In this document: one piece after another, positions 1 through 64,000 of the stretch | How the letters are laid out: each line of letters begins with the position of its first letter | Numbering within the stretch: the stretch's first letter is position 1 | DNA from: Cyanosarcina radialis HA8281-LM2 | GTDB taxonomy: Bacteria > Cyanobacteriota > Cyanobacteriia > Cyanobacteriales > CCAP-1448 | NCBI GenBank assembly: GCA_019359615.1 | Contig: JAHHHA010000011.1 | Span: 1-64,000 of the forward strand | Reading direction: 5' to 3' | Length of the DNA stretch: 64,000 bases | Position numbers and translations under genes: made by a program | Notes under the pieces: generated by a model | The model's input: the letters and a program-made list of their open reading frames with translations, nothing else | The model's database searches: none | What the model was told of the DNA's origin: nothing

Positions 1-270
1 TGACCTCCGATTCGTTCTCCTCTCCTGCTGCTGTCAGTTAGTCCTGTCTTCATTCCCTGTCTATCTCTCCACAGTAGATGATTGTTGTTGTTCTCATTCT
101 TTCCTCTATTTAATGAATTCTCCCTACCTTTTGAAGGGGGGCTAGGGGGGATCTAATGCAGGGACTCCAAGTTTTCCCACAGATATGTATACACGGTAGG
201 TGTCACGCCGAAGTCTTGTCGAACGGGGATGAAGGCAAACCAATTCTGGCTCTGTCGAACTCAGTTGTTT
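1..270. other. Intergenic region downstream of rpoC2, with a dispersed repeat
   Basis: No gene is supported here. Positions about 130-200 hold a G-rich motif, the word GGGGGATCTAATGCAGG and a GTATACAC word. The same words recur in opposite orientation at about 14700-14810, so this is one copy of a dispersed repeat. I see no convincing terminator hairpin for rpoC2. Confidence 0.5.
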
Positions 271-3200
271 TTACTCGTCATCCTCGTAATCGTCATCTTC
301 GTATTCATCATCTTCTTCTAGATCTTCTACATCCTCATCAAAATCCATCTCTCCTTCATCATCTAAGAACGGCGAAGGGAAGCCTGAAGACTTAGAAGTA
401 GCCTTGCGAGTCAGATTAGGTTTTTCTTCTAGGTCGGAGTAAGGCTCGTCACTGCTACCATTACCTTTACCAGGCCAACCAGCTAAACCAGAAGGTTCGT
501 CCAGACTGTAGTTGCGGGCAGTGCGATCGTCTAAAACCATATCTAGAGGATCGTCGGTCGCATTCGGTGGCACGTCTCCATAAGGATAAACGCCGCTGCC
601 TGCCATCATGCTTTGATCGAAATCTGCGGCAGCCGCCAGACTGGCATCTTCATAGGCGTTAAACCCGGTTCCGGCTGGAATCAACCGACCGATGATCACG
701 TTTTCCTTCAAGCCCCGCAGCCAGTCGGATTTGCCCTCGATCGCGGCTTCGGTTAACACGCGGGTAGTCTCTTGGAAGCTAGCCGCCGAAATAAAGCTGT
801 CGGTATTCAAAGATGCCTTGGTAATGCCCAACAGCACTGGAGTATATTCGGCTGGCGCCCCGCCAGTAATTGCCATCGCTTCGTTTACCTGCTCGACTTG
901 GCGCAACTCTACCAACTCCCCTGGCAGCATGGTGGTATCGCCGCCATCGTCTATCCGGACTTTGGAGGTCATTTGCCGCACGATCGTCTCGATGTGCTTG
1001 TCGGAAATATCGATCCCTTGAGACTGATAAACCGACTGCACTTCGTTGACCAGAAAAGCTTGGGCGTGTTGCAGGGCCTCTTTGGCTGAGTCGTACACTC
1101 CTTTGGTTTCTCGGTGCAACTCAAACCAGGTTTCGAGAATTTCGTGCGGGTTAGCCAAGCCATCGGTTAGGGGTTCGGCTGGCTGGACTTCCTGACCGTC
1201 CAGGACGATCGCGTTTTGTCCGGGGCCTAAAGGATAATCGGTCACTAAGCCATCGGGGGAGACAACTTTGATTTCGATCACTTCCTCTTCACCGTAGATT
1301 TCCGATACCGTCCCGCCCCGCCGAGCTAAGATACAGGCTTCTTTGGGCTTCCTGGCCTCTAAGAGTTCCTCGATTCTAGGCAACCCTTGGATGATGTCTC
1401 CAGTTTTGGCCCGCTCGAACACCAGTAGCACCAAGTTATCACCCCGCTGGACCAAATCGCCATCGTCGATGTGCAAAATCGCACCGCCCGAAACGCGATA
1501 GGGACGAGCTAGGCGGAGAGTGACTGAGAAGCCTGGGGCTAGAGCCTCTTTATCTCCTTTTTTCTTGCTTTCTCCATCCTCGATCGCGACCACTTGACCG
1601 GATTCGGGGGTTATAACTCCAGGAGCGATTTCGCTGCCAGCCACGACTAACTGCCCTGGCTTCACCGTAGGCTTGTGAGATGAGGTACTGACCGTTATGC
1701 GGTCGGCATCGCGGACTACGAGAATCCGACGAATGGCTTCGACTCCTTCGCGAATGCCTCGCACTTCCCCAGCTTCTTTACACTGAATTTCCGTCCGGGC
1801 TACCACCGCCCCAGCCGAAATCTGCATCCCGTCAGTCACTAGTACCTGAGTTTGGGTGTTGCCACCCAAAGGATCGGCAGCGGAATCTTTGCGGACTACC
1901 AAAGATTCGAGAATTACCAGTTGCAAGCGATCGATCTCTGGATCGCCATCGGGATCGGGAACTAACTCGATATCGGCAGCTAGTTGAGAATCGATCGTTT
2001 CCATATCCATCTCTAACACCAACTGCGTCCGCAGTAACTCGACTCCCTCCACCGATTTGAGCCGTTCTCCATCTTTATATGGCAAGCGCTGCACCGCTCG
2101 CAGTTGGATCTTGGTACCCCCGGCTTCGTTAATCGATGCCTGGGAAGGCACGGCAGGCTCGTCGGGAACGTGATATTCGATCACCGGCCGCACTAAATAA
2201 GCCGGACCTTCAGGAGTTTCGACGTACTCGACGTACTTGAGCTCGTCTACTGGTGGCAGTCCTGGAATGGTTTCTGCCCCAGGATAAACCAGCACGCCTT
2301 CAGAGGGCGGTTCTCCTTCGATATCGATTTGGATCAATTCCCCAGGCTTGATGGCAATTTCCCTTAAAATGTCGTTCTTCTGGATCGCTTCAACAATGCC
2401 GCTGGTCTGACAGAAAATATCTTTAACTACTTCCGTGCCAGCTTCGACGTATTGACCGTCTTCGACATTGAGCAGGGAAATGTCTTTATTGACTTCGTGG
2501 CATTCTTCGGGAATCCACAACAAGGTGCCACCTTTGACCACCTCGTAGCCCTGCTTGACTTTACGGGTGCGCTGCACCTCCACCCCGACGTATTTAAGCA
2601 TTCCACCCGTAGCCGTGCGATAGCGATCGTCGATCAATTCCGCTACGGCAGCGTGATTTTGCACTTTGGTTCCGGGAGCCGCTAGCAGCGAAAACCGCCG
2701 ATTGTCAGTGGTGTGAATCACGTAATGCTCTTTACCAGCAGAGCTTTCTCCCCGAACTTCGGCTCGATCGAGCAACACCGAGGCGGTGATGATGTCGATT
2801 TCTCGCTCGGATCGCAAGCGCACGACACCGCCGTTAGCTGTCATCAGCTTGGTTTCGGCCATGACGCTGCCGACTTCCACTCGGTCGCCATTTTTCACCA
2901 CTGGTTCGGCGGCGGTCGGCAAGTTGTACACTTCTCCCGATAGCACCCAAATCAGACCCCCCCGCTGAGCGATGCGGGTGGTGTTGCCTTGCCTGTCGGT
3001 TTTTTCTTCCGGCACCAGGTCGGCAAATAACGCTTCTCCAGCGATTGCTGTGGCCACGTCTTTAACTGCCTTTTCGGTCGCGCGACGGGCTTTGGCGGCT
3101 CCTTCTTCAGCCAGCAATTGGTCGGCTTTGACGCTTTGTCCGTCTTTTACCAATAGGGAGGAACCAGCAGCGATCGGGATCTTGACCGCGCTGCCGCCTT

Positions 3201-4380
3201 TAGCGGGCTTGATGGAGATATCCCCAGCCGTGTCTGCCTGTTCTCTTTCTTCCCCGTGGCGGGTTCTAATGGTGCGGGTGCGCAGTTTGCCCAACGACAT
3301 TACGCCGTCAAATGGAGCCTTGACTTGACGAGAGACTTCTCCGGTAAACACGCCTCCAGTGTGGAACGTCCGCATGGTTAGCTGAGTACCCGGTTCCCCG
3401 ATCGACTGAGCCGCAATGATCCCGACGGCTTCTCCCATATCTACCAGGTGTCCGTGAGCCAGACTCCAGCCGTAGCACAACTGACAAACACTCCGGGCCG
3501 CTTCGCAAGTTAAGGGCGATCGCACTACTACCGACTCCACCCCAGAGTTGACGATCTCCTTGATGACCGGATCGGAGATATCTTGGTTGCGCTCGGCCAC
3601 GATTTCCCCAGTTTGGGGATGCACGACATCTTCAGCTAGCACCCGACCGAGGAGACGATCGCCCAGAGCGATCAGGATGCGCTCGCCATCTTTCATCGGC
3701 ACTACCCGCACCCCTCTGGTCGTACCGCAATCGATTTCCCGCACGATCACGTCTTGAGCCACGTCTACTAGACGGCGAGTCAAATATCCCGAATCTGCGG
3801 TGCGCAATGCCGTATCTACCAGTCCTTTGCGGGCCCCGTAGGAGGAGATGATGTATTCCGTTACCGTCAGCCCTTCGCGGAAGTTGGTCTTGATCGGCAA
3901 GTCGATGATTTTCCCTTGGGGATCTGCCATCAGTCCGCGCATTCCGACTAACTGACGGACTTGCTCCATGCTGCCCCGCGCCCCAGAAAAAGCCATCATG
4001 TAGACTGAGTTCAGGGGGTCGGTAGCTTCAAAATGGCGTACTACCTCATCCTTGAGGGCTTGAGAGGTACTGTTCCAGGTATCGATAACTTTTTGGAATC
4101 GTTCGACTTCCGTGATTTCCCCTCGCGCGAACCGAGTTTCTGTAGCCCGAATTTCGCCTTCTGCTGCATCGAGCATCGATCGCTTGGCGGGCGGTACTTT
4201 TAGGTCGTCAACTCCGATCGAAATCCCGGCTTTAGTGGCATAGCGAAAGCCTAAATCTTTGAGCAGGTCGGCCATATGGGCCGTCCGGGCGCTCCCGTGC
4301 TTGCTGTAGGCCCAAGATACGAGTTTTTTCAACTGGTTCTTGCCCACCACTCGGTTGTAAAAAACCATGTCTTTTGTCAT
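271..4380 (-). CDS. rpoC2: RNA polymerase beta-prime-2 subunit (RpoC2)
   Basis: This is the C-terminal half of the split beta-prime subunit of cyanobacterial and plastid RNA polymerase, a core part of the transcribing enzyme. The protein has 1369 residues. A zinc-binding cysteine cluster is visible (CGTTRG near residue 218, then [11 protein letters not shown] near 290-300), followed by the trigger-loop segment [18 protein letters not shown] near 325-342. The long stretch after it, to about residue 980, matches the SI3 insertion known for cyanobacterial RpoC2. The C-terminus is a strongly acidic Asp/Glu tail. An AGGA-type ribosome site precedes the ATG. It is the last gene of the rpoB-rpoC1-rpoC2 run, 191 bp after rpoC1; that gap holds a repeat element. 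Confidence 0.98.
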
Positions 4381-4455
4381 TTGTTCCTCGTCCTTTGTTT
4401 TTTTGTCAGTTGTCAGTTGTTAGAGCCTTAAACAATAGAGATCTGGCGAAAATCC

Positions 4456-4540
4456 AACTTTTGGATATATAACGCAGATAAACAGCAGATAAATGCAGAT
4501 GAACGCAGATGAATCCGATAATTTATCGACTTATGCCAGA
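4456..4540. repeat. ACGCAGAT-type MITE-like repeat, copy 1
   Basis: Located in the rpoC1-rpoC2 gap. It has several units close to ACGCAGATAA or ACGCAGATGA, bounded by TCTGGCGAAAATC before position 4461 and by a TTATGCCAGA end. Relatives lie at 37075-37170 and 52337-52420. In the third copy the two ends read CCTCTGGCA and TGCTAGAGG, so the family probably has short terminal inverted repeats with a variable core. Confidence 0.65.
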
Positions 4541-4571
4541 AGTATCTTCACTACTAACTATTGACCGTTGA

Positions 4572-6485
4572 CTAACTTACTAGTGCTTCTTGAATCGTTT
4601 GGTTGTAAATCGCTCTACCGGGTGTGGTGCGAATGTATTGGGAGATCGTTTCTCCTGCTGCATCTAGGCGGAGGCGGCGGTGTTTGTAAAGCTGCATCAC
4701 CGTACCGTCTCCGAGTTCTTCGGTTTGCAGCAGTTTGTCGTCTGCTTTTTCCGTTTCTACCGGACCTAAGTAGCGCACCCAAACGTAGTCGTGCAAGCCA
4801 ATTTGTTCGTGCTGGTAGGCTTGGATGACATCTTCGAGGTTGCCGAAGAAGCGATCGCTCGTCTTCGCAGCGGGGTTGTCGGCTGTGAGGTAGTAGCAGC
4901 CCAAAACCATATCTTGGCTGGGAGCAACGATCGGCCGGCCCGTGGCTGGTGAGAGGATATTATGGCAAGCCAGCATCAGCAGTCTCGCTTCTGCCTGAGA
5001 TTCCAAAGATAAGGGCACGTGAACTGCCATTTGGTCGCCATCGAAGTCAGCGTTAAACGCCGGACAAACTAAAGGATGTAACTGAATAGCTCGACCATCG
5101 ACTAATATGGGTTCAAATGCTTGAATCCCCAGTCGGTGCAAGGTGGGAGCGCGGTTGAGCAATACCGGGTGTCCGGAAATTACTTCGTCTAATACATCCC
5201 AGACGCTCGGATCGCTGCGTTGGATCAGCTTTTTGGCAGCTTTGATATTATTCACCAAACCGCTGCGGATCAGGCGGTGAATGACAAAGGGTTGAAACAG
5301 TTCGATCGCCATTTCTCTGGGCAACCCGCACTGGTGAATTTTCAGCTTCGGCCCGACCACGATCACGCTCCGGCCGGAGTAGTCCACCCGTTTGCCTAGC
5401 AGGTTTTGCCGGAAGCGACCTTGTTTGCCCTCAATAATGTCTGAGAGGGACTTCAGCGGGCGGTTGTTAGCGCCTACTACCGTTCGTCCGCGCCTGCCGT
5501 TGTCGATCAAAGCGTCTACCGCTTCTTGGAGCATCCGCTTCTCGTTGCGAACGATGATTTCTGGAGCCAGGATTTCTTGCAACCTGGCCAGGCGGTTGTT
5601 GCGGTTGATCACCCGGCGATACAAGTCGTTGAGGTCGGAGGTGGCAAACCGTCCGCCATCTAGCTGCACCATCGGGCGCAGGTCGGGCGGGATTACTGGA
5701 ATTACTGACAGCACCATCCACTCTGGATCGCTGCCTGTGGCGATAAAGTTGTCGATCAACCGCAAGCGTTTGATCAGCTTGGCCCGCTTTTGACCTTTAG
5801 CAACGGCAATTTCTTCCCGCAGTTTTTCGGCTTCGATTTCTAAACCGCGCCTAGTGTCGCCATTTTTATCTACGCCTTCTTTGTCGAGATCGCGCAATAA
5901 AACTTGCAAGGCTTCAGCCCCAATTCCCACTTCAATGCCTTCGAGTTGAGAATCTTCGCTGTAAAGTTGCTCTTCGATCTCCAACCACTGATCTTCGGTC
6001 AGCAGTTGCTTGTAAGAGAGGCGATCGTCATTTCCTGGATCTAGCACCACATAAGCATTGAAGTAGACTATTTGCTCGACATCTCGCAGCGGCATATCCA
6101 GCAGAATGCTCAAGTAACTGGGAATGCCCTTGAGATACCAAACGTGAACTACTGGGGCTGCCAGCTTGATGTAGCCCATCCGGTGGCGGCGCACCCGCGA
6201 TTCGGTAACTTCCACACCGCAGCGTTCGCAGACGATACCCCGGTGTCGCACCCGCTTGTATTTACCGCAATGGCACTCCCAATCCTTCGACGGGCCAAAA
6301 ATGCGCTCGCAAAACAGGCCGTCCATTTCGGGTTTGAGCGTCCGATAGTTGATCGTTTCTGGTTTGGTAACTTCCCCTACTACTTGACCGTTCGGCAGGG
6401 TTCTTTCGCCCCATATCCGAACCTTTTCTGGCGATGCCAGACCGATTTTTACGTAGTCAAACCGCTGTTCTAGCTGAGGTCTCAT
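4572..6485 (-). CDS. rpoC1: RNA polymerase gamma (beta-prime-1) subunit (RpoC1)
   Basis: N-terminal half of the split beta-prime subunit, 637 residues, typical for cyanobacteria. The zinc ribbon CHCGK...CERCG lies near residues 71-90. The catalytic magnesium loop [12 protein letters not shown] is near residue 478, and the rudder/lid region [20 protein letters not shown] is clear. It lies between rpoB and rpoC2 on the same strand and is expected to be co-transcribed. The 184-bp gap before it carries repeated GTGTGGAGT-like units up to a few bases before the ATG, so no clear Shine-Dalgarno sequence is seen. Confidence 0.98.
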
Positions 6486-6669
6486 CTTGGTAAGTGTGGA
6501 GTGTGGAGTGTGGAGTGTGAAGTGGGGAGAGAGGAGTTCATAAGTTCAGGAGTTCAGGAGTTGAAGAAGTAAGAAGTGTCGAGTGTGAAGTGAAGAACGC
6601 TCCCCATCTCCCCATCTCCCCCTCTCCCCCTACTCCTGTAGTCCCATGCCCTATGCCCTATGCCCCAAT
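6486..6669. repeat. Repeat-filled rpoB-rpoC1 spacer
   Basis: The spacer contains tandem GTGTGGAGT-like units (about 6494-6525), AGTTCAGGAGTTCAGG words, a CCCCATCTCC run and a repeated ATGCCCTATGCCC word (about 6647-6665). These word families recur in many other intergenic regions of the window. No gene is seen. Confidence 0.6.
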
Positions 6670-9600
6670 TTAAAATTCCTCTTCTTCGAGATCTTCGGCA
6701 GTCAAGGATTCATAAGTAGGCCGAGAAGGTGTCCGGCGATAACCTGGGACTTCCATCATCAAATCGACTTCGACATCCCGACTGATACCGTCTTCGTTGG
6801 TTTCGACTTTGTGGACGGCGATATCGAGTCCGAGAGACTGGAGTTCCCGCATCAGCACTTTGAAAGATTCGGGAGTTCCCGGTCTGGGGATGGATTTGCC
6901 TTTGACGATCGCATTTAAAGCCTCGTTTCGTCCCTGCATATCGTCGGATTTCACCGTCAGCAGTTCTTGGAGGGTGTAAGCTGCCCCGAAAGCTTCTAGC
7001 GCCCAGACTTCCATTTCTCCAAATCGCTGACCGCCTTGTTGTGCTTTTCCGCCCAAAGGTTGCTGGGTGACTAACGAGTAAGGTCCGGTAGAGCGAGCGT
7101 GGATCTTGTCGTCTACCAGGTGGACTAGCTTCAGCATATAAGCCATGCCTACGGTAATCGGGCGATCGAATGGTTCCCCAGTGCGCCCGTCGTAGACTTG
7201 GACTTTGCCAGCGTGTTCTGGGTCGAACAGCCAGTCTTTACCCGTTTTTCCGGCAGCAGATTTCAACAGCCCGTGTACCGTACTGCGAGAGGCTTCTTGC
7301 CCGTACATTTCATCGAACGGTGTCAGTTTAAACCTCGCTCCGATGTTGGCACCAGCCCAGCCCAGCAAGCACTCGAATACTTGACCGACGTTCATCCGGC
7401 TGGGTACGCCTAGAGGGTTTAAGACGATATCGACAGGCGTGCCATCTGGCAAGTAGGGCATATCTTCGGCTGGCAAAATTCGGGAAATAATCCCTTTATT
7501 GCCGTGCCGACCTGCCATTTTGTCCCCGACTTGAATTTTCCGCTTCTGGGCGACGTAGACCCGTACCACCATATTGGCTCCTGGGGGCAATTCGTCGCCT
7601 TGCTCGCGGGTAAACACCCGCACGTCAACTACCCGGCCTTTTTCGCCGTTAGGCACTCGCAGGGAGTTATCGCGCACGTCTCTGGCTTTTTCGCCGAAGA
7701 TCGCCCTCAAGAGTTTTTCTTCCGGGGGTTGGTCGGATTCGCCTTTAGGAGTGACTTTGCCGACGAGAATGTCTCCCGCCTCTACCCAGGCACCTTTACG
7801 GATGATGCCGGTTTCGTCGAGTTGGCGCAAAGCTTCTTCCCCGACGTTAGGAATTTCGCGAGTGATTTCTTCGGGTCCTAACTTGGTTTGCCGCGCTTCG
7901 ATTTCAAATTTCTCGATGTGGATGCTGGTGTAAACGTCGTCCCGTACCAGGCGTTCGCTGATCAAGATCGCATCTTCGTAGTTGTAGCCTTCCCAAGGCA
8001 TATAGGCTACTAGGATGTTTTGTCCCAAAGCGATTTCGCCGCCTTCGGTGGCCGAACCATCGGCTAGCACCTGGCCCAATTCTACGCGATCGCCTTCAAA
8101 TACTAGCGGTCTTTGGTTCAAGCAGGTATCTTGGTTCGATCGCTGGTATTTTTGCAGTTGATACTCGATTTCCTTGGCTCTGCCAGATGAAAGCTTGAGT
8201 TCGTCTTCTTCTACTTCCGTCCTGACCCGAATCTTGGTGGCATCGACATAAGTAACTTCCCCAGTGGCTTTGGCCACGATTACCATCCCAGAGTCGCGAG
8301 CGGCTTGGGCTTCTAGACCCGTTCCTACCAAAGGCCGTCGGGGTTGTAGTAGCGGTACTGCCTGCCGTTGCATATTAGATCCCATCAGGGCGCGGTTAGC
8401 ATCGTCGTGTTCCAAAAAGGGAATCAAAGATGTTGCCACCGAGATGATTTGCACTGGGGAAACGGCTACGTAGTCCACCTGGTCTGGAGTCGTCGTAGCA
8501 AATTCTTTGCGATAGCGCACCGACACCAAATCCCCCAGGATATTATACTCTTCGTCGATGGGAATGTCGCCAGCGGCTACCCGCAAGTCGTCTTCTTCAT
8601 CGGCGGTCATATACCTGGCCTGCTCCTTAATAATGCGGCCGTTCTTGACGGGCCAGAAAGGAGTTTCGATAAAGCCGTATGAATTCACGCGGGCGTGAGT
8701 TGCCAAAGAGCCGATCAAACCAGCGTTAGGTCCTTCAGGCGTTTCGATGGGACAAATCCGACCGTAGTGAGAGGTATGAATATCTCGAACGGCAAATCCC
8801 GCCCGTTCTCGCGTTAAGCCACCAGGGCCGAGGGCGCTGAGTCGGCGTTTGTGAGTCAGTTCGGCTAGCGGATTGGTTTGATCCATGAACTGCGATAGCT
8901 GGGAGGAGCCAAAAAACTCTTTGATCGCCGCTACCAAAGGTTTCGGGTTGACTAGGCTTGCTGGGGTAAGAGATTCGGAATCCGAAACGGTCATCCGCTC
9001 TTTAATAATCCGCTCTAAGCGGTTTAAACCTACTCTCACTTGGTTTTGTAGCAACTCTCCCACCGATCGCACGCGGCGATTTCCCAGGTGGTCGATATCG
9101 TCCTCGCCGCCAATGTCAAACTCTAAGTTGATCAGGTAGTCGATCGCGGACAAAATATCTTGAGGGGTCAGCACCCGCACCGTATCTGGCGCGGTTAATC
9201 GCAGCTTGCGATTGAGCTTGTAACGTCCCACCCGGCCGAGGTCGTAGCGCTTGGGATCGCGGAAGCGAGATTCCAGCAGCATTTGTCCGCCTGTAACTGT
9301 AGGCGGTTCGCCGGGGCGCAGCTTTTTATAGAGTTCCAGCAATGCTTCTTCTTCGCTGGGGTTGCCCTCTTTATCGAGAGTTTTTTGATAGTATTCCGGA
9401 TGGCGCAGCCCGTCTAAGATTTCGCTATCGCTTAAGCCCAAAGCTTTCAGTAGCACTTGAGCCGACAGTTTGCGGGTTTTATCAATTCGCACCCAAACGA
9501 TATCGTTTTTGTCGGTTTCAAACTTCAGCCAAGCGCCGCGATTGGGGATCAAGCTGGCGCTGTAGGTCCGCCGTCCGTTTTTATCGACTTCCGATTTGTA

Positions 9601-10002
9601 GTAAACTCCTGGAGAGCGCACGATCTGGTTGACGATTACCCGTTCGGCCCCGTTAATGATAAACGTACCGCGATCGGTCATCAACGGCAGGTCGCCAATG
9701 AAGACTTCTTGCTCTTTGATCTCCCCAGTTTCTTTATTGATCAAGCGCGTGGGGACGTACATTTGGACAGCATAGGTCGCGTCCCGGCGTTTGGCCTCAT
9801 CCACGTCGTACTTGGGGCGCTTGAGTTTGTAGTCTTTGCCTTCAAAGTACAACTCCAGTTTCCCCGTATAGTCGGTAATCGGAGAAAAGCTGTTGAGTTC
9901 TTCAATCAAGCCTTCTTCCAAAAACCAGCGGAAACTGGAACGTTGAATTTCTATCAGGTCAGGCAAAATATAAGCAGGTTGATTCTGGGTTTGAGTGCTC
10001 AT
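6670..10002 (-). CDS. rpoB: RNA polymerase beta subunit (RpoB)
   Basis: Beta subunit of RNA polymerase, 1110 residues, normal for cyanobacteria. The rifampicin-pocket region around [20 protein letters not shown] and the fork/active-site block [12 protein letters not shown] (near residue 824) are intact. The C-terminus carries the expected [21 protein letters not shown]. It starts the rpoB-rpoC1-rpoC2 run. Upstream lie tatD and rpsT on the same strand, an order I recall from other cyanobacteria. A 518-bp leader separates it from tatD. Confidence 0.98.
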
Positions 10003-10520
10003 GCGTCTCCCGATCCACTAAAAGCCAATGTGCTGCTGATGGTTGGCTCGGCCCTCTCTGGTGAGAGGTTGGCACAGCCAACTGCAAATAGCTAACTGCC
10101 TTCGCAAACGATTGTGGCAGCTAGCTAGAAGTTATTAATTTCAAACGAGGGGTTGCAAGTACAAGTTCTTGGACTGAACGATTTAAAAAATTGCTTGCTT
10201 AGAAGGAAGAATGTAGAAGTTCAGGAGTTCAGAAGAATATTGAACTCGCTAGCGCGCAGCGTTTCCGCAGGAATACTTCTCCATTTTTGAACTTTTTTCA
10301 AAATCTGAGGGTTTTCGGCATGGATGAGGGTTTGGTAGTTGCAACTTGTAAGCAGTAGGTCTGGTCTGGAATTTCTATAGTACCTCTTCTTAGTCTATTC
10401 TGGCGCAATTTTCTAAAAATGGAGAGAGGGAGGATAGGGGGGAGATGGGGAGATGGGGAGATGGGGAGATGGGGAGAAAATTAACTACTGACAATTGACA
10501 AATTTTGAACTCCCGAACTC
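10003..10520. other. Long rpoB upstream region with repeats
   Basis: These 518 bp between tatD and rpoB hold no supported gene. They presumably include the rpoB promoter and leader, but I could not pick a convincing -35/-10 pair. Repeats present are a CGTTTCCGCAGGAATAC word near 10258-10275 (a relative is near 52470), AGTTCAGGAGTTCAG words near 10208, and a (GGGGAGAT)n microsatellite at about 10440-10478. Confidence 0.5.
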
Positions 10521-11324
10521 CTAAACTTCTAAATTGAAGAGTTGACAGGCATTTTGGGTAGTTTGGGCAGCTAGAGCTTCTAGCGATTCATTTCGCAATC
10601 GAGCTACGTATTCTGCTACGTGACGAACGTAGGCGGGTTCGTTGCGCTTGCCTCGTTTGGGAACGGGAGCCAGAAAGGGGCAATCGGTTTCGATCAACAG
10701 GCGATCGCTCGGTACGATTCTAGCCGATTCCTGAATTTGGGTGGCATTTTTAAAGGTCACGACCCCGCTAAAGCTGATGTAAAACCCCAAATCTAAGAAC
10801 CATTGGGTTTCTTCCGGCGTTCCTCCCCAACAGTGCATGACACCGCGTAGGGGTGAGGGGGAGATGGGGTGAGGGGGAGATGGGGTGAGGGTAAACTCTT
10901 GCAATAGCTCTCGCAATGTAGCCGCTGCGTCTCGGCAGTGGATGATTACAGGTAGATTAAGTTGGCGAGCTATTTCTAATTGAGCTAGCAAAACTTCTTT
11001 TTGCTGCTCTTGATTCTCAGCTTTATAAAAGTCTAGCCCTGTTTCTCCAATCGCCACGACTTTGGCATCAGAACGCGCCAAGTCCAAGATCTCGGCGGCG
11101 GTTCCATCCGTCCATTTGTGAGCATCTAGGGGGTGCAATCCTACTGCCAAAGACAATTCGGGAAATCGATCGGCTAGCGATCGCATTCCCGGAAACTCTG
11201 ATGGCTCGACGCAGGAATGCACCAGTCGCACTACCTCATTTTCTTGCCATCGCTCTCTTACTGCCTCCAGATCTGACTCGAAGACATCGAAGTTGATATG
11301 GACGTGGGTGTCGATTAGTTGCAC
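10521..11324 (-). CDS. tatD: TatD family metal-dependent hydrolase/DNase
   Basis: TatD-type TIM-barrel hydrolase (267 residues), a family of metal-dependent 3'-5' DNases and related hydrolases. All metal ligands can be seen: HVH at residues 7-9, GETGLDF near 95, IIHCRDA near 130, MHCWGG near 160 and ETDCPF near 212. It lies between rpsT and rpoB on the same strand. Residues about 145-158 are a Pro/Ser-rich segment encoded by tandem GGGGTGAGGGGGAGAT-like DNA (about 10851-10892). Relatives I know pass almost directly from the helix to MHCxxG here, so I infer an in-frame repeat insertion in a surface loop. Confidence 0.93.
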
Positions 11325-11451
11325 GAGAATTTTAGGAGTTCAGAAGTTCAGGAGTTCAGGAGTACAGAAGTGAGTGAGAGACGAAGACAGTAAAATTCTT
11401 GTGTTCGCCCTCTCGCACTCCCCGCTCTCTTCGCCCTTTTTAACCTCTCCT

Positions 11452-11754
11452 CTACGAAGCTTCAGCTTGAGCTTGCAGTTTCTTCAGGGCTTGAGCTAGG
11501 CGAGATTTCTTATGAGCGCCATTATTGCGATGTAATACTCCCCGCTTTACGGCCCGATCGATCTTGCTGTAAGCCGCCGACATCCGAGTTTGCACTTCTT
11601 GCATCCCTTCGGTGTTAGGGTTAGCCGCATAAGTTTGTAGAGCCGCAAAATAGTTTTTCATCAGCGTCTTGACGGCTGATTTATAAGCCTTATTACGGAG
11701 CCGATTGCGTTCGGCAATTTGAGCGCGTTTGAGCGCAGACTTGTTATTAGCCAC
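11452..11754 (-). CDS. rpsT: 30S ribosomal protein S20
   Basis: Binds 16S rRNA in the small ribosomal subunit. The Lys/Arg/Ala-rich sequence starting [18 protein letters not shown] is diagnostic. I place the start at the GTG at 11754 (100 residues), because homology begins exactly there. An ATG further upstream, at 11868, would add 38 residues with no S20 likeness. No strong Shine-Dalgarno sequence precedes the GTG. The gene lies upstream of tatD and the rpo genes on the same strand, and is divergent from hisD. Confidence 0.95.
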
Positions 11755-12094
11755 AGTTCGGTATTTAGAACGACAAAAGGTTTGAGGAACAAATTTAAAA
11801 TATCCCAGACTGATTAATATAACATCTATTGCCAGACGCGAGCTATTGCGCCTTCCAGAAAAATCCACGTTAAGCTAGAGGTGTGTCGATCGTTCTCGAT
11901 ACCTACCGTAGCGAGGAAACTAGCCCACATCGTTCGTTGTCGATCGCGCCTTGAACTTTGTAGACTTGCTAGCAGCTAGCTGCTTTCTACCTTTGAACCT
12001 CCCAAGCTCTATCCTAGAGCCATCGATCGGAGGTGATAACACCTAGTCCCCAGTCTCTTCTCTTTAAACTCTCAAGATAGGCATTCCGAATTCC
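11755..12094. promoter_or_regulatory. Divergent rpsT/hisD intergenic region
   Basis: These 340 bp separate divergently transcribed rpsT (minus) and hisD (plus) and must hold both promoters. One notable structure is a perfect 5-bp inverted repeat, AGGTG and CACCT with an ATAA loop, at 12031-12044, about 50 bp before hisD. Its role is unknown, and a chance occurrence is possible. Confidence 0.4.
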
Positions 12095-13387
12095 ATGCTG
12101 CGAATTATTACTCAGCACTCTGAAGCCCAAACCGAACTGCGGCGAATTAGCGATCGCACCCATGACGATCAAATTTTTAATAAAGAGTCAACGGTTCGGG
12201 AAATTTTACAGACTGTCAAGCGCCAGGGGGATAAAGCCCTGTTGCACTATACGGAGGAGTTTGACGGGCAATCTCTTACCCTAGAACAGTTGCGCGTTAG
12301 CGGCTCGGAGTTAGATGCTGCCTACCAACAGGTATCTAAAGAGTTACTCGATGCGATCGGTTTAGCCAAAAAAAATATTGAGGCGTTTCACCGCCAGCGG
12401 GTGCCGAAATCTTGGGTGCAGTTTGGCGAGAATGACGTGGTTTTAGGAAAACGTTACACCCCTGTAGATAAAGCTGGGTTGTACGTCCCTGGAGGGCGGG
12501 CGGCTTATCCCAGCACGGTGTTGATGAATGCGATTCCGGCGAAAGTGGCAGGTGTTCCCCGAATAGTAATGGTGACTCCACCAGGCCCCGATAAAGCGAT
12601 TAATGCTGCCGTTTTGGTAGCGGCGCAAGAGGCAGGAGTTGAGGAAATTTATCGAGTGGGTGGGGCGCAAGCGATCGCGGCTTTAGCTTACGGTACGGAG
12701 ACGATCCCGAAGGTAGACGTAATTACCGGACCGGGTAACATTTACGTCACCTTGGCTAAAAAGCTAGTTTACGGGACCGTAGGGATTGACTCTCTAGCCG
12801 GGCCCTCAGAAGTGCTGATTATTGCTGATGCCCATGCCAATCCGGTTTACGTGGCGACGGATATGTTAGCCCAGGCAGAACACGATCCGATGGCAGCAGC
12901 AATCTTGGTGACAACAGATATGAACTTGGCACAGCAAGTGCAGGCAGAGGTAGACAAGCAACTGCGGAACCATCCCCGGAAGCTGCTGACGGAAAAAGCG
13001 ATCGCTCACTACGGATTGATCGCGATCGTAGACTCTTTAGAAGCAGCGGCCGAACTCTCGAACGAATTTGCCCCTGAACATTTGGAATTAGAAATCGCCG
13101 AACCTTGGGATTTAATCGAAAAAATTCGCCATGCGGGAGCGATTTTCTTAGGTAGTTCCACTCCCGAAGCTGTAGGAGACTACCTGGCAGGACCGAATCA
13201 CACCCTACCTACCTCCGGGGCGGCTCGTTATGCTTCCGCTTTAGGGGTAGAAACTTTTATGAAGCACTCCAGCGTGATTCAGTATTCCCCTGTAGCCTTG
13301 GAAAAAGTAGCCGATGCGATCGTCGCTCTTGCAGAAGCTGAAGGTTTGGCTTCCCATGCTGACTCGATTCGGGTGAGAACTAATTAG
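12095..13387 (+). CDS. hisD: Histidinol dehydrogenase
   Basis: Catalyses the last two steps of histidine synthesis, L-histidinol to L-histidine, with NAD and zinc. Length is 430 residues, normal. Conserved motifs are GLYVPGGRAAYPSTVLMNA near residue 128, GPGNIYV near 211, GPSEVLIIAD near 236, the zinc/active-site QAEHDP near 262, EFAPEHLELE near 328 and AGPNHTLPTSGAARY near 366. No other his gene is nearby, as is usual in cyanobacteria, where his genes are scattered. Confidence 0.97.
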   Translation: MLRIITQHSEAQTELRRISDRTHDDQIFNKESTVREILQTVKRQGDKALLHYTEEFDGQSLTLEQLRVSGSELDAAYQQVSKELLDAIGLAKKNIEAFHRQRVPKSWVQFGENDVVLGKRYTPVDKAGLYVPGGRAAYPSTVLMNAIPAKVAGVPRIVMVTPPGPDKAINAAVLVAAQEAGVEEIYRVGGAQAIAALAYGTETIPKVDVITGPGNIYVTLAKKLVYGTVGIDSLAGPSEVLIIADAHANPVYVATDMLAQAEHDPMAAAILVTTDMNLAQQVQAEVDKQLRNHPRKLLTEKAIAHYGLIAIVDSLEAAAELSNEFAPEHLELEIAEPWDLIEKIRHAGAIFLGSSTPEAVGDYLAGPNHTLPTSGAARYASALGVETFMKHSSVIQYSPVALEKVADAIVALAEAEGLASHADSIRVRTN

Positions 13388-13511
13388 AAGTTCAGAAGTC
13401 AGAAGTCAGAAGTCAGGAGTTAAGAATGCTCTCCCCATCTCCCTCTCTTCCTTCTCCCCTCTCTCTCCCAGGAAAGTTGTATGATAACTGGGTATAGAAG
13501 GAGGCTGGGCG

Positions 13512-13937
13512 GTGCTAAAAACTATTCTGGTGGCTCTTGACGAATCAGATCTATCGGGGCGATTGCTTCAAAGTTTGCAGCAGCTACAACTCCAACCAAC
13601 CAGCAAAATCATTCTCTGTCACGTGATTTCCGCCGCTGGATCGGAATTAGAAGTAGTAGCAGATCTGCCTCATGCTTATTCAGAAGATTTGCCTTATCGA
13701 CATATCGAGAAGCAACTGCAATGCTATCAATCGGAACTACCTTGCGAAAGCGAACTAGAAATTGTCGCGGGCGATCCGGCAGAAGAAATTATCCGTCTAG
13801 CTCACATTCACGCTTGCGATCTGATCGCTATAGGCAGTCGCGGTCTGAAGGGCATGAAGCGCATTCTGTCGGGTTCGGTTAGCAGCCAAGTAGTAGCTGA
13901 TGCTCCCTGTTCGGTGTTCGTGGTGAAAGTGGGATAG
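13512..13937 (+). CDS. Universal stress protein (UspA family)
   Basis: Small Usp-fold protein (141 residues) with an N-terminal beta strand ILVALDESD and the ATP-binding pattern GSRGLKGMKRILSGSVS near residues 110-125 (G-x2-G-x9-G-S). It is therefore of the ATP-binding UspA subclass. The start is a GTG at 13512 preceded by AGGAGGCTGGGCG, a good ribosome site. It follows hisD by 124 bp that include AGAAGTCAG repeats, so it is probably a separate transcript. The physiological stimulus cannot be read from sequence. Confidence 0.88.
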   Translation: MLKTILVALDESDLSGRLLQSLQQLQLQPTSKIILCHVISAAGSELEVVADLPHAYSEDLPYRHIEKQLQCYQSELPCESELEIVAGDPAEEIIRLAHIHACDLIAIGSRGLKGMKRILSGSVSSQVVADAPCSVFVVKVG

Positions 13938-13942
13938 AACTA

Positions 13943-14269
13943 TTAAACTTCGCTAGCTGTAGGGCCGCTCTCGCTTGGCAGGATGGCTCCTTGCAAGTGG
14001 GCATGACTGAGATTAGTCTCGCTGAGATTGGCGTTGGTTAAGTTGGCATTAATGAAGTTGGTTTCGGTTAAATTTGCTCCACTCAAAGTTGCATTTGTGA
14101 GATTGGAATGACTCAAATTCGTTCTGGTCAAATTGGCCTTGGTTAAGTTTGCTCCACTAAGGTTGATGCCGCGCAGGTTCATATTCTTCAGATTGGCTGC
14201 CATCAGGTTGAGATTGGTAAAATCTCTTTGTCCTGCCTGATATCGACTTAAGAATTCTTTGGTATTCAT
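13943..14269 (-). CDS. Pentapeptide repeat protein
   Basis: The protein has 108 residues, mostly A(N/D)LXX-type pentapeptides: NLSGANLTKANLTRTNLSH is typical and runs from about residue 22 to 95. It should fold as a right-handed quadrilateral beta-helix. There is no signal peptide. Such proteins are abundant in cyanobacteria and their function is mostly unknown. It is convergent with the universal stress gene (5-bp gap). Confidence 0.88.
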   Translation of the reverse strand: MNTKEFLSRYQAGQRDFTNLNLMAANLKNMNLRGINLSGANLTKANLTRTNLSHSNLTNATLSGANLTETNFINANLTNANLSETNLSHAHLQGAILPSESGPTASEV

Positions 14270-14361
14270 AGAGTTGTGTGGAGCAAGCGAATAGATATGG
14301 ACTGAAAGTGCGATCGCTTAAGATCGATAGCAATTATTCTGCTTATTAGCAATTGTTGGGG

Positions 14362-14556
14362 TTAATAGCGACGAGAACGCCCTTTCTTCCGCTGCTTGTG
14401 CTTGGCAATCTCTTTGCGCTTGCGTTTTTGAATGGGGGTTTCAAAATGACGGTGCTTCTTGATATCTGAGAAAATTCCGGCTTTGGAAACTTGTCGCTTG
14501 AATCGCCGTAAGACTGACTCAATTCCTTCATTTTCACCAGGAATTACTTGGCTCAT
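14362..14556 (-). CDS. rpsU: 30S ribosomal protein S21
   Basis: Small-subunit protein bS21 (64 residues), needed for initiation on structured mRNAs. The sequence [19 protein letters not shown] and the basic tail [19 protein letters not shown] are diagnostic. A GGAGATCGG ribosome site precedes the ATG. In several cyanobacteria rpsU follows an RRM-type rbp gene. Here the rbp gene is upstream on the same strand, but 447 bp of repeats and a terminator intervene, so linkage is conserved but co-transcription is unlikely. Confidence 0.95.
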
Positions 14557-15003
14557 CCGATCTCCTGATTAGTTTGCTGGGTAACGCCAACTCTCAAGAG
14601 TTGTGTTACATCAAATCCGGTTTTAAAACCCTCAAATCGGTGTCCTCACCCCTTCCCCTCTCCAGTAAAAAAACTTCCTTTACCCTCTTCTTGTAAGCTA
14701 CAGTGTATACATATCTCTGGAAACCTTGGAGGCTCTGCATTAGATCCCCCTAGCCCCTTAAAAAAAAGGTGGGAAGTCCTCAAAGTCCCCTGTATACACC
14801 GTAGCCTTGAATGAGAGGGGAGCCGGAGGCATCTTTGAGGGCCGGCAAGGTAGCTATCATAACCGGATTTGGTATGACATCTCTCTTTTGGAGACGTATT
14901 GGCGCTACATCTATAAATCTACCCGTCAATAAAATAGGGCAGACTCTTCGTCTGCCCTCAAGAGTTTATGGTGAGAACGATCGCTCTCTATAGCTTCTAT
15001 AGC
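14557..15003. other. Repeat-rich rbp-rpsU spacer
   Basis: These 447 bp contain no supported gene. They carry the rbp terminator (14931-14958), a decayed CTTCCTTTACCCTCTTCTTG repeat near 14676, the inverted relative of the 130-200 repeat at about 14700-14810 (with CTGCATTAGATCCCCCTAGC and two GTATACA words), and an AACCGGATTTGG word near 14860 that recurs near 54909. Confidence 0.55.
14931..14958 (-). terminator. Rho-independent terminator of the RRM gene
   Basis: Perfect 9-bp stem (AGGGCAGAC at 14936-14944, GTCTGCCCT at 14950-14958) with a 5-nt loop. On the minus strand it is followed by ATTTTATT. It lies 45 bp beyond the stop codon of the RRM protein gene. Confidence 0.8.
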
Positions 15004-15312
15004 TTAGTAGCGTCGAGAAGAGCCGCCTTTGTTGCCCCAGTTCCCACCACCTCTGGAAGGGCCTCTTTCTTCGCGAGGCTTGGCTTTGTTAACTTTGAGG
15101 TCGCGACCCATCCATTCAGCCCCGTCGAGGGCTTCAATGGCGGCGGCTTCCTCAGCTTCTGTTCCCATTTCTACAAAGGCAAAACCCCGCACGCGGCCGG
15201 TTTCTCGGTCTGTAGGTAGTTGAACTCGATTAACCACACCATATTCAGCGAAGACTTGCTTTAGATCGTCTTCTCTAACTTCGTAGGATAGGTTGCCAAC
15301 ATAGATCGACAT
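15004..15312 (-). CDS. RNA-binding protein with one RRM domain (Rbp family)
   Basis: Short cyanobacterial RNA-binding protein (102 residues). RNP2 is IYVGNLSYEV (residues 3-12) and RNP1 is RGFAFVEM (near 44-51), completing one RRM. A short Gly/Arg/Ser-rich tail (RGGGNWGNKGGSSRRY) follows. The family is known to be cold-inducible and to bind single-stranded RNA. A strong terminator follows. It is divergent from crtD across 191 bp. Confidence 0.93.
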   Translation of the reverse strand: MSIYVGNLSYEVREDDLKQVFAEYGVVNRVQLPTDRETGRVRGFAFVEMGTEAEEAAAIEALDGAEWMGRDLKVNKAKPREERGPSRGGGNWGNKGGSSRRY

Positions 15313-15503
15313 AGATTAGCTCCGAATCAAAATAGTAGGACGAGTTAGATTCGGAGAGACATTTATACAATGTGTTACACAACCGAAAATAATACTCATC
15401 CGCCATATTATCACAAGTTAAAAAAATCGTTGTTATATAGCTAGAATCAATTTAAGAACAATTATTAAAGAATGTAAACAAGAAAGGGTGCGCCAACAGT
15501 TCT

Positions 15504-17129
15504 ATGAGCAAAGATAAGTTACACGTAGCAGTCATTGGGGCTGGAATTGGCGGTTTGACAGCAGCAGCGTTACTGGCGAAGAGGGGTTATTGCGTCTCAG
15601 TGTTCGATAGAGCGCTGGTGCCAGGGGGATGTGCTTCTACTTTTAAGCGCCGAGGATTTACGTTTGATGTCGGTGCGACTCAAGTAGCTGGGTTAGAACC
15701 AGGTGGGATTCACCATAGGATTTTTGAGGAACTAGAAGTTAACCTGCCAGAGGCGACACCTTGCGATCCGGCTTGTGCGGTGTATTTGCCAGGAGAAACC
15801 GAACCGATAACCGTTTGGCGCGATCCCAAGCGATGGCAAGCGGAGCGAGAGCGTCAGTTTCCCAGTAGCGAACCTTTTTGGCAGTTGCTAGCGAAGTTAT
15901 TTGAGGTGAGTTGGGAATTTCAATCGCGCAATCCAGTGTTGCCACCTGCTAACTTATGGGATTTGTGGCAGTTGGTGTCGGCGGTACGTCCGAATACTTT
16001 GATTACTTTGCCTTATACATTTTCGACGGTGGGAGATGCTCTGCGGTGGTACAAATTAGATGATAACGATCGCTTAAGAACTTTTCTCGATTTGCAACTG
16101 AAACTCTATTCTCAGGTAGATGCAGAAGAAACAGCACTGCTGTATGCAGCTACGGCTTTGAGCGTATCTCAATCGCCTCAAGGTTTGTTTCACCTTAAAG
16201 GTAGTATGCAGGTGTTGAGCGATCGCTTGGTGACAGCTTTGGAAAAATATGGCGGCCAAATATTCATGCGCCATGCAGTCGATCGGATTGTATATGAAGA
16301 ACGTTCCAACTCTCTAAGGGCTACTGGCGTGGTAGTTCGCAACCATAATACGGGCGAAGTTTGGACGCAATCGGCAGACAGGGTAGTGGCTAATGTCACC
16401 GTGCAAAATCTGGTGCAGTTGCTGAAAGCAGAGGGAGAGGGGGAGAGAGGGAGAGAGGGCGGAGAGGGCGAAGAGAGTGAAAAGGAAATTCTTAACTCAA
16501 AACTCTCTTTTCACTCCACACTCAACACTCCACACTTAACACTTCCAAAGCTCCGCGCTTTCGGTCGTCGGGTAGATAAGTTGCCGTCTGGTTCTGGGGC
16601 TTTTGTCATTTATTTAGGGGTTGACGAACGGGCGATTCCCGCTGGATGTCCGCCGCACTTGCAATTTCTTTACGACAGCGATGGGCCGATAGGAGAGAAT
16701 AACTCTTTGTTTGTTTCTGTCAGTCACCCTGGAGATGGTCGCGCCCCGGCTGGTAAAGCGACAATTATTGCTTCTTCTTTCACCGATACTAGGCTTTGGT
16801 GGCAGAAAGGGAACGACCGCGCTCTGAAACAAGAGTATACCGAAACGGCGATCGCCCGTCTATCGTCATACTTCCACCTCACGCCAGAAACTATCTTGCA
16901 CGTAGAGGCTGCTACTCCTCGGACTTTTGCTCGGTTTACAGCTAGAGATCGAGGTGTTGTAGGCGGTATCGGCCAGAGGATTTCGACTTTCGGCCCTTTT
17001 GGTTTTGCCAATCGGACTCCTGTTAGCGGTCTGTGGTTAGTCGGAGATTCTACCCATCCTGGAGAAGGTACGGCTGGTGTGAGTTACTCGGCGCTGACTG
17101 TCGTGCGGCAAATTGAGGCTCAATCGTAA
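15504..17129 (+). CDS. crtD: CrtD-type carotenoid C-3',4' desaturase
   Basis: FAD-dependent phytoene-desaturase-family enzyme (541 residues). The N-terminal dinucleotide fold VIGAGIGGLTAAALLAKRGY and the following VPGGCASTFKRRGFTFDVGA are typical. The C-terminus FGFANRTPVSGLWLVGDSTH with a TAGVSYSAL block closes the FAD site. In cyanobacteria the enzyme introduces the 3',4' double bond during myxoxanthophyll synthesis. Residues about 310-348 do not fit the family. Their DNA (16425-16550) is a purine-rich run followed by a 71-bp segment nearly identical to an intergenic repeat at 32683-32753, inserted in frame. Whether the enzyme tolerates this is unknown. A CrtO/CrtH-like desaturase is the alternative call. 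Confidence 0.85.
   Translation: MSKDKLHVAVIGAGIGGLTAAALLAKRGYCVSVFDRALVPGGCASTFKRRGFTFDVGATQVAGLEPGGIHHRIFEELEVNLPEATPCDPACAVYLPGETEPITVWRDPKRWQAERERQFPSSEPFWQLLAKLFEVSWEFQSRNPVLPPANLWDLWQLVSAVRPNTLITLPYTFSTVGDALRWYKLDDNDRLRTFLDLQLKLYSQVDAEETALLYAATALSVSQSPQGLFHLKGSMQVLSDRLVTALEKYGGQIFMRHAVDRIVYEERSNSLRATGVVVRNHNTGEVWTQSADRVVANVTVQNLVQLLKAEGEGERGREGGEGEESEKEILNSKLSFHSTLNTPHLTLPKLRAFGRRVDKLPSGSGAFVIYLGVDERAIPAGCPPHLQFLYDSDGPIGENNSLFVSVSHPGDGRAPAGKATIIASSFTDTRLWWQKGNDRALKQEYTETAIARLSSYFHLTPETILHVEAATPRTFARFTARDRGVVGGIGQRISTFGPFGFANRTPVSGLWLVGDSTHPGEGTAGVSYSALTVVRQIEAQS
16425..16550. repeat. Dispersed repeat inserted in frame in crtD
   Basis: A GAGAGGG-rich stretch (16431-16470) runs into the 71-bp block 16480-16550, which by eye differs from 32683-32753 at two positions. 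The block contains ACACTCAACACTC-like tandem units also seen in other intergenic regions. It keeps the crtD frame open. Confidence 0.8.
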
Positions 17130-17214
17130 TGTTTTGGTTTAATTTTTTAGGGTTGGGTTTTGCTTTGGTGTTGGGTTTCGCAGAGCTATACCCAACCTAC
17201 AACGATCGATCGCC

Positions 17215-19005
17215 TCATGATTCTTCGGTATTGGTATTTCTCATTTTTAATAGCTCGATAATTTCATAATCGGGGGTTTTACCGCCTGTAATTCGTTCAA
17301 AATTGCTAATATTATCGGAGTTTTCAAAGTAGTTAGGCTCGACAGCCAAAACAGCGGCGGCGTAACTTTCCATACACTTTTGTTCTAAAACCGCAGCCTC
17401 TAACGAGACTAAACGCGATACAGGCAAGTTGTACGAATTTACTATTTCTCCGCTTTCATTCAGGAAACAGCCAGCAAGTTTAAGAGCCTTAACTATATTT
17501 CTTGCTATGTGCTTTGATACTTGCAAAGTTTCTGCTAATTTATCTTTGATTTGATTGATTGTTAGAGGCTCGTTGAAGCTGCTCAATAATTTAATTAACT
17601 TTTCGATCGCCACTTGGCGGTATTCTGGTGCGGGTCTGAGGGCTTTTCGATTCAACAAAGCCAATAAGTTGCTAATTTCTAATGCAGCAGAGCGATCGCT
17701 TTCTCGATTATTGGCTGAATTCGACGATATTGATGGGTCGATCTGGTTATTTTCTTGCTTCTCTGACAAATCCAAGACTCGATCGATTAACTCGATAAAG
17801 TTATTAATGTTGGCTACACTTATATCCCATAAATTGGTATAGTCTACCGTCTGAGCGTCCGTAAGATCTAAAATCACCATGAACGATCTTTCTTTCGGAA
17901 TTCCTAGTTTTTTGCGATACTCGCTATATTTTTTTAAATATAAGTTGTAATCTTGTCCTGCTTTACACTCGATCCAAAGAGGTTCGTTGTCAATTAGAAA
18001 TAATAAATCTAACTCAAAGTCTCTTTGAGTATCAAATTTACCTTGAATTCCTCGGCAAGCATAATAGTTATCAATATTGCGCTCTAATAGCAAATTGCAG
18101 ATTTTTTTATAAACAAACCTCTCGAACCATTCACCTTGTAAAAAATTAGTCATTTTGGGATTGGTTTGAGGAGCGGCTGAAATCTCTTTCGTTTGAGAAG
18201 AATAACGATAATAAGACAGAAAAGACGAACTATTTAACAGCGTACAAAAACTAGTGCAGACTCTAATATCTTCGGCACTGCTTTCAGCTAATCTGAACCA
18301 AAATCTGCTGCCATCTTGAAGATGATATTTAAGTTTTTTATAAAACGATTTTAAACTCGGATATCCTTCGCCAAGTGACATGGATATCCGATCTAACAAA
18401 GGGTCTACAGCTTCGGTTTGACGATAGCTTTCAATGTTGATATTTTTGTTTTTAGCCTTGAACCAGTCAACTACTTGAGAGATATTATCCGATCGAACTT
18501 CAGATTCACCTTCTATAGCTGGTGCGATCTCTGCATCGAGGTTGCTGAAAACAGATGCAGGATTTTCTGTAACTTGCTGCCGATCGGCTCGATTTTTTAA
18601 AGTAGCTAATTCAGTTTTGTTTTCTTCAATTTGTCCGGTCAATATTTTTAATTTAGAACTCAATTCGCTTTCATTTCGATCGATTTTGCTTTTTAAACCT
18701 TTTAGCTCGGATTTGAAATCAGCTTGACTGCGATCGATCTTACCTTTTAAAGCGATGAGTTCAAATTTGGTTTCTCCCTGCATATCGCCTAGCTTGCCCA
18801 GTAAATCGACTAGCTGTTCGCTAACAGGAAATTGCCGATCGCGTTTCTTACTGAGGATAGTTCCGCCTACCATTCCGGCCGTTCCCCCAGCGATTGCGCC
18901 CCCAGCCGCCGCTACCATGGAATTACCAGAAGCGATCGCGACCGATGCCAATCCCCCAATCAATACCGTACTGCTACCCCAAATCAACCGCTGCCGATCT
19001 TGCAT
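17215..19005 (-). CDS. Membrane-anchored coiled-coil protein with PD-(D/E)XK nuclease-like domain
   Basis: I do not recognise a named family for the whole protein. With the ATG at 19005, preceded by AAGGAG, it has 596 residues. An ATG at 19053 would add 16 residues. Residues 9-50 form a glycine/alanine-rich hydrophobic helix hairpin (glycine-zipper-like). Residues about 55-145 are heptad-rich coiled coil with repeated K-I-D-R motifs. Near 329-345 a nuclease core appears: FELDLLFL, then LWIECKAG, the D...E-x-K pattern of PD-(D/E)XK enzymes, similar to DUF1887/Card1-type nucleases. Residues about 455-520 look like a winged helix (LTINQIKDKLAETLQVSKHI). A defence or DNA-repair role is possible, but nothing in the context proves it. 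Confidence 0.7.
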   Translation of the reverse strand: MQDRQRLIWGSSTVLIGGLASVAIASGNSMVAAAGGAIAGGTAGMVGGTILSKKRDRQFPVSEQLVDLLGKLGDMQGETKFELIALKGKIDRSQADFKSELKGLKSKIDRNESELSSKLKILTGQIEENKTELATLKNRADRQQVTENPASVFSNLDAEIAPAIEGESEVRSDNISQVVDWFKAKNKNINIESYRQTEAVDPLLDRISMSLGEGYPSLKSFYKKLKYHLQDGSRFWFRLAESSAEDIRVCTSFCTLLNSSSFLSYYRYSSQTKEISAAPQTNPKMTNFLQGEWFERFVYKKICNLLLERNIDNYYACRGIQGKFDTQRDFELDLLFLIDNEPLWIECKAGQDYNLYLKKYSEYRKKLGIPKERSFMVILDLTDAQTVDYTNLWDISVANINNFIELIDRVLDLSEKQENNQIDPSISSNSANNRESDRSAALEISNLLALLNRKALRPAPEYRQVAIEKLIKLLSSFNEPLTINQIKDKLAETLQVSKHIARNIVKALKLAGCFLNESGEIVNSYNLPVSRLVSLEAAVLEQKCMESYAAAVLAVEPNYFENSDNISNFERITGGKTPDYEIIELLKMRNTNTEES

Positions 19006-19172
19006 GGTTAACTCCTTCGATCGAACCTCAACAGTGAAGGAGGACGAGAGCATTACTAGAAATCAACTCCGAATTCCGAACTCCGAATTCCGAACTCAGA
19101 TCGTCCGCCTTACTTTGTAGTCACGTAATGATTTCTAAGTTTATGCAAAAATCTGTAGCGATCGCTAAATTG

Positions 19173-19967
19173 TTAAGTATTTACACCCAAGCGTTTAAAC
19201 ATGGCGGCGCGGGCTTGCATGGCTAAGGAGTCGTCTAAGGGGGTTAATTCTACAGGGGTTTGATACTTTTGGGTGAGAGCGGTTTGAATCAGCCAATCTG
19301 CCAGAAAGGGATTTTTGGGCAGCAGCGGGCCGTGAGAGTAGGTAGCGATCGCGTGGCGGTAAAATGCCCCTTCCATCCCATCTTCACCATTGTTGCCATA
19401 CCCTTTAACTACTCGCCCCAAGGGTTCGACTTTGCCCAAGTAAGTGCGGCCGCCATGATTTTCAAACCCGACTATTAAAGGTACTTTACCGAGCATTTTT
19501 TTCAGATCTCGCGCTAGCTGGGAGGCGGTGACTTCAAACACCACATTGCCGATACACCGACGGGCATCAAATCCAGGATGCTTGCTGACCAAATCTAACA
19601 ATCCTAAGCCGTCAATGCGCTGACCGAGGGCGGGTTCGTAGTAATGTCCTAATAGTTGGGGAGAACCGCAGGTAAATACTCCTGGAGTGCCAGATTCGAT
19701 TTTCTCCCTGATGGCTTCAGCTTTGGCCCCTCGCAAATCGCGCATGACGATTTCTTGTTGCCGATCTTGGGCACCGCCGCCGACGATGATATCTACTTGT
19801 CGGATATTCTCGATCGAGGCTTGTTGGTCGAGGGGAACGATTTGAGTTTGATAGCCGCGCCACTCGGCCCGTTTTTGCAAGCAAATCGTGTTGCCGCGAT
19901 CGCCGTAGGTACTCATTAAAGTAGGATATAGCCAGCCGATAGTTAGTTGTTGGTTGTCTGCGGTCAT
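19173..19967 (-). CDS. Type 1 glutamine amidotransferase, GatD-like (CobB/CobQ family)
   Basis: Class I glutamine amidotransferase domain alone (264 residues), as in GatD. GatD works with a MurT Mur-ligase partner to amidate lipid II glutamate; cyanobacteria often carry such pairs. The nucleophile is probably Cys near residue 100 in VFTCGSPQLLG, and the catalytic His near 211 lies in ATYSHGPLL. The N-terminus IGWLYPTLMSTYGDRGN is typical of GatD. No murT-like gene is next to it in this window. Confidence 0.82.
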   Translation of the reverse strand: MTADNQQLTIGWLYPTLMSTYGDRGNTICLQKRAEWRGYQTQIVPLDQQASIENIRQVDIIVGGGAQDRQQEIVMRDLRGAKAEAIREKIESGTPGVFTCGSPQLLGHYYEPALGQRIDGLGLLDLVSKHPGFDARRCIGNVVFEVTASQLARDLKKMLGKVPLIVGFENHGGRTYLGKVEPLGRVVKGYGNNGEDGMEGAFYRHAIATYSHGPLLPKNPFLADWLIQTALTQKYQTPVELTPLDDSLAMQARAAMFKRLGVNT

Positions 19968-20092
19968 TGGTTGTGCGTCGATCGACTAGCAGATTATACC
20001 TGCAACCCAAATATTTCAGCGATCGAATTTGCCAGCCATTAAATGGTCAGAGACGCAGCAGTGCTACGTCTCTACATCGTTACAGCCAAATT

Positions 20093-20233
20093 TTAGCGCC
20101 GCGATCGCTTTTCTCGCTCTAATTGGCGACGATTGCGCCACTCTACCGCCGTCAAGTAAAAGATGCCTCCAGTCACTGCTACTAACAGGACGGCAGCACT
20201 GATAAACAGCCCGTTCAGAATGGTAGTTTCCAC
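20093..20233 (-). CDS. Small single-pass membrane protein downstream of petN
   Basis: A 46-residue protein starting at a GTG, 9 bp after the petN stop. It begins ETTILNGLFISAAVLLVAV, one hydrophobic helix, and ends in a basic, charged tail (EWRNRRQLEREKRSRR). I do not know its function. The tight spacing behind petN, the membrane helix and the clean reading frame support a real gene. It may be a small thylakoid protein. Confidence 0.72.
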   Translation of the reverse strand: METTILNGLFISAAVLLVAVTGGIFYLTAVEWRNRRQLEREKRSRR

Positions 20234-20242
20234 AAAACCCCG

Positions 20243-20332
20243 CTAAAAACCGTTGCGACCCCAAATGACCATCGAAATCGACCAAGTGAATAGAACTAGT
20301 AGCGAAACCCAACCGAGTGTCAAAATATCCAT
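20243..20332 (-). CDS. petN: Cytochrome b6f complex subunit 8 (PetN)
   Basis: This 29-residue protein begins [17 protein letters not shown] and ends WGRNGF. It matches PetN, the single-helix small subunit of the cytochrome b6f complex in thylakoid membranes, essentially along its full length, which is normally 29 residues. It lies 64 bp after the SDR gene and 9 bp before the small membrane protein gene on the same strand, suggesting one transcript. Confidence 0.95.
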
Positions 20333-20396
20333 AGATTTGCGTCCCAAAAACTTTACTAGAGCGCTTTAGCGCCGATCGTAAATTCAATTTTAGCTT

Positions 20397-21074
20397 TTAA
20401 TGCAGTCGGAATTCTGCCAACTGGGCTTGACCGTACATCATATTTCGATCGATCGCCGACAAAACTTTGTTGTTAGCCCGTTCGGAATCGAGGCACTGAC
20501 ACACCAAATCAGCCACGTCAGCCCGATTAATCGACCCTGCAACTCGAAAATCTTCTGTTAGGACTCCATTGCCCGTAGCTGGTTCCGATTTAAGTCCTCC
20601 GGGCCTGACGATCGTATAAGTCAAACCGCTAGCAATCAGATGTTCCTCGGCTTTTTCTTTTTCCGCCAAAACCGCTCCGAGGGTTTCTAATACTTGAGGA
20701 GATAAGGCCGCCACGCTATCGCCAGCCCCGATCGAGGATACTAAAATAAACTTGTTCGCGCCAGCTTTAACCGCAGCGTCGATCAGATTCTTGTTGCCCA
20801 GATAATCTGCTCGTTCGCCATTCCAGGGCAAGCCGCCAATGGTGCTGATGACAGCAGCTATTGGTTCTTCACTTAGCATCGCCTCCTCGATCTCGGCAAT
20901 ATGAAGAGCATCTCCGATCGCGACTTGAATCCCCATCGCCTCTAAATCGGCACGGGCGGTTTCCGTCCTCAGAAGTGCTTTGACCGGACGGTTTTGTTTG
21001 GTCAGTTGCAAAGCAATTTGCTGACCTACGCCTCGACTGGCACCAGCGAGAAAAATGTATGGTGTATCCGTCAT
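20397..21074 (-). CDS. NAD(P)-binding atypical SDR (NmrA-like) protein
   Basis: A 225-residue Rossmann-fold protein of the atypical short-chain dehydrogenase/reductase group. The nucleotide-binding loop is LAGASRGVGQQIA (residues 9-21). It has the VSSIGAGDS and YTIVRPGGL segments of this subfamily but no classical YxxxK pair, so catalytic activity is uncertain. Relatives in cyanobacteria and plastids often act as assembly or redox-sensing factors. It lies directly upstream of petN on the same strand, which makes a thylakoid-related role plausible by inference. Confidence 0.82.
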   Translation of the reverse strand: MTDTPYIFLAGASRGVGQQIALQLTKQNRPVKALLRTETARADLEAMGIQVAIGDALHIAEIEEAMLSEEPIAAVISTIGGLPWNGERADYLGNKNLIDAAVKAGANKFILVSSIGAGDSVAALSPQVLETLGAVLAEKEKAEEHLIASGLTYTIVRPGGLKSEPATGNGVLTEDFRVAGSINRADVADLVCQCLDSERANNKVLSAIDRNMMYGQAQLAEFRLH

Positions 21075-21772
21075 TTTTAGTTTTTCAGCTTTGAAGTCTA
21101 CCGTACTTGCTATTTTAAATTAATATTATCGCAAAGCGATCGAGGAACTTTTAACAGCAAACACGAGTTATTGCTATAGCTTTATAATTAGAACAAAGAT
21201 TTTTACATTTCTTTCTATAATTCATAAACTAGCAATATTTTTTACTCATTAAATACCTCCATAGGCTCTAAATCGAGTTGCAGTATAATAAATATTTCAA
21301 GTTAATTATCGAAGACATTTAACGATCTATATACTTCTCCTATTCGAGAGCGAATAAGAGGTGTTTTCGATTCGTTAATCGAGCATCAGATAACCCTAAT
21401 AAACTCGATGTAAAAGAAACGGGCAACGGAAACAGTTACTTCTTTTTCCTATTCCTCTTGGCAGTTTTTTACATTATCGTTGCTAATTCTTTAGAAATAG
21501 TGTAGCTGTTTCCTCTATATCTGAAGAGATATACTTCTGCTAACTTCTCTATGTCTATAGATAGATATGCTCAGAGAATATTCTACATATCCTTGGCTTT
21601 AGGACTTTTACGCAAAGATGCTACAAGTATGAGGCTATAGATAACTTTAGCCCTACAGATGGCGTATTATCCGTCAAGTTATGCAAGTCCTGGTTTGATT
21701 AGTTGTCCGATCGATGCTCGGTTTCAAAGCATCTGTTGAAAGTTATAAAACTAGACAAGGAAATTAACGCCG
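21075..21772. other. 698-bp AT-rich intergenic region upstream of the di-haem peroxidase
   Basis: No gene or named repeat is supported. The DNA is clearly more AT-rich than its neighbours and lacks the purine-rich microsatellites common elsewhere. It lies between the divergent SDR/petN cluster and the peroxidase gene, so it must hold both promoters, and perhaps a long leader for the peroxidase. I could not assign a known riboswitch or sRNA. Confidence 0.4.
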
Positions 21773-23929
21773 ATGAGCGATCGCAACTTCGACGAAAAAG
21801 TGAAGCGAAGAAATCATCTCAATTTTTTCTTCAAGAGCAAGTTACTAACAGTTTTACTAGGTAAAATCCGACAGAAGCTATCGCCAACTGGCAAAAAATT
21901 AGCAAAGTTGTATCGCCCTCGATCGAGGCAAGTACCTGCAACTAGAGGTGTAGCGATCGCCCTCTTAGCTGCTGTTATCGTATTAACTGGAAATCTGGTT
22001 TCTGCCCAAGTGGGAGTCGAACCACCCGCCCCCATGGGATCGCTAAAGAAAGTTAAGGTGCCAGAACCGAGCAATCTAGCAGCATTTATCAAAGACAAAA
22101 ATAAGGCGATTCAATTAGGAAAAGCCCTGTTTTGGGATATGCAAGTCGGTAGTGACGGAGTTACCGCCTGCGCTAGCTGCCATTTTCATGCTGGCACCGA
22201 TAGCCGTTCCAAGAACCAGTTACATCCAGGGGCAGACCGAATTGTCAACCGGGGGCTGAACTCTCAGCTAACGGCAGCCGATTATCCCTTTCACAAACTT
22301 GCCGACCCCAATAACCGTTTTTCGACAGTGCTATCGGATAGCAACGACGTGACAGGTTCTCAGGGAGTTTTTCTCGCTAAATTCAACGGGATTACGCCAG
22401 GTAATTCAGCCGATAACACCTCACCTCTCGCCGATCTGCTCTTCAACATCAATGGCACTAACGTGCGTCAAGTCACAGGTCGCAACGCCCCCACCACGGT
22501 CAATGCTGTATTCAACTTCCGCAACTTTTGGGACGGGCGAGCGCAGAATATTTTCAACGGTCTAAATCCCTTTGGTTTGAGAGATCCCAATGCCACCATT
22601 TATCGGGCCCCTAAAAGAAGGGTACTGCAAGCGGTCAAGGTGAAGATAGACAATGCCTCGCTGGCCTCGCAAGCTGTAGGACCGCCCCTGAGTACGGTGG
22701 AGGAATCGGCTGTAGGTCGCACATTTCCAGATATCGGCAAGAAATTCAATCAACGGATCTCCAATCGGGCTAAAAAACTGCGGGCATTGGTGCCTTTACG
22801 ACAACAGCTTGTGGCTCGCGACGACAGCGTGCTGGGGGAATTGGCCAGGTCGGAGGCGAACAAACCCAAGACTGGTTTGAAAAGGAGTTACGAATGGTTG
22901 ATTAAACGAGCGTTCAAAAACGAATGGTGGAATTCGATCGTCTTGATTAACGTCGATAGCAACGGTAACTTAACCTTTACCAGCGACAAACTCCCCAAAC
23001 CTGAAACTAGCGAAGAATTCGATTCCGTTCCCATTTTGTCGCCCTCAGAACTCGAAGGCAACCAATATACCTTGATGGACTTCAACTTCCCGTTGTTTAT
23101 GGGACTATCGGTGCAATTGTACGAGTCTACCTTAGTGTCTGACAATGCCCCGATCGATCGCTATTTTGACGGTACGGGCAACTTAACAGAGTCCCAATCG
23201 CGCGGTAAAGATCTGTTTGATGGCAAAGCCAAGTGTACTGCCTGTCATGAGGGACCCTTATTTACCGATGCTGCCGTTGATAACGTCAAAGAAGAACGTT
23301 TGGAGCGCATGACTATGGGCGATGGCGGTCAAGCAATTTACGACCATGGCTTTTACAACATTGGCGTGCGGCCGACAGGGGAAGATTTGGGCGTAGGTGG
23401 CAAGGACCCATCTGGCAATCCGCTATCAGAATCTCGCTTGGCACAGCAAGGCAAGTTCGATCGACTTCTAGGAGAAAAACCTAATATTTCAGTCGATGCC
23501 AACGAACGCATAGCAGCCGATGGAGCCTTTAAAACACCAATACTGCGGAATGTCGAACTGACTGCTCCTTATTTCCACAACGGCGGGCAAGCTACCCTGG
23601 AACAAGTAGTCGAGTTCTACAACCGAGGTGGAGACTTCCACGAGCAAAATCTGGCTGACTTAGACCCGAATATCCAGAATTTGAACTTAAACCCGCTGGA
23701 AGAGGCCGATTTAGTAGCTTTCATGAAAGCACTAACAGACGATCGCGTCAAATTCGAGCGAGCGCCGTTCGACCACCCGCAACTGTTGATACCGAACGGT
23801 CATCCAGGAGGGCCGACAGGCGTGGAAATCGGGCCTAATGGCACGGCTAAAGATAGCTTCCTAGAAATCCCTGCGGTTGGGAAAAAAGGAAGTGATGGAC
23901 TTCCTACTTTCCTCTCGCTCGCAGACTAG
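21773..23929 (+). CDS. Di-haem cytochrome c peroxidase/MauG-family protein
   Basis: A 718-residue exported protein with two c-type haem motifs, CASCH near residue 132 and CTACH near 487, the signature of bacterial di-haem peroxidases and MauG-like oxidases. A hydrophobic segment at residues 58-78 (VAIALLAAVIVLTGNLVSAQ) is a signal or anchor helix after an unusually long basic N-terminus of about 55 residues. LRNVELTAPYFHNGG near 607 is the conserved segment around the distal haem ligand. At 718 residues it is longer than the usual 320-400; most of the excess lies between the two haems. It probably reduces peroxide or oxidises a substrate in the periplasm or thylakoid lumen. A terminator follows. 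Confidence 0.86.
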   Translation: MSDRNFDEKVKRRNHLNFFFKSKLLTVLLGKIRQKLSPTGKKLAKLYRPRSRQVPATRGVAIALLAAVIVLTGNLVSAQVGVEPPAPMGSLKKVKVPEPSNLAAFIKDKNKAIQLGKALFWDMQVGSDGVTACASCHFHAGTDSRSKNQLHPGADRIVNRGLNSQLTAADYPFHKLADPNNRFSTVLSDSNDVTGSQGVFLAKFNGITPGNSADNTSPLADLLFNINGTNVRQVTGRNAPTTVNAVFNFRNFWDGRAQNIFNGLNPFGLRDPNATIYRAPKRRVLQAVKVKIDNASLASQAVGPPLSTVEESAVGRTFPDIGKKFNQRISNRAKKLRALVPLRQQLVARDDSVLGELARSEANKPKTGLKRSYEWLIKRAFKNEWWNSIVLINVDSNGNLTFTSDKLPKPETSEEFDSVPILSPSELEGNQYTLMDFNFPLFMGLSVQLYESTLVSDNAPIDRYFDGTGNLTESQSRGKDLFDGKAKCTACHEGPLFTDAAVDNVKEERLERMTMGDGGQAIYDHGFYNIGVRPTGEDLGVGGKDPSGNPLSESRLAQQGKFDRLLGEKPNISVDANERIAADGAFKTPILRNVELTAPYFHNGGQATLEQVVEFYNRGGDFHEQNLADLDPNIQNLNLNPLEEADLVAFMKALTDDRVKFERAPFDHPQLLIPNGHPGGPTGVEIGPNGTAKDSFLEIPAVGKKGSDGLPTFLSLAD

Positions 23930-23956
23930 CAGGGGTTAATAGGCTTCTTGCAGAAG

Positions 23957-23999
23957 TAGGGGAAAGAGGCGTTTTTCCCTTTCCCCTATATTTTTTTTA
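23957..23999 (+). terminator. Rho-independent terminator of the peroxidase gene
   Basis: A 10-bp stem (TAGGGGAAAG at 23957-23966, CTTTCCCCTA at 23979-23988) is followed by TATTTTTTTT. It lies 28 bp after the stop codon. Confidence 0.85.
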
Positions 24000-25244
24000 A
24001 AAGCCTGGTTCTCCAGGCTTTTTCTTTGCTAAAATTGCGTCCCGAATTGCTTGGGCGGTAGCTGGTGCGAGTAAAATGCCGTTGCGATAGTGACCTGTAG
24101 CCAATAGAACATTGCGATAGCCAGCTAAGGGACGAACAATCGGTGCTGGTTCGTTAGTAGGACGAGGGCGCAAACCCGACCAAGTTTTAACGATCGAGGC
24201 CGATGCTAAAGAGGGACAAAGGGCGATCGCTTTTTGCCTGACTCGTTCTAAGCAATTAGAGTCAGGGATAACTTCCTTAGCATCTGGAGGAAATTCGACG
24301 GTGGCCCCTACCCAATAGTCCATCGGTAGACCTAATCTCCCGTATCGATCCCCCCCTACCCCCCTTGAAAAGGGGGGAGAATTGCCCCCCTCTCCTTGCA
24401 GGAGAGGGGCTGGGGGTGAGGTCAGCGGGACGATATGGACATCATCAGCCGTAATTACTGGCTGAAAATCAAGATGTCCTAGAGGATGTGGCGATCGCAA
24501 CTGCAAAGCTTGTCCTAATACGGGTTGGATCTCGACAGGTGCTTGTAAAAACTCCGTTATCTGAGTAGAACCCAAGCCAGCAGCAATTATCAACCAATCG
24601 CAATCGATTTTTCCCGCTGTGGTTTGAATTCGATCGCAGATCGCCTCATGAGAGTTGCTATCTGGAGCCAAGTTAGACCAAAACGGCTCTACAGATACCC
24701 CAAATTTAAACCTGACACCGTTTCGTTCGGCAGCATCGATTAAAGCTAGCGTTAAGGCTGTTGGATCGACTTGTCGATCTTGAGGAGAATAGACAGCCGC
24801 GATCGCATTTTGACAGTCAATTTGAGGACACCTGGATTTAATTTCGGCTGCATCCCAAATTTCCAGTCGGAAGCCTTGGGATTGACGAATTTTTGCTAAT
24901 TTTTCCCAACTAACTAAATCCTCTTCTTCATTGCCAGATCCGGGTTGAGGAAAGAGTAACTTGAGAATTCCCTGCTGGTTGAAAGGAATTTTTCTGTTAG
25001 TAACTGCTTCTAACTCTGGAATCAAAGTTTCATATCGTTGCAGGCTAGCCTGCCGCATTTGCCAAGCCCTGCCCTTGACTTTGTGGCTAATCGCCCCCAT
25101 CAACACGCCCAAAGCCGCAGAGGTAGCACCTCGAACTGGCGGTTGTCGATCTAAGACTGTCAGCGACAGCCCTGGAACCAAACTGAGTTCGTAAGCGATC
25201 GTCGCTCCAATTATTCCACAGCCGATCGTTACTACTTGAGTCAT
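23997..25244 (-). CDS. FAD-dependent amino-acid oxidase (ThiO/DadA-like)
   Basis: DAO-family flavoprotein (415 residues). The N-terminal TIGCGIIGATIAYEL is the FAD-binding fold, and the C-terminal TWSGLRPRPTNEPAPIVRPL with LLATGHYRNGILLAPATA is the conserved FAD/substrate region of glycine oxidase (ThiO, which supplies iminoglycine for thiamine thiazole) and DadA. Residues about 274-305 are unlike the family. They are encoded by two G/C-rich dispersed repeats (24349-24424) with a CCCCTCTCC/GGAGAGGGG hairpin, apparently an in-frame insertion. The last codons lie inside a hairpin (23999-24022). Confidence 0.82.
   Translation of the reverse strand: MTQVVTIGCGIIGATIAYELSLVPGLSLTVLDRQPPVRGATSAALGVLMGAISHKVKGRAWQMRQASLQRYETLIPELEAVTNRKIPFNQQGILKLLFPQPGSGNEEEDLVSWEKLAKIRQSQGFRLEIWDAAEIKSRCPQIDCQNAIAAVYSPQDRQVDPTALTLALIDAAERNGVRFKFGVSVEPFWSNLAPDSNSHEAICDRIQTTAGKIDCDWLIIAAGLGSTQITEFLQAPVEIQPVLGQALQLRSPHPLGHLDFQPVITADDVHIVPLTSPPAPLLQGEGGNSPPFSRGVGGDRYGRLGLPMDYWVGATVEFPPDAKEVIPDSNCLERVRQKAIALCPSLASASIVKTWSGLRPRPTNEPAPIVRPLAGYRNVLLATGHYRNGILLAPATAQAIRDAILAKKKPGEPGF
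23999..24022. terminator. Hairpin overlapping the 3' end of the ThiO-like gene
   Basis: A 10-bp perfect stem (AAAAGCCTGG at 23999-24008, CCAGGCTTTT at 24013-24022) with a 4-nt loop, followed on the plus strand by a T-rich run. It encodes the last residues (KPGEPGF) of the minus-strand gene and can serve as a second terminator for the convergent peroxidase gene. Confidence 0.7.
24349..24424. repeat. Dispersed G/C-rich repeats inside the ThiO-like gene
   Basis: CCCCCCTACCCCCCTTGAAA followed by a hairpin repeat CCCCTCTCC-TTGCA-GGAGAGGGG (24387-24409) and GGGGGTGAGG. Close relatives of the hairpin are intergenic at 49298-49318 and 57416-57436. Confidence 0.75.
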
Positions 25245-25331
25245 TGGAAGGGAGGGAGAGATGGGGAGATAGGGATATGGGGAGAGCAGAGGGAAACTCC
25301 GAACTATGCCCTATGCCCCATGCCCTATGCC

Positions 25332-25772
25332 CTATGCTGTAGGTACTAGATTTAGATATTCGTCAACATCTTTGAGCAACTTGTTATAGTTGCCGATCGC
25401 TAACTCGTAATTACCAGCTTTAGCGGCGGAATCGATGCTGACTAAGCGCTCGAATACTTCTCTAGATTCTTTCAAGGCAGCGGTTTTGGTGTTGGGGAAG
25501 AAATCGCCTGCCAAAGTATTCATCTGCGATCGCAAGTCGCCTAAAGGACCGTGGATAAAGGAGATGACATCATTCCACTTGCGCTTTTCAATTAAAGTTT
25601 TTAGTTCCGCTAGGCGATCGCGCCCAGCCATAATTCCACTAGCAGATTGCTGAATTTGCTCTAACTGAGCGGCGCTATAAGTTAGAGGCTTGGCTGTGGG
25701 GCCGCTACAGCTAACGACAAATACTGCAATTAATGCCAAAAGCCATGCTAGAACAGAGCGGTGACGTACCAT
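25332..25772 (-). CDS. psbQ: Photosystem II protein PsbQ (CyanoQ) lipoprotein
   Basis: A lumenal lipoprotein of the photosystem II oxygen-evolving side (146 residues). The N-terminus is a lipoprotein signal ending FVVSC, with lipidated Cys22. The mature part is a four-helix bundle; YIHGPLGxLRxDM-like motifs known from CyanoQ are seen here as FIHGPLGDLRSQM near residue 72. The C-terminus DEYLNLVPTA matches the family end. It stabilises the Mn cluster region and assembly of PSII. It is monocistronic between repeats. Confidence 0.9.
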   Translation of the reverse strand: MVRHRSVLAWLLALIAVFVVSCSGPTAKPLTYSAAQLEQIQQSASGIMAGRDRLAELKTLIEKRKWNDVISFIHGPLGDLRSQMNTLAGDFFPNTKTAALKESREVFERLVSIDSAAKAGNYELAIGNYNKLLKDVDEYLNLVPTA

Positions 25773-25889
25773 AATTAGATTTTTTCAATTTGATAATTAA
25801 CTTGCCCCTGTTATTTTATCGGAGCGGGGGAAGCAGGGGAAGAGAGGGGAGAGGGGGAGAAGGAAGAGATGGGAAAAAATCTTAACTTT

Positions 25890-26738
25890 CTAGATTACTT
25901 CGCGATTGAGAAACGACGTTATAGCATCGCTAACTTTTTCCGACCAGTGTTCTTGGGGATAGTGCGCAGCATCTTGTAGTTTTATCAGTTCGGCTTTGGG
26001 CATCGAGTTGGCTAGATTTTGGGCTTGAGTAAATGGCAGCCAGGGATCTTTCATTCCCCAAACTAACAAAGTTGGTTGTTGCCAGTTTTTCAATCCAGAT
26101 GCAATTTCTGCCATTGACGACTGGAGTTGCAGGTTTTGCAACGTTGCTAGCAGGCTGCGCCCGGCCTCCGAACTTTTGAGGAAGGGACGGCGGTAAACAT
26201 CTAGATCTTTGTCCGATATTCGATAGCGGCTACCTCCCTCTAGAGTGCGATCGATTAACAGCGGATCTTGGGTGAAGATATTGCCTAGTAGGGGCAGTCC
26301 TAGTTGCTGCAACTTCCAAGGCAGCTTAGCTGTTGGCGATACTGGGGCATTGAGAATTACGAGGCGATCGATCTCGGCTGGATGCCGCAAAGCATATTGA
26401 ATTCCTACAGATCCCAAAAATCCCTGGATTACTAAAGAAAAGCGATCGAGTTCCAACGCTCGAACGAACTCGGCTAAAGCGCTCATAAAAGCATCGGGCG
26501 TATAAGCAAACTCTTTTTTGTCTGGCTTGGCTGAAAACCCGCTGCCGATCCAATCGGGGGCGATCGCTCTGAAACCTTTTTCTGCTAGGGTCGGCATTAT
26601 TACCGTCCATGTGTAACTTTGGGAAGGTACGCCATGCAGCAGTAGCACCGATGGGCGATCGTCATTACTGCTAGATTTAGCTTCTCGATAGAACCATTCC
26701 AGCGTCCCAACCTTTATTGAATCTTCTGTGAGTGACAC
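25890..26738 (-). CDS. Alpha/beta-fold hydrolase-like protein with altered nucleophile elbow
   Basis: Alpha/beta hydrolase fold of the haloalkane-dehalogenase/epoxide-hydrolase group (282 residues). Seen are the oxyanion segment LLHGVPSQSYTW (residues 33-44), PDWIGSGFSAKP near 61 and AAHYPQEHW with the probable catalytic His near 264. At the nucleophile elbow, where the group has H-D-x-G-G or G-x-S-x-G, this protein reads VIQGFLGSVG, so Gly takes the nucleophile's place. Similar cyanobacterial and plant proteins exist, so this may be a distinct, perhaps non-hydrolytic, subfamily. Confidence 0.8.
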   Translation of the reverse strand: MSLTEDSIKVGTLEWFYREAKSSSNDDRPSVLLLHGVPSQSYTWTVIMPTLAEKGFRAIAPDWIGSGFSAKPDKKEFAYTPDAFMSALAEFVRALELDRFSLVIQGFLGSVGIQYALRHPAEIDRLVILNAPVSPTAKLPWKLQQLGLPLLGNIFTQDPLLIDRTLEGGSRYRISDKDLDVYRRPFLKSSEAGRSLLATLQNLQLQSSMAEIASGLKNWQQPTLLVWGMKDPWLPFTQAQNLANSMPKAELIKLQDAAHYPQEHWSEKVSDAITSFLNREVI

Positions 26739-26846
26739 CGATCGAATCCCTTATATTTCCTGATGGGAAGAGCTTACTGCTGTAGTCGATCGCTTGGCAA
26801 GTCAGTTGTTGTTCGATCGATTTGAGTAACATAAAGGAAGACATAG

Positions 26847-27029
26847 CACTATAAGGTTTCAACTCTGAATGCTAGCCAATCTACTTCACAAGATGAGACA
26901 GATTATTTGCTCTCTACCAAAGCCAATCGCCAACTCTTGATGACCGCAATTCACAACATCGAAACCAGTACGAACTCGGTCAGTTTTATTGCCGAGCGAT
27001 GGAATGAAGAATATAACGTTCGTTCCTGA
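26847..27029 (+). pseudogene. Remnant of a YefM/Phd-type antitoxin
   Basis: An open frame without a start codon contains DETDYLLSTKANRQLLMTAI, matching the conserved C-terminal part of YefM antitoxins (compare SLLETVYLFQSHENATRLLD in the intact copy at 63625-63924). The N-terminal DNA-binding half is missing. It overlaps the following toxin start by 26 bp, the arrangement of intact modules. Confidence 0.6.
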
Positions 27030-27070
27030 AGCATTTGAACGATTGAACGACTGGGCGGCAGAAGAATGGA
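27004..27070 (+). pseudogene. Remnant of a YoeB/Txe-type toxin
   Basis: The ATG at 27004 opens MKNITFVPEAFERLNDWAAE, the conserved beginning of cyanobacterial YoeB/Txe RNase toxins, then homology stops after about 22 codons. The rest of the frame (to 27183) is unlike the family. The catalytic C-terminal half is absent, so the module is dead. The kelch gene begins in another frame right behind it. Confidence 0.6.
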
Positions 27071-27074
27071 GTAG

Positions 27075-28331
27075 ATGGATGATGCCAAAAAACCAGGAAT
27101 ACGAGCAACTGTGGGATTTACAAACATGGTTGCGAATTTCCTCACCGACTTACTTACCAGTAAAAAATCAATGCGATCGCTAAATGATTCCCAATTAGGA
27201 TTACAACCCCCTTGCTTTGCTTGGAAATATCCTGAAATTAAAGGAAATCCCCCTCAAGGTAGAAAAGGACATTCTGCAATTCGATTTCAAAGCTACATGA
27301 TTGTTTTTGCTGGGGAAGATAACGAAACGAAAAAAACTCTCAACGACGTTCATCTACTCAACCTCGAATCTTGGACTTGGGAAAAACCGCAAGTATCGGG
27401 TGAAATTCCCACTAGTAGAAGTTTTCATATTGCTGTATTGCATAGAGAAGAAATGGTGGTGTGGGGAGGATATGAAGAACAGATAGAGGGAGGATATCTT
27501 TGCAACGATACTGCTGTTTATATTCTCAATCTAAAAACTTGGCATTGGTCGCGAATTATTCCCCATGGAACTCCCCCAGTCGCTCGTTCTCATCATAGTG
27601 CAGTCTTATTTCAAGATAAATTATTTATTGATGGTGGCTATTATGATTGGTACTTTTCATTTGATGACCTTCATCTTCTCGATTTAAGTACGATGTCTTG
27701 GTTGACACTAGAAGTCAGGAGCCGTTCGGGTTCTGGTTCTGGTGGATTGGTAGTTCATGGCAATACATTAGTCAAGTTTCTCGGCGATGCTGGCTACGAA
27801 GGATTCTGCTCGGATATTTTAACTTTAGATTTGACTGAGTTAGATTCTACAGATCTAAGTAAATTGCAATGGCAGAAAGCTGAATTTGCAGAAAAAATCG
27901 AAAATTATGGAAGTAAAAATATTTATAGTTTATCGAATAGTGAAATTAATGAAGATGAAGACTGTGAGGATGAAGATATTGATTATTTCTTTTATCCAGG
28001 GCGAACTGTTTGCGGCTATGGGAAATTTGACAATAATCTAGTTATTTTTGGAGGAGTAGCTGCCCAAGATGGGATTAGTCATGCTACAATTGGCAATTTA
28101 CTTTTACTAAATTTACCTAAGACTGAATCAGCTACTAATGAAATTTATCGTGCCATTATTCCTGAAGTTAATGGCAAATTTCCTGCTCCTAGAAATGGAC
28201 ATTCAACAATACAAGTCGATCGTCAAATAATTGTTTTTGGCGGCTTCTGGTTTGACGCTCCTGGTGGAATTCCTGATTATGATAATGACGTATATATTTT
28301 GGAAGCGATCTCTAAGTTTGATACCGAGTAA
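27075..28331 (+). CDS. Kelch-repeat protein
   Basis: A protein of up to 418 residues with kelch/galactose-oxidase-type beta-propeller repeats: GRKGHSAIRFQSYMIVFAG, SRSFHIAVLHREEMVVWGG, ARSHHSAVLF...IDGGYY, and a last blade PAPRNGHSTIQVDRQIIVFGG. A Glu/Asp-rich loop (NEDEDCEDEDIDYF) interrupts one blade. There is no signal peptide. The start is uncertain: 27075 has GGAG close upstream, but ATGs at 27126 and 27171 are nearer to where propeller homology begins, and the first 30 codons may be read-in from the decayed toxin locus. Binding partner unknown. Its codons are AT-richer than its neighbours. Confidence 0.8.
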   Translation: MDDAKKPGIRATVGFTNMVANFLTDLLTSKKSMRSLNDSQLGLQPPCFAWKYPEIKGNPPQGRKGHSAIRFQSYMIVFAGEDNETKKTLNDVHLLNLESWTWEKPQVSGEIPTSRSFHIAVLHREEMVVWGGYEEQIEGGYLCNDTAVYILNLKTWHWSRIIPHGTPPVARSHHSAVLFQDKLFIDGGYYDWYFSFDDLHLLDLSTMSWLTLEVRSRSGSGSGGLVVHGNTLVKFLGDAGYEGFCSDILTLDLTELDSTDLSKLQWQKAEFAEKIENYGSKNIYSLSNSEINEDEDCEDEDIDYFFYPGRTVCGYGKFDNNLVIFGGVAAQDGISHATIGNLLLLNLPKTESATNEIYRAIIPEVNGKFPAPRNGHSTIQVDRQIIVFGGFWFDAPGGIPDYDNDVYILEAISKFDTE

Positions 28332-28512
28332 CCTGTGGGGTCAAAGCTAACCAGATGAATTTCTCCCCTCTGAGGCTGGGCTAATTGGCGTTTGGCTGCC
28401 ACCCTTCTTCCTCAAGCGCAAACCAATCATCGGCGAGTTGGCGATCGCTCGGATACAAAAAACTGAAAATAAATAGTTATAATTGCCTAAAATCCTCAAG
28501 GAGTGTCGCTTT

Positions 28513-28947
28513 GTGAACGCAGCAGAACAAGCCACTAATATTGCCCTTGCTAGCAAGATTGCTGCGGTTGTCAATCTTTTCAAATTGGAATTCCCAGATG
28601 TGCGGGTAGATTTGAAACCGTGGGTAAACGATGCAGATACTAGAGAATTGGTCGATCCCGATTCGATCGACATCGGGTTTCACTTTCCTGGCTGGAGTAG
28701 AAAGTTTCAGAGTCGCAGCATTTTAGTCCAAATCCGATTTTACGAAGATCCTTTAGATGCTTCGTTGCGAAGAGCCATCGGAGTGGAAGCGGCAGGATTC
28801 GACCATAGCGGCAAGCGGTGGCGATTTTCTACTGTCGAACAGTGGCAGTTTGTCGGCGATTCTCAGCCAAGTTCTGAAGTGGGCGACAAGCTCAAGCATT
28901 TCTGTAGACAGGTATTTGACTTGTTTAATGTAGAGACTAGGGCGTAA
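28513..28947 (+). CDS. Conserved protein of unknown function
   Basis: I do not recognise the family. I choose the GTG at 28513 (144 residues) because AAGGAG lies at 28498-28503, and a start further upstream would put this site inside the gene. The sequence is soluble, mixed alpha/beta, with GFHFPGWSRKFQSRSILVQI and WRFSTVEQWQFVGDSQP as its most distinctive parts. Its 3' end overlaps the convergent beta-CA-like gene by 11 bp. Confidence 0.65.
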   Translation: MNAAEQATNIALASKIAAVVNLFKLEFPDVRVDLKPWVNDADTRELVDPDSIDIGFHFPGWSRKFQSRSILVQIRFYEDPLDASLRRAIGVEAAGFDHSGKRWRFSTVEQWQFVGDSQPSSEVGDKLKHFCRQVFDLFNVETRA

Positions 28948-29470
28948 TCGTGGGAACGATCGGTTTGATTTCGGCGTTAAGGGTAACGAAGTACAGTTCG
29001 ATGTTCAGTTTGGGATAGCGATCGCGAATTGCTCGATAAGCTCGATTTAAATAATCAGCATGAACTTTTTGTTCTCGATCGCGATCTTGGTTTAACTTGG
29101 GGTCAATTTTATCAGCATAAGCGCTGCAATCTTGATGATCGAAAATCATCACTTTTTGAATGCGATGCAGTCGATAAGATAAATCTAACTGATCCCAAAA
29201 AGCTTGAGAATCTGCTGGATGAGGTAGTCCATTTATCGCTAAAGAAGCTCCTGCTAAAGCAGTTAAGTCATATTGATTGCTGAGGTTTTGTAGAGATAAA
29301 AAGTATCGTTCTGCTTCCAGAACGTCAGAATCGATGCAGCTTAAAACTAAAGCTTTAGTCGTTTTTTCTGCTCTAGCAGGCGCAGCAAACGACAAAATCG
29401 CGGTCGAAAGTCCTCCAGCTAAAATCGACTGGAGAAAACGGCGACGATTGATTTCACAACAATGCTTCAT
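28937..29470 (-). CDS. Tat-exported beta-carbonic-anhydrase-like protein
   Basis: A 177-residue protein with a twin-arginine signal (INRRRFLQSILAGG, then a hydrophobic stretch to about residue 34). The mature part shows the zinc-ligand layout of beta-carbonic anhydrases: C-x-D in LSCIDSD near residue 44 and H-x-x-C in FDHQDCSAY near 111. It is shorter than classical beta-CAs (about 200-220 mature residues) and the rest diverges. It may be a real periplasmic carbonic anhydrase or a zinc-binding relative with another role. No carbon-uptake gene is adjacent. Confidence 0.7.
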   Translation of the reverse strand: MKHCCEINRRRFLQSILAGGLSTAILSFAAPARAEKTTKALVLSCIDSDVLEAERYFLSLQNLSNQYDLTALAGASLAINGLPHPADSQAFWDQLDLSYRLHRIQKVMIFDHQDCSAYADKIDPKLNQDRDREQKVHADYLNRAYRAIRDRYPKLNIELYFVTLNAEIKPIVPTITP

Positions 29471-29541
29471 GGTTGATGCCTAAACAAAATCGATCGCCCA
29501 GATTGTTCCTAGACCGATGCCCGATGCCCGATGTCCCATTC

Positions 29542-30528
29542 TCACTGCTTGGGATGCTGGACGAAGAAATCCCAAATAGCTTGGGTAGCATCAAGATCGC
29601 GAGAAAGATTTTTGTCAGCTTTAATCCTGGGGTTAACTATCAGTCCAGGCCAGCCATGTCCCCCACCTTCAATAGCATATAGCATTACTCCCGTACCGCG
29701 CTGACACCCCGAATAAGTCTGACTTTGGACGCGCGTACCGTCATTGGGATCGACATCTGGCAATTGCTGGGTTTCGGGTTGGGCAGAACACCCATTTAAC
29801 TTCACCCAGCTAGCGATCGCTGAATTTACAGATATCACTTTGCCGCCTTTTTTGCCATCGACTGCACCACCTTCCCACTTGACTATTGGATCGGCCGTAC
29901 CGTGAATTTCTAAGATCGAGATGGGTTGTTGCTTGCCAAAGAGAGGAGCAATCGGTTGTTTGGTCTTGGGAGCGATGGGAATGCTACCAGCCACCGAAGC
30001 GATCGCGGCAATTTTGGGAGATAATTCGGCTGCTAACCGATAAGCTAACATTCCGCCATTCGAGTGTCCGGCGATGTAAACCCGCTGGCGATCGATGTTG
30101 TAATATCTTTGCAAGTAAAAAATTAAGCTAGCAATAAACTGCACGTCATTGACGTTTTGGGTTTTACCGTGCTTTTTAGGTTGACGGCCATCATTCCAAC
30201 GACGATCGATGCCGTTGGGATAAACTACGATAAAACCTTCTTTGTCAGCCAACAAGCTAAAGCCAGTTTTTTCTGCCATCGCCCGGCCCGTAGCGCCGCT
30301 GCCGTGTAAAACAATGACTAACGGCACGGGTTTTTTCGGATCGTAAGATGGCGGTACGTGCAAGAAAAAACTCCGCTGCCATCTGCCAACTCGCAGCGAT
30401 CCTCGATCGGTTGCTGGTGTCAAAGGTGCTTGCCGAGGTGTAGTTTTTCCCATGACTTGATGGGGTAAAGCTAGCACGATGGCGATCGCAGTCGAACACC
30501 AAGTAAGCAGGAATTTACCGAGTTGCAA
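29542..30528 (-). CDS. Secreted PHB-depolymerase/feruloyl-esterase-family hydrolase (LpqC-like)
   Basis: Alpha/beta hydrolase of the esterase PHB depolymerase family (328 residues), with an N-terminal signal peptide to about residue 27. The oxyanion loop VLHGSGATGRAM lies near 71, the nucleophile Ser in AGHSNGG near 154, the acidic residue region HGTADPIVKW near 219 and the catalytic His in GGGHGWPG near 288. These proteins cleave polyester or aromatic ester bonds outside the cytoplasm; the substrate cannot be read from the sequence. Confidence 0.86.
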   Translation of the reverse strand: MQLGKFLLTWCSTAIAIVLALPHQVMGKTTPRQAPLTPATDRGSLRVGRWQRSFFLHVPPSYDPKKPVPLVIVLHGSGATGRAMAEKTGFSLLADKEGFIVVYPNGIDRRWNDGRQPKKHGKTQNVNDVQFIASLIFYLQRYYNIDRQRVYIAGHSNGGMLAYRLAAELSPKIAAIASVAGSIPIAPKTKQPIAPLFGKQQPISILEIHGTADPIVKWEGGAVDGKKGGKVISVNSAIASWVKLNGCSAQPETQQLPDVDPNDGTRVQSQTYSGCQRGTGVMLYAIEGGGHGWPGLIVNPRIKADKNLSRDLDATQAIWDFFVQHPKQ

Positions 30529-30696
30529 TGAGGTTTTCCTTTGTTAGAGCGATGATTTTTTAATAGCGCTTGTAGGTTGAGATCGTTGGCATAGCCCATG
30601 TTTGGCACGTATCCCCCCTACAGCTACGGAAAGTATACACCCACATTTAACAGGAATCGAAATTATTCGCTCGATTCAGGTGGCGATCCGAGCTAT

Positions 30697-31482
30697 TTAA
30701 ACAGATTTTTGGTTGTCAGCTAGATAAACGCTGGTAGAGTAAACCAAGCAGACACCAGAGCGATCGGCCCGCGTTTGATATAACTCTTGGAGATTAGAGA
30801 TTAACCGATCGCGGGCTACACCCGTGCGGGGAAGATAAGACGTACTATCAGCCCTACCGATCAATCCCGATAAATCTAATTCTTGCCGATAGGGAAAGTC
30901 GGATTGACGCAGATGGCTGAAGTAAGGACTGAGAAGGGTGGCATCCAAAGAGAGGGTGCGAGACTCAGCCGGATGGGAGTTTGAGGCTACCCGGACTAAC
31001 TGACTGTAGGCAGCGGTGAATTCGTCTCGGCGATCGCGGTTGTTCCATACTAAAGCCAATCGCCCGCCAGGTTTGAGAATCCGGTGAAATTCCTCTAGTG
31101 TCGGGGTGGGATCGAACCAGTGAAAAGCTTGAAAGCAAGTTACCAAATCGACTGAGGAGTCGGGGAGGTGAGTTTGTTCGGCCGTCCCAGCTTGAAAGTT
31201 TATCAGGGGATGGGGAGTTGCAGCTTCTCGCATTCCCTCGTTCGGTTCGATCGCGATTACTCGTACTCCCGCTGCGGCTAGCAATCGCGAGGATATGCCC
31301 GTACCAGCGCCGATATCGGCGGCTATTAGTTGCGCTGGGTCGCCCAATCCTTCTAAAATGGTGGCGATCGCCTCTAGTGGGTAACTAGGTCGAGATTTGG
31401 CGTAATCGGTGGCGCGATCGGTAAAGCGATCGCACGGGTTCATTTTGTAGAGTGGGGTTGATTCGTTGTTGGTTGGCGGCAT
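30697..31482 (-). CDS. Class I SAM-dependent methyltransferase
   Basis: Small-molecule-type methyltransferase (261 residues). The SAM-binding motif I is AADIGAGTGISSRLLA near residue 58, the acidic residue at the end of strand 2 is in VIAIEPNEGM, and the post-motif regions are VDLVTCFQAFHWFDP and LKPGGRLALVWNN. GAGG seven bases upstream supports the ATG at 31482; a second ATG at 31443 is possible. It belongs to the UbiE/methyltransf_11 type. The acceptor is unknown. Confidence 0.85.
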   Translation of the reverse strand: MPPTNNESTPLYKMNPCDRFTDRATDYAKSRPSYPLEAIATILEGLGDPAQLIAADIGAGTGISSRLLAAAGVRVIAIEPNEGMREAATPHPLINFQAGTAEQTHLPDSSVDLVTCFQAFHWFDPTPTLEEFHRILKPGGRLALVWNNRDRRDEFTAAYSQLVRVASNSHPAESRTLSLDATLLSPYFSHLRQSDFPYRQELDLSGLIGRADSTSYLPRTGVARDRLISNLQELYQTRADRSGVCLVYSTSVYLADNQKSV

Positions 31483-31537
31483 TCTAAATCCTCTACATTC
31501 TGAACTCCTGAACTCCTGAACTTCTAACTTCTAACTG

Positions 31538-32548
31538 CTAATTTTCATCCCAGAAGTCTCCCAAAGCTGCTAGCTGGTAGCGGTATTCAATCCGATTTAT
31601 CCAATCTTCTGGCCAGGCACCCATTCCCAGATATGCTCCGGCAAAAGCACCTGTCAAGGCAGCTAGAGAGTCAGAATCTCCCGCTGTGACGACGGCGCGA
31701 CGAATGGCCGCGATCGCATCTTCGGGAAATAACAGGAAGCATAACAAGCTAGTCGCTAAGGCTTCTTCGGCAATCCAGCCTTCACCCGTAGCGAGACAAG
31801 GATCGGCATGGCGATCGGGTTTTACTAGGGCATCATTGAGGCGATCGAGGGCCAGCATACATTCATCCCAGCCGCGAGCGATGAATTCTTCGGGAGTGTT
31901 AATTGCAGGACGTTCCCACAAAGAACCCAACCAGTCGGCATGATAAATCGATCGCTGAGAGCGGGCATACTCGTAAAGTCGGTGTGGGAGTTGTTGAGGA
32001 TTGCCCCCGGCTGCTAGATCGGCGATCGCTAAGGCAGTTAAATCGGAGGCGGCGAGGGCGGTAGGATGGCCGTGGGTGAGGGCGGCTTGAAATTGCGCGA
32101 TCGCTCCTCGCGTGGCTTCAGTTACGCCATCTTTGCCTAAAGGCAACAAACCTACGGGAGCAACTCGCATATTAGCTCCACAACCTTTGGAGTTGGCCAT
32201 GGTTGCCTGTTGCCAAGGCATATCTTTTGCGAGGTTGGCACAACCGATCAAACAGGTTCTACCGGGGGCGCGGTTGTTTTCTGGACTATTTAACCAAGTG
32301 ACGAAACCATTTCTCAATGGTGCTTCTAAACTAGCTGGAGTGTAAGGGCGTTGAGCTACCATCAAGGCTTCACCTACTGCCAAAGTCATCTGAGTATCGT
32401 CAGTGACAATCGCGGGATTGCCTACAGGTTCTCGCGGGCCGTCTGGTGGGAAAAGTCGCAGAATTCCTTCCAAGCTGAGGAATTCGGTTTCCGCACCGAG
32501 GGCATCACCGAGGGCAAGGCCGAATAAACATCCAGAGGCACGACGCAT
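31538..32548 (-). CDS. ADP-ribosylglycohydrolase family protein
   Basis: DraG/ARH-type hydrolase (336 residues) that removes ADP-ribose from proteins or related conjugates. Metal-binding motifs are seen: GDALG at 14-18, TDDTQMT near 52 and AGDSDSLAAL near 288. The ATG at 32548 has no Shine-Dalgarno sequence. Instead the leader is pyrimidine-rich (on its own strand), produced by a purine-rich minisatellite on the plus strand that begins within about 20 bp of the start codon. The first residues may therefore have been altered by the repeat. No nitrogenase gene is nearby. Confidence 0.9.
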   Translation of the reverse strand: MRRASGCLFGLALGDALGAETEFLSLEGILRLFPPDGPREPVGNPAIVTDDTQMTLAVGEALMVAQRPYTPASLEAPLRNGFVTWLNSPENNRAPGRTCLIGCANLAKDMPWQQATMANSKGCGANMRVAPVGLLPLGKDGVTEATRGAIAQFQAALTHGHPTALAASDLTALAIADLAAGGNPQQLPHRLYEYARSQRSIYHADWLGSLWERPAINTPEEFIARGWDECMLALDRLNDALVKPDRHADPCLATGEGWIAEEALATSLLCFLLFPEDAIAAIRRAVVTAGDSDSLAALTGAFAGAYLGMGAWPEDWINRIEYRYQLAALGDFWDEN

Positions 32549-32563
32549 GGGAGAGGGGGGAGA

Positions 32564-32651
32564 GGGGAGATGGGGAGATGGGGAGATGGGGAGATGGGGA
32601 GATGGGGAGATGGGGAGATGGGGAGATGGGGAGATGGGGAGATGGGGAGAT
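32564..32651. repeat. 8-bp minisatellite, 11 copies of GGGGAGAT
   Basis: Eleven perfect, uninterrupted copies of the octamer GGGGAGAT. Shorter arrays of the same unit are at about 10440-10478 and 25255-25285. The array abuts the start of the ADP-ribosylglycohydrolase gene and runs into the 71-bp repeat shared with crtD. Copy number is likely to vary by slippage. Confidence 0.9.
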
Positions 32652-32682
32652 GGGGAGAGAGAGGAGAGGGCGAGGGCGAGAG

Positions 32683-32753
32683 AAAAGGAAATTCTTAACT
32701 CAAAACTCTCTTTTCACTCAACACTCAACACTCAACACTTAACACTTCCAAAG
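32683..32753. repeat. 71-bp dispersed repeat (shared with crtD)
   Basis: Intergenic copy with AAAAGGAAATTCTTAACTCA at its left end and CACTCAACACTCAACAC-type tandem units. By eye it differs at two positions from 16480-16550 inside crtD. Confidence 0.85.
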
Positions 32754-32769
32754 TTCCTGAACTTCTTAA

Positions 32770-34161
32770 TTATCGTCTAGCAACACCATCTTGACGAGCG
32801 GCGCGTTGAACGGCAGCGGCTACGGTGGTTGATACTCGCTGGTCGAAAACTGAGGGGATGATGTATTCAGGGCTGAGATCGACTGGATTGACTAGAGAAG
32901 CGATCGCGCTGGCGGCTTCTAAATACATATTGGTAGTAATGACATTCGCCCGACAATCTAAAGCACCGCGAAATACTCCCGGAAAGGCGAGGACGTTGTT
33001 AATTTGATTGGGATAGTCGCTGCGTCCGGTGGCAATGACAGCCACGTCGTTGCCAACTAATTCTGGCTGTACTTCTGGGACGGGATTGGCCATGGCAAAT
33101 ACGATCGGATCTTTGGCCATCGAGCGTACCATGTCTGGGGTGACTAACCCAGGACCGCTGACTCCGATAAAAATATCAGCACCCACGAAGGCATCCGCTA
33201 GCAAGCCAGATTTAGTCGAGGCGAATTGACGCTTTTGCTCGGTGAGATCTAAGCGATCGCTCGATACAATCCCTTTGGTGTCGCACAGTAAGATCTCAGT
33301 AGCACCAGCTTTTTGCAGCAAGTGAGCGATCGCAATCCCAGCGGCACCAGCCCCATTAATGATAATTCGCACTGACTCTAGGGATTTTTTGACTAATTTG
33401 AGGGCGTTTATTAAAGCGGCGAGAGTAACTATCGCCGTGCCGTGTTGGTCGTCGTGAAATACCGGAATATCTAACTCTTGCCGCAGTCTCGATTCCACTT
33501 CAAAGCAGCGAGGGGCGCTAATATCTTCTAAGTTCACGCCGCCGAATGCTGGGGCAATGTTGACGACGGTGCGCACGATTTCATCTGGATCTTGGCTTTG
33601 CAAGCAGATGGGAAAAGCATCAATCCCAGCAAATTCTTTAAATAACATGGCTTTGCCTTCCATCACTGGCAAGGAAGCTGCCGCCCCCAAGTTACCCAAT
33701 CCTAAAACGGCACTGCCATCGGTGACGATCGCGACTGTATTGCTTTTGATCGTGAGGTTGTAAACTTGTTCTGGCTCTTGAGCGATCGCCTGACAAACTC
33801 TTCCCACTCCAGGGGTATAAGCCATGGCCAAATCGCCGTAGTTGTTAATCGAAATGCGGCTTTTAATGGCAATTTTACCGCCGCGATGCAAGTTGAAGGT
33901 GCGATCGTAGACATCGAGAACTTTGATATCTGGCAGCGCCTTGATTACTTGCACGATTTGTTCGGCGTGTTCGGTGCTGGCTGCCTCTACAGTGAGATCG
34001 CGAGTGGAAACTTTTCGCGTTTGCTCGATTAAATCGATTTGTCCTAAGTTGCCTCCCAAAGCCGCGATCGCTTGGGTTACTCCAGCTAGCATCCCCGATC
34101 GATTGGGAAGTTGCAAGCGCATGGTGAGACTGAAAGAGGAACTGGGGGTGATTTCTACCAT
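32770..34161 (-). CDS. NAD(P)-dependent malic enzyme with N-terminal ACT domain
   Basis: Converts malate to pyruvate and CO2. The protein has 463 residues: an ACT regulatory domain at about 10-85 (LTMRLQLPNRSGMLAGVTQA), the malic domain (SRISINNYGDLAMAYTPGVG near 100, VTDGSAVLGLGNLGA near 148, VFHDDQHGTAIV near 235) and the NAD-binding domain (IINGAGAAGIAIAHLLQKAG near 267). The ACT domain at the N-terminus suggests control by an amino acid or similar ligand. There is no partner phosphotransacetylase domain. Monocistronic. Confidence 0.93.
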   Translation of the reverse strand: MVEITPSSSFSLTMRLQLPNRSGMLAGVTQAIAALGGNLGQIDLIEQTRKVSTRDLTVEAASTEHAEQIVQVIKALPDIKVLDVYDRTFNLHRGGKIAIKSRISINNYGDLAMAYTPGVGRVCQAIAQEPEQVYNLTIKSNTVAIVTDGSAVLGLGNLGAAASLPVMEGKAMLFKEFAGIDAFPICLQSQDPDEIVRTVVNIAPAFGGVNLEDISAPRCFEVESRLRQELDIPVFHDDQHGTAIVTLAALINALKLVKKSLESVRIIINGAGAAGIAIAHLLQKAGATEILLCDTKGIVSSDRLDLTEQKRQFASTKSGLLADAFVGADIFIGVSGPGLVTPDMVRSMAKDPIVFAMANPVPEVQPELVGNDVAVIATGRSDYPNQINNVLAFPGVFRGALDCRANVITTNMYLEAASAIASLVNPVDLSPEYIIPSVFDQRVSTTVAAAVQRAARQDGVARR

Positions 34162-34334
34162 CAGTGTTGTTTTGCCCTGCCAAACCCTAGAATTTAACGA
34201 TTCTATCTTTTAACAGGTAAGCAAAATTAAATATCTAGGTCAAGGTCAGGGAACGGAGATATAAGGAACGAACCACATAGACGAGCCAGCGGCTTCCCGC
34301 AGGGTAGGCACAAAGGACACAAAGAAATCTGAAC

Positions 34335-35603
34335 CTATTGGCGGTGCAGGTTTTGAGCCGCGATAAATGACAAACCATTCTCGGTCAAGGCTTTGGCCGT
34401 AGCGTTGGCGGCATCGAATTTGTCCAAGAAGTTCAATGTTAGGTGTTCCCAATCACCAGCGGCGATAATTTCCTGTTTGTCGCGGAAGTAATCGAGAATA
34501 TCCGAAGGATGCGATCGCGTCTGCTCGACTTTTGGATTTCCGCCCTCGTGTTTGGCCGAAATATTGGGGATGCGATCGCCTATTTCTAGCAATTCCTGGC
34601 GGCGATCGTATGGCTGTCTGACGATGCTTTTCCAGGTATTAGTGATGTGGTGTTCAAACCGGACGATATTTTCTAAATCGAGTGCTTGCCGAAATTGGCT
34701 GGTAATCTCGATCGTCTCGTTGTTGACCGAATTGCTCCAGTTAAACCCAACTAAAGGCGAACTACCATCATCCCTAGAAAATAGTTTGGCAGTCAATAAA
34801 GTCCACAAGGCTGAATAGGGGTTGTCGTTCCCCATAAAAACTGAGATTTTGAACTCAATATCGATGCCGAGACGGTGCAGAAGATAACCTAACATCACCG
34901 TTCCGGGATTGAGATTCAATACCTGCCGAATGCCGTAGTTAGTGTAGTAGTACAGGTACTCGTCCAGCCATTGCAGAGCGTGAGTATTGGGTTGCCCGAC
35001 ACCGCCAAAGTAGCCAGTCAGGGTTTCCGTTCCTCCTAAATGCACGTTGGAACCATCTGTGCCTTTAGTATCGAGGGTTTCCACTAGGCTCGCACCGATA
35101 ATTTGCATCGCCGCTGCCACTGCTGGTAAATCGCCATCGGCTTCCTGTTCTTTCATTTTCCGCACCCTAATCCAGCGTCCCGGCATGATGGATTGTTGGG
35201 CGATCGCTCTTTTGGCTGCTGCTATTATCCAGGGGAAATATTGACAGGCACTAATTTCTAAAGTGACGGCAAAATCGTCATTAAATATGAATTTATCGGT
35301 TTTATCTCCCAATACTTGCTGGCGATAATCGCTAATACTAATAAAAGCTCCTTCCTCGATTCGATCTTTGAGCCAGTGTAGATCGGTTAAATATTCCGAT
35401 CGAGTTTTTTCTACTTGCTTTATCAGAGACGAGAACTCCATTGCTTGTTTGGCTTTGGTATTGATTTCCTCTGGCGTGCCGTACTTGGCAACCACATTGA
35501 GAAAATCGTCGATCGCTCGCATATTTGGAGCCATCAAAACCGCGTTAATCGCCTCTAACTTGTTAGGTGAAATTTTTAATCTTTCTCGTAAATTCTCCAT
35601 CAT
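34335..35603 (-). CDS. Unrecognised 422-residue protein in the threonine-to-glycine cluster
   Basis: I do not recognise this family. The protein is soluble, with mixed alpha/beta segments and two glycine-rich stretches: DGSNVHLGGTETLTGYFGG near residue 200 and NLNPGTVMLGYLLHRLGID near 248. VFMGNDNPYSALWTLL and LVGFNWSNSVNNETIE follow, which might line an active site, possibly of a TIM-barrel-like enzyme. It is the third gene on the minus strand after the threonine dehydrogenase and kbl, so a role near 2-amino-3-ketobutyrate or glycine metabolism is an inference from position only. A 236-bp repeat-bearing gap separates it from kbl. Confidence 0.7.
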   Translation of the reverse strand: MMENLRERLKISPNKLEAINAVLMAPNMRAIDDFLNVVAKYGTPEEINTKAKQAMEFSSLIKQVEKTRSEYLTDLHWLKDRIEEGAFISISDYRQQVLGDKTDKFIFNDDFAVTLEISACQYFPWIIAAAKRAIAQQSIMPGRWIRVRKMKEQEADGDLPAVAAAMQIIGASLVETLDTKGTDGSNVHLGGTETLTGYFGGVGQPNTHALQWLDEYLYYYTNYGIRQVLNLNPGTVMLGYLLHRLGIDIEFKISVFMGNDNPYSALWTLLTAKLFSRDDGSSPLVGFNWSNSVNNETIEITSQFRQALDLENIVRFEHHITNTWKSIVRQPYDRRQELLEIGDRIPNISAKHEGGNPKVEQTRSHPSDILDYFRDKQEIIAAGDWEHLTLNFLDKFDAANATAKALTENGLSFIAAQNLHRQ

Positions 35604-35766
35604 GGCAATCGACTCCTAGAAATTTTTTTAACAATCGGTTTGGAAGCATCTGTGTTTATCTGTGTGCATCTGTGGTTTTTATTATTTCAATTTCAATTAG
35701 GCGAGGTTGGTATGACAGGACGGGTTCGATCGCATCGTTAATGGTTGGGGGGATAACAGGGCTGAG

Positions 35767-35844
35767 GTTATCGGTGTGGCAGGGCGGGTTTGATTTGACA
35801 TTAACTGTGAGCGGCAAACATAACTGGCAAAACCCGCCCCTACG
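35767..35844. repeat. GGCGGGTTT inverted-ended repeat, copy 1
   Basis: Begins TTATCGGTGTGGCAGGGCGG and ends GGCAAAACCCGCCCCTACG, so the outer parts pair as GGGCGGGTTT/AAACCCGCCC. A second copy with the same end words is at 57504-57582, with a different core. The right end supplies the last codons and stop of kbl. Confidence 0.7.
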
Positions 35845-37033
35845 GGCGGATGACTCCGTACTTTTTCCCAACCTGCGTAAACGCATCAATACATTTGTCG
35901 AGATGTTCTTGGGTATGGGCAGCAGATACTTGGACGCGAATTCTGGCTTGGCCTTGAGGAACCACGGGATAGCTAAAACCGATCGCATATATCCCCTCAT
36001 CCAACAAATCCCGTGCCATATCCTGGGCTAACTGAGCCTCATAGAGCATAATCGGCACGATCGGGTGAATGCCAGGTTTGATTTCAAAACCCCTATCGCT
36101 CATGGCAGTGCGGAAGTAGCGAGCATTCGCCATCAACCGTTCCCGTAATTCGGCGGTGCGATCGAGCAAATCCAAAACTTTGATGCTGGTATAAGCGATC
36201 GCGGGTGCGAGAGTGTTAGAAAACAGATAAGGACGCGATCGCTGTCTGAGCAAGTCAATAATTACTTTGCGTCCGCTGGTAAAGCCACCAGATGCCCCCC
36301 CTAAAGCTTTTCCCAAGGTGCTAGTAATCAAATCCACTCGCCCCATCACCCCACAATGTTCGATCGAACCGCGTCCGGTGGTCCCTAAAACGCCAGTAGC
36401 ATGACTGTCATCGACCATAACCAAAGCATCATAGCGATCGGCTAGGTCGCAAATTGTCTCCAATTTGGCAATATCGCCATCCATACTGAAGACTCCATCA
36501 GTGGCAATCAGGCGGATTTTGGCAGGTTGTGACTCTTGCAATACCCGTTGCAACTCCTGCATATCGCTGTGAGCGAACCGATACCGCTTAGCTTTGCACA
36601 ACCGAACGCCGTCGATGATGCTGGCATGGTTGAGAGCATCGCTGATGACGGCACAATCGGCATCTAAAATAGTTTCAAACAGTCCAGCATTGGCATCAAA
36701 ACAAGAGCTATAAAGAATGGTGTCTTCAGTTCCAAGAAATTCTGAAATTTTGGCTTCCAGTTCTTGGTGAATTGTTTGCGTCCCGCAAATGAAACGTACC
36801 GACGACAGCCCAAAGCCATATTTGGCGACTCCTTGTTGCGCCGCTGCAATTAGATCGGGATGGTTAGATAGACCTAAATAGTTGTTAGCGCAGAAGTTAA
36901 TCGCCTGTTTGCCTCCCTGGATTTCAATCTCTGCACCTTGGGGAGAAGTTAAAATCCGCTCCTGTTTTTCCAAACCAGATTGGCGAATATCGTCGAGAAT
37001 CGATCGAAAAATAGCTGTATGTTTGATATTCAT
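35840..37033 (-). CDS. kbl: Glycine C-acetyltransferase (2-amino-3-ketobutyrate CoA ligase)
   Basis: PLP enzyme of the alpha-oxoamine synthase family (397 residues) that cleaves 2-amino-3-ketobutyrate with CoA to glycine and acetyl-CoA. Seen are FCANNYLGLSNHPDL near residue 46, SVRFICGTQTIHQELE near 78, VDDSHATGVLG near 207 and the PLP lysine in TLGKALGGASGG near 242. It follows the threonine dehydrogenase gene on the same strand, completing the threonine-to-glycine route. The last codons and stop are formed by the end of a dispersed repeat (35767-35844), so the C-terminal residues may be non-native. Confidence 0.94.
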   Translation of the reverse strand: MNIKHTAIFRSILDDIRQSGLEKQERILTSPQGAEIEIQGGKQAINFCANNYLGLSNHPDLIAAAQQGVAKYGFGLSSVRFICGTQTIHQELEAKISEFLGTEDTILYSSCFDANAGLFETILDADCAVISDALNHASIIDGVRLCKAKRYRFAHSDMQELQRVLQESQPAKIRLIATDGVFSMDGDIAKLETICDLADRYDALVMVDDSHATGVLGTTGRGSIEHCGVMGRVDLITSTLGKALGGASGGFTSGRKVIIDLLRQRSRPYLFSNTLAPAIAYTSIKVLDLLDRTAELRERLMANARYFRTAMSDRGFEIKPGIHPIVPIMLYEAQLAQDMARDLLDEGIYAIGFSYPVVPQGQARIRVQVSAAHTQEHLDKCIDAFTQVGKKYGVIRP

Positions 37034-37074
37034 AATTAGGAGTTCAGCAGTTTAGTTATAGGGGCGAAGCATTA

Positions 37075-37170
37075 TTTTGGATATATAACGCAGATGAACG
37101 ACGGATGAACGCAGATAAACGCAGATAAACGCAGATGCTTTTGATGAGTTATCAACTTGTGCGAGAGATC
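37075..37170. repeat. ACGCAGAT-type MITE-like repeat, copy 2
   Basis: GGATATATAACGCAGATGAA followed by further ACGCAGATAA units and an end reading GATGAGTTATCAACTTGTGC. It lies between the threonine dehydrogenase and kbl genes. Related to 4456-4540 and 52337-52420. Confidence 0.65.
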
Positions 37171-38147
37171 TATATTTTTTTGACTTTTGACTTTTGACTT
37201 TTGATTTGGCTCAACATATCCCGGACGATCGCTTGCAAGTCGTATTTATGCTGCCATCCCCAATCGTTTCTAGCTGAGGAATCGTCGATCGTCGAGGGCC
37301 AGGAATCGGCGATCGCTTGCCGAAAATCGGGGGCATACTCGCAGGTAAAATCTGGCAAGTGTTGTTGAATTTCTGCTACCAGTTCGGCGGCCGAGAAACT
37401 CACCGCTGTCAGGTTGTAGCTAGTGCGAATTTTAATTCCTGCCTCGTCTGCTGCCATCAGTTGTAAAATTGCGGCGATCGCATCTGGCATATACATCATC
37501 GGCAAGCGGGTATCTGGACGCACGAAACAGGTATAACTGCCGTGTTTGATGGCTTCGTAAAATATTTCTACAGCGAAATCGGTGGTTCCACCTCCAGGTA
37601 AGGTGTTGTAACTAATAATTCCTGGCAGTCGCAGGCTGCGGACATCGACTCCAAATCGTTGGGCGTAATAGTTACACAACAACTCTCCAGTTACTTTAGT
37701 AATTCCATACATGGTGGATGGATCTTCTACAGCGATCTGGGGGGTATCTAATTTGGGGGTATGGGGGCCAAAGACGGCTATGGAACTCGGCCAAAACACC
37801 TTTAATTGATGAGATTTGGCTACTTCTAGAACGTTCTTCAGCCCGTTAACATTCACATCCCAACACAGATCGGGATTTTGTTCGCCCTTGGCTGATAGTA
37901 AACTAGCTAAGTGATAGATTGTACCTACCTGATACTGTTTGACAATTTCTTCTAGTCGCTGTCGATCGCTGACATCCAAAACTTCATAGGAAAGAGACTC
38001 TATATTTGGGGCAGCGCTGCGACTGCTTTCAATTACCTGTTTGTTTCCGTAGCGTCGGCGTAATTCCACGACTAGATCGCTACCGATCTGTCCTCTAGAA
38101 CCTGTCACTAAGATCGTATTATTCATAATTGCCAATAAAAACTTCAC
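37170..38147 (-). CDS. SDR-type L-threonine 3-dehydrogenase / NAD-dependent epimerase family
   Basis: Extended SDR protein (325 residues) of the short-chain threonine dehydrogenase group, which oxidises threonine to 2-amino-3-ketobutyrate. NAD-binding loop GSRGQIGSDLV (residues 17-27), catalytic YGITK near 147, and SLRLPGIISYNTLPGGGTTDFA near 170, typical of this enzyme. Adjacency to kbl supports the call. The C-terminal tail IKSQKSKVKK is encoded by tandem TGACTTT units (37179-37205) like those in intergenic repeats, so the gene end has been rewritten by a repeat. A second start, the ATG at 38126, would shorten it by seven residues. Confidence 0.88.
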   Translation of the reverse strand: MKFLLAIMNNTILVTGSRGQIGSDLVVELRRRYGNKQVIESSRSAAPNIESLSYEVLDVSDRQRLEEIVKQYQVGTIYHLASLLSAKGEQNPDLCWDVNVNGLKNVLEVAKSHQLKVFWPSSIAVFGPHTPKLDTPQIAVEDPSTMYGITKVTGELLCNYYAQRFGVDVRSLRLPGIISYNTLPGGGTTDFAVEIFYEAIKHGSYTCFVRPDTRLPMMYMPDAIAAILQLMAADEAGIKIRTSYNLTAVSFSAAELVAEIQQHLPDFTCEYAPDFRQAIADSWPSTIDDSSARNDWGWQHKYDLQAIVRDMLSQIKSQKSKVKKI

Positions 38148-38632
38148 CTCACAGATGTTTCGTGAGGTCGATCGATGTAATAACTCGTGCGCAATAGAAG
38201 ATTTAACTAGTAGATGAATGCAAAATAAATTTGAATTCTTGCACTCCTACACTTGCTAGCAGTATGTTTTCTTCATAGTCCGCGCAGGCAGACTTAATTT
38301 GTGTAGCTGCTACTTGAGTCGCTAAGAAATAAAAGGGGCGAGCGATTCAGGTTTACTGTTAGCAATTCCCTTTTACCTATAGCTATATCCCTGGAGCAGA
38401 TTGACAATTTTCACGCTCCAATCGACCGAGTTATAGGATAAAAGCTATATATCAATTCTATATAGATTTTTTCTAGGTTGCCAGGAGGTTATAGAAGTTT
38501 GTGTAATTAAAAGTAACATTAGGCAAGCTAACTAATAGGGTATCCTTGCCGCTCGGCGACCCAAGTTATAGATTTGTCTGCACTAGTTCTCAATTAGCTG
38601 GGGATCGCTGCTAACTAGCTAAGAAACTTAAA
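38148..38632. other. 485-bp intergenic region upstream of the threonine dehydrogenase
   Basis: No gene is supported. It is AT-rich, without the common microsatellites, and lies upstream of the threonine dehydrogenase gene and downstream of the truncated DUF5615 gene. The stretch 38370-38600 has some self-complementary words (for example TATAGCTATA near 38379), but I cannot assign a known riboswitch. Confidence 0.4.
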
Positions 38633-38800
38633 TTAGCTACAAAGTTGATTAATTCCCGATCGGCAAAATACGAATTCCATAATTAAGCTATTTGTAGCAC
38701 GAGGATCCCCCACACTCGACCAGTGAATAGATTCTATCCCTGCGTTGGCAAATACCTCTACCCAGTCAGGAGATAAATTCATATCGATTAGGATTCTCAT
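38633..38800 (-). pseudogene. Truncated DUF5615 (PIN-like) toxin
   Basis: A 55-codon frame begins MRILIDMNLSPDWVEVFANA and continues to WSSVGDPRATNSLIME, the conserved start of DUF5615 PIN-like proteins. It then loses homology after about 41 codons and stops. Intact members run to about 110-120 residues with a later acidic HDxDF motif, absent here. The ATG overlaps the stop codon of the DUF433 gene (ATGA), the usual coupling of DUF433-DUF5615 pairs. Probably inactive. Confidence 0.75.
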
Positions 38801-39027
38801 GCGGAGACGAGCGGAACTTCAACCTCTTCAACTCGCCAAGCTGCATATGCCAAAGCTTCATAAATGTCGGCTAGTTCTAGATAAGGATATGCTTGAAGAA
38901 TTTCTGCTGGCGTGCGTCCCGATGCCATTAGCCCGACAATCGTACCAACCGTAACTCGCATTCCTCTAATGCAGGGTTTACCACCCATTATTTCTGGATT
39001 GAAGGTGATTCTACTCAGTTGTTTCAT
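38797..39027 (-). CDS. DUF433 protein (antitoxin-like, VapB45-type)
   Basis: A 76-residue protein with the DUF433 signature: ITFNPEIMGGKPCIRGMRVTV and ILQAYPYLELADIYEALAYA. The family is a compact helix-turn-helix protein usually paired with a DUF5615 PIN-like partner as a TA-like module. Here it overlaps the upstream 152-residue gene by 4 bp and the truncated DUF5615 frame by 3 bp, so the three are a translationally coupled set. The antitoxin half is intact while the toxin half is broken. Confidence 0.9.
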   Translation of the reverse strand: MKQLSRITFNPEIMGGKPCIRGMRVTVGTIVGLMASGRTPAEILQAYPYLELADIYEALAYAAWRVEEVEVPLVSA

Positions 39028-39482
39028 AAAATATCAAAATGCCGTTTGATTTGAAGAAACTCTTCATCGAACTCTTCGTCCAAACCCATAATCAATTCCA
39101 ACTCCGCCTCCAAGTCAAACTTTTGAACCCAGCTTGACTTCCTATAGCCTACCAAGTTGTAAAGCATCTGGGTGACGGTTCGGTTATGGTAGCGCAACTT
39201 TTTAACCAAGTCGGGACGGACACATTGCATAACAGCATAAATATTAGCAGCGTCTAATACGGTCAATCCTTTCGATTTTGGGTTGGCGATAACGGTGGTG
39301 TAGATATTTTGGTCTAGAGCGATCGCCTTTTCAATTGTAGAGAAATTAACCTTCAACCAAGCAGCTAAACTACGAATTGTTAAGTAAATGTTTCCTGTCG
39401 AACGTTCAATCCAAACAACAACATCTCCTTGTTGGCGGTTTTCATAGGCAGGAGTTTTGGTTTCTGGGACTGGTGGGAGCAT
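39024..39482 (-). CDS. RhuM/Fic-accessory-like protein of unknown function
   Basis: The protein has 152 residues. GDVVVWIERSTGNIYLTIRS followed by a helix (LAAWLKVNFSTIEKAIAL) resembles the N-terminal DNA-binding-like part of RhuM/virulence and phage regulator proteins, but the match is weak and I do not assign a function. The C-terminal third is acidic and helical (DLEAELELIMGLDEEFDEEF). It overlaps the DUF433 start by ATGA, so it is co-translated with the TA-like pair and may be a regulator of it. Confidence 0.65.
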   Translation of the reverse strand: MLPPVPETKTPAYENRQQGDVVVWIERSTGNIYLTIRSLAAWLKVNFSTIEKAIALDQNIYTTVIANPKSKGLTVLDAANIYAVMQCVRPDLVKKLRYHNRTVTQMLYNLVGYRKSSWVQKFDLEAELELIMGLDEEFDEEFLQIKRHFDIL

Positions 39483-39712
39483 GATTTCGCTTCGATCTCT
39501 ACACCCTTAACTTACCCACACATCCCTCAAAAGCGATCGACAGCTAGCGGCATCCAATTAAAAGGAGAATGCAGAACTATCGTCATCTAATAACAATTTT
39601 TTCCCAAAGCTCTGGGAACTCGATCGCCATTTAGCAAGTCCGATCGATTTATACAGAGATGCGATTAGATTAATTCTCTAAAACCTAGCCACGCAGGTAA
39701 GCGGTGTCCAAC

Positions 39713-39743
39713 CTATTACCTATTACTTATTACTTATTACTTG
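39713..39743. repeat. Heptanucleotide tandem repeat (TTATTAC)
   Basis: About four to five adjacent copies of a TTATTAC-like heptamer lie directly upstream of the collagen-like gene, in a class of short tandem repeats well known in cyanobacteria. The array sits where the ribosome site would be expected; no clear Shine-Dalgarno sequence is seen. Confidence 0.7.
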
Positions 39744-39750
39744 ACTTAAG

Positions 39751-41157
39751 ATGCGCCTGCACTTTTTCAGCAAATTGTCGCTATTTTTAATTATTCTTAC
39801 TCTTCCTTACTTCTTGCCGCCTGCCAAATCGATTTTGTGTCCGATGGTAGCCTGGGGTTCGAGTTATTTGGGCAGAGATGGATACAGCGGCGATCCGGGA
39901 CGCGATGGCAGGGATGGTAGAAGCGGCGAAGATCGAACCGTGTTTGCTGATGGCTCTAGGATCGATCTCGATCTATCGGGACAAGATGGCTTAGATGGAG
40001 AGGATGGAGAAAATGGCGACGATGGCTATTGTCACAGCTACTACAACTACGAACATCTCGATCGCAATATTGATGCTGCTGACGGCGGCAACGGCGGTCG
40101 TGGAGGTCAAGGAGGTCAGGGAGGTAATGGTGGTTCGTTAACCGTCTACTATACCAATCTCGCAGACTTGAGAAAAATCTCCGTCCGTGCTGCTGGCGGC
40201 ACAGGCGGACGCGGCGGACGCGGCGGTAGGGGCGGACGGGCTTGCCGTTGCGATCGACATACGTGGGAAGTCAAGACTTGCACTGGCGATCCGGGCACTC
40301 CTAACTACAAATGCAAAACCCGCCATTTTCGTTGCCAAGATGGTAGCAAGGGCTACAAGGGGGCTAGCGGGCAAGATGCTAGTCAAGGCAACTTGGGAAC
40401 CTTGACCTTAATTAATCGCAGCGAAGCTTTGGCACCAGTTACGCCCACTGTTACCGCCCCGCTATCAGAGCTAACCCAAAAGACTTTTACACTCTCTAAT
40501 AACCAATGGAAAACCAATAATGGCGCAGCTTCTTTACTAGCATCCGGTTCAGTAATTGCAGACACGTATCGGGAATTTGTGGGGCGAATTGAAGTGCCTT
40601 TTCAGTTAGTTTGGAACGAGACGCGATCGCTAAGCGATTTTGCTGGTGAAACTGCGATCGTTAATCTGACAGACGACAAACAAGTAAATATTTCTTTTCC
40701 TGGCGATATTTTGGTTCAAAGTAATAAATTACAAGAGCAGGGAGTAACCAAATTTGCGATCGATCGCGTCATCTCGAAACAGGAAGCCACTCAGCTAAAA
40801 GTTACAGGACTATCTGCTAATGGCTCGAATCTACAATTAAATTTAGTCGATGTAGCTAGTAAATCCGATTTGGTTTCGACCGATTTTAAAATTAAGTATC
40901 GATCGCCAAAACCAAACCCGCGCCACCGATTTGATAATTACGCCGCTGGCTATGGCACCAGGTATGAGGGCAATATTCCAGCTACGTTAGTTACACGGCA
41001 GGGTCAGAATTTTGCGATCGCGATCGGTAAATTGCCCATCTGGTACGAATTTACCCAACCAGGAATGCCCGTCGATATTAGCTTAGTCGTAACTCGCTCT
41101 TTAGGCGATCGATCTGTCTCCCAGGAAATTAATTGGAAAGGAACGATATCAGATTGA
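39751..41157 (+). CDS. Secreted collagen-like/glycine-rich protein
   Basis: A 468-residue exported protein. A signal peptide covers residues 1-27. Residues about 41-90 have collagen-like Gly-X-Y triplets rich in Asp/Arg (GRDGYSGDPGRDGRDGRSGE, then DGLDGEDGENGDDG). Residues 111-166 are Gly-rich GGRGGQGGQGG and GGRGGRGGRGG tracts. A Cys-rich linker (CRCDRHTWEVKTC...CKTRHFRC) follows. The C-terminal 250 residues look like beta-sandwich surface domains. It is likely a cell-surface or extracellular structural protein; the ligand is unknown. Confidence 0.78.
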   Translation: MRLHFFSKLSLFLIILTLPYFLPPAKSILCPMVAWGSSYLGRDGYSGDPGRDGRDGRSGEDRTVFADGSRIDLDLSGQDGLDGEDGENGDDGYCHSYYNYEHLDRNIDAADGGNGGRGGQGGQGGNGGSLTVYYTNLADLRKISVRAAGGTGGRGGRGGRGGRACRCDRHTWEVKTCTGDPGTPNYKCKTRHFRCQDGSKGYKGASGQDASQGNLGTLTLINRSEALAPVTPTVTAPLSELTQKTFTLSNNQWKTNNGAASLLASGSVIADTYREFVGRIEVPFQLVWNETRSLSDFAGETAIVNLTDDKQVNISFPGDILVQSNKLQEQGVTKFAIDRVISKQEATQLKVTGLSANGSNLQLNLVDVASKSDLVSTDFKIKYRSPKPNPRHRFDNYAAGYGTRYEGNIPATLVTRQGQNFAIAIGKLPIWYEFTQPGMPVDISLVVTRSLGDRSVSQEINWKGTISD

Positions 41158-41191
41158 GATGAAATTCTTATGGGGCAGGCATCTTGCTTGC

Positions 41192-41218
41192 GTGGGACAG
41201 CCGAGACGGCTATCCCAC
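41192..41218. terminator. GTGGGAyAGCC hairpin after the collagen-like gene
   Basis: An 11-bp stem with one mismatch (GTGGGACAGCC at 41192-41202, GGCTATCCCAC at 41208-41218), without a long T run. A related hairpin is at 51453-51479. It may be a small repeat element serving as a terminator. Confidence 0.5.
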
Positions 41219-41321
41219 AACTCATCAGGAGTTACTCGATCGATTTTAGTTTGTTGGTTGTGTCTGGAGTCAGAGTTTAAGTTTAAAATATCTTCGAGGA
41301 TAAATCTAATAATTTAGCTGT

Positions 41322-42461
41322 ATGGCAAGCGAACAGGCTAAATCTAACGAGCCGCACGACCAATTTATCAAACAATTTATACCTGTAGTATTGAAAAATT
41401 TGTTTGAGAGTCAAACCAGCGTATCCGTTCGCTTATCTGAAGAACTAGCGATCGATGTTTTGTGTACGGCAATTAAGCACGATGGCAAAATAGAAATAGA
41501 TGATTCATTAGGGTTGCTCGGTCGCTTAGTAGCAATTCACTCAACGATTATCATCGAGCATTATAGTGGCTATTTAGATTTAGAAGACATCGATTCTTGT
41601 ATTTTGCGTAGTGGACTATATTGGGAGTTGAATAAATCCAAGTCCGATAATTCTCGGAAGATTAGAGCCACCAAAAATTCAGTAACAAATCCTACGCCCT
41701 TACATTTCGATCGCCCCTTTACTTGGATTTTGACTGCCAAGTGTGGTGAAAACTCCTTCAAAAGATGGAACGCCATTCCATATCCAGAATATGGAGCGCA
41801 CGTATATCGATTAGCTGCTCCCGGTTTATCAATGGGGATAGTCGATATTGAATCTTTGCCTTATAACCCTGACACGATGCTACTAAAAATGTTAGGTAAA
41901 GCCAACAGCGCCAAGCAGGCCTTTGCTGATATCCTCAAGCTAGATCCCAAGCTAGAATTGAGAAACGATATTATAGAAGTGTCGCTTAAGCACTGCATAT
42001 ATTTAGAAGAAGTTAAATCGGAATTAACCCAGGAGGCTCTGAGTTTTATGACTTATCTCAAAGAAGTGGAAGAAGCATATCAAGCATGGGTCAAAAAAAG
42101 ACAAGCCGAAGGCAAGATTGTGGGTTTTGAGGAAGGTAAAATTGAAGGCATTCGCGAAGGTAAAATCGAAGGCATTCGCGAAGGTAAAATCGAAGGCATT
42201 CGCGAAGGTAAAGTCGAAGGCATTCGCGAAGGTAAAGTCGAAGGCATTCGCGAAGGTAAAGTCGAAGGCGTTCGGGAAGGAATGATTAGAGCAGCAACTA
42301 AGATAGTACGCGGTAAGTTTGGAGTCGAGGCTCTGACACCAGAGATAAGCGATCGAATTACCGGATTGAGCGATCGACAACTCGATGAATTCACCTCAAA
42401 AATTTTTGATTGGCAACAGCCGAGCGAAATGGTAGCTTGGTTAGAAAATTGCCAATCTTGA
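41322..42461 (+). CDS. DUF4351-like protein with six tandem GKxEGIRE repeats
   Basis: A 379-residue protein. The N-terminal about 250 residues are unlike known catalytic domains I can name, but the overall plan (a possible nuclease-like N-terminus, a charged linker, then a DUF4351-like end) resembles Rpn/YhgA-type proteins common in cyanobacteria. Residues 272-319 are six copies of an octapeptide GK(I/V)EGIRE, from a 24-bp DNA repeat. The tail TPEISDRITGLSDRQLDEFT...WL parallels the DUF4351 end of the gene at 53966. The repeat linker is probably a rigid charged helix. Confidence 0.7.
   Translation: MASEQAKSNEPHDQFIKQFIPVVLKNLFESQTSVSVRLSEELAIDVLCTAIKHDGKIEIDDSLGLLGRLVAIHSTIIIEHYSGYLDLEDIDSCILRSGLYWELNKSKSDNSRKIRATKNSVTNPTPLHFDRPFTWILTAKCGENSFKRWNAIPYPEYGAHVYRLAAPGLSMGIVDIESLPYNPDTMLLKMLGKANSAKQAFADILKLDPKLELRNDIIEVSLKHCIYLEEVKSELTQEALSFMTYLKEVEEAYQAWVKKRQAEGKIVGFEEGKIEGIREGKIEGIREGKIEGIREGKVEGIREGKVEGIREGKVEGVREGMIRAATKIVRGKFGVEALTPEISDRITGLSDRQLDEFTSKIFDWQQPSEMVAWLENCQS
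42135..42278. repeat. 24-bp in-gene tandem repeat, six copies
   Basis: Six head-to-tail copies of GGTAAAATCGAAGGCATTCG plus CGAA, starting at 42135, 42159, 42183, 42207, 42231 and 42255. Copies differ by one to a few bases. The unit keeps the reading frame, so copy number can change without disrupting the protein. Confidence 0.95.
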
Positions 42462-42544
42462 TAATAAAAAATCGCGCACTTTTGGCTAAGCGATCGCCCC
42501 TTCGTAAACCCCTTGGGACTAGATTGCTCAACTCCAGCGAGCGC

Positions 42545-42600
42545 GGGTACCAGGTGACATTTAGTTTCACAGAAACCCAACTGTAATTCACCTGGTACCC
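42545..42600. repeat. 13-bp inverted repeat between convergent genes
   Basis: Perfect arms GGGTACCAGGTGA (42545-42557) and TCACCTGGTACCC (42588-42600), 30 nt apart. The loop holds a second small hairpin (GTTTC/GAAAC, about 42564-42576). It lies between the convergent DUF4351-like and SWIM genes, where a bidirectional terminator or a MITE-like relic is plausible. Confidence 0.7.
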
Positions 42601-42710
42601 GAACGATCGCACAGTCAAGAGCAGGCTAGTGATGCGTGTCTTAACTAAGCGCGAGGACGGCGATCCACCGCCCAAATTGCAAGGCTTTGACCGACTCAGC
42701 CATGCGCGAT

Positions 42711-44354
42711 TTATTGACTCTGCCGAGCGTGTTGCATTCGCAACGCCAGAATGTGCTCGCAAGGGCCTTTGTACAGCTTGTTTTGCTGGTGCCAGTTGCA
42801 GGTACATTCTGCTTGAATTATACGCTCGTCGGTATCGACCGTCAAAGACGGATTGAAGGTTTTATCTCGATCGCTTACACTACCAGCGATAACTAACACC
42901 CCAGCCGGATCGCCCGTAACCGAAGTTACCCGCACGGCATTTTGACTCAAGAACTGGGTAGCACTGGCTTCGCGATCGTTGGCAAACCGCAATCGTTCGA
43001 TCGGCAAAGGTTCCTGACTCAATTCTCGGACCCGGTAAACTTGCTTGTTCAAGTCATAAATTGCCCTGCCAGCTTGGGTGTAAGCCCCTAGAGCGCCCAG
43101 AACAGCCGCTCGACTTAAATTCAGACGTTGAGCCAGACGATCGGGGGTTTCTAGCCAATTTTCCCGCAGCGCCTCAAAAACGAGCTTTTGCGTCCACTCA
43201 TCCACATCAGCGCGGGGGGCCATCAAATCGAAGTTACCAGCTTGCGCCCAGTCGTTAGCCGTCCATCCCGATAAGCCTAGAGTGAAGGACATATCACCTA
43301 AATCGGCGACGTAGAAGGATGGCATCCCAGTACCGAGGAGATGAACGGTGAATTTTTTAGCGATCGGGATCAGGCGTTCTAAGATGTGGAGGCGACGGCG
43401 ACCCCAAACCCGAATTTCTTGGGGTTGGGAACCAGTATAAACAGAACGCCAGCAGACAACCTCAGTTCCCCAAGGGTCGAACACCACCCGCACGGGTTCT
43501 CCAGGATGGAGAAGGTAGCGCATACTGCGCGGGCCTTTCTTCTCTTTATGGCGGCGCAGAATCAAACACAAATTGTGGATATCCATCGGATGCAAGTCAA
43601 ATTTAGTCGCTGGTAATGACATCGCCGAACTGACTTGCAAAAAACCTCTTACCCAGCTATCGGGCAGATCGATTTTAACTTCTTTGTAAGCTTCTTCATT
43701 AGTAGTTTGCACTTCAAATCCCGACGGATCGACTTGCAATTGGGTACTCTTGTAACTGCGAATTTTTTGAAATTCATCGTAAAGAGCCGCTGAATAATCT
43801 ACATTAGTAGTACCGCAAGCAAACTCATTAATATTTTTGAAGACTTCGTAACTAGCACCCAATCGTCCGTAGCTCGATTCATCGACGCTGAAGCACTCAA
43901 AAAATACTTCATCTGGATGAACGGTAATTACCGGATCGAAGACAAAATAGAAATCTAATTGCTTTTCCCAAACAAACCTTTGGAAGCGCCCTCTGGCATC
44001 GTAGTAGGGTTTTAATCTTTGATAGCTGCGATCGTATAAACTGCTGAGTTCTGCTTGTAGTTCTTTGATTCTGCCAGCAACTTCTTGACGTTGGGCTGCT
44101 ACTAGCATCCAGTCAATCTCTTCTTGTTTGGCTCGCCATTCTTTATAAGCAGTTTTATCTTTAGGTTGAAATCTTAAGTCAGAAACGACAACATCGTGCA
44201 GGGCACTAATTGCCTCTCTAAACGCCACATTTTGCCGCAATTCACCCACAAAGTAAGTAGGCGGGCGCTTTAGATCGGGAGAGAAAGACATTTGGGTATT
44301 GCCACTTCTTTCTTGAACTGCCGTGCTGCCTTGGTAAGTATAGTTAAATTCCAT
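42711..44354 (-). CDS. SWIM zinc-finger protein
   Basis: A 547-residue cytoplasmic protein ending in a SWIM zinc finger: CTCNWHQ near residue 518 and CEHILALRM near 533 (C-x-C-xn-C-x-H). Residues 85-120 are coiled coil, and residues 395-440 include a helix-turn-helix-like segment (LAQRLNLSRAAVLGALGAY). Bacterial SWIM proteins often occur with MoxR AAA-ATPase and VWA proteins; none is adjacent here. It probably binds nucleic acid or a protein partner. Function not established. Confidence 0.82.
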   Translation of the reverse strand: MEFNYTYQGSTAVQERSGNTQMSFSPDLKRPPTYFVGELRQNVAFREAISALHDVVVSDLRFQPKDKTAYKEWRAKQEEIDWMLVAAQRQEVAGRIKELQAELSSLYDRSYQRLKPYYDARGRFQRFVWEKQLDFYFVFDPVITVHPDEVFFECFSVDESSYGRLGASYEVFKNINEFACGTTNVDYSAALYDEFQKIRSYKSTQLQVDPSGFEVQTTNEEAYKEVKIDLPDSWVRGFLQVSSAMSLPATKFDLHPMDIHNLCLILRRHKEKKGPRSMRYLLHPGEPVRVVFDPWGTEVVCWRSVYTGSQPQEIRVWGRRRLHILERLIPIAKKFTVHLLGTGMPSFYVADLGDMSFTLGLSGWTANDWAQAGNFDLMAPRADVDEWTQKLVFEALRENWLETPDRLAQRLNLSRAAVLGALGAYTQAGRAIYDLNKQVYRVRELSQEPLPIERLRFANDREASATQFLSQNAVRVTSVTGDPAGVLVIAGSVSDRDKTFNPSLTVDTDERIIQAECTCNWHQQNKLYKGPCEHILALRMQHARQSQ

Positions 44355-44403
44355 ATTTAACCTCTCATTAATTCTGTTAGTTTAAGTAAAGCGCATAGGT
44401 TTG

Positions 44404-44659
44404 GTAGGGGCGCAATACATTCATAGGTGTCAACTTAAAGCTAAAGCCGTTTTGTGGTATCGACTTCAGCTATCTCCGCCAGGGGTTCAAAACCCCTGGC
44501 TAATAGCTCAAGTCCATTGAAATGGACTAAAGAATTAATTATCCAGAGATCTTCTAGTCCTCTTTAGAGGATTTTAACTTTGAGACAGGGGTTTAAAACC
44601 CTGTCGGGGCAAGCTTTTGACCGTTAATTTGACGCGCATGAATACATTGCGCTGCTACC
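44404..44659. mobile_element. MITE-like element, copy 1 (upstream of ggt)
   Basis: A 256-bp element with imperfect terminal inverted repeats of about 30 bp: the left end begins GTAGGGGCGCAATACATTCA, and the right end is its near complement (GAATACATTGCG, 44639 on). Inside are several perfect hairpins: GCCAGGGGTT/AACCCCTGGC (44478-44500), AGTCCATT/AATGGACT, a CCTCTTTAGAGG word and GACAGGG...CCCTGTC. No coding capacity is seen. A relative in opposite orientation lies at 46580-47107. Confidence 0.75.
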
Positions 44660-44742
44660 AGATGGGTTGTCTGTGCGTAATTCCTGCTTTATCAATTTTG
44701 TATTCTGTTCTCATATTCTAATCGCGGGAGAGGAGAAAACGA

Positions 44743-46545
44743 ATGTCTATATTTTGGGGCTACAGGCGAATAGCGATCGCCCTTGTTTCTAGTTTGATGT
44801 CTGCATCTGTAACTTGCCAGCAGGCATCGGCAGCTTTTATCAGGCCAGTTCGCAGCCCAAGGGTGATGGTGGTTTCGGCTCATCCCTTGGCGAGCGAGGC
44901 GGGGCTATCGGTCTTGCGTCGAGGGGGCAATGCTGTAGATGCAGCGGTAGCAACGGCCATGGCGATTTCTGTAGTCGAGCCGTTTTCAGCCGGAATTGGT
45001 GGCGGCGGTTTTTTACTGCTTTACTTAACGCCAACTAAGGAGATGAAAGCCTTAGATTTCCGAGAACGCGCCCCTCGGAAAGCGACGCGGGATATGTATT
45101 TAGATCGGGCTGGCAAAGTCAGACCGAATGCCAGCATTGACGGTCGGCTATCGGTGGCAGTACCTGGAACTGTAGCTGGACTGTACGAGTTGCACAGGCG
45201 CTACGGCAAGCTCAAATGGGAACAAGTAGTTCGGCCAGCGGTCGTTCTAGCGCGAGATGGCTTTCCGGTAAACGATCGCTTTGTCGCTTACTCCAAACAA
45301 CGCCAACAACCACTGGCTGCCAATCCAGCCGCTAGGCAAATTTTTCTCAAAGACGGCAAACCTTATGCCGTCGGAGATCTGTTGGTGCAAAAGGATTTAG
45401 CGGCAACTTTAGCAAGCATCGCCCGAAATCCTCGCAGCTTTTACGAAGGGAAAATCGGCCAGGCCATCGCCCGCGATATGGCGCAAAATGGTGGACTGAT
45501 TACTCTAGAAGATCTTAAAGCGTATAAACCCACTTGGCGATCGCCTCTTTGCGGCCCGTTCCGCCAATACCGGGTTTGCTCGATGCCACCACCTTCTTCT
45601 GGTGGCGTTCACTTGTTGCAGATGTTGCAAATTATCGGCGATGTCGATTTAAAATCTCTGGGATGGCATCACCCAGATGCCCTGCACCTGATGGTAGAAG
45701 CGATGAAAATTGCTTATGCCGATCGCTCTTATTATTTAGGAGATCCCGATTTTGTCAAAGTTCCTGTAGCCGCACTCGTCAGTTCGGCTTATGCTGCCAA
45801 AAGACGAGAAGAAATCTCGCCCTCCAAAGCGCGACCCTCTAGCGAAGTCAAGCCGATCGATCGAGAAATTTTAGAACGGCTAGAAAGAAGTCAGAAGTCA
45901 GAAGTCAGAAGTCAGAAGTTCAAAATTCTGTCATCTCCCCCTCTCCCCCTCTCTCCTGACGAATCGCCCGATACCACCCATCTCACGGTGGTGGATGTCC
46001 AGCGAAACGTGGTCAGCTTGACTTTTACGATTAACTATCGCTTTGGTTCTGGTGTTGTCGCCCCTGGAACCGGGATTTTGCTCAACGACGAAATGGACGA
46101 TTTTGCGATCGCTCCTGGTGTCCCCAACGTCTTTGGTTTAGTGGGAGGAGAGGCTAACGCGATCGCTCCTAAGAAAATTCCGCTCTCTAGCATGACCCCT
46201 ACCATTTTGACCGAAAAAGACCGCTTTCGTTTAGCCACGGGCGCACCTGGGGGCAGCACGATTATCACCACCGTATTGCAAATTATCCTTAACGTGGCGA
46301 TTTACGATATGGATGCCGGGGCGGCGGTTTCTGCTGGCAGGTTGCACCATCAGTGGCTACCAGAAAAGTTGCGCGTCGAACCGTGGGCCTTCGAGCCAGC
46401 AACTCTAGAAGATTTGCGCCGTCGCGGTCATGAAATCGAACAGCAGCCTGAGTGGGGTAACGCCAATATTGTTATCCAACAGCCCGATGGCTCCTTAGAA
46501 GGCGCAGCCGATCCTCGCGGCGAAGGAGCCGCTCTGGGATTTTAA
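44743..46545 (+). CDS. ggt: Gamma-glutamyltransferase
   Basis: Ntn-hydrolase that removes or transfers the gamma-glutamyl group of glutathione. The proenzyme has 600 residues, with a signal peptide (residues 1-28 approximately), so it acts in the periplasm. The autocleavage site is Thr411 in TTHLTVVD, which becomes the catalytic N-terminus of the small subunit. GAPGGSTIITTVLQ near 503 and SSMTPTI near 484 are conserved. Residues about 382-405, just before the cleavage site, are a Ser/Gln/Lys-rich segment encoded by tandem AGAAGTCAG repeats plus a C-rich run (45889-45958). It falls in the flexible linker and may be tolerated. GAGGAG precedes the ATG. Confidence 0.93.
   Translation: MSIFWGYRRIAIALVSSLMSASVTCQQASAAFIRPVRSPRVMVVSAHPLASEAGLSVLRRGGNAVDAAVATAMAISVVEPFSAGIGGGGFLLLYLTPTKEMKALDFRERAPRKATRDMYLDRAGKVRPNASIDGRLSVAVPGTVAGLYELHRRYGKLKWEQVVRPAVVLARDGFPVNDRFVAYSKQRQQPLAANPAARQIFLKDGKPYAVGDLLVQKDLAATLASIARNPRSFYEGKIGQAIARDMAQNGGLITLEDLKAYKPTWRSPLCGPFRQYRVCSMPPPSSGGVHLLQMLQIIGDVDLKSLGWHHPDALHLMVEAMKIAYADRSYYLGDPDFVKVPVAALVSSAYAAKRREEISPSKARPSSEVKPIDREILERLERSQKSEVRSQKFKILSSPPLPLSPDESPDTTHLTVVDVQRNVVSLTFTINYRFGSGVVAPGTGILLNDEMDDFAIAPGVPNVFGLVGGEANAIAPKKIPLSSMTPTILTEKDRFRLATGAPGGSTIITTVLQIILNVAIYDMDAGAAVSAGRLHHQWLPEKLRVEPWAFEPATLEDLRRRGHEIEQQPEWGNANIVIQQPDGSLEGAADPRGEGAALGF
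45889..45958. repeat. AGAAGTCAG tandem repeat inserted in frame in ggt
   Basis: About four AGAAGTCAG units followed by a CTCCCCCTCTCCCC run. The same combination (AGAAGTCAG units, then CTCCCCATCTCC) is intergenic at about 13387-13445 after hisD. Confidence 0.8.
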
Positions 46546-46579
46546 AACATTGCGAAACCCAACCTTTTATCTTGAGCAG

Positions 46580-47107
46580 TAGGGGCGCAATCCATTCATT
46601 GGTGTCAAGTTAACGATCGAAACCTTCATCCGTCAGGGGTTGAAAACCCCTGCCTCAAAGCTAAAGTCCTCTAAAGAGGACTAGCTAGTCGTCCCTGAAA
46701 AACCAGACGGTTTTTCAGGGACGTAGTGCGAGCATCTCGATCGCGTGTGGCTCGCGATCGAGATGTTTGCGCTAACGCGCACGCTACGCGTACCGTCAGG
46801 TCGTCCGCAGGACTTACGCGCTCCCGTTGATTGAGGTGACTTCGATCGGATTTGAGATCGCCAGATCTGGCAGGAGCTTGAGCGTTTTCTGGCAATTTCA
46901 CACCAGGGATTGAAGCCTGGAAATCCCGCTCTGACAAGTCTAGTTCAGTTTTTCAGGGACGACTAGCTATAGTCACGCTTAGTCCATTTTAATGGACTTG
47001 TGCTATTAGCCAGGGGTTTTGAACCCCTGGCGGTTGGTGCTGAAGATCGAGGCCCAACAACGGCTTTAGCCTTAAATTGATACCAATGAATGCATTGCGC
47101 CCCTACC
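46580..47107. mobile_element. MITE-like element, copy 2 (downstream of ggt), with nested insertion
   Basis: Terminal inverted repeats of about 30 bp: left GTAGGGGCGCAATCCATTCA (46580 on), right GAATGCATTGCGCCCCTAC (ending 47106). The inner hairpins (CAGGGGTTGAAAACCCCTG, AGTCCTCTAAAGAGGACT, AGTCCATTTTAATGGACT, CCAGGGGTTTTGAACCCCTGG-type) match copy 1 in reverse order, so the two copies are inverted around ggt. A 288-bp second element interrupts it. Without that insert its length is about 240 bp. Confidence 0.75.
46682..46969. mobile_element. Nested 288-bp element with perfect 22-bp terminal inverted repeats
   Basis: The left end (46682-46703) reads TAGCTAGTCGTCCCTG followed by AAAAAC, and the right end (46948-46969) is its exact reverse complement. 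Immediately inside the left end is a perfect 14-bp hairpin (GTCCCTGAAAAACC at 46691-46704 with GGTTTTTCAGGGAC at 46709-46722, 4-nt loop). A minus-strand open frame (46671-46937) could be the residue of a transposase or chance; I see no recognisable domain. Confidence 0.7.
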
Positions 47108-47205
47108 CAGAATATGTTGCAACAAAAAAGCAAAATGGTATCAAAAGCCAAAAAAATTTGGCTCAACCTCAAATAGCAGACCGATATCGTCTTCCTTTGA
47201 GAGAC

Positions 47206-47850
47206 TTAATTGAACCGAATAACTTCTTCTACTCGCTCTAAATGAGAAGTATCTCCATTTAGTTCTAGCCCCCATAGTGATTCTTGGCGCACGACTTTAA
47301 TCAAACAACATAGAGAAGCTTTCAGGTCGCCTTCGCCCAGACCTGGTACTAATCCCATAGTTGCACCCCAAACTGAAGCCCCGTGGCCGACTAACAGAAT
47401 ATCTTCCGCAAACTCGTCGGCTAGCATCTTGGCCGTGTTGCCAGCACGTTCTATCACCTGTTCCTTGGTTTCAGGATACTGGGCGATCGATCTGGAAATA
47501 TAGCTCGGATCGACTCTGGGAAACAACTCTGTTAAAGCCGCCATTGACAATTTTTCTGGCATCGCTGTCATCCAAGCTGGATTCAGCCACTCGCTCAAGC
47601 CAGATTCCAGTTTCACGGGCAAATCTAAAACTTCTGCTACTGCGTTAGCCGTTTGCACGGTGCGCAAAAAAGGAGAAGCAAAAATATGGGCGATCTTTTC
47701 TCCCCGCAGGCGATTGGCTAGTTGCTGCGCTTGCACCATCCCATCGTCAGATAGGGGCGGATCGTAACGTCGTTCGGCGGTCAGGAACCAATCGGGGTTA
47801 ACAAAGTCAAGACGGTTAGCGTGTCTGGCAATCCAAACTGTTTGGGTCAT
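47206..47850 (-). CDS. Histidine phosphatase (phosphoglycerate-mutase-like) family protein
   Basis: Branch-1 histidine phosphatase (214 residues). The catalytic RHG-type motif is present as ARHANRLD, with the phospho-accepting His near residue 9. IFASPFLRTVQTANAVAE near 55 supplies the second Arg and LLVGHGASVWG near 152 the second His. The phosphate substrate is unknown; cyanobacterial members include phosphoserine and sugar-phosphate phosphatases. Confidence 0.88.
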   Translation of the reverse strand: MTQTVWIARHANRLDFVNPDWFLTAERRYDPPLSDDGMVQAQQLANRLRGEKIAHIFASPFLRTVQTANAVAEVLDLPVKLESGLSEWLNPAWMTAMPEKLSMAALTELFPRVDPSYISRSIAQYPETKEQVIERAGNTAKMLADEFAEDILLVGHGASVWGATMGLVPGLGEGDLKASLCCLIKVVRQESLWGLELNGDTSHLERVEEVIRFN

Positions 47851-48179
47851 GTTATCTCAGGAGTATGCGCCGAGCGCAGGCTGCGCCAACAGAAATTTAA
47901 GCTTCGGCTACGCTCAGCTTGAAGGAGTTCAGGAGTTCGGCTATAGGGAAGCAATTTTGCTCGCAAGGATTTTTGTAACTTTTGTTTCTATTGCCACCTT
48001 CGCTGGGTACTCTCCAATAGTACAGAGCAAATCAATAAGGCTTTCGATCGCTAATGTTACAATCCTTGAGTAAAAGTTACACAACTTAATTATAGTAGCA
48101 CCCGCTCTAGCTGATTTCACTTCAGCCTTCTGATAACTAACTTCCCAGCTAACTTCGATTCATCTCTTTACCCAGTGCT
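47851..48179. other. Sigma-factor upstream region
   Basis: A 329-bp divergent intergenic region that should hold the sigma-factor promoter. The first 90 bp contain repeat words (GCGCAGGCTGCGCC, a palindrome near 47874-47887, and AAGGAGTTCAGGAGTTCGG). The remainder is AT-rich. No gene is supported. Confidence 0.4.
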
Positions 48180-49136
48180 ATGAAGACTGCTCAAACTTCT
48201 ACTGATACCGTCCGTGCTTATCTGCGAGAAATTGGTCGCGTCCCGCTGCTAACCCACGAGCAGGAAATCTTGTATGGGAAGCAAGTGCAACGTTTGGCTG
48301 CTTTAAACGAGTTGAAAGCATCTTTAGAGAAAAAGCTCGGCTCCGAACCTAGTTTTTCTCAATGGGCGCAAGCTTCTGAGGTAGAAGAGAGCCAATTGCG
48401 GCAAGAGATCGCCCAAGGCGAAATTGCCAAGCGCAAAATGGTAGAGGCCAACTTGCGGTTAGTAGTAGCGATCGCCAAAAAATATATCAAGCGCAACATG
48501 GATTTACTGGACTTGATCCAGGAAGGAACGATCGGGATGCAGCGGGGTGTTGAAAAATTCGACCCCACTAAAGGTTATCGGTTTTCTACCTACGCCTACT
48601 GGTGGATTCGGCAAGCAATTACCCGCGCGATCGCCGAAAAAGGTCGTACGATTCGCCTGCCCATCCATATCACCGAAAAACTCAATAAAATTAAGAAAGC
48701 TCAACGTCAGATCGCTCAACGGTTGGGACGTGCCGCTACTGTAGTCGAACTGGCAGAAGAACTAGACTTAACCCCCGATCAAGTAAGAGAGTACCTCGAA
48801 CGCGCCAGACAGCCAATTTCTCTGGAGCTACGGGTGGGAGATCATCAAGACACGGAACTAGGAGAGTTATTAGAAGATACAGGAATTTCTCCTGAAGGCT
48901 TTGTTTCTCTTTCCTCGTTGCAAAAAGATATAGCAAGGCTGATGGCAGATCTAACACCCCAACAACGGGAAATATTAACTCTGCGCTTTGGGCTGGCAGA
49001 CGGCCAACCTTTAACCTTGACCAAAATAGGCGATCGCCTCAACCTCAGTCGGGAACGAGTCAGGCAAATCGAACGCGATGCGCTCTCAAAGCTGCGCAAG
49101 CGCAAAGCTGATGTCAAAGAATATTTGGCGAGTTAA
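48180..49136 (+). CDS. Group 2 RpoD-like sigma-70 factor
   Basis: Primary-like, non-essential sigma factor (318 residues). Region 1.2 starts [21 protein letters not shown]. Region 2 is [28 protein letters not shown] to [20 protein letters not shown] (about residues 91-155). Region 3 is around [20 protein letters not shown], and region 4 contains the -35 helix [20 protein letters not shown]. It lacks the long N-terminal region 1.1 of the housekeeping factor, so it belongs with cyanobacterial group 2 factors (SigB-SigE class). I do not assign a letter. Confidence 0.93.
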
Positions 49137-49521
49137 ATTGGCATCAGGACTTACACGCGGCCCTCATCCCCCAGCCCCTTCTCCCCAGGGAGAAGGGGAG
49201 CAAAAGGGAAAAACGAGTAAAGAAGGAAAGGAATTGCTAATTGCTAATTCCGAATTCTGGCTGTCGAAGTCCCTCTAACCAAAAGAAACTTCCTTTTCCC
49301 TCTCCTTGTAGGAGAGGGCAGGGTGAGGGCGAGAGAGGTGGCGGGAAAACTCGCCCGATCGGTTCGGTTTCGATCGCCTGTGGTTCGAGTTTCAAATTGT
49401 TAAATTAGTTAATAGAAGACCAGAATGAGGAAAAAGTACAAATCTTCCTAGATATGTGCTCAAATCGAGCGAGAACGCTATAAATCCATGTCAGGCTGAG
49501 GGCAATTACTAAGAGGTAAAG
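49137..49521. other. Repeat-bearing intergenic region
   Basis: A 385-bp gap between the sigma-factor gene and the DUF760 gene. It holds CTTCTCCCC/GGGGAGAAG words near 49175-49200 and a perfect hairpin repeat CCCTCTCC-TTGTA-GGAGAGGG at 49298-49318, related to copies at 24387 and 57416. The DUF760 promoter should lie in the AT-rich right part. No gene is seen. Confidence 0.5.
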
Positions 49522-49869
49522 ATGAACAATACATCAAATCAAAGTTCGGAGTTTTTCCAAGGCGATACAGAATCTCCTAACTTGCTGTGGCAATACGTCC
49601 AATCTATGACTCCAGAGACGATGGGCCACTTATCTAAACCGATGTCGTCTGACGTTTTTCAGGTGATGGAACGCAACATCATCGGGATGTTGGGCAATCT
49701 TCCAGGAGAACATTTTGGGGTCACGGTGACGACTAGTAGAGAAAATTTAGGGCGGCTGTTGGCTTCAGCCATGATGAGCGGCTACTTTATCCGTAATGCC
49801 GAGCAGCGCCTAGCTTTGGAAAGGTCGTGGGAAAATAGCGAGGCCGATCCTTCAGACGATCGTAGTTAG
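49522..49869 (+). CDS. DUF760 domain protein
   Basis: A 115-residue protein with the DUF760 pattern: LLWQYVQSMTPETMGHLSKP, then DVFQVMERNIIGMLGNLP and FGVTVTTSRENLGRLLASAM. The family is restricted to cyanobacteria and plastid-bearing eukaryotes. In plants some members are linked to plastid regulation; the cyanobacterial role is not established. It lies 57 bp upstream of the PucC-family gene on the same strand, possibly co-transcribed. Confidence 0.9.
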   Translation: MNNTSNQSSEFFQGDTESPNLLWQYVQSMTPETMGHLSKPMSSDVFQVMERNIIGMLGNLPGEHFGVTVTTSRENLGRLLASAMMSGYFIRNAEQRLALERSWENSEADPSDDRS

Positions 49870-49926
49870 AAATGCCCCTGGGCGATCTATCTTTAAAGGA
49901 GCAATAGCGATCGCCTGTTTTTAACT

Positions 49927-51411
49927 ATGTCTCTCGGTGATGTATCAGATTTAGAAGTAGAAAATTCTCAACAAATTCCCCGCCTGAACCTTCCTAACAT
50001 GCTCCGATTGGGATTGTTCCAAGTGGGGTTGGGAATGATGTCGGTTTTAGTCTTTGGAGTTCTCAACCGGGTACTGATTAAAGAGTTGGGCGTGCCCGCC
50101 ACCATGGCCACAATTATTCTGGCCACGACTCTGTTTGTCGCTCCGGCTCGCGTTTGGTTTGGGCTGCTGTCCGATACCAAACCTCTGTGGGGATATCATC
50201 GCACTGGCTACGTCTGGATTGGGGCTGCGGCTCTGGCGATTTTGTCAATTCTATCGGTGCAAGTAATGTGGCAAGTAGGTGGCAGCTTGCAGACCAATGG
50301 CTGGAGTTTGACCACCTACAGTTGGATGGGTTTCCTGGCTCTGATGTTCGGGCTATACGGTTTAGCTGTCGGACTCGGTTCGATCTCCTTTGCTACCCTG
50401 CTAGTAGACGTTTCCGATGAAGACGATCGCTCTAAGCTGGTAGGAATTGACTGGGCGATGCTGATCGGGGGTACGATCGTCGGCGCGGCGACAATTGGGA
50501 TCTTGCTGAAAAGATTGCCGCCCAATCCATCTTTAGAAGTGCTACGGCCAGCCATTAATACTCTGTTTGCGGTGATGCCCGCGATCGTCTTTGGGTTAGC
50601 TTTGCTGGCCACCTGGGGAGTTGAAAAAAAGTATTCTCGCTATCAAAATCGCTCCACCTTGGTAAATCGGGAAGAAAAAATCACTTTAAGAAAAGCTTGG
50701 CAAATCTTAACTGCTAGCCGTCAGACGCGGATATTTTTTACTTTTCTGCTGCTGATGACGATGGGTTTATTCATGCAAGACTCGATCATGGAACCTTTTG
50801 GCGGTAGGGTTTTCAATTTGGGCGTGGGCGAAACAGCTTCCTTAAACATCCCGTGGGGAACTGGAACGTTAATCGGCATTCTGGTTTCTGGGTTTTTGGT
50901 AGTTCCCCGTTTGGGAAAGCGTCAAACTACCAAGATCGGTTGTTTATTAGTCGCAGCTTCCCTAGTTTGGGTAATTTTGTCAGGATTTACCCATAACACC
51001 GCAGTTTTGTTGACAGCCCTGTTGTTCTTCGGTCTGTTTTCTGGAGTGTTAACATCAGGAGCTATTACTTTGATGTTAGATCTGACAGCAGCAGAAACCG
51101 CTGGCACGTTTATCGGGGCCTGGGGATTGTCGCAGGCGCTAGCCAGAGGGATAGCTAACGTCTTGGGAGGAGTCGTTTTAGATGTCAACACCAAACTATT
51201 CGGACTGGGGCAAATCGATCCGAATGCTGCTTGCGAATCTTTAGCACCCAATCTTTGTACTAATTTGACGCTGGCCTACGGATTAGTGTTTGTGCTGCAA
51301 GCGGTTTGTATGCTAATATCCATCAGGTTTTTGCAGCAAGTGAACGTCCAAGAATTTCGCACTAATGCTAAAGCCGCGATCGCTACTGTGATAGAAAATG
51401 AATTAGATTAG
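49927..51411 (+). CDS. PucC/BCD-family MFS transporter
   Basis: A membrane protein of 494 residues with about 12 hydrophobic segments. It belongs to the PucC/LhaA/BCD group of the major facilitator superfamily, seen in LRLGLFQVGLGMMSVLVFGVL and in the loop ARVWFGLLSDTKPLWGYHRT. In photosynthetic bacteria these proteins assist pigment delivery or assembly of light-harvesting complexes. The cyanobacterial members are thought to act in chlorophyll-protein assembly. Confidence 0.9.
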   Translation: MSLGDVSDLEVENSQQIPRLNLPNMLRLGLFQVGLGMMSVLVFGVLNRVLIKELGVPATMATIILATTLFVAPARVWFGLLSDTKPLWGYHRTGYVWIGAAALAILSILSVQVMWQVGGSLQTNGWSLTTYSWMGFLALMFGLYGLAVGLGSISFATLLVDVSDEDDRSKLVGIDWAMLIGGTIVGAATIGILLKRLPPNPSLEVLRPAINTLFAVMPAIVFGLALLATWGVEKKYSRYQNRSTLVNREEKITLRKAWQILTASRQTRIFFTFLLLMTMGLFMQDSIMEPFGGRVFNLGVGETASLNIPWGTGTLIGILVSGFLVVPRLGKRQTTKIGCLLVAASLVWVILSGFTHNTAVLLTALLFFGLFSGVLTSGAITLMLDLTAAETAGTFIGAWGLSQALARGIANVLGGVVLDVNTKLFGLGQIDPNAACESLAPNLCTNLTLAYGLVFVLQAVCMLISIRFLQQVNVQEFRTNAKAAIATVIENELD

Positions 51412-51452
51412 CCCTTCGATCGCAATTCTCAATCGAGCGAACTATATTTGGA

Positions 51453-51479
51453 GTGGGATAGCCCTCTGGACTATCCCAC
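51453..51479 (+). terminator. GTGGGATAG hairpin after the PucC-family gene
   Basis: Perfect 9-bp stem (GTGGGATAG at 51453-51461, CTATCCCAC at 51471-51479) 42 bp after the stop codon, with no long T run. Same repeat family as 41192-41218. Confidence 0.5.
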
Positions 51480-51525
51480 AAGAAGTTTATTCTCAACCAT
51501 GGGGTTTTCATAATTCATAATTCAG

Positions 51526-52335
51526 ATGACCGATTTTTGGAAAACAATTCTCGATTTTGCTCAAACTACAACCGAACGAATTGGCGTTCAATTGTTAAAA
51601 GATTTTGGGCACGTATCGGCTTCAAACAAAGCTGATGGCACTTTGGTAACGCAAGCCGATAAGTGGGCAGATGGAGAATTGCATCGAGCGATCGCTAACA
51701 CTTTTCCATCCCACGGTATCTTAAGCGAAGAAGCAGAACATCTTTTTCCAGCTAATGAGTGGTGTTGGATCGTCGATCCTTTAGATGGAACTACTAACTT
51801 TGCACGGGGCATTCCTTTGTGGGGCATCTCAATCGGATTGCTGTATCGAGGTATCCCTGTTTTTGGTTACGTCCATTTTCCCCCTATACAGCAATCTTTC
51901 CATGGCTTTTGGGATAGTTCGTCTCAGCTAGATGTGCCGACTGGTGCATTTTTAAACGGTCAGCCGATTCGCATCAGCGAAGATGCACCCAGTAACAATC
52001 ACTTTTTCAGTTTGTGCGCTCGCAGCACTTCAATAATTCAGCCTGGTTTCCCCTGTAAAATTCGGATGCTGGGGGTGGCTACTTACAACTTTCTCATGGT
52101 TGGTTGCGGGGCGGCGATCGGGGGCGTGGAAGCTACACCAAAAATTTGGGATTTAGCCGCTGTTTACTCGATCGTGCAAGCGGCTGGTGCGGTTTGGATA
52201 TCGTTAGAATCGGCCCCGATTTTTCCCCTCAAAGTTGGCGAAAATTACGGACAGCGATCGTTACCTACTTTAGTCGTCAGTCGTCAAGAATTAGTATCGG
52301 TGTTTGAACCTTGGGTACAACCTTTAAGAAAGTAG
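51526..52335 (+). CDS. Inositol monophosphatase family protein
   Basis: Mg-dependent phosphatase (269 residues). Metal-binding motifs are present: GILSEEAEH near residue 65 (Glu-Glu), DPLDGTTNF near 83 and PKIWDLAAVYSIVQAAG near 205 (W-D). Substrates of cyanobacterial members include inositol phosphates, histidinol phosphate and fructose-type bisphosphates; the sequence does not settle which one. Confidence 0.92.
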   Translation: MTDFWKTILDFAQTTTERIGVQLLKDFGHVSASNKADGTLVTQADKWADGELHRAIANTFPSHGILSEEAEHLFPANEWCWIVDPLDGTTNFARGIPLWGISIGLLYRGIPVFGYVHFPPIQQSFHGFWDSSSQLDVPTGAFLNGQPIRISEDAPSNNHFFSLCARSTSIIQPGFPCKIRMLGVATYNFLMVGCGAAIGGVEATPKIWDLAAVYSIVQAAGAVWISLESAPIFPLKVGENYGQRSLPTLVVSRQELVSVFEPWVQPLRK

Positions 52336-52336
52336 A

Positions 52337-52420
52337 CCTCTGGCAAAAATCTAAACTTTGGATGTATAACGCAGATAAACGCTGATAATTATGATGAGTT
52401 ATCAACTTATGCTAGAGGTT
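52337..52420. repeat. ACGCAGAT-type MITE-like repeat, copy 3
   Basis: Left end CCTCTGGCAAAAATC, then TTGGATGTATAACGCAGATA, then GATGAGTTATCAACTTATGC and right end TAGAGG. The ends CCTCTGGCA and TGCTAGAGG pair with one mismatch. This is the shortest copy and has only one full ACGCAGATAA unit. Confidence 0.65.
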
Positions 52421-52576
52421 CTGTCTTGAAGTCTGGGCAGGCGGACTTTGACTGTATAGCCGCGTTCGCGTAGCGTCTCCGCAGGAGTTATTCATTCGTC
52501 AGGCGAAAATAATCTTTCTAGATTTGATACGATCGCCAATAATTGCGAATTGTCAATTGCGAATTGCGAATTGTGC

Positions 52577-53767
52577 TTATTGCCAATCAACTTGCGATCG
52601 CTCTTGCAATACTTGCTGGTAAACGGCCTCAGTTTGTCGCGCCAACTTTGCCCAATTAAATCGACGTTCTAGATCTTCATAGGCATTATCGATCAACCAC
52701 TGGGCGTAGCCTGGATTTTTCAATACTTCCAAAATCCCCCAAGCGAGCGAACTAGGAGCGTTCGTCCAAGTGACAATTCCAGTTTTGGTGTGTTGTACGA
52801 CTTCTGGCAACCCTCCAGTATCGGAAACGACTACCGGAACGCGGGCGGCAAAACTTTCTAAGGCAACGATGCCAAAGGGTTCGTAGAGACTGGGAAAGAC
52901 CGCACAATCGGCTACCGTCTGAAACTTATTCAAGTCTTCGTCAGACATGAAGCCAGTGAAAAAACATTGACTCCAAATTCCTAAATCCCAGGCTTGACGC
53001 TTTAAATGGTCGGTATTGCCGCCGCCAATCAAGACAAATTTGACCCGACCTCCCATGTCCCACAACACTTTAGGAGCCGCATTCAACAGGACAGAAACTC
53101 CTTTTTCGTAAGACATCCGCCCGACATAGTAGACGATCTTTTCACCATCTTCAGCGAAGTGACGGCGGAAGCTGGCAGCATCGAAATCTTGCCAGCGGGG
53201 TTTCTTTTCCGCGCGAATGCCGTTATAAATTACGTCGGTTTTGTGCCAAGGACTTTCTAATGCCCGTTCGATCTCCCGGCGCATATAGTCAGTACAGACA
53301 ATTACCCGCCAAGCGTTATAAGCCAACTGCTTTTCTTTGCCGCTAATGTAAAAGTGGTCGTCGTTATATAAACCGTTGTAACGACCGAATTCAGTAGCGT
53401 GGATGGTGGCTATCACAGGGATTTTAAACAAATGTTTGAGAGCGATCGCACAATCTGCCACTAACCAATCGTGGGCATGAATCAGATCGAACGGGCCTTC
53501 TTCTTGGATCAGCTTTCCTCCATGTCGCCCCATGCTCTCGTTCATATTTCCTACCCAGTGGAAGAAGTTGTGGCTGTAACCAACTCCTATCCGGTGGACG
53601 TGAATTCCCTCTACTATCTCGTATAGGGGGGCCTGACCGAATTCCAGCGTGATTAAATGAACTTCATGTCCCAGCTTGACAACTTCTGGATATAACTCCG
53701 CGACATGACGGGCAATCCCGCCCACAATTCGAGGTGGAAATTCCCAACTCAGTACCAAAATCTTCAT
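52577..53767 (-). CDS. GT4 family glycosyltransferase
   Basis: GT-B-fold retaining glycosyltransferase (396 residues). The N-terminal donor-loop region SWEFPPRIVGGIARHVAELY resembles glycogen/starch-synthase-like GT4 enzymes. The C-terminal domain has YVGRMSYEKGVSVLLNA near 215 and the E-x7-E motif EPFGIVALE near 297-305. A hydrophobic signal is absent, so it acts on the cytoplasmic side. The product may be a polysaccharide or glycolipid; no other glycan genes are adjacent. Confidence 0.9.
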   Translation of the reverse strand: MKILVLSWEFPPRIVGGIARHVAELYPEVVKLGHEVHLITLEFGQAPLYEIVEGIHVHRIGVGYSHNFFHWVGNMNESMGRHGGKLIQEEGPFDLIHAHDWLVADCAIALKHLFKIPVIATIHATEFGRYNGLYNDDHFYISGKEKQLAYNAWRVIVCTDYMRREIERALESPWHKTDVIYNGIRAEKKPRWQDFDAASFRRHFAEDGEKIVYYVGRMSYEKGVSVLLNAAPKVLWDMGGRVKFVLIGGGNTDHLKRQAWDLGIWSQCFFTGFMSDEDLNKFQTVADCAVFPSLYEPFGIVALESFAARVPVVVSDTGGLPEVVQHTKTGIVTWTNAPSSLAWGILEVLKNPGYAQWLIDNAYEDLERRFNWAKLARQTEAVYQQVLQERSQVDWQ

Positions 53768-53965
53768 CAGTCCCTAGCGCCCCAGAATTCACAAATCTAT
53801 AAATTTTTACATATTTCTCAAATTTTAGCTGTTTCTTTTAGTTAGATTTTAGATCTGCGATCGACGGCTCAGCCTCTAGGAGCGATCGCCCTTGACTGTC
53901 GGCGGAGGAATCCGGCTATTCTGGAGAAAACTCGTCAGACCTAAGCTCGATCGAACTTCTAGCCG

Positions 53966-54877
53966 ATGATTGACCACGACCGCCTCTTCAAAGAACTACT
54001 CTCTACCTTTTTCCTGGAATTCATCGAGCTATTTTTTTCTGAAGTGATAGCGTATCTCGAACCCGATTCCGTCACTTTTTTGGATAAGGAGATATTTACC
54101 GATGTGACGGCGGGAGAACGCCACGAAACCGATTTAGTCGTACAAGCACAGTTTCGAGGGCGATCGTCTTTTTTCCTGATTCACCTAGAGAATCAATCGG
54201 AATCGAGAGGTAACTTTAGCCAGAGGATGTTTACCTATTTTGCCAGGTTACATGAGAAATTTGCTCTTCCCGTCTATCCGATCGCGGTTTTTTCCTACGA
54301 TGAACCTCAAAAAGCTGCTGCTAGTAACTATCAAATTGAGTTCCCCGATTGGAAGGTACTAGAATTTAATTATCGTGCAGTTCAACTCAATCGACTCAAT
54401 TGGCGAGATTTCTTGAACCAACGCAATCCTCTAGCTTCGGCATTGATGGCCAAGATGAAAATTGCCCCTCAAGAGCGTCCGCAAGTCAAAGCTGAATGTC
54501 TCCGCCTGCTAGTCACCTTAAAGCTAGATCCAGCCAGAATGCAGTTGATATCGGGGTTTGTGGATACATATTTAAGATTAACCGAATCAGAGGTAAAAGT
54601 ATTTGAATCAGAACTCAGTACAATTGAACCAAAGGAGAGAGAAGAAGTGATGCAAATAGTAACTAGTTGGATGGAACAAGGTATCGAGCAGGGGCAAAAG
54701 GAAGGTCAGATTAAACTAGTTTTACGAATGCTGTCGGTGAAATTTGGCTCTTTGGACTCAGAAATGGAGGCACAGATTCGCAGCTTAGAAATCGATCGAT
54801 TAGAAGATTTGGGAGTAGCATTGTTGAACTTTCAGCATATGGAAGATTTAACTAAGTGGTTGCAAAATTTGACATAG
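53966..54877 (+). CDS. Rpn/YhgA-like putative nuclease with C-terminal DUF4351
   Basis: A 303-residue protein of the transposase-like PD-(D/E)XK (Rpn/YhgA) group. The N-terminal core shows HDRLFKELL at the start, an Asp in HETDLVVQAQ near residue 50 and FFLIHLENQSES near 70 (the E-x-Q active-site variant). The linker WMEQGIEQGQKEGQIKLVLR and the end SLEIDRLEDLGVALLNF...LTKWLQN are DUF4351. Related proteins in E. coli promote RecA-independent recombination; the role in cyanobacteria is unproven. It pairs in style with the gene at 41322. Confidence 0.85.
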   Translation: MIDHDRLFKELLSTFFLEFIELFFSEVIAYLEPDSVTFLDKEIFTDVTAGERHETDLVVQAQFRGRSSFFLIHLENQSESRGNFSQRMFTYFARLHEKFALPVYPIAVFSYDEPQKAAASNYQIEFPDWKVLEFNYRAVQLNRLNWRDFLNQRNPLASALMAKMKIAPQERPQVKAECLRLLVTLKLDPARMQLISGFVDTYLRLTESEVKVFESELSTIEPKEREEVMQIVTSWMEQGIEQGQKEGQIKLVLRMLSVKFGSLDSEMEAQIRSLEIDRLEDLGVALLNFQHMEDLTKWLQNLT

Positions 54878-55007
54878 CCAGGACTTACGCCTAGTACGAT
54901 ATTTCCAACCGGATTTGGCATAAGTCTCGATCGGGCTAAGAATTAACCTTGCTCTTCAGGAGGTTAAACGGTTAGCTTTAAGATCGGACTGTCGCTTACC
55001 TACTCTT

Positions 55008-55700
55008 ATGAGCTACTGCCTCAACCTCAACTGTCAGAAACCCCAGAATGCAGCTAACACGACATTTTGCCAAAGTTGCGGCACAAAACTACTTTTGCGA
55101 GAACGTTACCGCGCTATCAAAACGATCGGACAGGGTGGATTTGGGAAAACTTACTTAGCCGTAGATGAAGACAAACCATCTAAGCCTGCGTGTGTCATCA
55201 AACAGTTTTACCCTCAAGCCCAAGGAACTGACAACGCCCAGAAAGCGGCTGAACTCTTTGCCCAAGAAGCAGTTCGCCTCGATGACTTGGGCAAACACCC
55301 TCAAATTCCCGAATTGCTGGCGCACTTTACCCAAGACGATCGCCAGTATTTAGTGCAGCAATTCATCGAAGGAGAAAACCTGGTCCAAAGCTTAAAAACC
55401 GAAGGCACTTTTAACGAAGCCAGAATTCGCCATTTATTAACTAATTTATTACCAGTTTTAGAGTTTATTCACTCCCATCAGGTCATTCATCGGGATATCA
55501 AACCAGAGAATATTATTAAAAGCCGGAACGAGCAATTAGTATTAGTAGATTTTGGCGCAGCTAAATACGCTACGGGAACGGCTTTAATGAAAACCGGAAC
55601 CGTAATTGGTACGGCGGAATATATTGCCCCAGAACAAACTAGAGGAAAAGCCGTTTTCGCCAGTGATTTATATAGCTTGGGCGTAACTTGCATTCATTGA
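55008..55700 (+). CDS. Ser/Thr protein kinase domain with N-terminal zinc ribbon, cut by an in-frame TGA
   Basis: N-terminal half of a kinase-FGE fusion. Residues 4-25 are a four-cysteine zinc ribbon (CLNLNCQ...CQSCG) typical of cyanobacterial four-Cys kinases. Then a Hanks kinase core: glycine loop GQGGFGKTY near 44, Lys in CVIKQF near 62, HRDIKPENII near 160, DFGAAKY near 181 and GTAEYIAPEQ near 202. The frame reaches DLYSLGVTCIH and stops at TGA (55698-55700). The same frame continues at once with LTDISPFELFDVAEDDW, exactly as in intact relatives (CIHLLTDISPF), so one Leu codon appears replaced by TGA. The truncated product lacks the last kinase helices and is probably inactive. The complete gene would span 55008-56810 (600 residues). 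A sequencing error is possible. Confidence 0.85.
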   Translation: MSYCLNLNCQKPQNAANTTFCQSCGTKLLLRERYRAIKTIGQGGFGKTYLAVDEDKPSKPACVIKQFYPQAQGTDNAQKAAELFAQEAVRLDDLGKHPQIPELLAHFTQDDRQYLVQQFIEGENLVQSLKTEGTFNEARIRHLLTNLLPVLEFIHSHQVIHRDIKPENIIKSRNEQLVLVDFGAAKYATGTALMKTGTVIGTAEYIAPEQTRGKAVFASDLYSLGVTCIH

Positions 55701-55724
55701 CTCACTGATATCTCACCATTTGAA

Positions 55725-56810
55725 TTGTTTGATGTCGCTGAAGATGACTGGGGATGGCGACAGTTTTTAGTCGATAACCCTGTCAGCGACGAACTGGGTC
55801 GAGTTCTCGATAAGACGATTGCCAATGCTACTAAGCGGCGCTATCAGTCAGTTGATGAAGTATTAACTGACTTGAACCAGGCAAATGTCAAGACGTTGCC
55901 ATCTAATGTTTCTACACTACCTAAATCGGCAGCCAAAAATATCGTCATCTCCACACCAAATCCCGTCAAACCAAGCCCTCAAAAATTACCTTTACAAACT
56001 TTTGAGTTTGAGGTGGTGATATTAGATGCACGAGGGAAGATAATCGATAAAAGTCGGAGACGAGCCGAATACTTGACGGAAAATTTAGGTGGGCGCATAA
56101 TTTTAGAAATGGTGAAGATTCGTGGTGGCACATTTATGATGGGTTCGCCAGATAATGAGGAGGGAAAAAATGACGATGAAAGTCCGCAGCATCGAGTAAC
56201 TGTAGGCCCGTTTTTTATGGGCAAATATCCCATTACTCAAGAACAATACGAAATAGTAATGGGTAACAATCCATCTCATTGGAAAGGCAAGAAACAACCA
56301 GTAGAACAAGTTTTCTGGCATGATGCCAATGAGTTTTGTCAAAAGCTATCTCAAATAACTGGTAAAACCTATCGCCTACCGAGTGAAGCCGAATGGGAAT
56401 ATGCCTGTCGTGCGGGAACAACTACACCCTTTCACTTTGGGGAAACAATCACCACAGATGTAGCCAACTACTACGGGAATGATACATACGGCTCAGCCCC
56501 AAAAGGCGTATTTCGCGAACAAACAACCGATGTAGGTAGTTTTCCCCCTAATGCTTTTGGGTTATACGATCTGCACGGCAACGTCTGTGAATGGTGTGCC
56601 GATCCTGGCCATGCAAATTACAATGATGCGCCCTCTGATGGCAGCGTTTGGGGATCTGGAGGACATAATGAACTCTGGATGCTGCGCGGAGGTTCAGGGG
56701 GCCATAGTCCTAGGTATTGCCGTAGCGCGACTCGTCTCATTCACGAGCCGGACAAAAGGAGGAGGAGCTTCGGTTTTCGCGTTCTCTGTTCCTCAGCGCA
56801 GACTCATTAG
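55725..56810 (+). CDS. Formylglycine-generating-enzyme-like (SUMF1) domain, C-terminal half of the split kinase fusion
   Basis: Second part of the fusion interrupted at 55698; a TTG at 55725 could restart it (361 residues). Residues 1-45 complete the kinase C-lobe. Residues about 128-360 are an FGE/SUMF1-type C-type-lectin fold: GGTFMMGSPDNEEGKNDDE, QPVEQVFWHDANEFCQKLS, RLPSEAEWEYACRAGT, NAFGLYDLHGNVCEWCAD and a final LRGGSGG...FGFRVLC. In most such proteins the last segment is asparagine-rich (NNNP, NRNNN). Here those positions are varied while the scaffold is kept, as expected of a diversity-generating-retroelement target. It is probably a ligand- or protein-binding sensor, not a sulfatase activator. 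Confidence 0.82.
   Translation: MFDVAEDDWGWRQFLVDNPVSDELGRVLDKTIANATKRRYQSVDEVLTDLNQANVKTLPSNVSTLPKSAAKNIVISTPNPVKPSPQKLPLQTFEFEVVILDARGKIIDKSRRRAEYLTENLGGRIILEMVKIRGGTFMMGSPDNEEGKNDDESPQHRVTVGPFFMGKYPITQEQYEIVMGNNPSHWKGKKQPVEQVFWHDANEFCQKLSQITGKTYRLPSEAEWEYACRAGTTTPFHFGETITTDVANYYGNDTYGSAPKGVFREQTTDVGSFPPNAFGLYDLHGNVCEWCADPGHANYNDAPSDGSVWGSGGHNELWMLRGGSGGHSPRYCRSATRLIHEPDKRRRSFGFRVLCSSAQTH
56680..56792 (+). other. Candidate DGR variable region (VR)
   Basis: This is the last scaffold segment of the FGE-like domain, from LRGGS to FGFRVLC. Constant scaffold codons (GGS, P, CRSA, R, EPD, FGFRV) alternate with codons where related proteins have Asn. The observed codons, such as CTC, ATT, CAC, AGC and TTC, are each reachable from AAC or AAT by changing adenines only. 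AAA and the AGG codons are not, if the template codon was AAC. The region ends with TTCGGTTTTCGCGTTCTCTG, in the place where an initiation-of-mutagenic-homing site would lie. No template repeat or reverse transcriptase is in this window. Confidence 0.45.
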
Positions 56811-56882
56811 CCTTTTATTCTCTTTCCCTTTTCCACTGTGAATTGCCAAAATTTAGTTTTTTCGAGCCATGCTATCTAACAA

Positions 56883-57119
56883 ATGTTTTTTCGCCGGATT
56901 AGCAAACGTGAAGTTCAAGCAGTTATAGCCTATGGAGAAGTAATTGAAGAAAACCTTGATGATACCCCGTTTCCTAGCTATGTTTTACTTGATTTTGTCG
57001 AAGGTAAGCCCATTCATGTAGTTTTTTCTTACGATGAATCTACAGATACAGGTTACGTTGTAACTGCTTATATACCAGAGCGGAATTTGTGGTCAGATAA
57101 TTTTAGGACGAGGAAATAA
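56883..57119 (+). CDS. DUF4258 toxin-like protein, N-terminus cut by an in-frame TAA
   Basis: A 78-residue frame with the DUF4258 core: MFFRRISKREVQAVIAYGEV, PSYVLLDFVEGKPIHVVFSY and GYVVTAYIPERNLW. The family is a toxin-like partner of YgiT-type zinc-finger antitoxins. Intact members start further upstream with an FSxHA motif. That motif is present in the same frame (VFSSHAI, 56856-56876, after a GTG at 56838), but a TAA at 56877-56879 separates it from the ATG. So either translation restarts at 56883 without the conserved His, or the gene is a pseudogene of 56838-57119. Confidence 0.78.
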   Translation: MFFRRISKREVQAVIAYGEVIEENLDDTPFPSYVLLDFVEGKPIHVVFSYDESTDTGYVVTAYIPERNLWSDNFRTRK

Positions 57120-57123
57120 ATTT

Positions 57124-57348
57124 ATGAAATGTGTAATTTGTAAACATGGTAATACCAAACCTGGTTTGGCAACTGTTACTTTAGAGCGAGATAATTGCTT
57201 GGTCATTTTCAAGAAAGTCCCAGCCGAAGTTTGCGATAACTGTGGTGAATATTACTTGAGCGATATAGCCACCGAACAGTTATTACAGCAAGCGGAAACA
57301 GCAGTCAATAATGGTGCTGAGGTAGAAATTATTAGGTATGCGGCTTAG
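57124..57348 (+). CDS. YgiT-type zinc-finger (MqsA-like) antitoxin
   Basis: A 74-residue protein with two CxxC zinc-binding pairs: CVICKHGNTKPG at residues 3-6 and VCDNCGEYYLSD near 37-40. This is the N-terminal zinc domain of MqsA-type antitoxins without the helix-turn-helix domain, as is usual for cyanobacterial partners of DUF4258. It starts 4 bp after the DUF4258 stop and is intact, while the toxin frame is interrupted. Confidence 0.9.
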   Translation: MKCVICKHGNTKPGLATVTLERDNCLVIFKKVPAEVCDNCGEYYLSDIATEQLLQQAETAVNNGAEVEIIRYAA

Positions 57349-57415
57349 GTTGCTATCAGATGAAAATCCCAGCGATCGCGCTCTGGCTCCCCTCAGATAA
57401 CAGAAACTTCCTTTA

Positions 57416-57582
57416 CCCTCTCCTCGTAGGAGAGGGCTTCTTTGAGGTGGGAGAGGGGTTGGGGGTGAGGGCAGCAATTGGGGGCATGAGAACCAGCTTT
57501 GGTATTATCGGTGTGGCAGGGCGGGTTTGAATTAAATTAGATGGCTATGCCGCCAGCATTTTGGGCAAAACCCGCCCCTACG
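57416..57582. repeat. Two dispersed repeats: CCCTCTCC hairpin and GGCGGGTTT element copy 2
   Basis: The first is a hairpin CCCTCTCC-TCGTA-GGAGAGGG (57416-57436), followed by a GGGTTGGGGGTGAGGGC run, as also seen inside the ThiO-like gene. The second (57504-57582) begins TTATCGGTGTGGCAGGGCGG and ends GGCAAAACCCGCCCCTACG, as does 35767-35844. Both lie between the TA pair and ppsA. Confidence 0.7.
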
Positions 57583-57606
57583 AATGGTTGTGGGATGCCC
57601 CATGCC

Positions 57607-60075
57607 CTATTCCCTATGCCCTTCTCGTTCGACCTCAGCAACGTGCAGCAGCGTCTTCAGCACCGAATCGGGATTCAAGCTAATCGAGTCGATTCCCTGT
57701 TCGACCAAGAATTGGGCAAATTCAGGATAATCGCTCGGTGCTTGCCCGCAGATACCGATTTTACGACCGTTTTCTTTGGCAGTCGCGATCGCCATTTTCA
57801 CCATGCGCTTCACCGCTGGGTGGCGTTCGTCAAAAATATGCGCCACTAACGCCGAATCTCGGTCTAAACCTAGAGTAAGCTGAGTCAGGTCGTTAGAGCC
57901 GATCGAAAATCCATCGAACACTTGACTGAATTCATCGGCCAAAATGACGTTGCTGGGCAACTCGCACATGACGTAGACTTGCAAGCCATTTTTACCCCGT
58001 TCTAAACCGTTCTGCGCCATCTCTGCCAGCACTTTCCGACCTTCATCAGGGGTGCGACAGAAGGGAATCATCGGGATAACATTCGTCAAACCCATTTGCT
58101 CGCGCACTCGTTCTATCGCTCGACATTCCAGAGCAAAAGCTGCCCGATAGCGATCGTCGTAATAGCGAGAAGCCCCCCGCCAGCCCAACATCGGGTTTTC
58201 TTCTTTGGGTTCAAACTGCTGTCCGCCTAAGAGATTGGCGTACTCGTTGGTTTTAAAGTCGCTCATCCTCACTACTACTGGATTCGGGTAGAAAGCCGCC
58301 GCCAGTCTGCCGACTCCTTGGGCTAACTTATCGACAAAATACTGGGGTTTGTCGTCGTAAAGTCCGGTCAATTGCTCGATTTTGGCTTTGAGGGTTTCAT
58401 CTTCTAAGCTATCGAAATGAATTAACGCTAAGGGGTGAACCTTGATGTGATTGGCAATGATAAACTCTAACCGCGCCAATCCGACTCCATCGTTGGGAAT
58501 CGCCGAGAGTTTAAAAGCTTCTTCAGGATTGCCGACGTTCATCATGATTTTGGTGCGGGGGCGCGGCAAGTCTGCCAGGGTTACTTCCTTGATTTCGTAG
58601 GGCAACAACCCAGCATAAACTAAGCCCTCATCTCCTTCGGCGCAAGAAACAGTGATTTCTTGCCCTGTTTTCAAGACATCTGTAGCATTATCGCAACCGA
58701 CGATCGCCGGAATTCCCATTTCTCTGGCGATAATGGCGGCGTGGCACGTCCTGCCGCCTTGGTTGGTAACGATCGCGCTAGCTTTTTTCATGATCGGTTC
58801 CCAGTCGGGGTCGGTTCTATTGGTAACTAAAACTTCTCCTGGCTGGAATAAATCGATTTTGCTGACATCGACGATTACTCGCGCTTTGCCTTGCCCGATC
58901 GCTTCTCCTACGGCACGTCCCCTGACTAATACAGACGCGCCATGGCGCGTCTCTACATCGCCTTGCAGGTGATAGGTGCGTAATATCTGTTGGCTTTTTT
59001 GCGATTGCACCGTTTCGGGACGCGCCTGGACGATAAATAGTTCGCCCGTAATCCCATCTTTAGCCCATTCGATATCCATCGGGGTGTAAACCCCTCGCAC
59101 TTGACTGTAGTGGTCTTCGATCGTGCAAGCCCACCGAGACAGTTGTAAAATCTCATCTTCACTCAGGGCGAATGCCTGTTGTTCGCCTAAAGGCACTCTT
59201 TCTTGCTTGGTAACTTTGCAGCCGCCGAGATCGCAAACTAATCTGAATTCTTTCGTGCCTAACCGCTTATCTAAAATGGGGCGAAATCCCGTTTTTAAAG
59301 TTGGTTTAAACACCAAGTATTCATCGGGATTGACTGCCCCTTGAACGATATTTTCTCCCAGTCCGTAAGCCGCCGTTACTAATACTGCATCTTTAAATCC
59401 AGTTTCCGTGTCGATCGAAAACATCACTCCCGATGAGGCTAAATCGGAACGCACCATCGCTTGCACTCCCACCGACAGGGCGACATCGAAGTGGTCGAAC
59501 CCTTTGATCTGGCGATAGGAAATGGCGCGATCGGTAAATAAGGAGGCAAAGCATTTATGACAAGCCGCTAACACACCCTTATCTGTTTGGACGTTGAGGA
59601 AAGTTTCTTGCTGTCCGGCAAAGCTGGCATCCGGTAAGTCTTCCGCCGTGGCGCTAGAACGAACGGCGACAAACAGATCTTCCCCGTAGCGATCGCACAA
59701 AGCTTCATAAGATTCTGTAATTGCTTTCCGTAATTCCGCCGGAAATGGCGTATGAATAATCAGCGATCGCGCTTTTTGTCCCCGTTGTCTTAAGTTGTTA
59801 ACATCTTCAACATCCAGGTCAGCAAATAGGTGGCGCAGTTCGGCTTCGATCCCTGCTGCTTGAATAAAATAGCGATAAGCATAAGCTGTGGTAGCAAATC
59901 CGTTAGGGACGTTTACGCCCTTAGAGGTGAGTTGCTGAATCATTTCTCCTAGAGAAGCATTTTTGCCACCTACTAGGGGAATATCGTCAATTCCGACTTC
60001 ATCGAGCCATAAAGTCAGCGATCGCTCTTTGGCGATTTGGGAAGTGTGATAGTGGGTTTTAGCTGTGGAAATCAT
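57607..60075 (-). CDS. ppsA: Phosphoenolpyruvate synthase
   Basis: Makes phosphoenolpyruvate from pyruvate, ATP and water (gluconeogenic). The protein has 822 residues, normal for PpsA. The N-terminal ATP-grasp domain starts VGGKNASLGEMIQQL and has VAVRSSATAEDLPDASFAGQ near 137. The central phosphohistidine motif GGRTCHAAIIAREMGIPAIV places the active-site His near 444. The C-terminal PEP/pyruvate barrel includes FSIGSNDLTQLTLGLDRD and the catalytic Cys in IGICGQAPSD near 787. Monocistronic. Confidence 0.95.
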   Translation of the reverse strand: MISTAKTHYHTSQIAKERSLTLWLDEVGIDDIPLVGGKNASLGEMIQQLTSKGVNVPNGFATTAYAYRYFIQAAGIEAELRHLFADLDVEDVNNLRQRGQKARSLIIHTPFPAELRKAITESYEALCDRYGEDLFVAVRSSATAEDLPDASFAGQQETFLNVQTDKGVLAACHKCFASLFTDRAISYRQIKGFDHFDVALSVGVQAMVRSDLASSGVMFSIDTETGFKDAVLVTAAYGLGENIVQGAVNPDEYLVFKPTLKTGFRPILDKRLGTKEFRLVCDLGGCKVTKQERVPLGEQQAFALSEDEILQLSRWACTIEDHYSQVRGVYTPMDIEWAKDGITGELFIVQARPETVQSQKSQQILRTYHLQGDVETRHGASVLVRGRAVGEAIGQGKARVIVDVSKIDLFQPGEVLVTNRTDPDWEPIMKKASAIVTNQGGRTCHAAIIAREMGIPAIVGCDNATDVLKTGQEITVSCAEGDEGLVYAGLLPYEIKEVTLADLPRPRTKIMMNVGNPEEAFKLSAIPNDGVGLARLEFIIANHIKVHPLALIHFDSLEDETLKAKIEQLTGLYDDKPQYFVDKLAQGVGRLAAAFYPNPVVVRMSDFKTNEYANLLGGQQFEPKEENPMLGWRGASRYYDDRYRAAFALECRAIERVREQMGLTNVIPMIPFCRTPDEGRKVLAEMAQNGLERGKNGLQVYVMCELPSNVILADEFSQVFDGFSIGSNDLTQLTLGLDRDSALVAHIFDERHPAVKRMVKMAIATAKENGRKIGICGQAPSDYPEFAQFLVEQGIDSISLNPDSVLKTLLHVAEVEREGHRE

Positions 60076-60217
60076 ATTTTTTTCTTCTATTCTGTCTTCA
60101 GTCTACCCACGGCTAACCCGATCTGCCATCTCCCCCACGATCTTGTAATTTTTTGTTAGCTTATCTAGCAGCTACTACTAAGGGATCAAGTAAAAAGACT
60201 CAAGCAAGTACCTAAAA

Positions 60218-60655
60218 ATGACAAAAAACCTATCCATTTCTATATCGTTAATTTTAAGTTTCGTGCTATTTTCTAGTGTTGCTTCTGCCGAAGAAGGAAC
60301 GAAAAAAGACCATCCCATAGACCGAACTTTAGAAATATGCCTTCAGAAAGATTTCACTACAGCGGGAATGGTGGAGTGTATCGGCCGAGCCTATGAAATG
60401 TGGGATCGAGAGTTAAATAGAGCCTACAACGCCTTGAATCGCCAACTGGATGCCAAAGGGAAAGCATCTCTCAAAAAAGCTCAGCTAGCTTGGTTGAAAT
60501 ATCGAGATGCCGAATTCGAGCTTTTAGATCGCATCTACTCCGGCTTGCAAGGAACAATTTATATCCCAGCTAGAGCTTCTAACCGCTTAGATATAGTTAG
60601 AGTCAGGGCCTTGGAGTTGAACCAGTATTTAGAGCTTCTGCAACAAAATCAGTAG
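60218..60655 (+). CDS. Secreted LprI-like (DUF1311) protein
   Basis: A 145-residue exported protein with a signal peptide at residues 1-24. The mature part has the DUF1311/LprI pattern: CLQKDFTTAGMVECIGRAYE (two Cys likely in a disulfide), then WDRELNRAYNALNRQL and AQLAWLKYRDAEFELL. Some family members inhibit lysozyme; here only the fold is supported. Monocistronic. Confidence 0.85.
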   Translation: MTKNLSISISLILSFVLFSSVASAEEGTKKDHPIDRTLEICLQKDFTTAGMVECIGRAYEMWDRELNRAYNALNRQLDAKGKASLKKAQLAWLKYRDAEFELLDRIYSGLQGTIYIPARASNRLDIVRVRALELNQYLELLQQNQ

Positions 60656-60787
60656 GCACGCTGCCTACCCTACAAGAATTTACTGCACTCAATTGAGAAC
60701 TGCGATCGAGGAGGCGATCTCCGTCTCATCAGCCTCTAACAATAGAGGAAAGAGCGGCAAAGAGAATTGTGCCTGATGCCCGATGCC

Positions 60788-61702
60788 CTATGCCCGATGC
60801 CCTATGCCCACTCCAATTTTTTGCCAAGCCAATTTCGCGGCTCCAACTATTCCGGCTCGATTGCCTAACTGCGCTCGTAAAAGTTGTAATCCCTGGCGAG
60901 AAGTTGGCATGACTCGACGCTCGATTTCGGCTAAAGCGGCAGGAAAGAAAAATTCGGTACTAGCACCGATCCCGCCACCGATGATAATTGCTTCTGGTGT
61001 TAGTACGTAAATCAGACTGGCCAACCCCGCTCCGAGGTAGCGTCCGTATCTTTGCCAAAAATCTAAGGCATTGCAATCGCCAGCTTTGGCTAATTCCCAT
61101 AATTCATCTGGTTCTTTCCCGGTCATGCGGCGAATGGCTCCCACCGAGAGATATTGCTCCAAAGAACCTTGATTGCCGCTATTGCAGGGCGGGCCGTCGG
61201 GGTTCAAAGTAATCAATCCTAACTCGCCAGCGGCACCGCGATCGCCATTAAATAGTTTGCCATCGAGAAAGATCGCACCCCCCACCCCAGTACCGAGCGT
61301 CAGCATAATTAAATTGCGAAACTGACTGCCAACTCCCAGCCAAACTTCTCCCATACCAGCGCAGTTGGCATCGTTATCCAGCATAGTTGGGATACTAGTT
61401 TTTGCTTCTAGCCAATCGGCTAGCGGAACTTCGTGCCAGCCAGGTAAGTTAATTGCCACTTTAGCGATTCGCCCCTCGATATCCACAGGCCCCGGCGTTC
61501 CCACGCCAATCGCAGCGATTTGCTTCACGTCCGCTGCCAGAGTTGATATTCCTAAGAGCATGGCATCGAGTACGGCTTCAGGTAAGGCTGGTTGGGGTGT
61601 TGCTAAACTGAAAGACTGCAAGCAAGTCCCATCTTTGAGGAAACGCCCTAACTTAATTGCGGTTCCTCCTAAATCGATGCCAATTACTTCTAGATCGCCC
61701 AC
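60788..61702 (-). CDS. ROK family sugar kinase/regulator, zinc motif degenerate
   Basis: ROK protein (304 residues) without a DNA-binding domain, so more like a glucokinase-type kinase than a repressor. ATP site VIGIDLGGTAIKLG near residue 6, LDNDANCAGMGE near 106 and LTLGTGVGGAIFLDGKLF near 133. The zinc-binding segment, normally C-x-C-G-x-x-G-C, reads CNSGNQGSLEQ near 172-182, so two of the three Cys are replaced by Ser. Fold and phosphate site are otherwise normal. The substrate is probably glucose or a related sugar. Confidence 0.88.
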   Translation of the reverse strand: MGDLEVIGIDLGGTAIKLGRFLKDGTCLQSFSLATPQPALPEAVLDAMLLGISTLAADVKQIAAIGVGTPGPVDIEGRIAKVAINLPGWHEVPLADWLEAKTSIPTMLDNDANCAGMGEVWLGVGSQFRNLIMLTLGTGVGGAIFLDGKLFNGDRGAAGELGLITLNPDGPPCNSGNQGSLEQYLSVGAIRRMTGKEPDELWELAKAGDCNALDFWQRYGRYLGAGLASLIYVLTPEAIIIGGGIGASTEFFFPAALAEIERRVMPTSRQGLQLLRAQLGNRAGIVGAAKLAWQKIGVGIGHRA

Positions 61703-61707
61703 AGTTG

Positions 61708-61938
61708 TCAGTTTAATTTAGTTGTAGCTGTCGATCCATTTGAGTAAACCACACTTCGATAAAATTCTTCAAGAGCAGTTACGCAAGTTTTGTCGTCGTA
61801 GAGGCGGTGATGGTTATTGGCGATTTGCTGTTTAATCTGATTTCTCCACTCTCGATCTATCCCCAGACGCACGGCGATTTCAATATATTCAGCTTCATAT
61901 CGATAAATCTTTGATAATCCATGATATTGAGAGAATTT
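61708..61938 (-). pseudogene. C-terminal remnant of a SPINDLY-like O-GlcNAc transferase
   Basis: An open frame without a start codon reads EYIEIAVRLGIDREWRNQIK and IANNHHRLYDDKTCVTALEE to a stop at 61708. It matches the extreme C-terminus of TPR/O-GlcNAc-transferase (SPINDLY) proteins frequent in cyanobacteria. A TAA lies about 25 codons before the homologous part, and the TPR and catalytic parts are missing. It is a fragment left by deletion or rearrangement. Confidence 0.65.
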
Positions 61939-61991
61939 AGAAGTTTAGAAGAATCCTCTCCCTTGTTTTTTCTGTCTCTGTTAACCCTTTG

Positions 61992-62909
61992 CTACTGATT
62001 TTCTTTGCGCGATCGCGGATCGATTAACTCACTCAATCCTTCACCCAACAGAGACAAGCCAACTACCATCAAGGTTAGCGCCAAACCAGGAAATAGAGTC
62101 GTCCACCAAAAAGTTCCTTCTTCCCCAGTCACCGGATTGAGATCGAGTTGCAAATCGCTCAAAGCATCTTTTAAACTGCGCCCCCATTCTGGAGTGTCTT
62201 CTGGCAAACCGAGTCCGAGAAATCCCAAACCGCTGAGAGTTAAAATTGCATCGGCAGCATTGAGGGTAAACAAAACGGGAACGTTCTGAATGACGTTGAG
62301 AAACAGATAGCGCCACAAAACTCTACCCGTAGAAGCTCCCATCGCCTGTGCTGCTTCGATAAATACTTCATTCTTGACGCTAGCAGTGTGATTGCGTACC
62401 ACTCGATAATACTTGGCAATATAGGGAATGCTAACGGCGATCGCAGCATTAAAAACTCCCCGTCCGACGACAAAGGCTAGCGTCATCGATAGCAGCAGCC
62501 TGGGTAGGGTATAGATCGCATCCATCAAAAATAGCAGCACTTGGTCTACTCTACCGCCCAAGTAACCGCTCACCATCCCTAAAGGAACCCCAACAATCAG
62601 GCTCAAGACTGTAGCCATCAATACCACTTGCAAGGCAGCTTGAGAGCCAAATACGGTACGAGAGAAAACATCGTAACCCTCGCTAGTGGTACCAAACCAA
62701 TGCTCGCCAGAAGGTGGCTGTAGCCGAGGATTGCTGAGCGACTCTAGGGGGTTTTGCAACCATCCCCAAGATTGCATGACAGGGGCAAAAATCGCGATCG
62801 CAACGAAGATTACCGTAATCAATAGCCCAATTACCAATAGCACGATTGAGAGACTGGGAGACTGAGAAAATCGAAAAATCCGGGGTAGCGATTTTTTAAG
62901 GGTAGTCAT
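61992..62909 (-). CDS. ABC transporter permease (DppC/OppC family)
   Basis: Inner-membrane permease of a peptide/nickel-type ABC importer (305 residues). About six hydrophobic segments are seen, with the first at 20-45 (LSIVLLVIGLLITVIFVAI). The EAA-loop lies near EAAQAMGASTGRVLWRYLFLN (residues 184-204). The periplasmic DppC-type segment HWFGTTSEGYDVFSR is near 70. No binding protein, DppB-like permease or ATPase is in this part of the window, so partners must be encoded elsewhere or beyond the window. Confidence 0.92.
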   Translation of the reverse strand: MTTLKKSLPRIFRFSQSPSLSIVLLVIGLLITVIFVAIAIFAPVMQSWGWLQNPLESLSNPRLQPPSGEHWFGTTSEGYDVFSRTVFGSQAALQVVLMATVLSLIVGVPLGMVSGYLGGRVDQVLLFLMDAIYTLPRLLLSMTLAFVVGRGVFNAAIAVSIPYIAKYYRVVRNHTASVKNEVFIEAAQAMGASTGRVLWRYLFLNVIQNVPVLFTLNAADAILTLSGLGFLGLGLPEDTPEWGRSLKDALSDLQLDLNPVTGEEGTFWWTTLFPGLALTLMVVGLSLLGEGLSELIDPRSRKENQ

Positions 62910-63069
62910 CTGAATTATAAATTATGAATTATGAATTATAAAAGCCCCATAGATAAATCTATAGCGATTTTTTTGCCCACCGCTGTAAAGCCTGCCTGCG
63001 CAGGCTAATTATATTACGGCAAATCGACTAGATCTGATAAGTATTTAGGTAAGGGCGATCGCTCTGATT

Positions 63070-63297
63070 TTATTTTGCTGTTTGTTGCTTCAGGGACTCC
63101 AGTAAACGTTTACCCTGTTCTCGTCGGTAAATATTGATGGGATTTTGACGATTTTCAGCTTCTCCTTGGGCAATTAATTCATCCAGTAATACGATTTGAG
63201 CTACGATTTGAGCGTCAAACATCAGGCAAATTTCACGCATTCTGGCAACCGATCGCGCCCTGGTTTCTGGATCGGGTATTCTCGGTTGGTTGTTCAT
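63070..63297 (-). CDS. Small hypothetical protein after the TA pair
   Basis: A 75-residue charged, mostly helical protein (PDPETRARSVARMREICLMF, then IVLLDELIAQGEAENRQNP). I do not recognise it. It is on the same strand as the YefM/YoeB-like pair, 20 bp after the toxin stop, so it may be co-transcribed. Confidence 0.55.
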   Translation of the reverse strand: MNNQPRIPDPETRARSVARMREICLMFDAQIVAQIVLLDELIAQGEAENRQNPINIYRREQGKRLLESLKQQTAK

Positions 63298-63317
63298 GGT
63301 AGGTTCCTGTGGTGAAG

Positions 63318-63659
63318 TTAGCGATCGCCATAGTGATAGCGACCTTGTAAAAACTCAATGCGATCGTCAGTCACTATATAAACAATACGATCTGCTTGGG
63401 TTAGACGGCGCGACCAAATATTGGCATCTTGATATTTCAAAGGTTCTGGCTTACCAATTCCTTCAAACGGGCTGCGTCTAATCTCTTCTACAAAAGACAA
63501 AAGGCGTAGCGCCATTTTCCGGTCTGTCTCCACCCAATAGGTCAAATCTTCCAAAAAACGGCGATCGAAAACTATGATTCGGTCAGCTTTTGGTGTAGAT
63601 GGGTTTGGGGTTGTTTCAGGATCTTCACGCTGGGATTTTTTCTTCTTCACCAAGTCCAA
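63318..63659 (-). CDS. YoeB/Txe-family RNase toxin
   Basis: RelE-superfamily endoribonuclease toxin (113 residues), which cleaves mRNA at the ribosome. The conserved core is IVFDRRFLEDLTYWVETDRK, then IRRSPFEGIGKPEPLKY and the C-terminal WSRRLTQADRIVYIVTDDRI...YHYGDR, with the catalytic Arg and His/Tyr of YoeB kept. An N-terminal extension of about 24 charged residues is longer than usual; homology begins only at DRIIVFDRRF, so the ATG given may not be the true start. It overlaps the antitoxin gene by 35 bp. Confidence 0.9.
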   Translation of the reverse strand: MDLVKKKKSQREDPETTPNPSTPKADRIIVFDRRFLEDLTYWVETDRKMALRLLSFVEEIRRSPFEGIGKPEPLKYQDANIWSRRLTQADRIVYIVTDDRIEFLQGRYHYGDR

Positions 63660-63924
63660 ACTCCTGGCGCAATTCCTCTATGGTTTGAGGTTGGTTGGTT
63701 CCAGCTTTAGCGCGTTGCAGCGCATCTAATAGGCGTGTAGCATTTTCGTGAGACTGGAAGAGGTAGACGGTTTCTAGCAAACTGTTTAGTTCCGATGTCA
63801 AAATCACAGATACACTTTCAGCGCCTTCACGAACGATTTCTATGGGTTGCTCGGATGAGGTGACGGCATCATAGATTTTGGCAAAGTTGTTACAAGCATC
63901 CGTGTAAGTAACCGAATTATCCAC
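63625..63924 (-). CDS. YefM/Phd-family antitoxin
   Basis: Antitoxin and autorepressor (99 residues). The N-terminal DNA-binding half is VTYTDACNNFAKIYDAVTSS followed by IVREGAESVSVILTSEL. The C-terminal toxin-binding helix is ETVYLFQSHENATRLLDAL. It starts the operon antitoxin-toxin. This is the intact counterpart of the decayed module at 26847-27070. Confidence 0.92.
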   Translation of the reverse strand: MDNSVTYTDACNNFAKIYDAVTSSEQPIEIVREGAESVSVILTSELNSLLETVYLFQSHENATRLLDALQRAKAGTNQPQTIEELRQEFGLGEEEKIPA

Positions 63925-64000
63925 CTTTCTTATGCCTCAATTCAGGTTTCACTCTCTACGATATTAACTAACAATGCCAATAATTGCGATCGCTCTCTAC

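Follow-up and report, generated by a model that had tools for sequence, protein, structure and literature searches.

The window, that is the whole stretch of DNA analyzed (64,000 nucleotides), carries on its forward strand a gene in which a Ser/Thr protein kinase is followed by a domain of the FGE-sulfatase type. The features of this locus are as follows:

55008..55700, + strand: four-Cys motif and Hanks-type Ser/Thr kinase, ended early by an in-frame TGA (ORF list, sequence, Pfam, alignment)
55698..55700, + strand: in-frame TGA, codon 231 (alignment with 36 relatives)
55701..56810, + strand: open remainder in the same frame, comprising the kinase end, linker, FGE domain and stop codon (ORF list, sequence)
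56106..56783, + strand: FGE-sulfatase/C-type-lectin-fold domain PF03781 (Pfam; PDB sequence matches)
56688..56783, + strand: tail resembling a variable region, GGSGGHSPRYCRSATRLIHEPDKRRRSFGFRV, 32 codons (alignment with templates of diversity-generating retroelements (DGRs) and variable regions of other cyanobacteria)

Organization of the kinase–FGE gene

A four-Cys motif (MSYCLNLNCQ...FCQSCG) was found at the N-terminus of the translation. The translation also contains GQGGFG, VIKQF, HRDIKPEN, DFG and APE, which we take to be the catalytic motifs of a Hanks-type kinase. A Pfam profile search with the stop read through matched Pkinase at residues 34–239. The TGA at 55698–55700 closes the kinase ORF after 230 aa and is followed by 369 open codons in the same frame, up to position 56810. 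The FGE domain (PF03781) occupies residues 367–592 of the 600-residue read-through product. The kinase domain is therefore not complete in one open frame. The initial annotation had described a four-Cys kinase joined in frame to an FGE domain; both parts are present, but the TGA interrupts the kinase. Absent readthrough, the lectin half would not be made as part of the kinase.

The best PDB sequence matches of the FGE domain were PvdO, a Treponema variable protein and SUMF1. Variable protein 1 of Treponema denticola (2y3c; E 3.8e-26), the second-best match by E-value, has the same FGE/C-type-lectin fold but is a 294-residue chain without a kinase. With the SUMF1 formylglycine-generating enzymes the domain has the family PF03781 in common. 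Human SUMF1 has two cysteines in the aligned stretch, presumably its catalytic pair; one of them is kept in the window gene and the other faces Ser. The FGE domain of the window gene probably has a binding role and not an enzymatic one.

The scaffold LRGGS...CRSA...EPD...FGFRV, reported previously for the last segment, was found in the sequence, as were the codons CTC, ATT, CAC, AGC and TTC at sites where Asn was expected. The AAA and AGG codons that do not suit an AAC template and the Gly after GGS, where Trp was expected, were likewise verified.

Upstream of the gene (53966–54877), a protein with a C-terminal DUF4351 is encoded. Positions 56883–57348 contain a DUF4258 gene and then a weakly MqsA-like gene (under the Pfam cut-off), possibly a toxin–antitoxin pair. 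Fragments of another kinase–FGE gene, possibly broken, were noticed elsewhere in the same genome (G000 C21:300054-300999; L025, L055).

DGR components in this genome and in its relatives

The assembly comprises 6.5 Mb in 65 contigs, with a completeness of 100. A search with PF00078 (RVT_1) revealed four proteins. One of them scored above the NCBIfam cut-off for group II intron maturases; the second was slightly below this cut-off and adjoins an ORF which, we assume, resembles Cas1. The remaining two were retron-like, with scores under the retron cut-offs. The stretch IGNLTSQ, present in both DGR reverse transcriptases (RTs) of the sister genome G001, was found in none of the four. When a G001 DGR RT was used as the query against the assembly, the best matches were the first two RVT_1 proteins, with 26–27% identity, and no DGR RT was found.

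The assembly was also searched for a template. A query consisting of the tail and 155 flanking bases recovered none; five FGE paralogues of the same genome matched over the stretch before the tail, and the other matches were a 35-base piece in the tail of the paralogue C54 (E 0.4) and pieces of 15–21 bases. A foreign template (from genome G302) matched the window tail with E 1.9e-8, a value that is partly circular because this template had first been found using the tail. Its further matches in the assembly were the tail of the paralogue C37 (E 0.066) and seven short ones (E 0.2–5), none of them a template-like copy. As a positive control, a G001 variable region retrieved its own template with 84% identity. 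Since neither a DGR RT nor a template was found in the assembly, no resident DGR rewrites the tail, and the gene is not a DGR target today in this assembly. The genome-wide search for a template copy and a DGR RT, suggested together with the proposal that the gene is a DGR target, thus speaks against that proposal for the present state.

G001 is the only other member of the family among the genomes compared. It contains two full DGRs, C49 (L063) and C96 (L064), with two FGE targets each. Over 114 bases, these targets differ from their templates at 16–22 adenines and at 1–2 other bases. An Avd gene was found in the C49 copy, the one tested (bAvd, PF22296). The second target of C96 is split into two ORFs by a stop at positions 5597–5599. 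The FGE targets of both DGRs share the GGSW...CRSA...GFRV scaffold with the window gene. They differ from it in that an RT and a template are present and the targets are template-matched; the two long targets have N-termini other than the window kinase, and neither cassette was detected in the genome of the window.

We sampled 388 genomes of the order: 79 contain a match to a DGR RT with E<=1e-60, and 152 a kinase–FGE relative with E<=1e-150. Matches to the tail DNA (E<=0.001) occurred in 20 other genomes, and at least four of them (G238, G302, G034 and G140) are Asn-rich templates directly adjoining a DGR RT. Kinase–FGE genes were compared with templates in three genomes. Mismatches affected 0/68 non-A and 6/28 A positions in G238 (in trans), 2/70 and 15/26 in G003, and 1/70 and 17/26 in G288 (in cis). 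These matches indicate that such genes are DGR targets elsewhere. A kinase was found in at least 1 of 63 cis targets, which is a lower bound because the fetched loci end early.

Kinase–lectin DGR targets, including remote and remnant ones, have already been published (PMC7517822). In that study (Vallota-Eastman et al. 2020), a kinase is given as the commonest N-terminal functional domain of cyanobacterial DGR targets, with CLec at the C-terminus, and the paralogue all3226 of Nostoc PCC 7120 is described as having remnant TR–VR homology and no RT nearby. The window gene is like these variable proteins and remnants in its kinase and C-terminal CLec. It differs in that the searches of its whole assembly found neither a DGR RT nor a template, and in the in-frame stop of its kinase. 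Such targets are proposed to sense antigens (PMC10907252). Titles and abstract openings revealed no apparent report of orphan targets in a DGR-free cyanobacterium.

Tests of a possible former rewriting

Whether the gene had formerly been a target was assessed in three ways. Compared at the level of sequence, the rewriting of variable sites appears to speak for it, the codon endings against it, and the scaffold is borderline.

The first comparison concerned the variable and scaffold sites of the tail in gene pairs. The window gene and the G001 gene C2 are reciprocal best matches with 66% identity over 603 aligned positions, the tail being left out. They retain 16/18 scaffold sites and 2/14 variable sites. 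The pair C37–C113 is similar (68% before the tail; scaffold 15/18, variable 3/14). In contrast, more variable sites are retained in the pairs C45–C119 (63% before the tail; 18/18 and 11/14), C59b–C201 (51%; 16/18 and 9/14) and C17–G001 C17 (17/18 and 9/14), the last of which is supported by the FGE tree and is not a reciprocal best pair. The difference between 2/14 for the window gene and 29/42 for the C45, C59b and C17 pairs together gave p 0.0005 in a Fisher test. However, the FGE body of the window–C2 pair is 61% identical according to BLAST with gaps counted, versus 74%, 68% and 67% in the C45, C59b and C17 pairs; in gap-free columns, it is 70% versus 75% and 69% in two comparison pairs, among the pairs listed. 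In addition, the trees did not settle the branching order inside the clade of the window gene, C17, G001 C17, C2 and C15. Owing to the unsettled window–C2 orthology and the lower BLAST identity of the FGE body, this test favors rewriting, but not cleanly. Within the clade, the kinases of the G001 genes C15 (L066) and C2 (L065) are sisters with support 94/91, and their FGE tails differ even in length.

Among the pairs listed, the FGE body of the window gene is nearest to that of C37 of the same genome (78% identity), and no variable site is shared (0/14). Scaffold changes between the two comprise 8 synonymous and 3 nonsynonymous ones, and the 59 codons preceding the tail already contain 19 nonsynonymous changes. 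The kinases of the two genes belong to different clades of the tree. A close FGE body combined with distant kinases fits a shuffling of lectin modules between kinases, which may have taken place here. The C37 gene itself (L018; G000 C37:261814-263709, minus strand) has an intact 700-codon kinase–FGE frame, and its tail is more similar to a variable region than the window tail is.

For the second and third comparisons, a panel of templates was built from DGR RT loci, because the match with the G302 template was partly circular. It included 87 loci, some cassettes being fetched twice, and gave 65 distinct template-like sequences, defined by at least seven AAY codons; the loci L316 and L319 are not in the panel. 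The 51 of 65 templates with 32 codons were kept for the scaffold, pair and codon comparisons, and a separate comparison of tails was limited to those with 33 codons (94/116).

The best identity of the window tail to any of the 51 templates at non-A positions was 0.779. The lowest value for 58 cassette variable regions against foreign templates was 0.785, just above that of the window tail. Fourteen tails conserved between genera, and thus regarded as fixed, gave 0.63–0.74, while FGE tails of other phyla, whose DGR status was untested, gave 0.77–0.79. The values for C37 and C28 of the same genome were 0.83 and 0.82. Against the three nearest templates tried, the window tail has 13–15 A and 15 non-A mismatches, so the differences are not adenine-only.

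Codon endings were evaluated at the 10 sites where AAC or AAT occurs in at least 60% of the 51 templates. The third position is C or T at 7/10 of these sites in the window tail. Of the 54 proven variable regions, 51 have 10/10 and three have 9/10. In 12 comparison tails regarded as fixed, the count was 4–9/10; C37 and C28 had 10/10 and 8/10, respectively. The codon pattern at the Asn sites, previously read as a sign of a DGR, is therefore not special by itself. The Gly after GGS and the AAA and AGG codons do not fit the common templates. The PDKR stretch is common to the tails of the window gene and of C54 (L016), which makes it possible that both were derived from an unusual template of this lineage with AAA at that place.

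Two further approaches were of no use. The Fisher tests of A versus non-A mismatches, run with two foreign templates (p 0.004 and 0.024), were set aside: in any FGE domain the variable sites lie in surface loops, so that a former target is not separated in this way from an ordinary gene. A scan for inverted repeats of at least 6 bases within 40 bases 3' of the variable region found one 6-base palindrome in the window, which is uninformative. The two G001 C49 targets had two palindromes and none, respectively, and the one C96 target examined had A/T-rich 7-base arms and palindromes.

Origin and significance of the gene

We interpret the gene as a damaged member of the known cyanobacterial family of kinase–FGE sensors, and consider it just probable that a DGR wrote the tail in an ancestral genome and was then lost. 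In this family, the four-Cys motif and kinase are followed by a lectin domain of the FGE fold with ligand contacts in its C-terminal loops. In an intact member, binding of a ligand by the FGE tail would presumably alter the kinase activity or the choice of substrate; both effects are put forward as hypotheses in PMC7517822. As the sequences of other genomes show, DGRs in relatives copy a template with adenine errors into the tail of the gene. In the lineage of the window gene, the tail may have been written in this way, the DGR lost and the tail left to drift, an order of events that we slightly favor, and the TGA would truncate the kinase. The odds that the gene was formerly a DGR target, taken alone, are about even. 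This part of the initial annotation gains from the template-matched homologues and the rewritten-looking sites and suffers from three codon endings at odds with an AAY template, from the unsettled orthology with C2 and from a similarity to foreign templates slightly below the range of proven variable regions.

The main alternative, which has a substantial chance of being correct even if we do not expect it to be, is that the gene is an ordinary kinase–FGE paralogue that was never rewritten by a DGR, or not since its divergence, its tail differing because duplicated sensors diverge quickly in the loops that bind ligands. The codon endings of the tail resemble those of fixed tails and are below those of all 54 proven variable regions, its scaffold match falls slightly under the cassette range, and the Gly and the AAA and AGG codons are at odds with common templates. 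That neither a DGR RT nor a template was found in the assembly agrees with this alternative; moreover, the tails of C45, C59b and C17 in the same genome are clearly fixed between genera, and variable sites differ between ordinary paralogues too. Against it stand the retention of 2/14 variable with 16/18 scaffold sites, compared with 9–11/14 variable sites in the three better-settled pairs, and the templates adjoining DGR RTs among the tail matches in the 388 genomes.

It is doubtful, in our opinion, that the TGA is a sequencing error or is read through to produce the 600-residue fusion, which would be compatible with any other explanation of the tail. In an alignment of 37 proteins, all 36 relatives that passed the filter (C54 and C32 of the same genome were left out) have Leu at the TGA site, and no sign of TGA recoding was noticed; C54, outside the alignment, has Ala. 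On the other hand, the frame stays open 3' of the TGA and conserved sites are retained, the losses in four scored regions being 1/77, 1/8 (this one being the TGA), 3/68 and 0/6. The rate of loss at conserved sites other than the stop is no higher than in relatives, so there is no sign of long decay and the TGA could be a recent change or an assembly error. The loss of Trp was considered as a sign of decay and dropped, since the alignment gave no excess of losses.

It is very improbable that a DGR lying outside the assembled contigs, such as a plasmid-borne one, acts on the gene at present. The 65 contigs leave room for it, as do the plasmid-borne DGRs and the remote targets reported for cyanobacteria (PMC7517822), but the completeness is 100, no DGR RT or template was found on any contig, and the codon endings are not like those of a fresh copy.

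More broadly, and tentatively, the genome may hold a frozen repertoire of kinase–lectin sensors left by a lost DGR, with the window gene, C37 and perhaps C28 as relics at different stages of decay; we regard this as unlikely. If it were true, the loss of a hypermutation system could be dated and the variants kept by selection would become visible. The analysis corrects a tempting annotation, that of an intact and currently hypermutating sensor kinase, and it provides a controlled trial of criteria that might separate relic from ordinary FGE tails. Should the tail indeed have been written in an ancestor, this family would record the fate of DGR-written receptors after the loss of the writing machinery.
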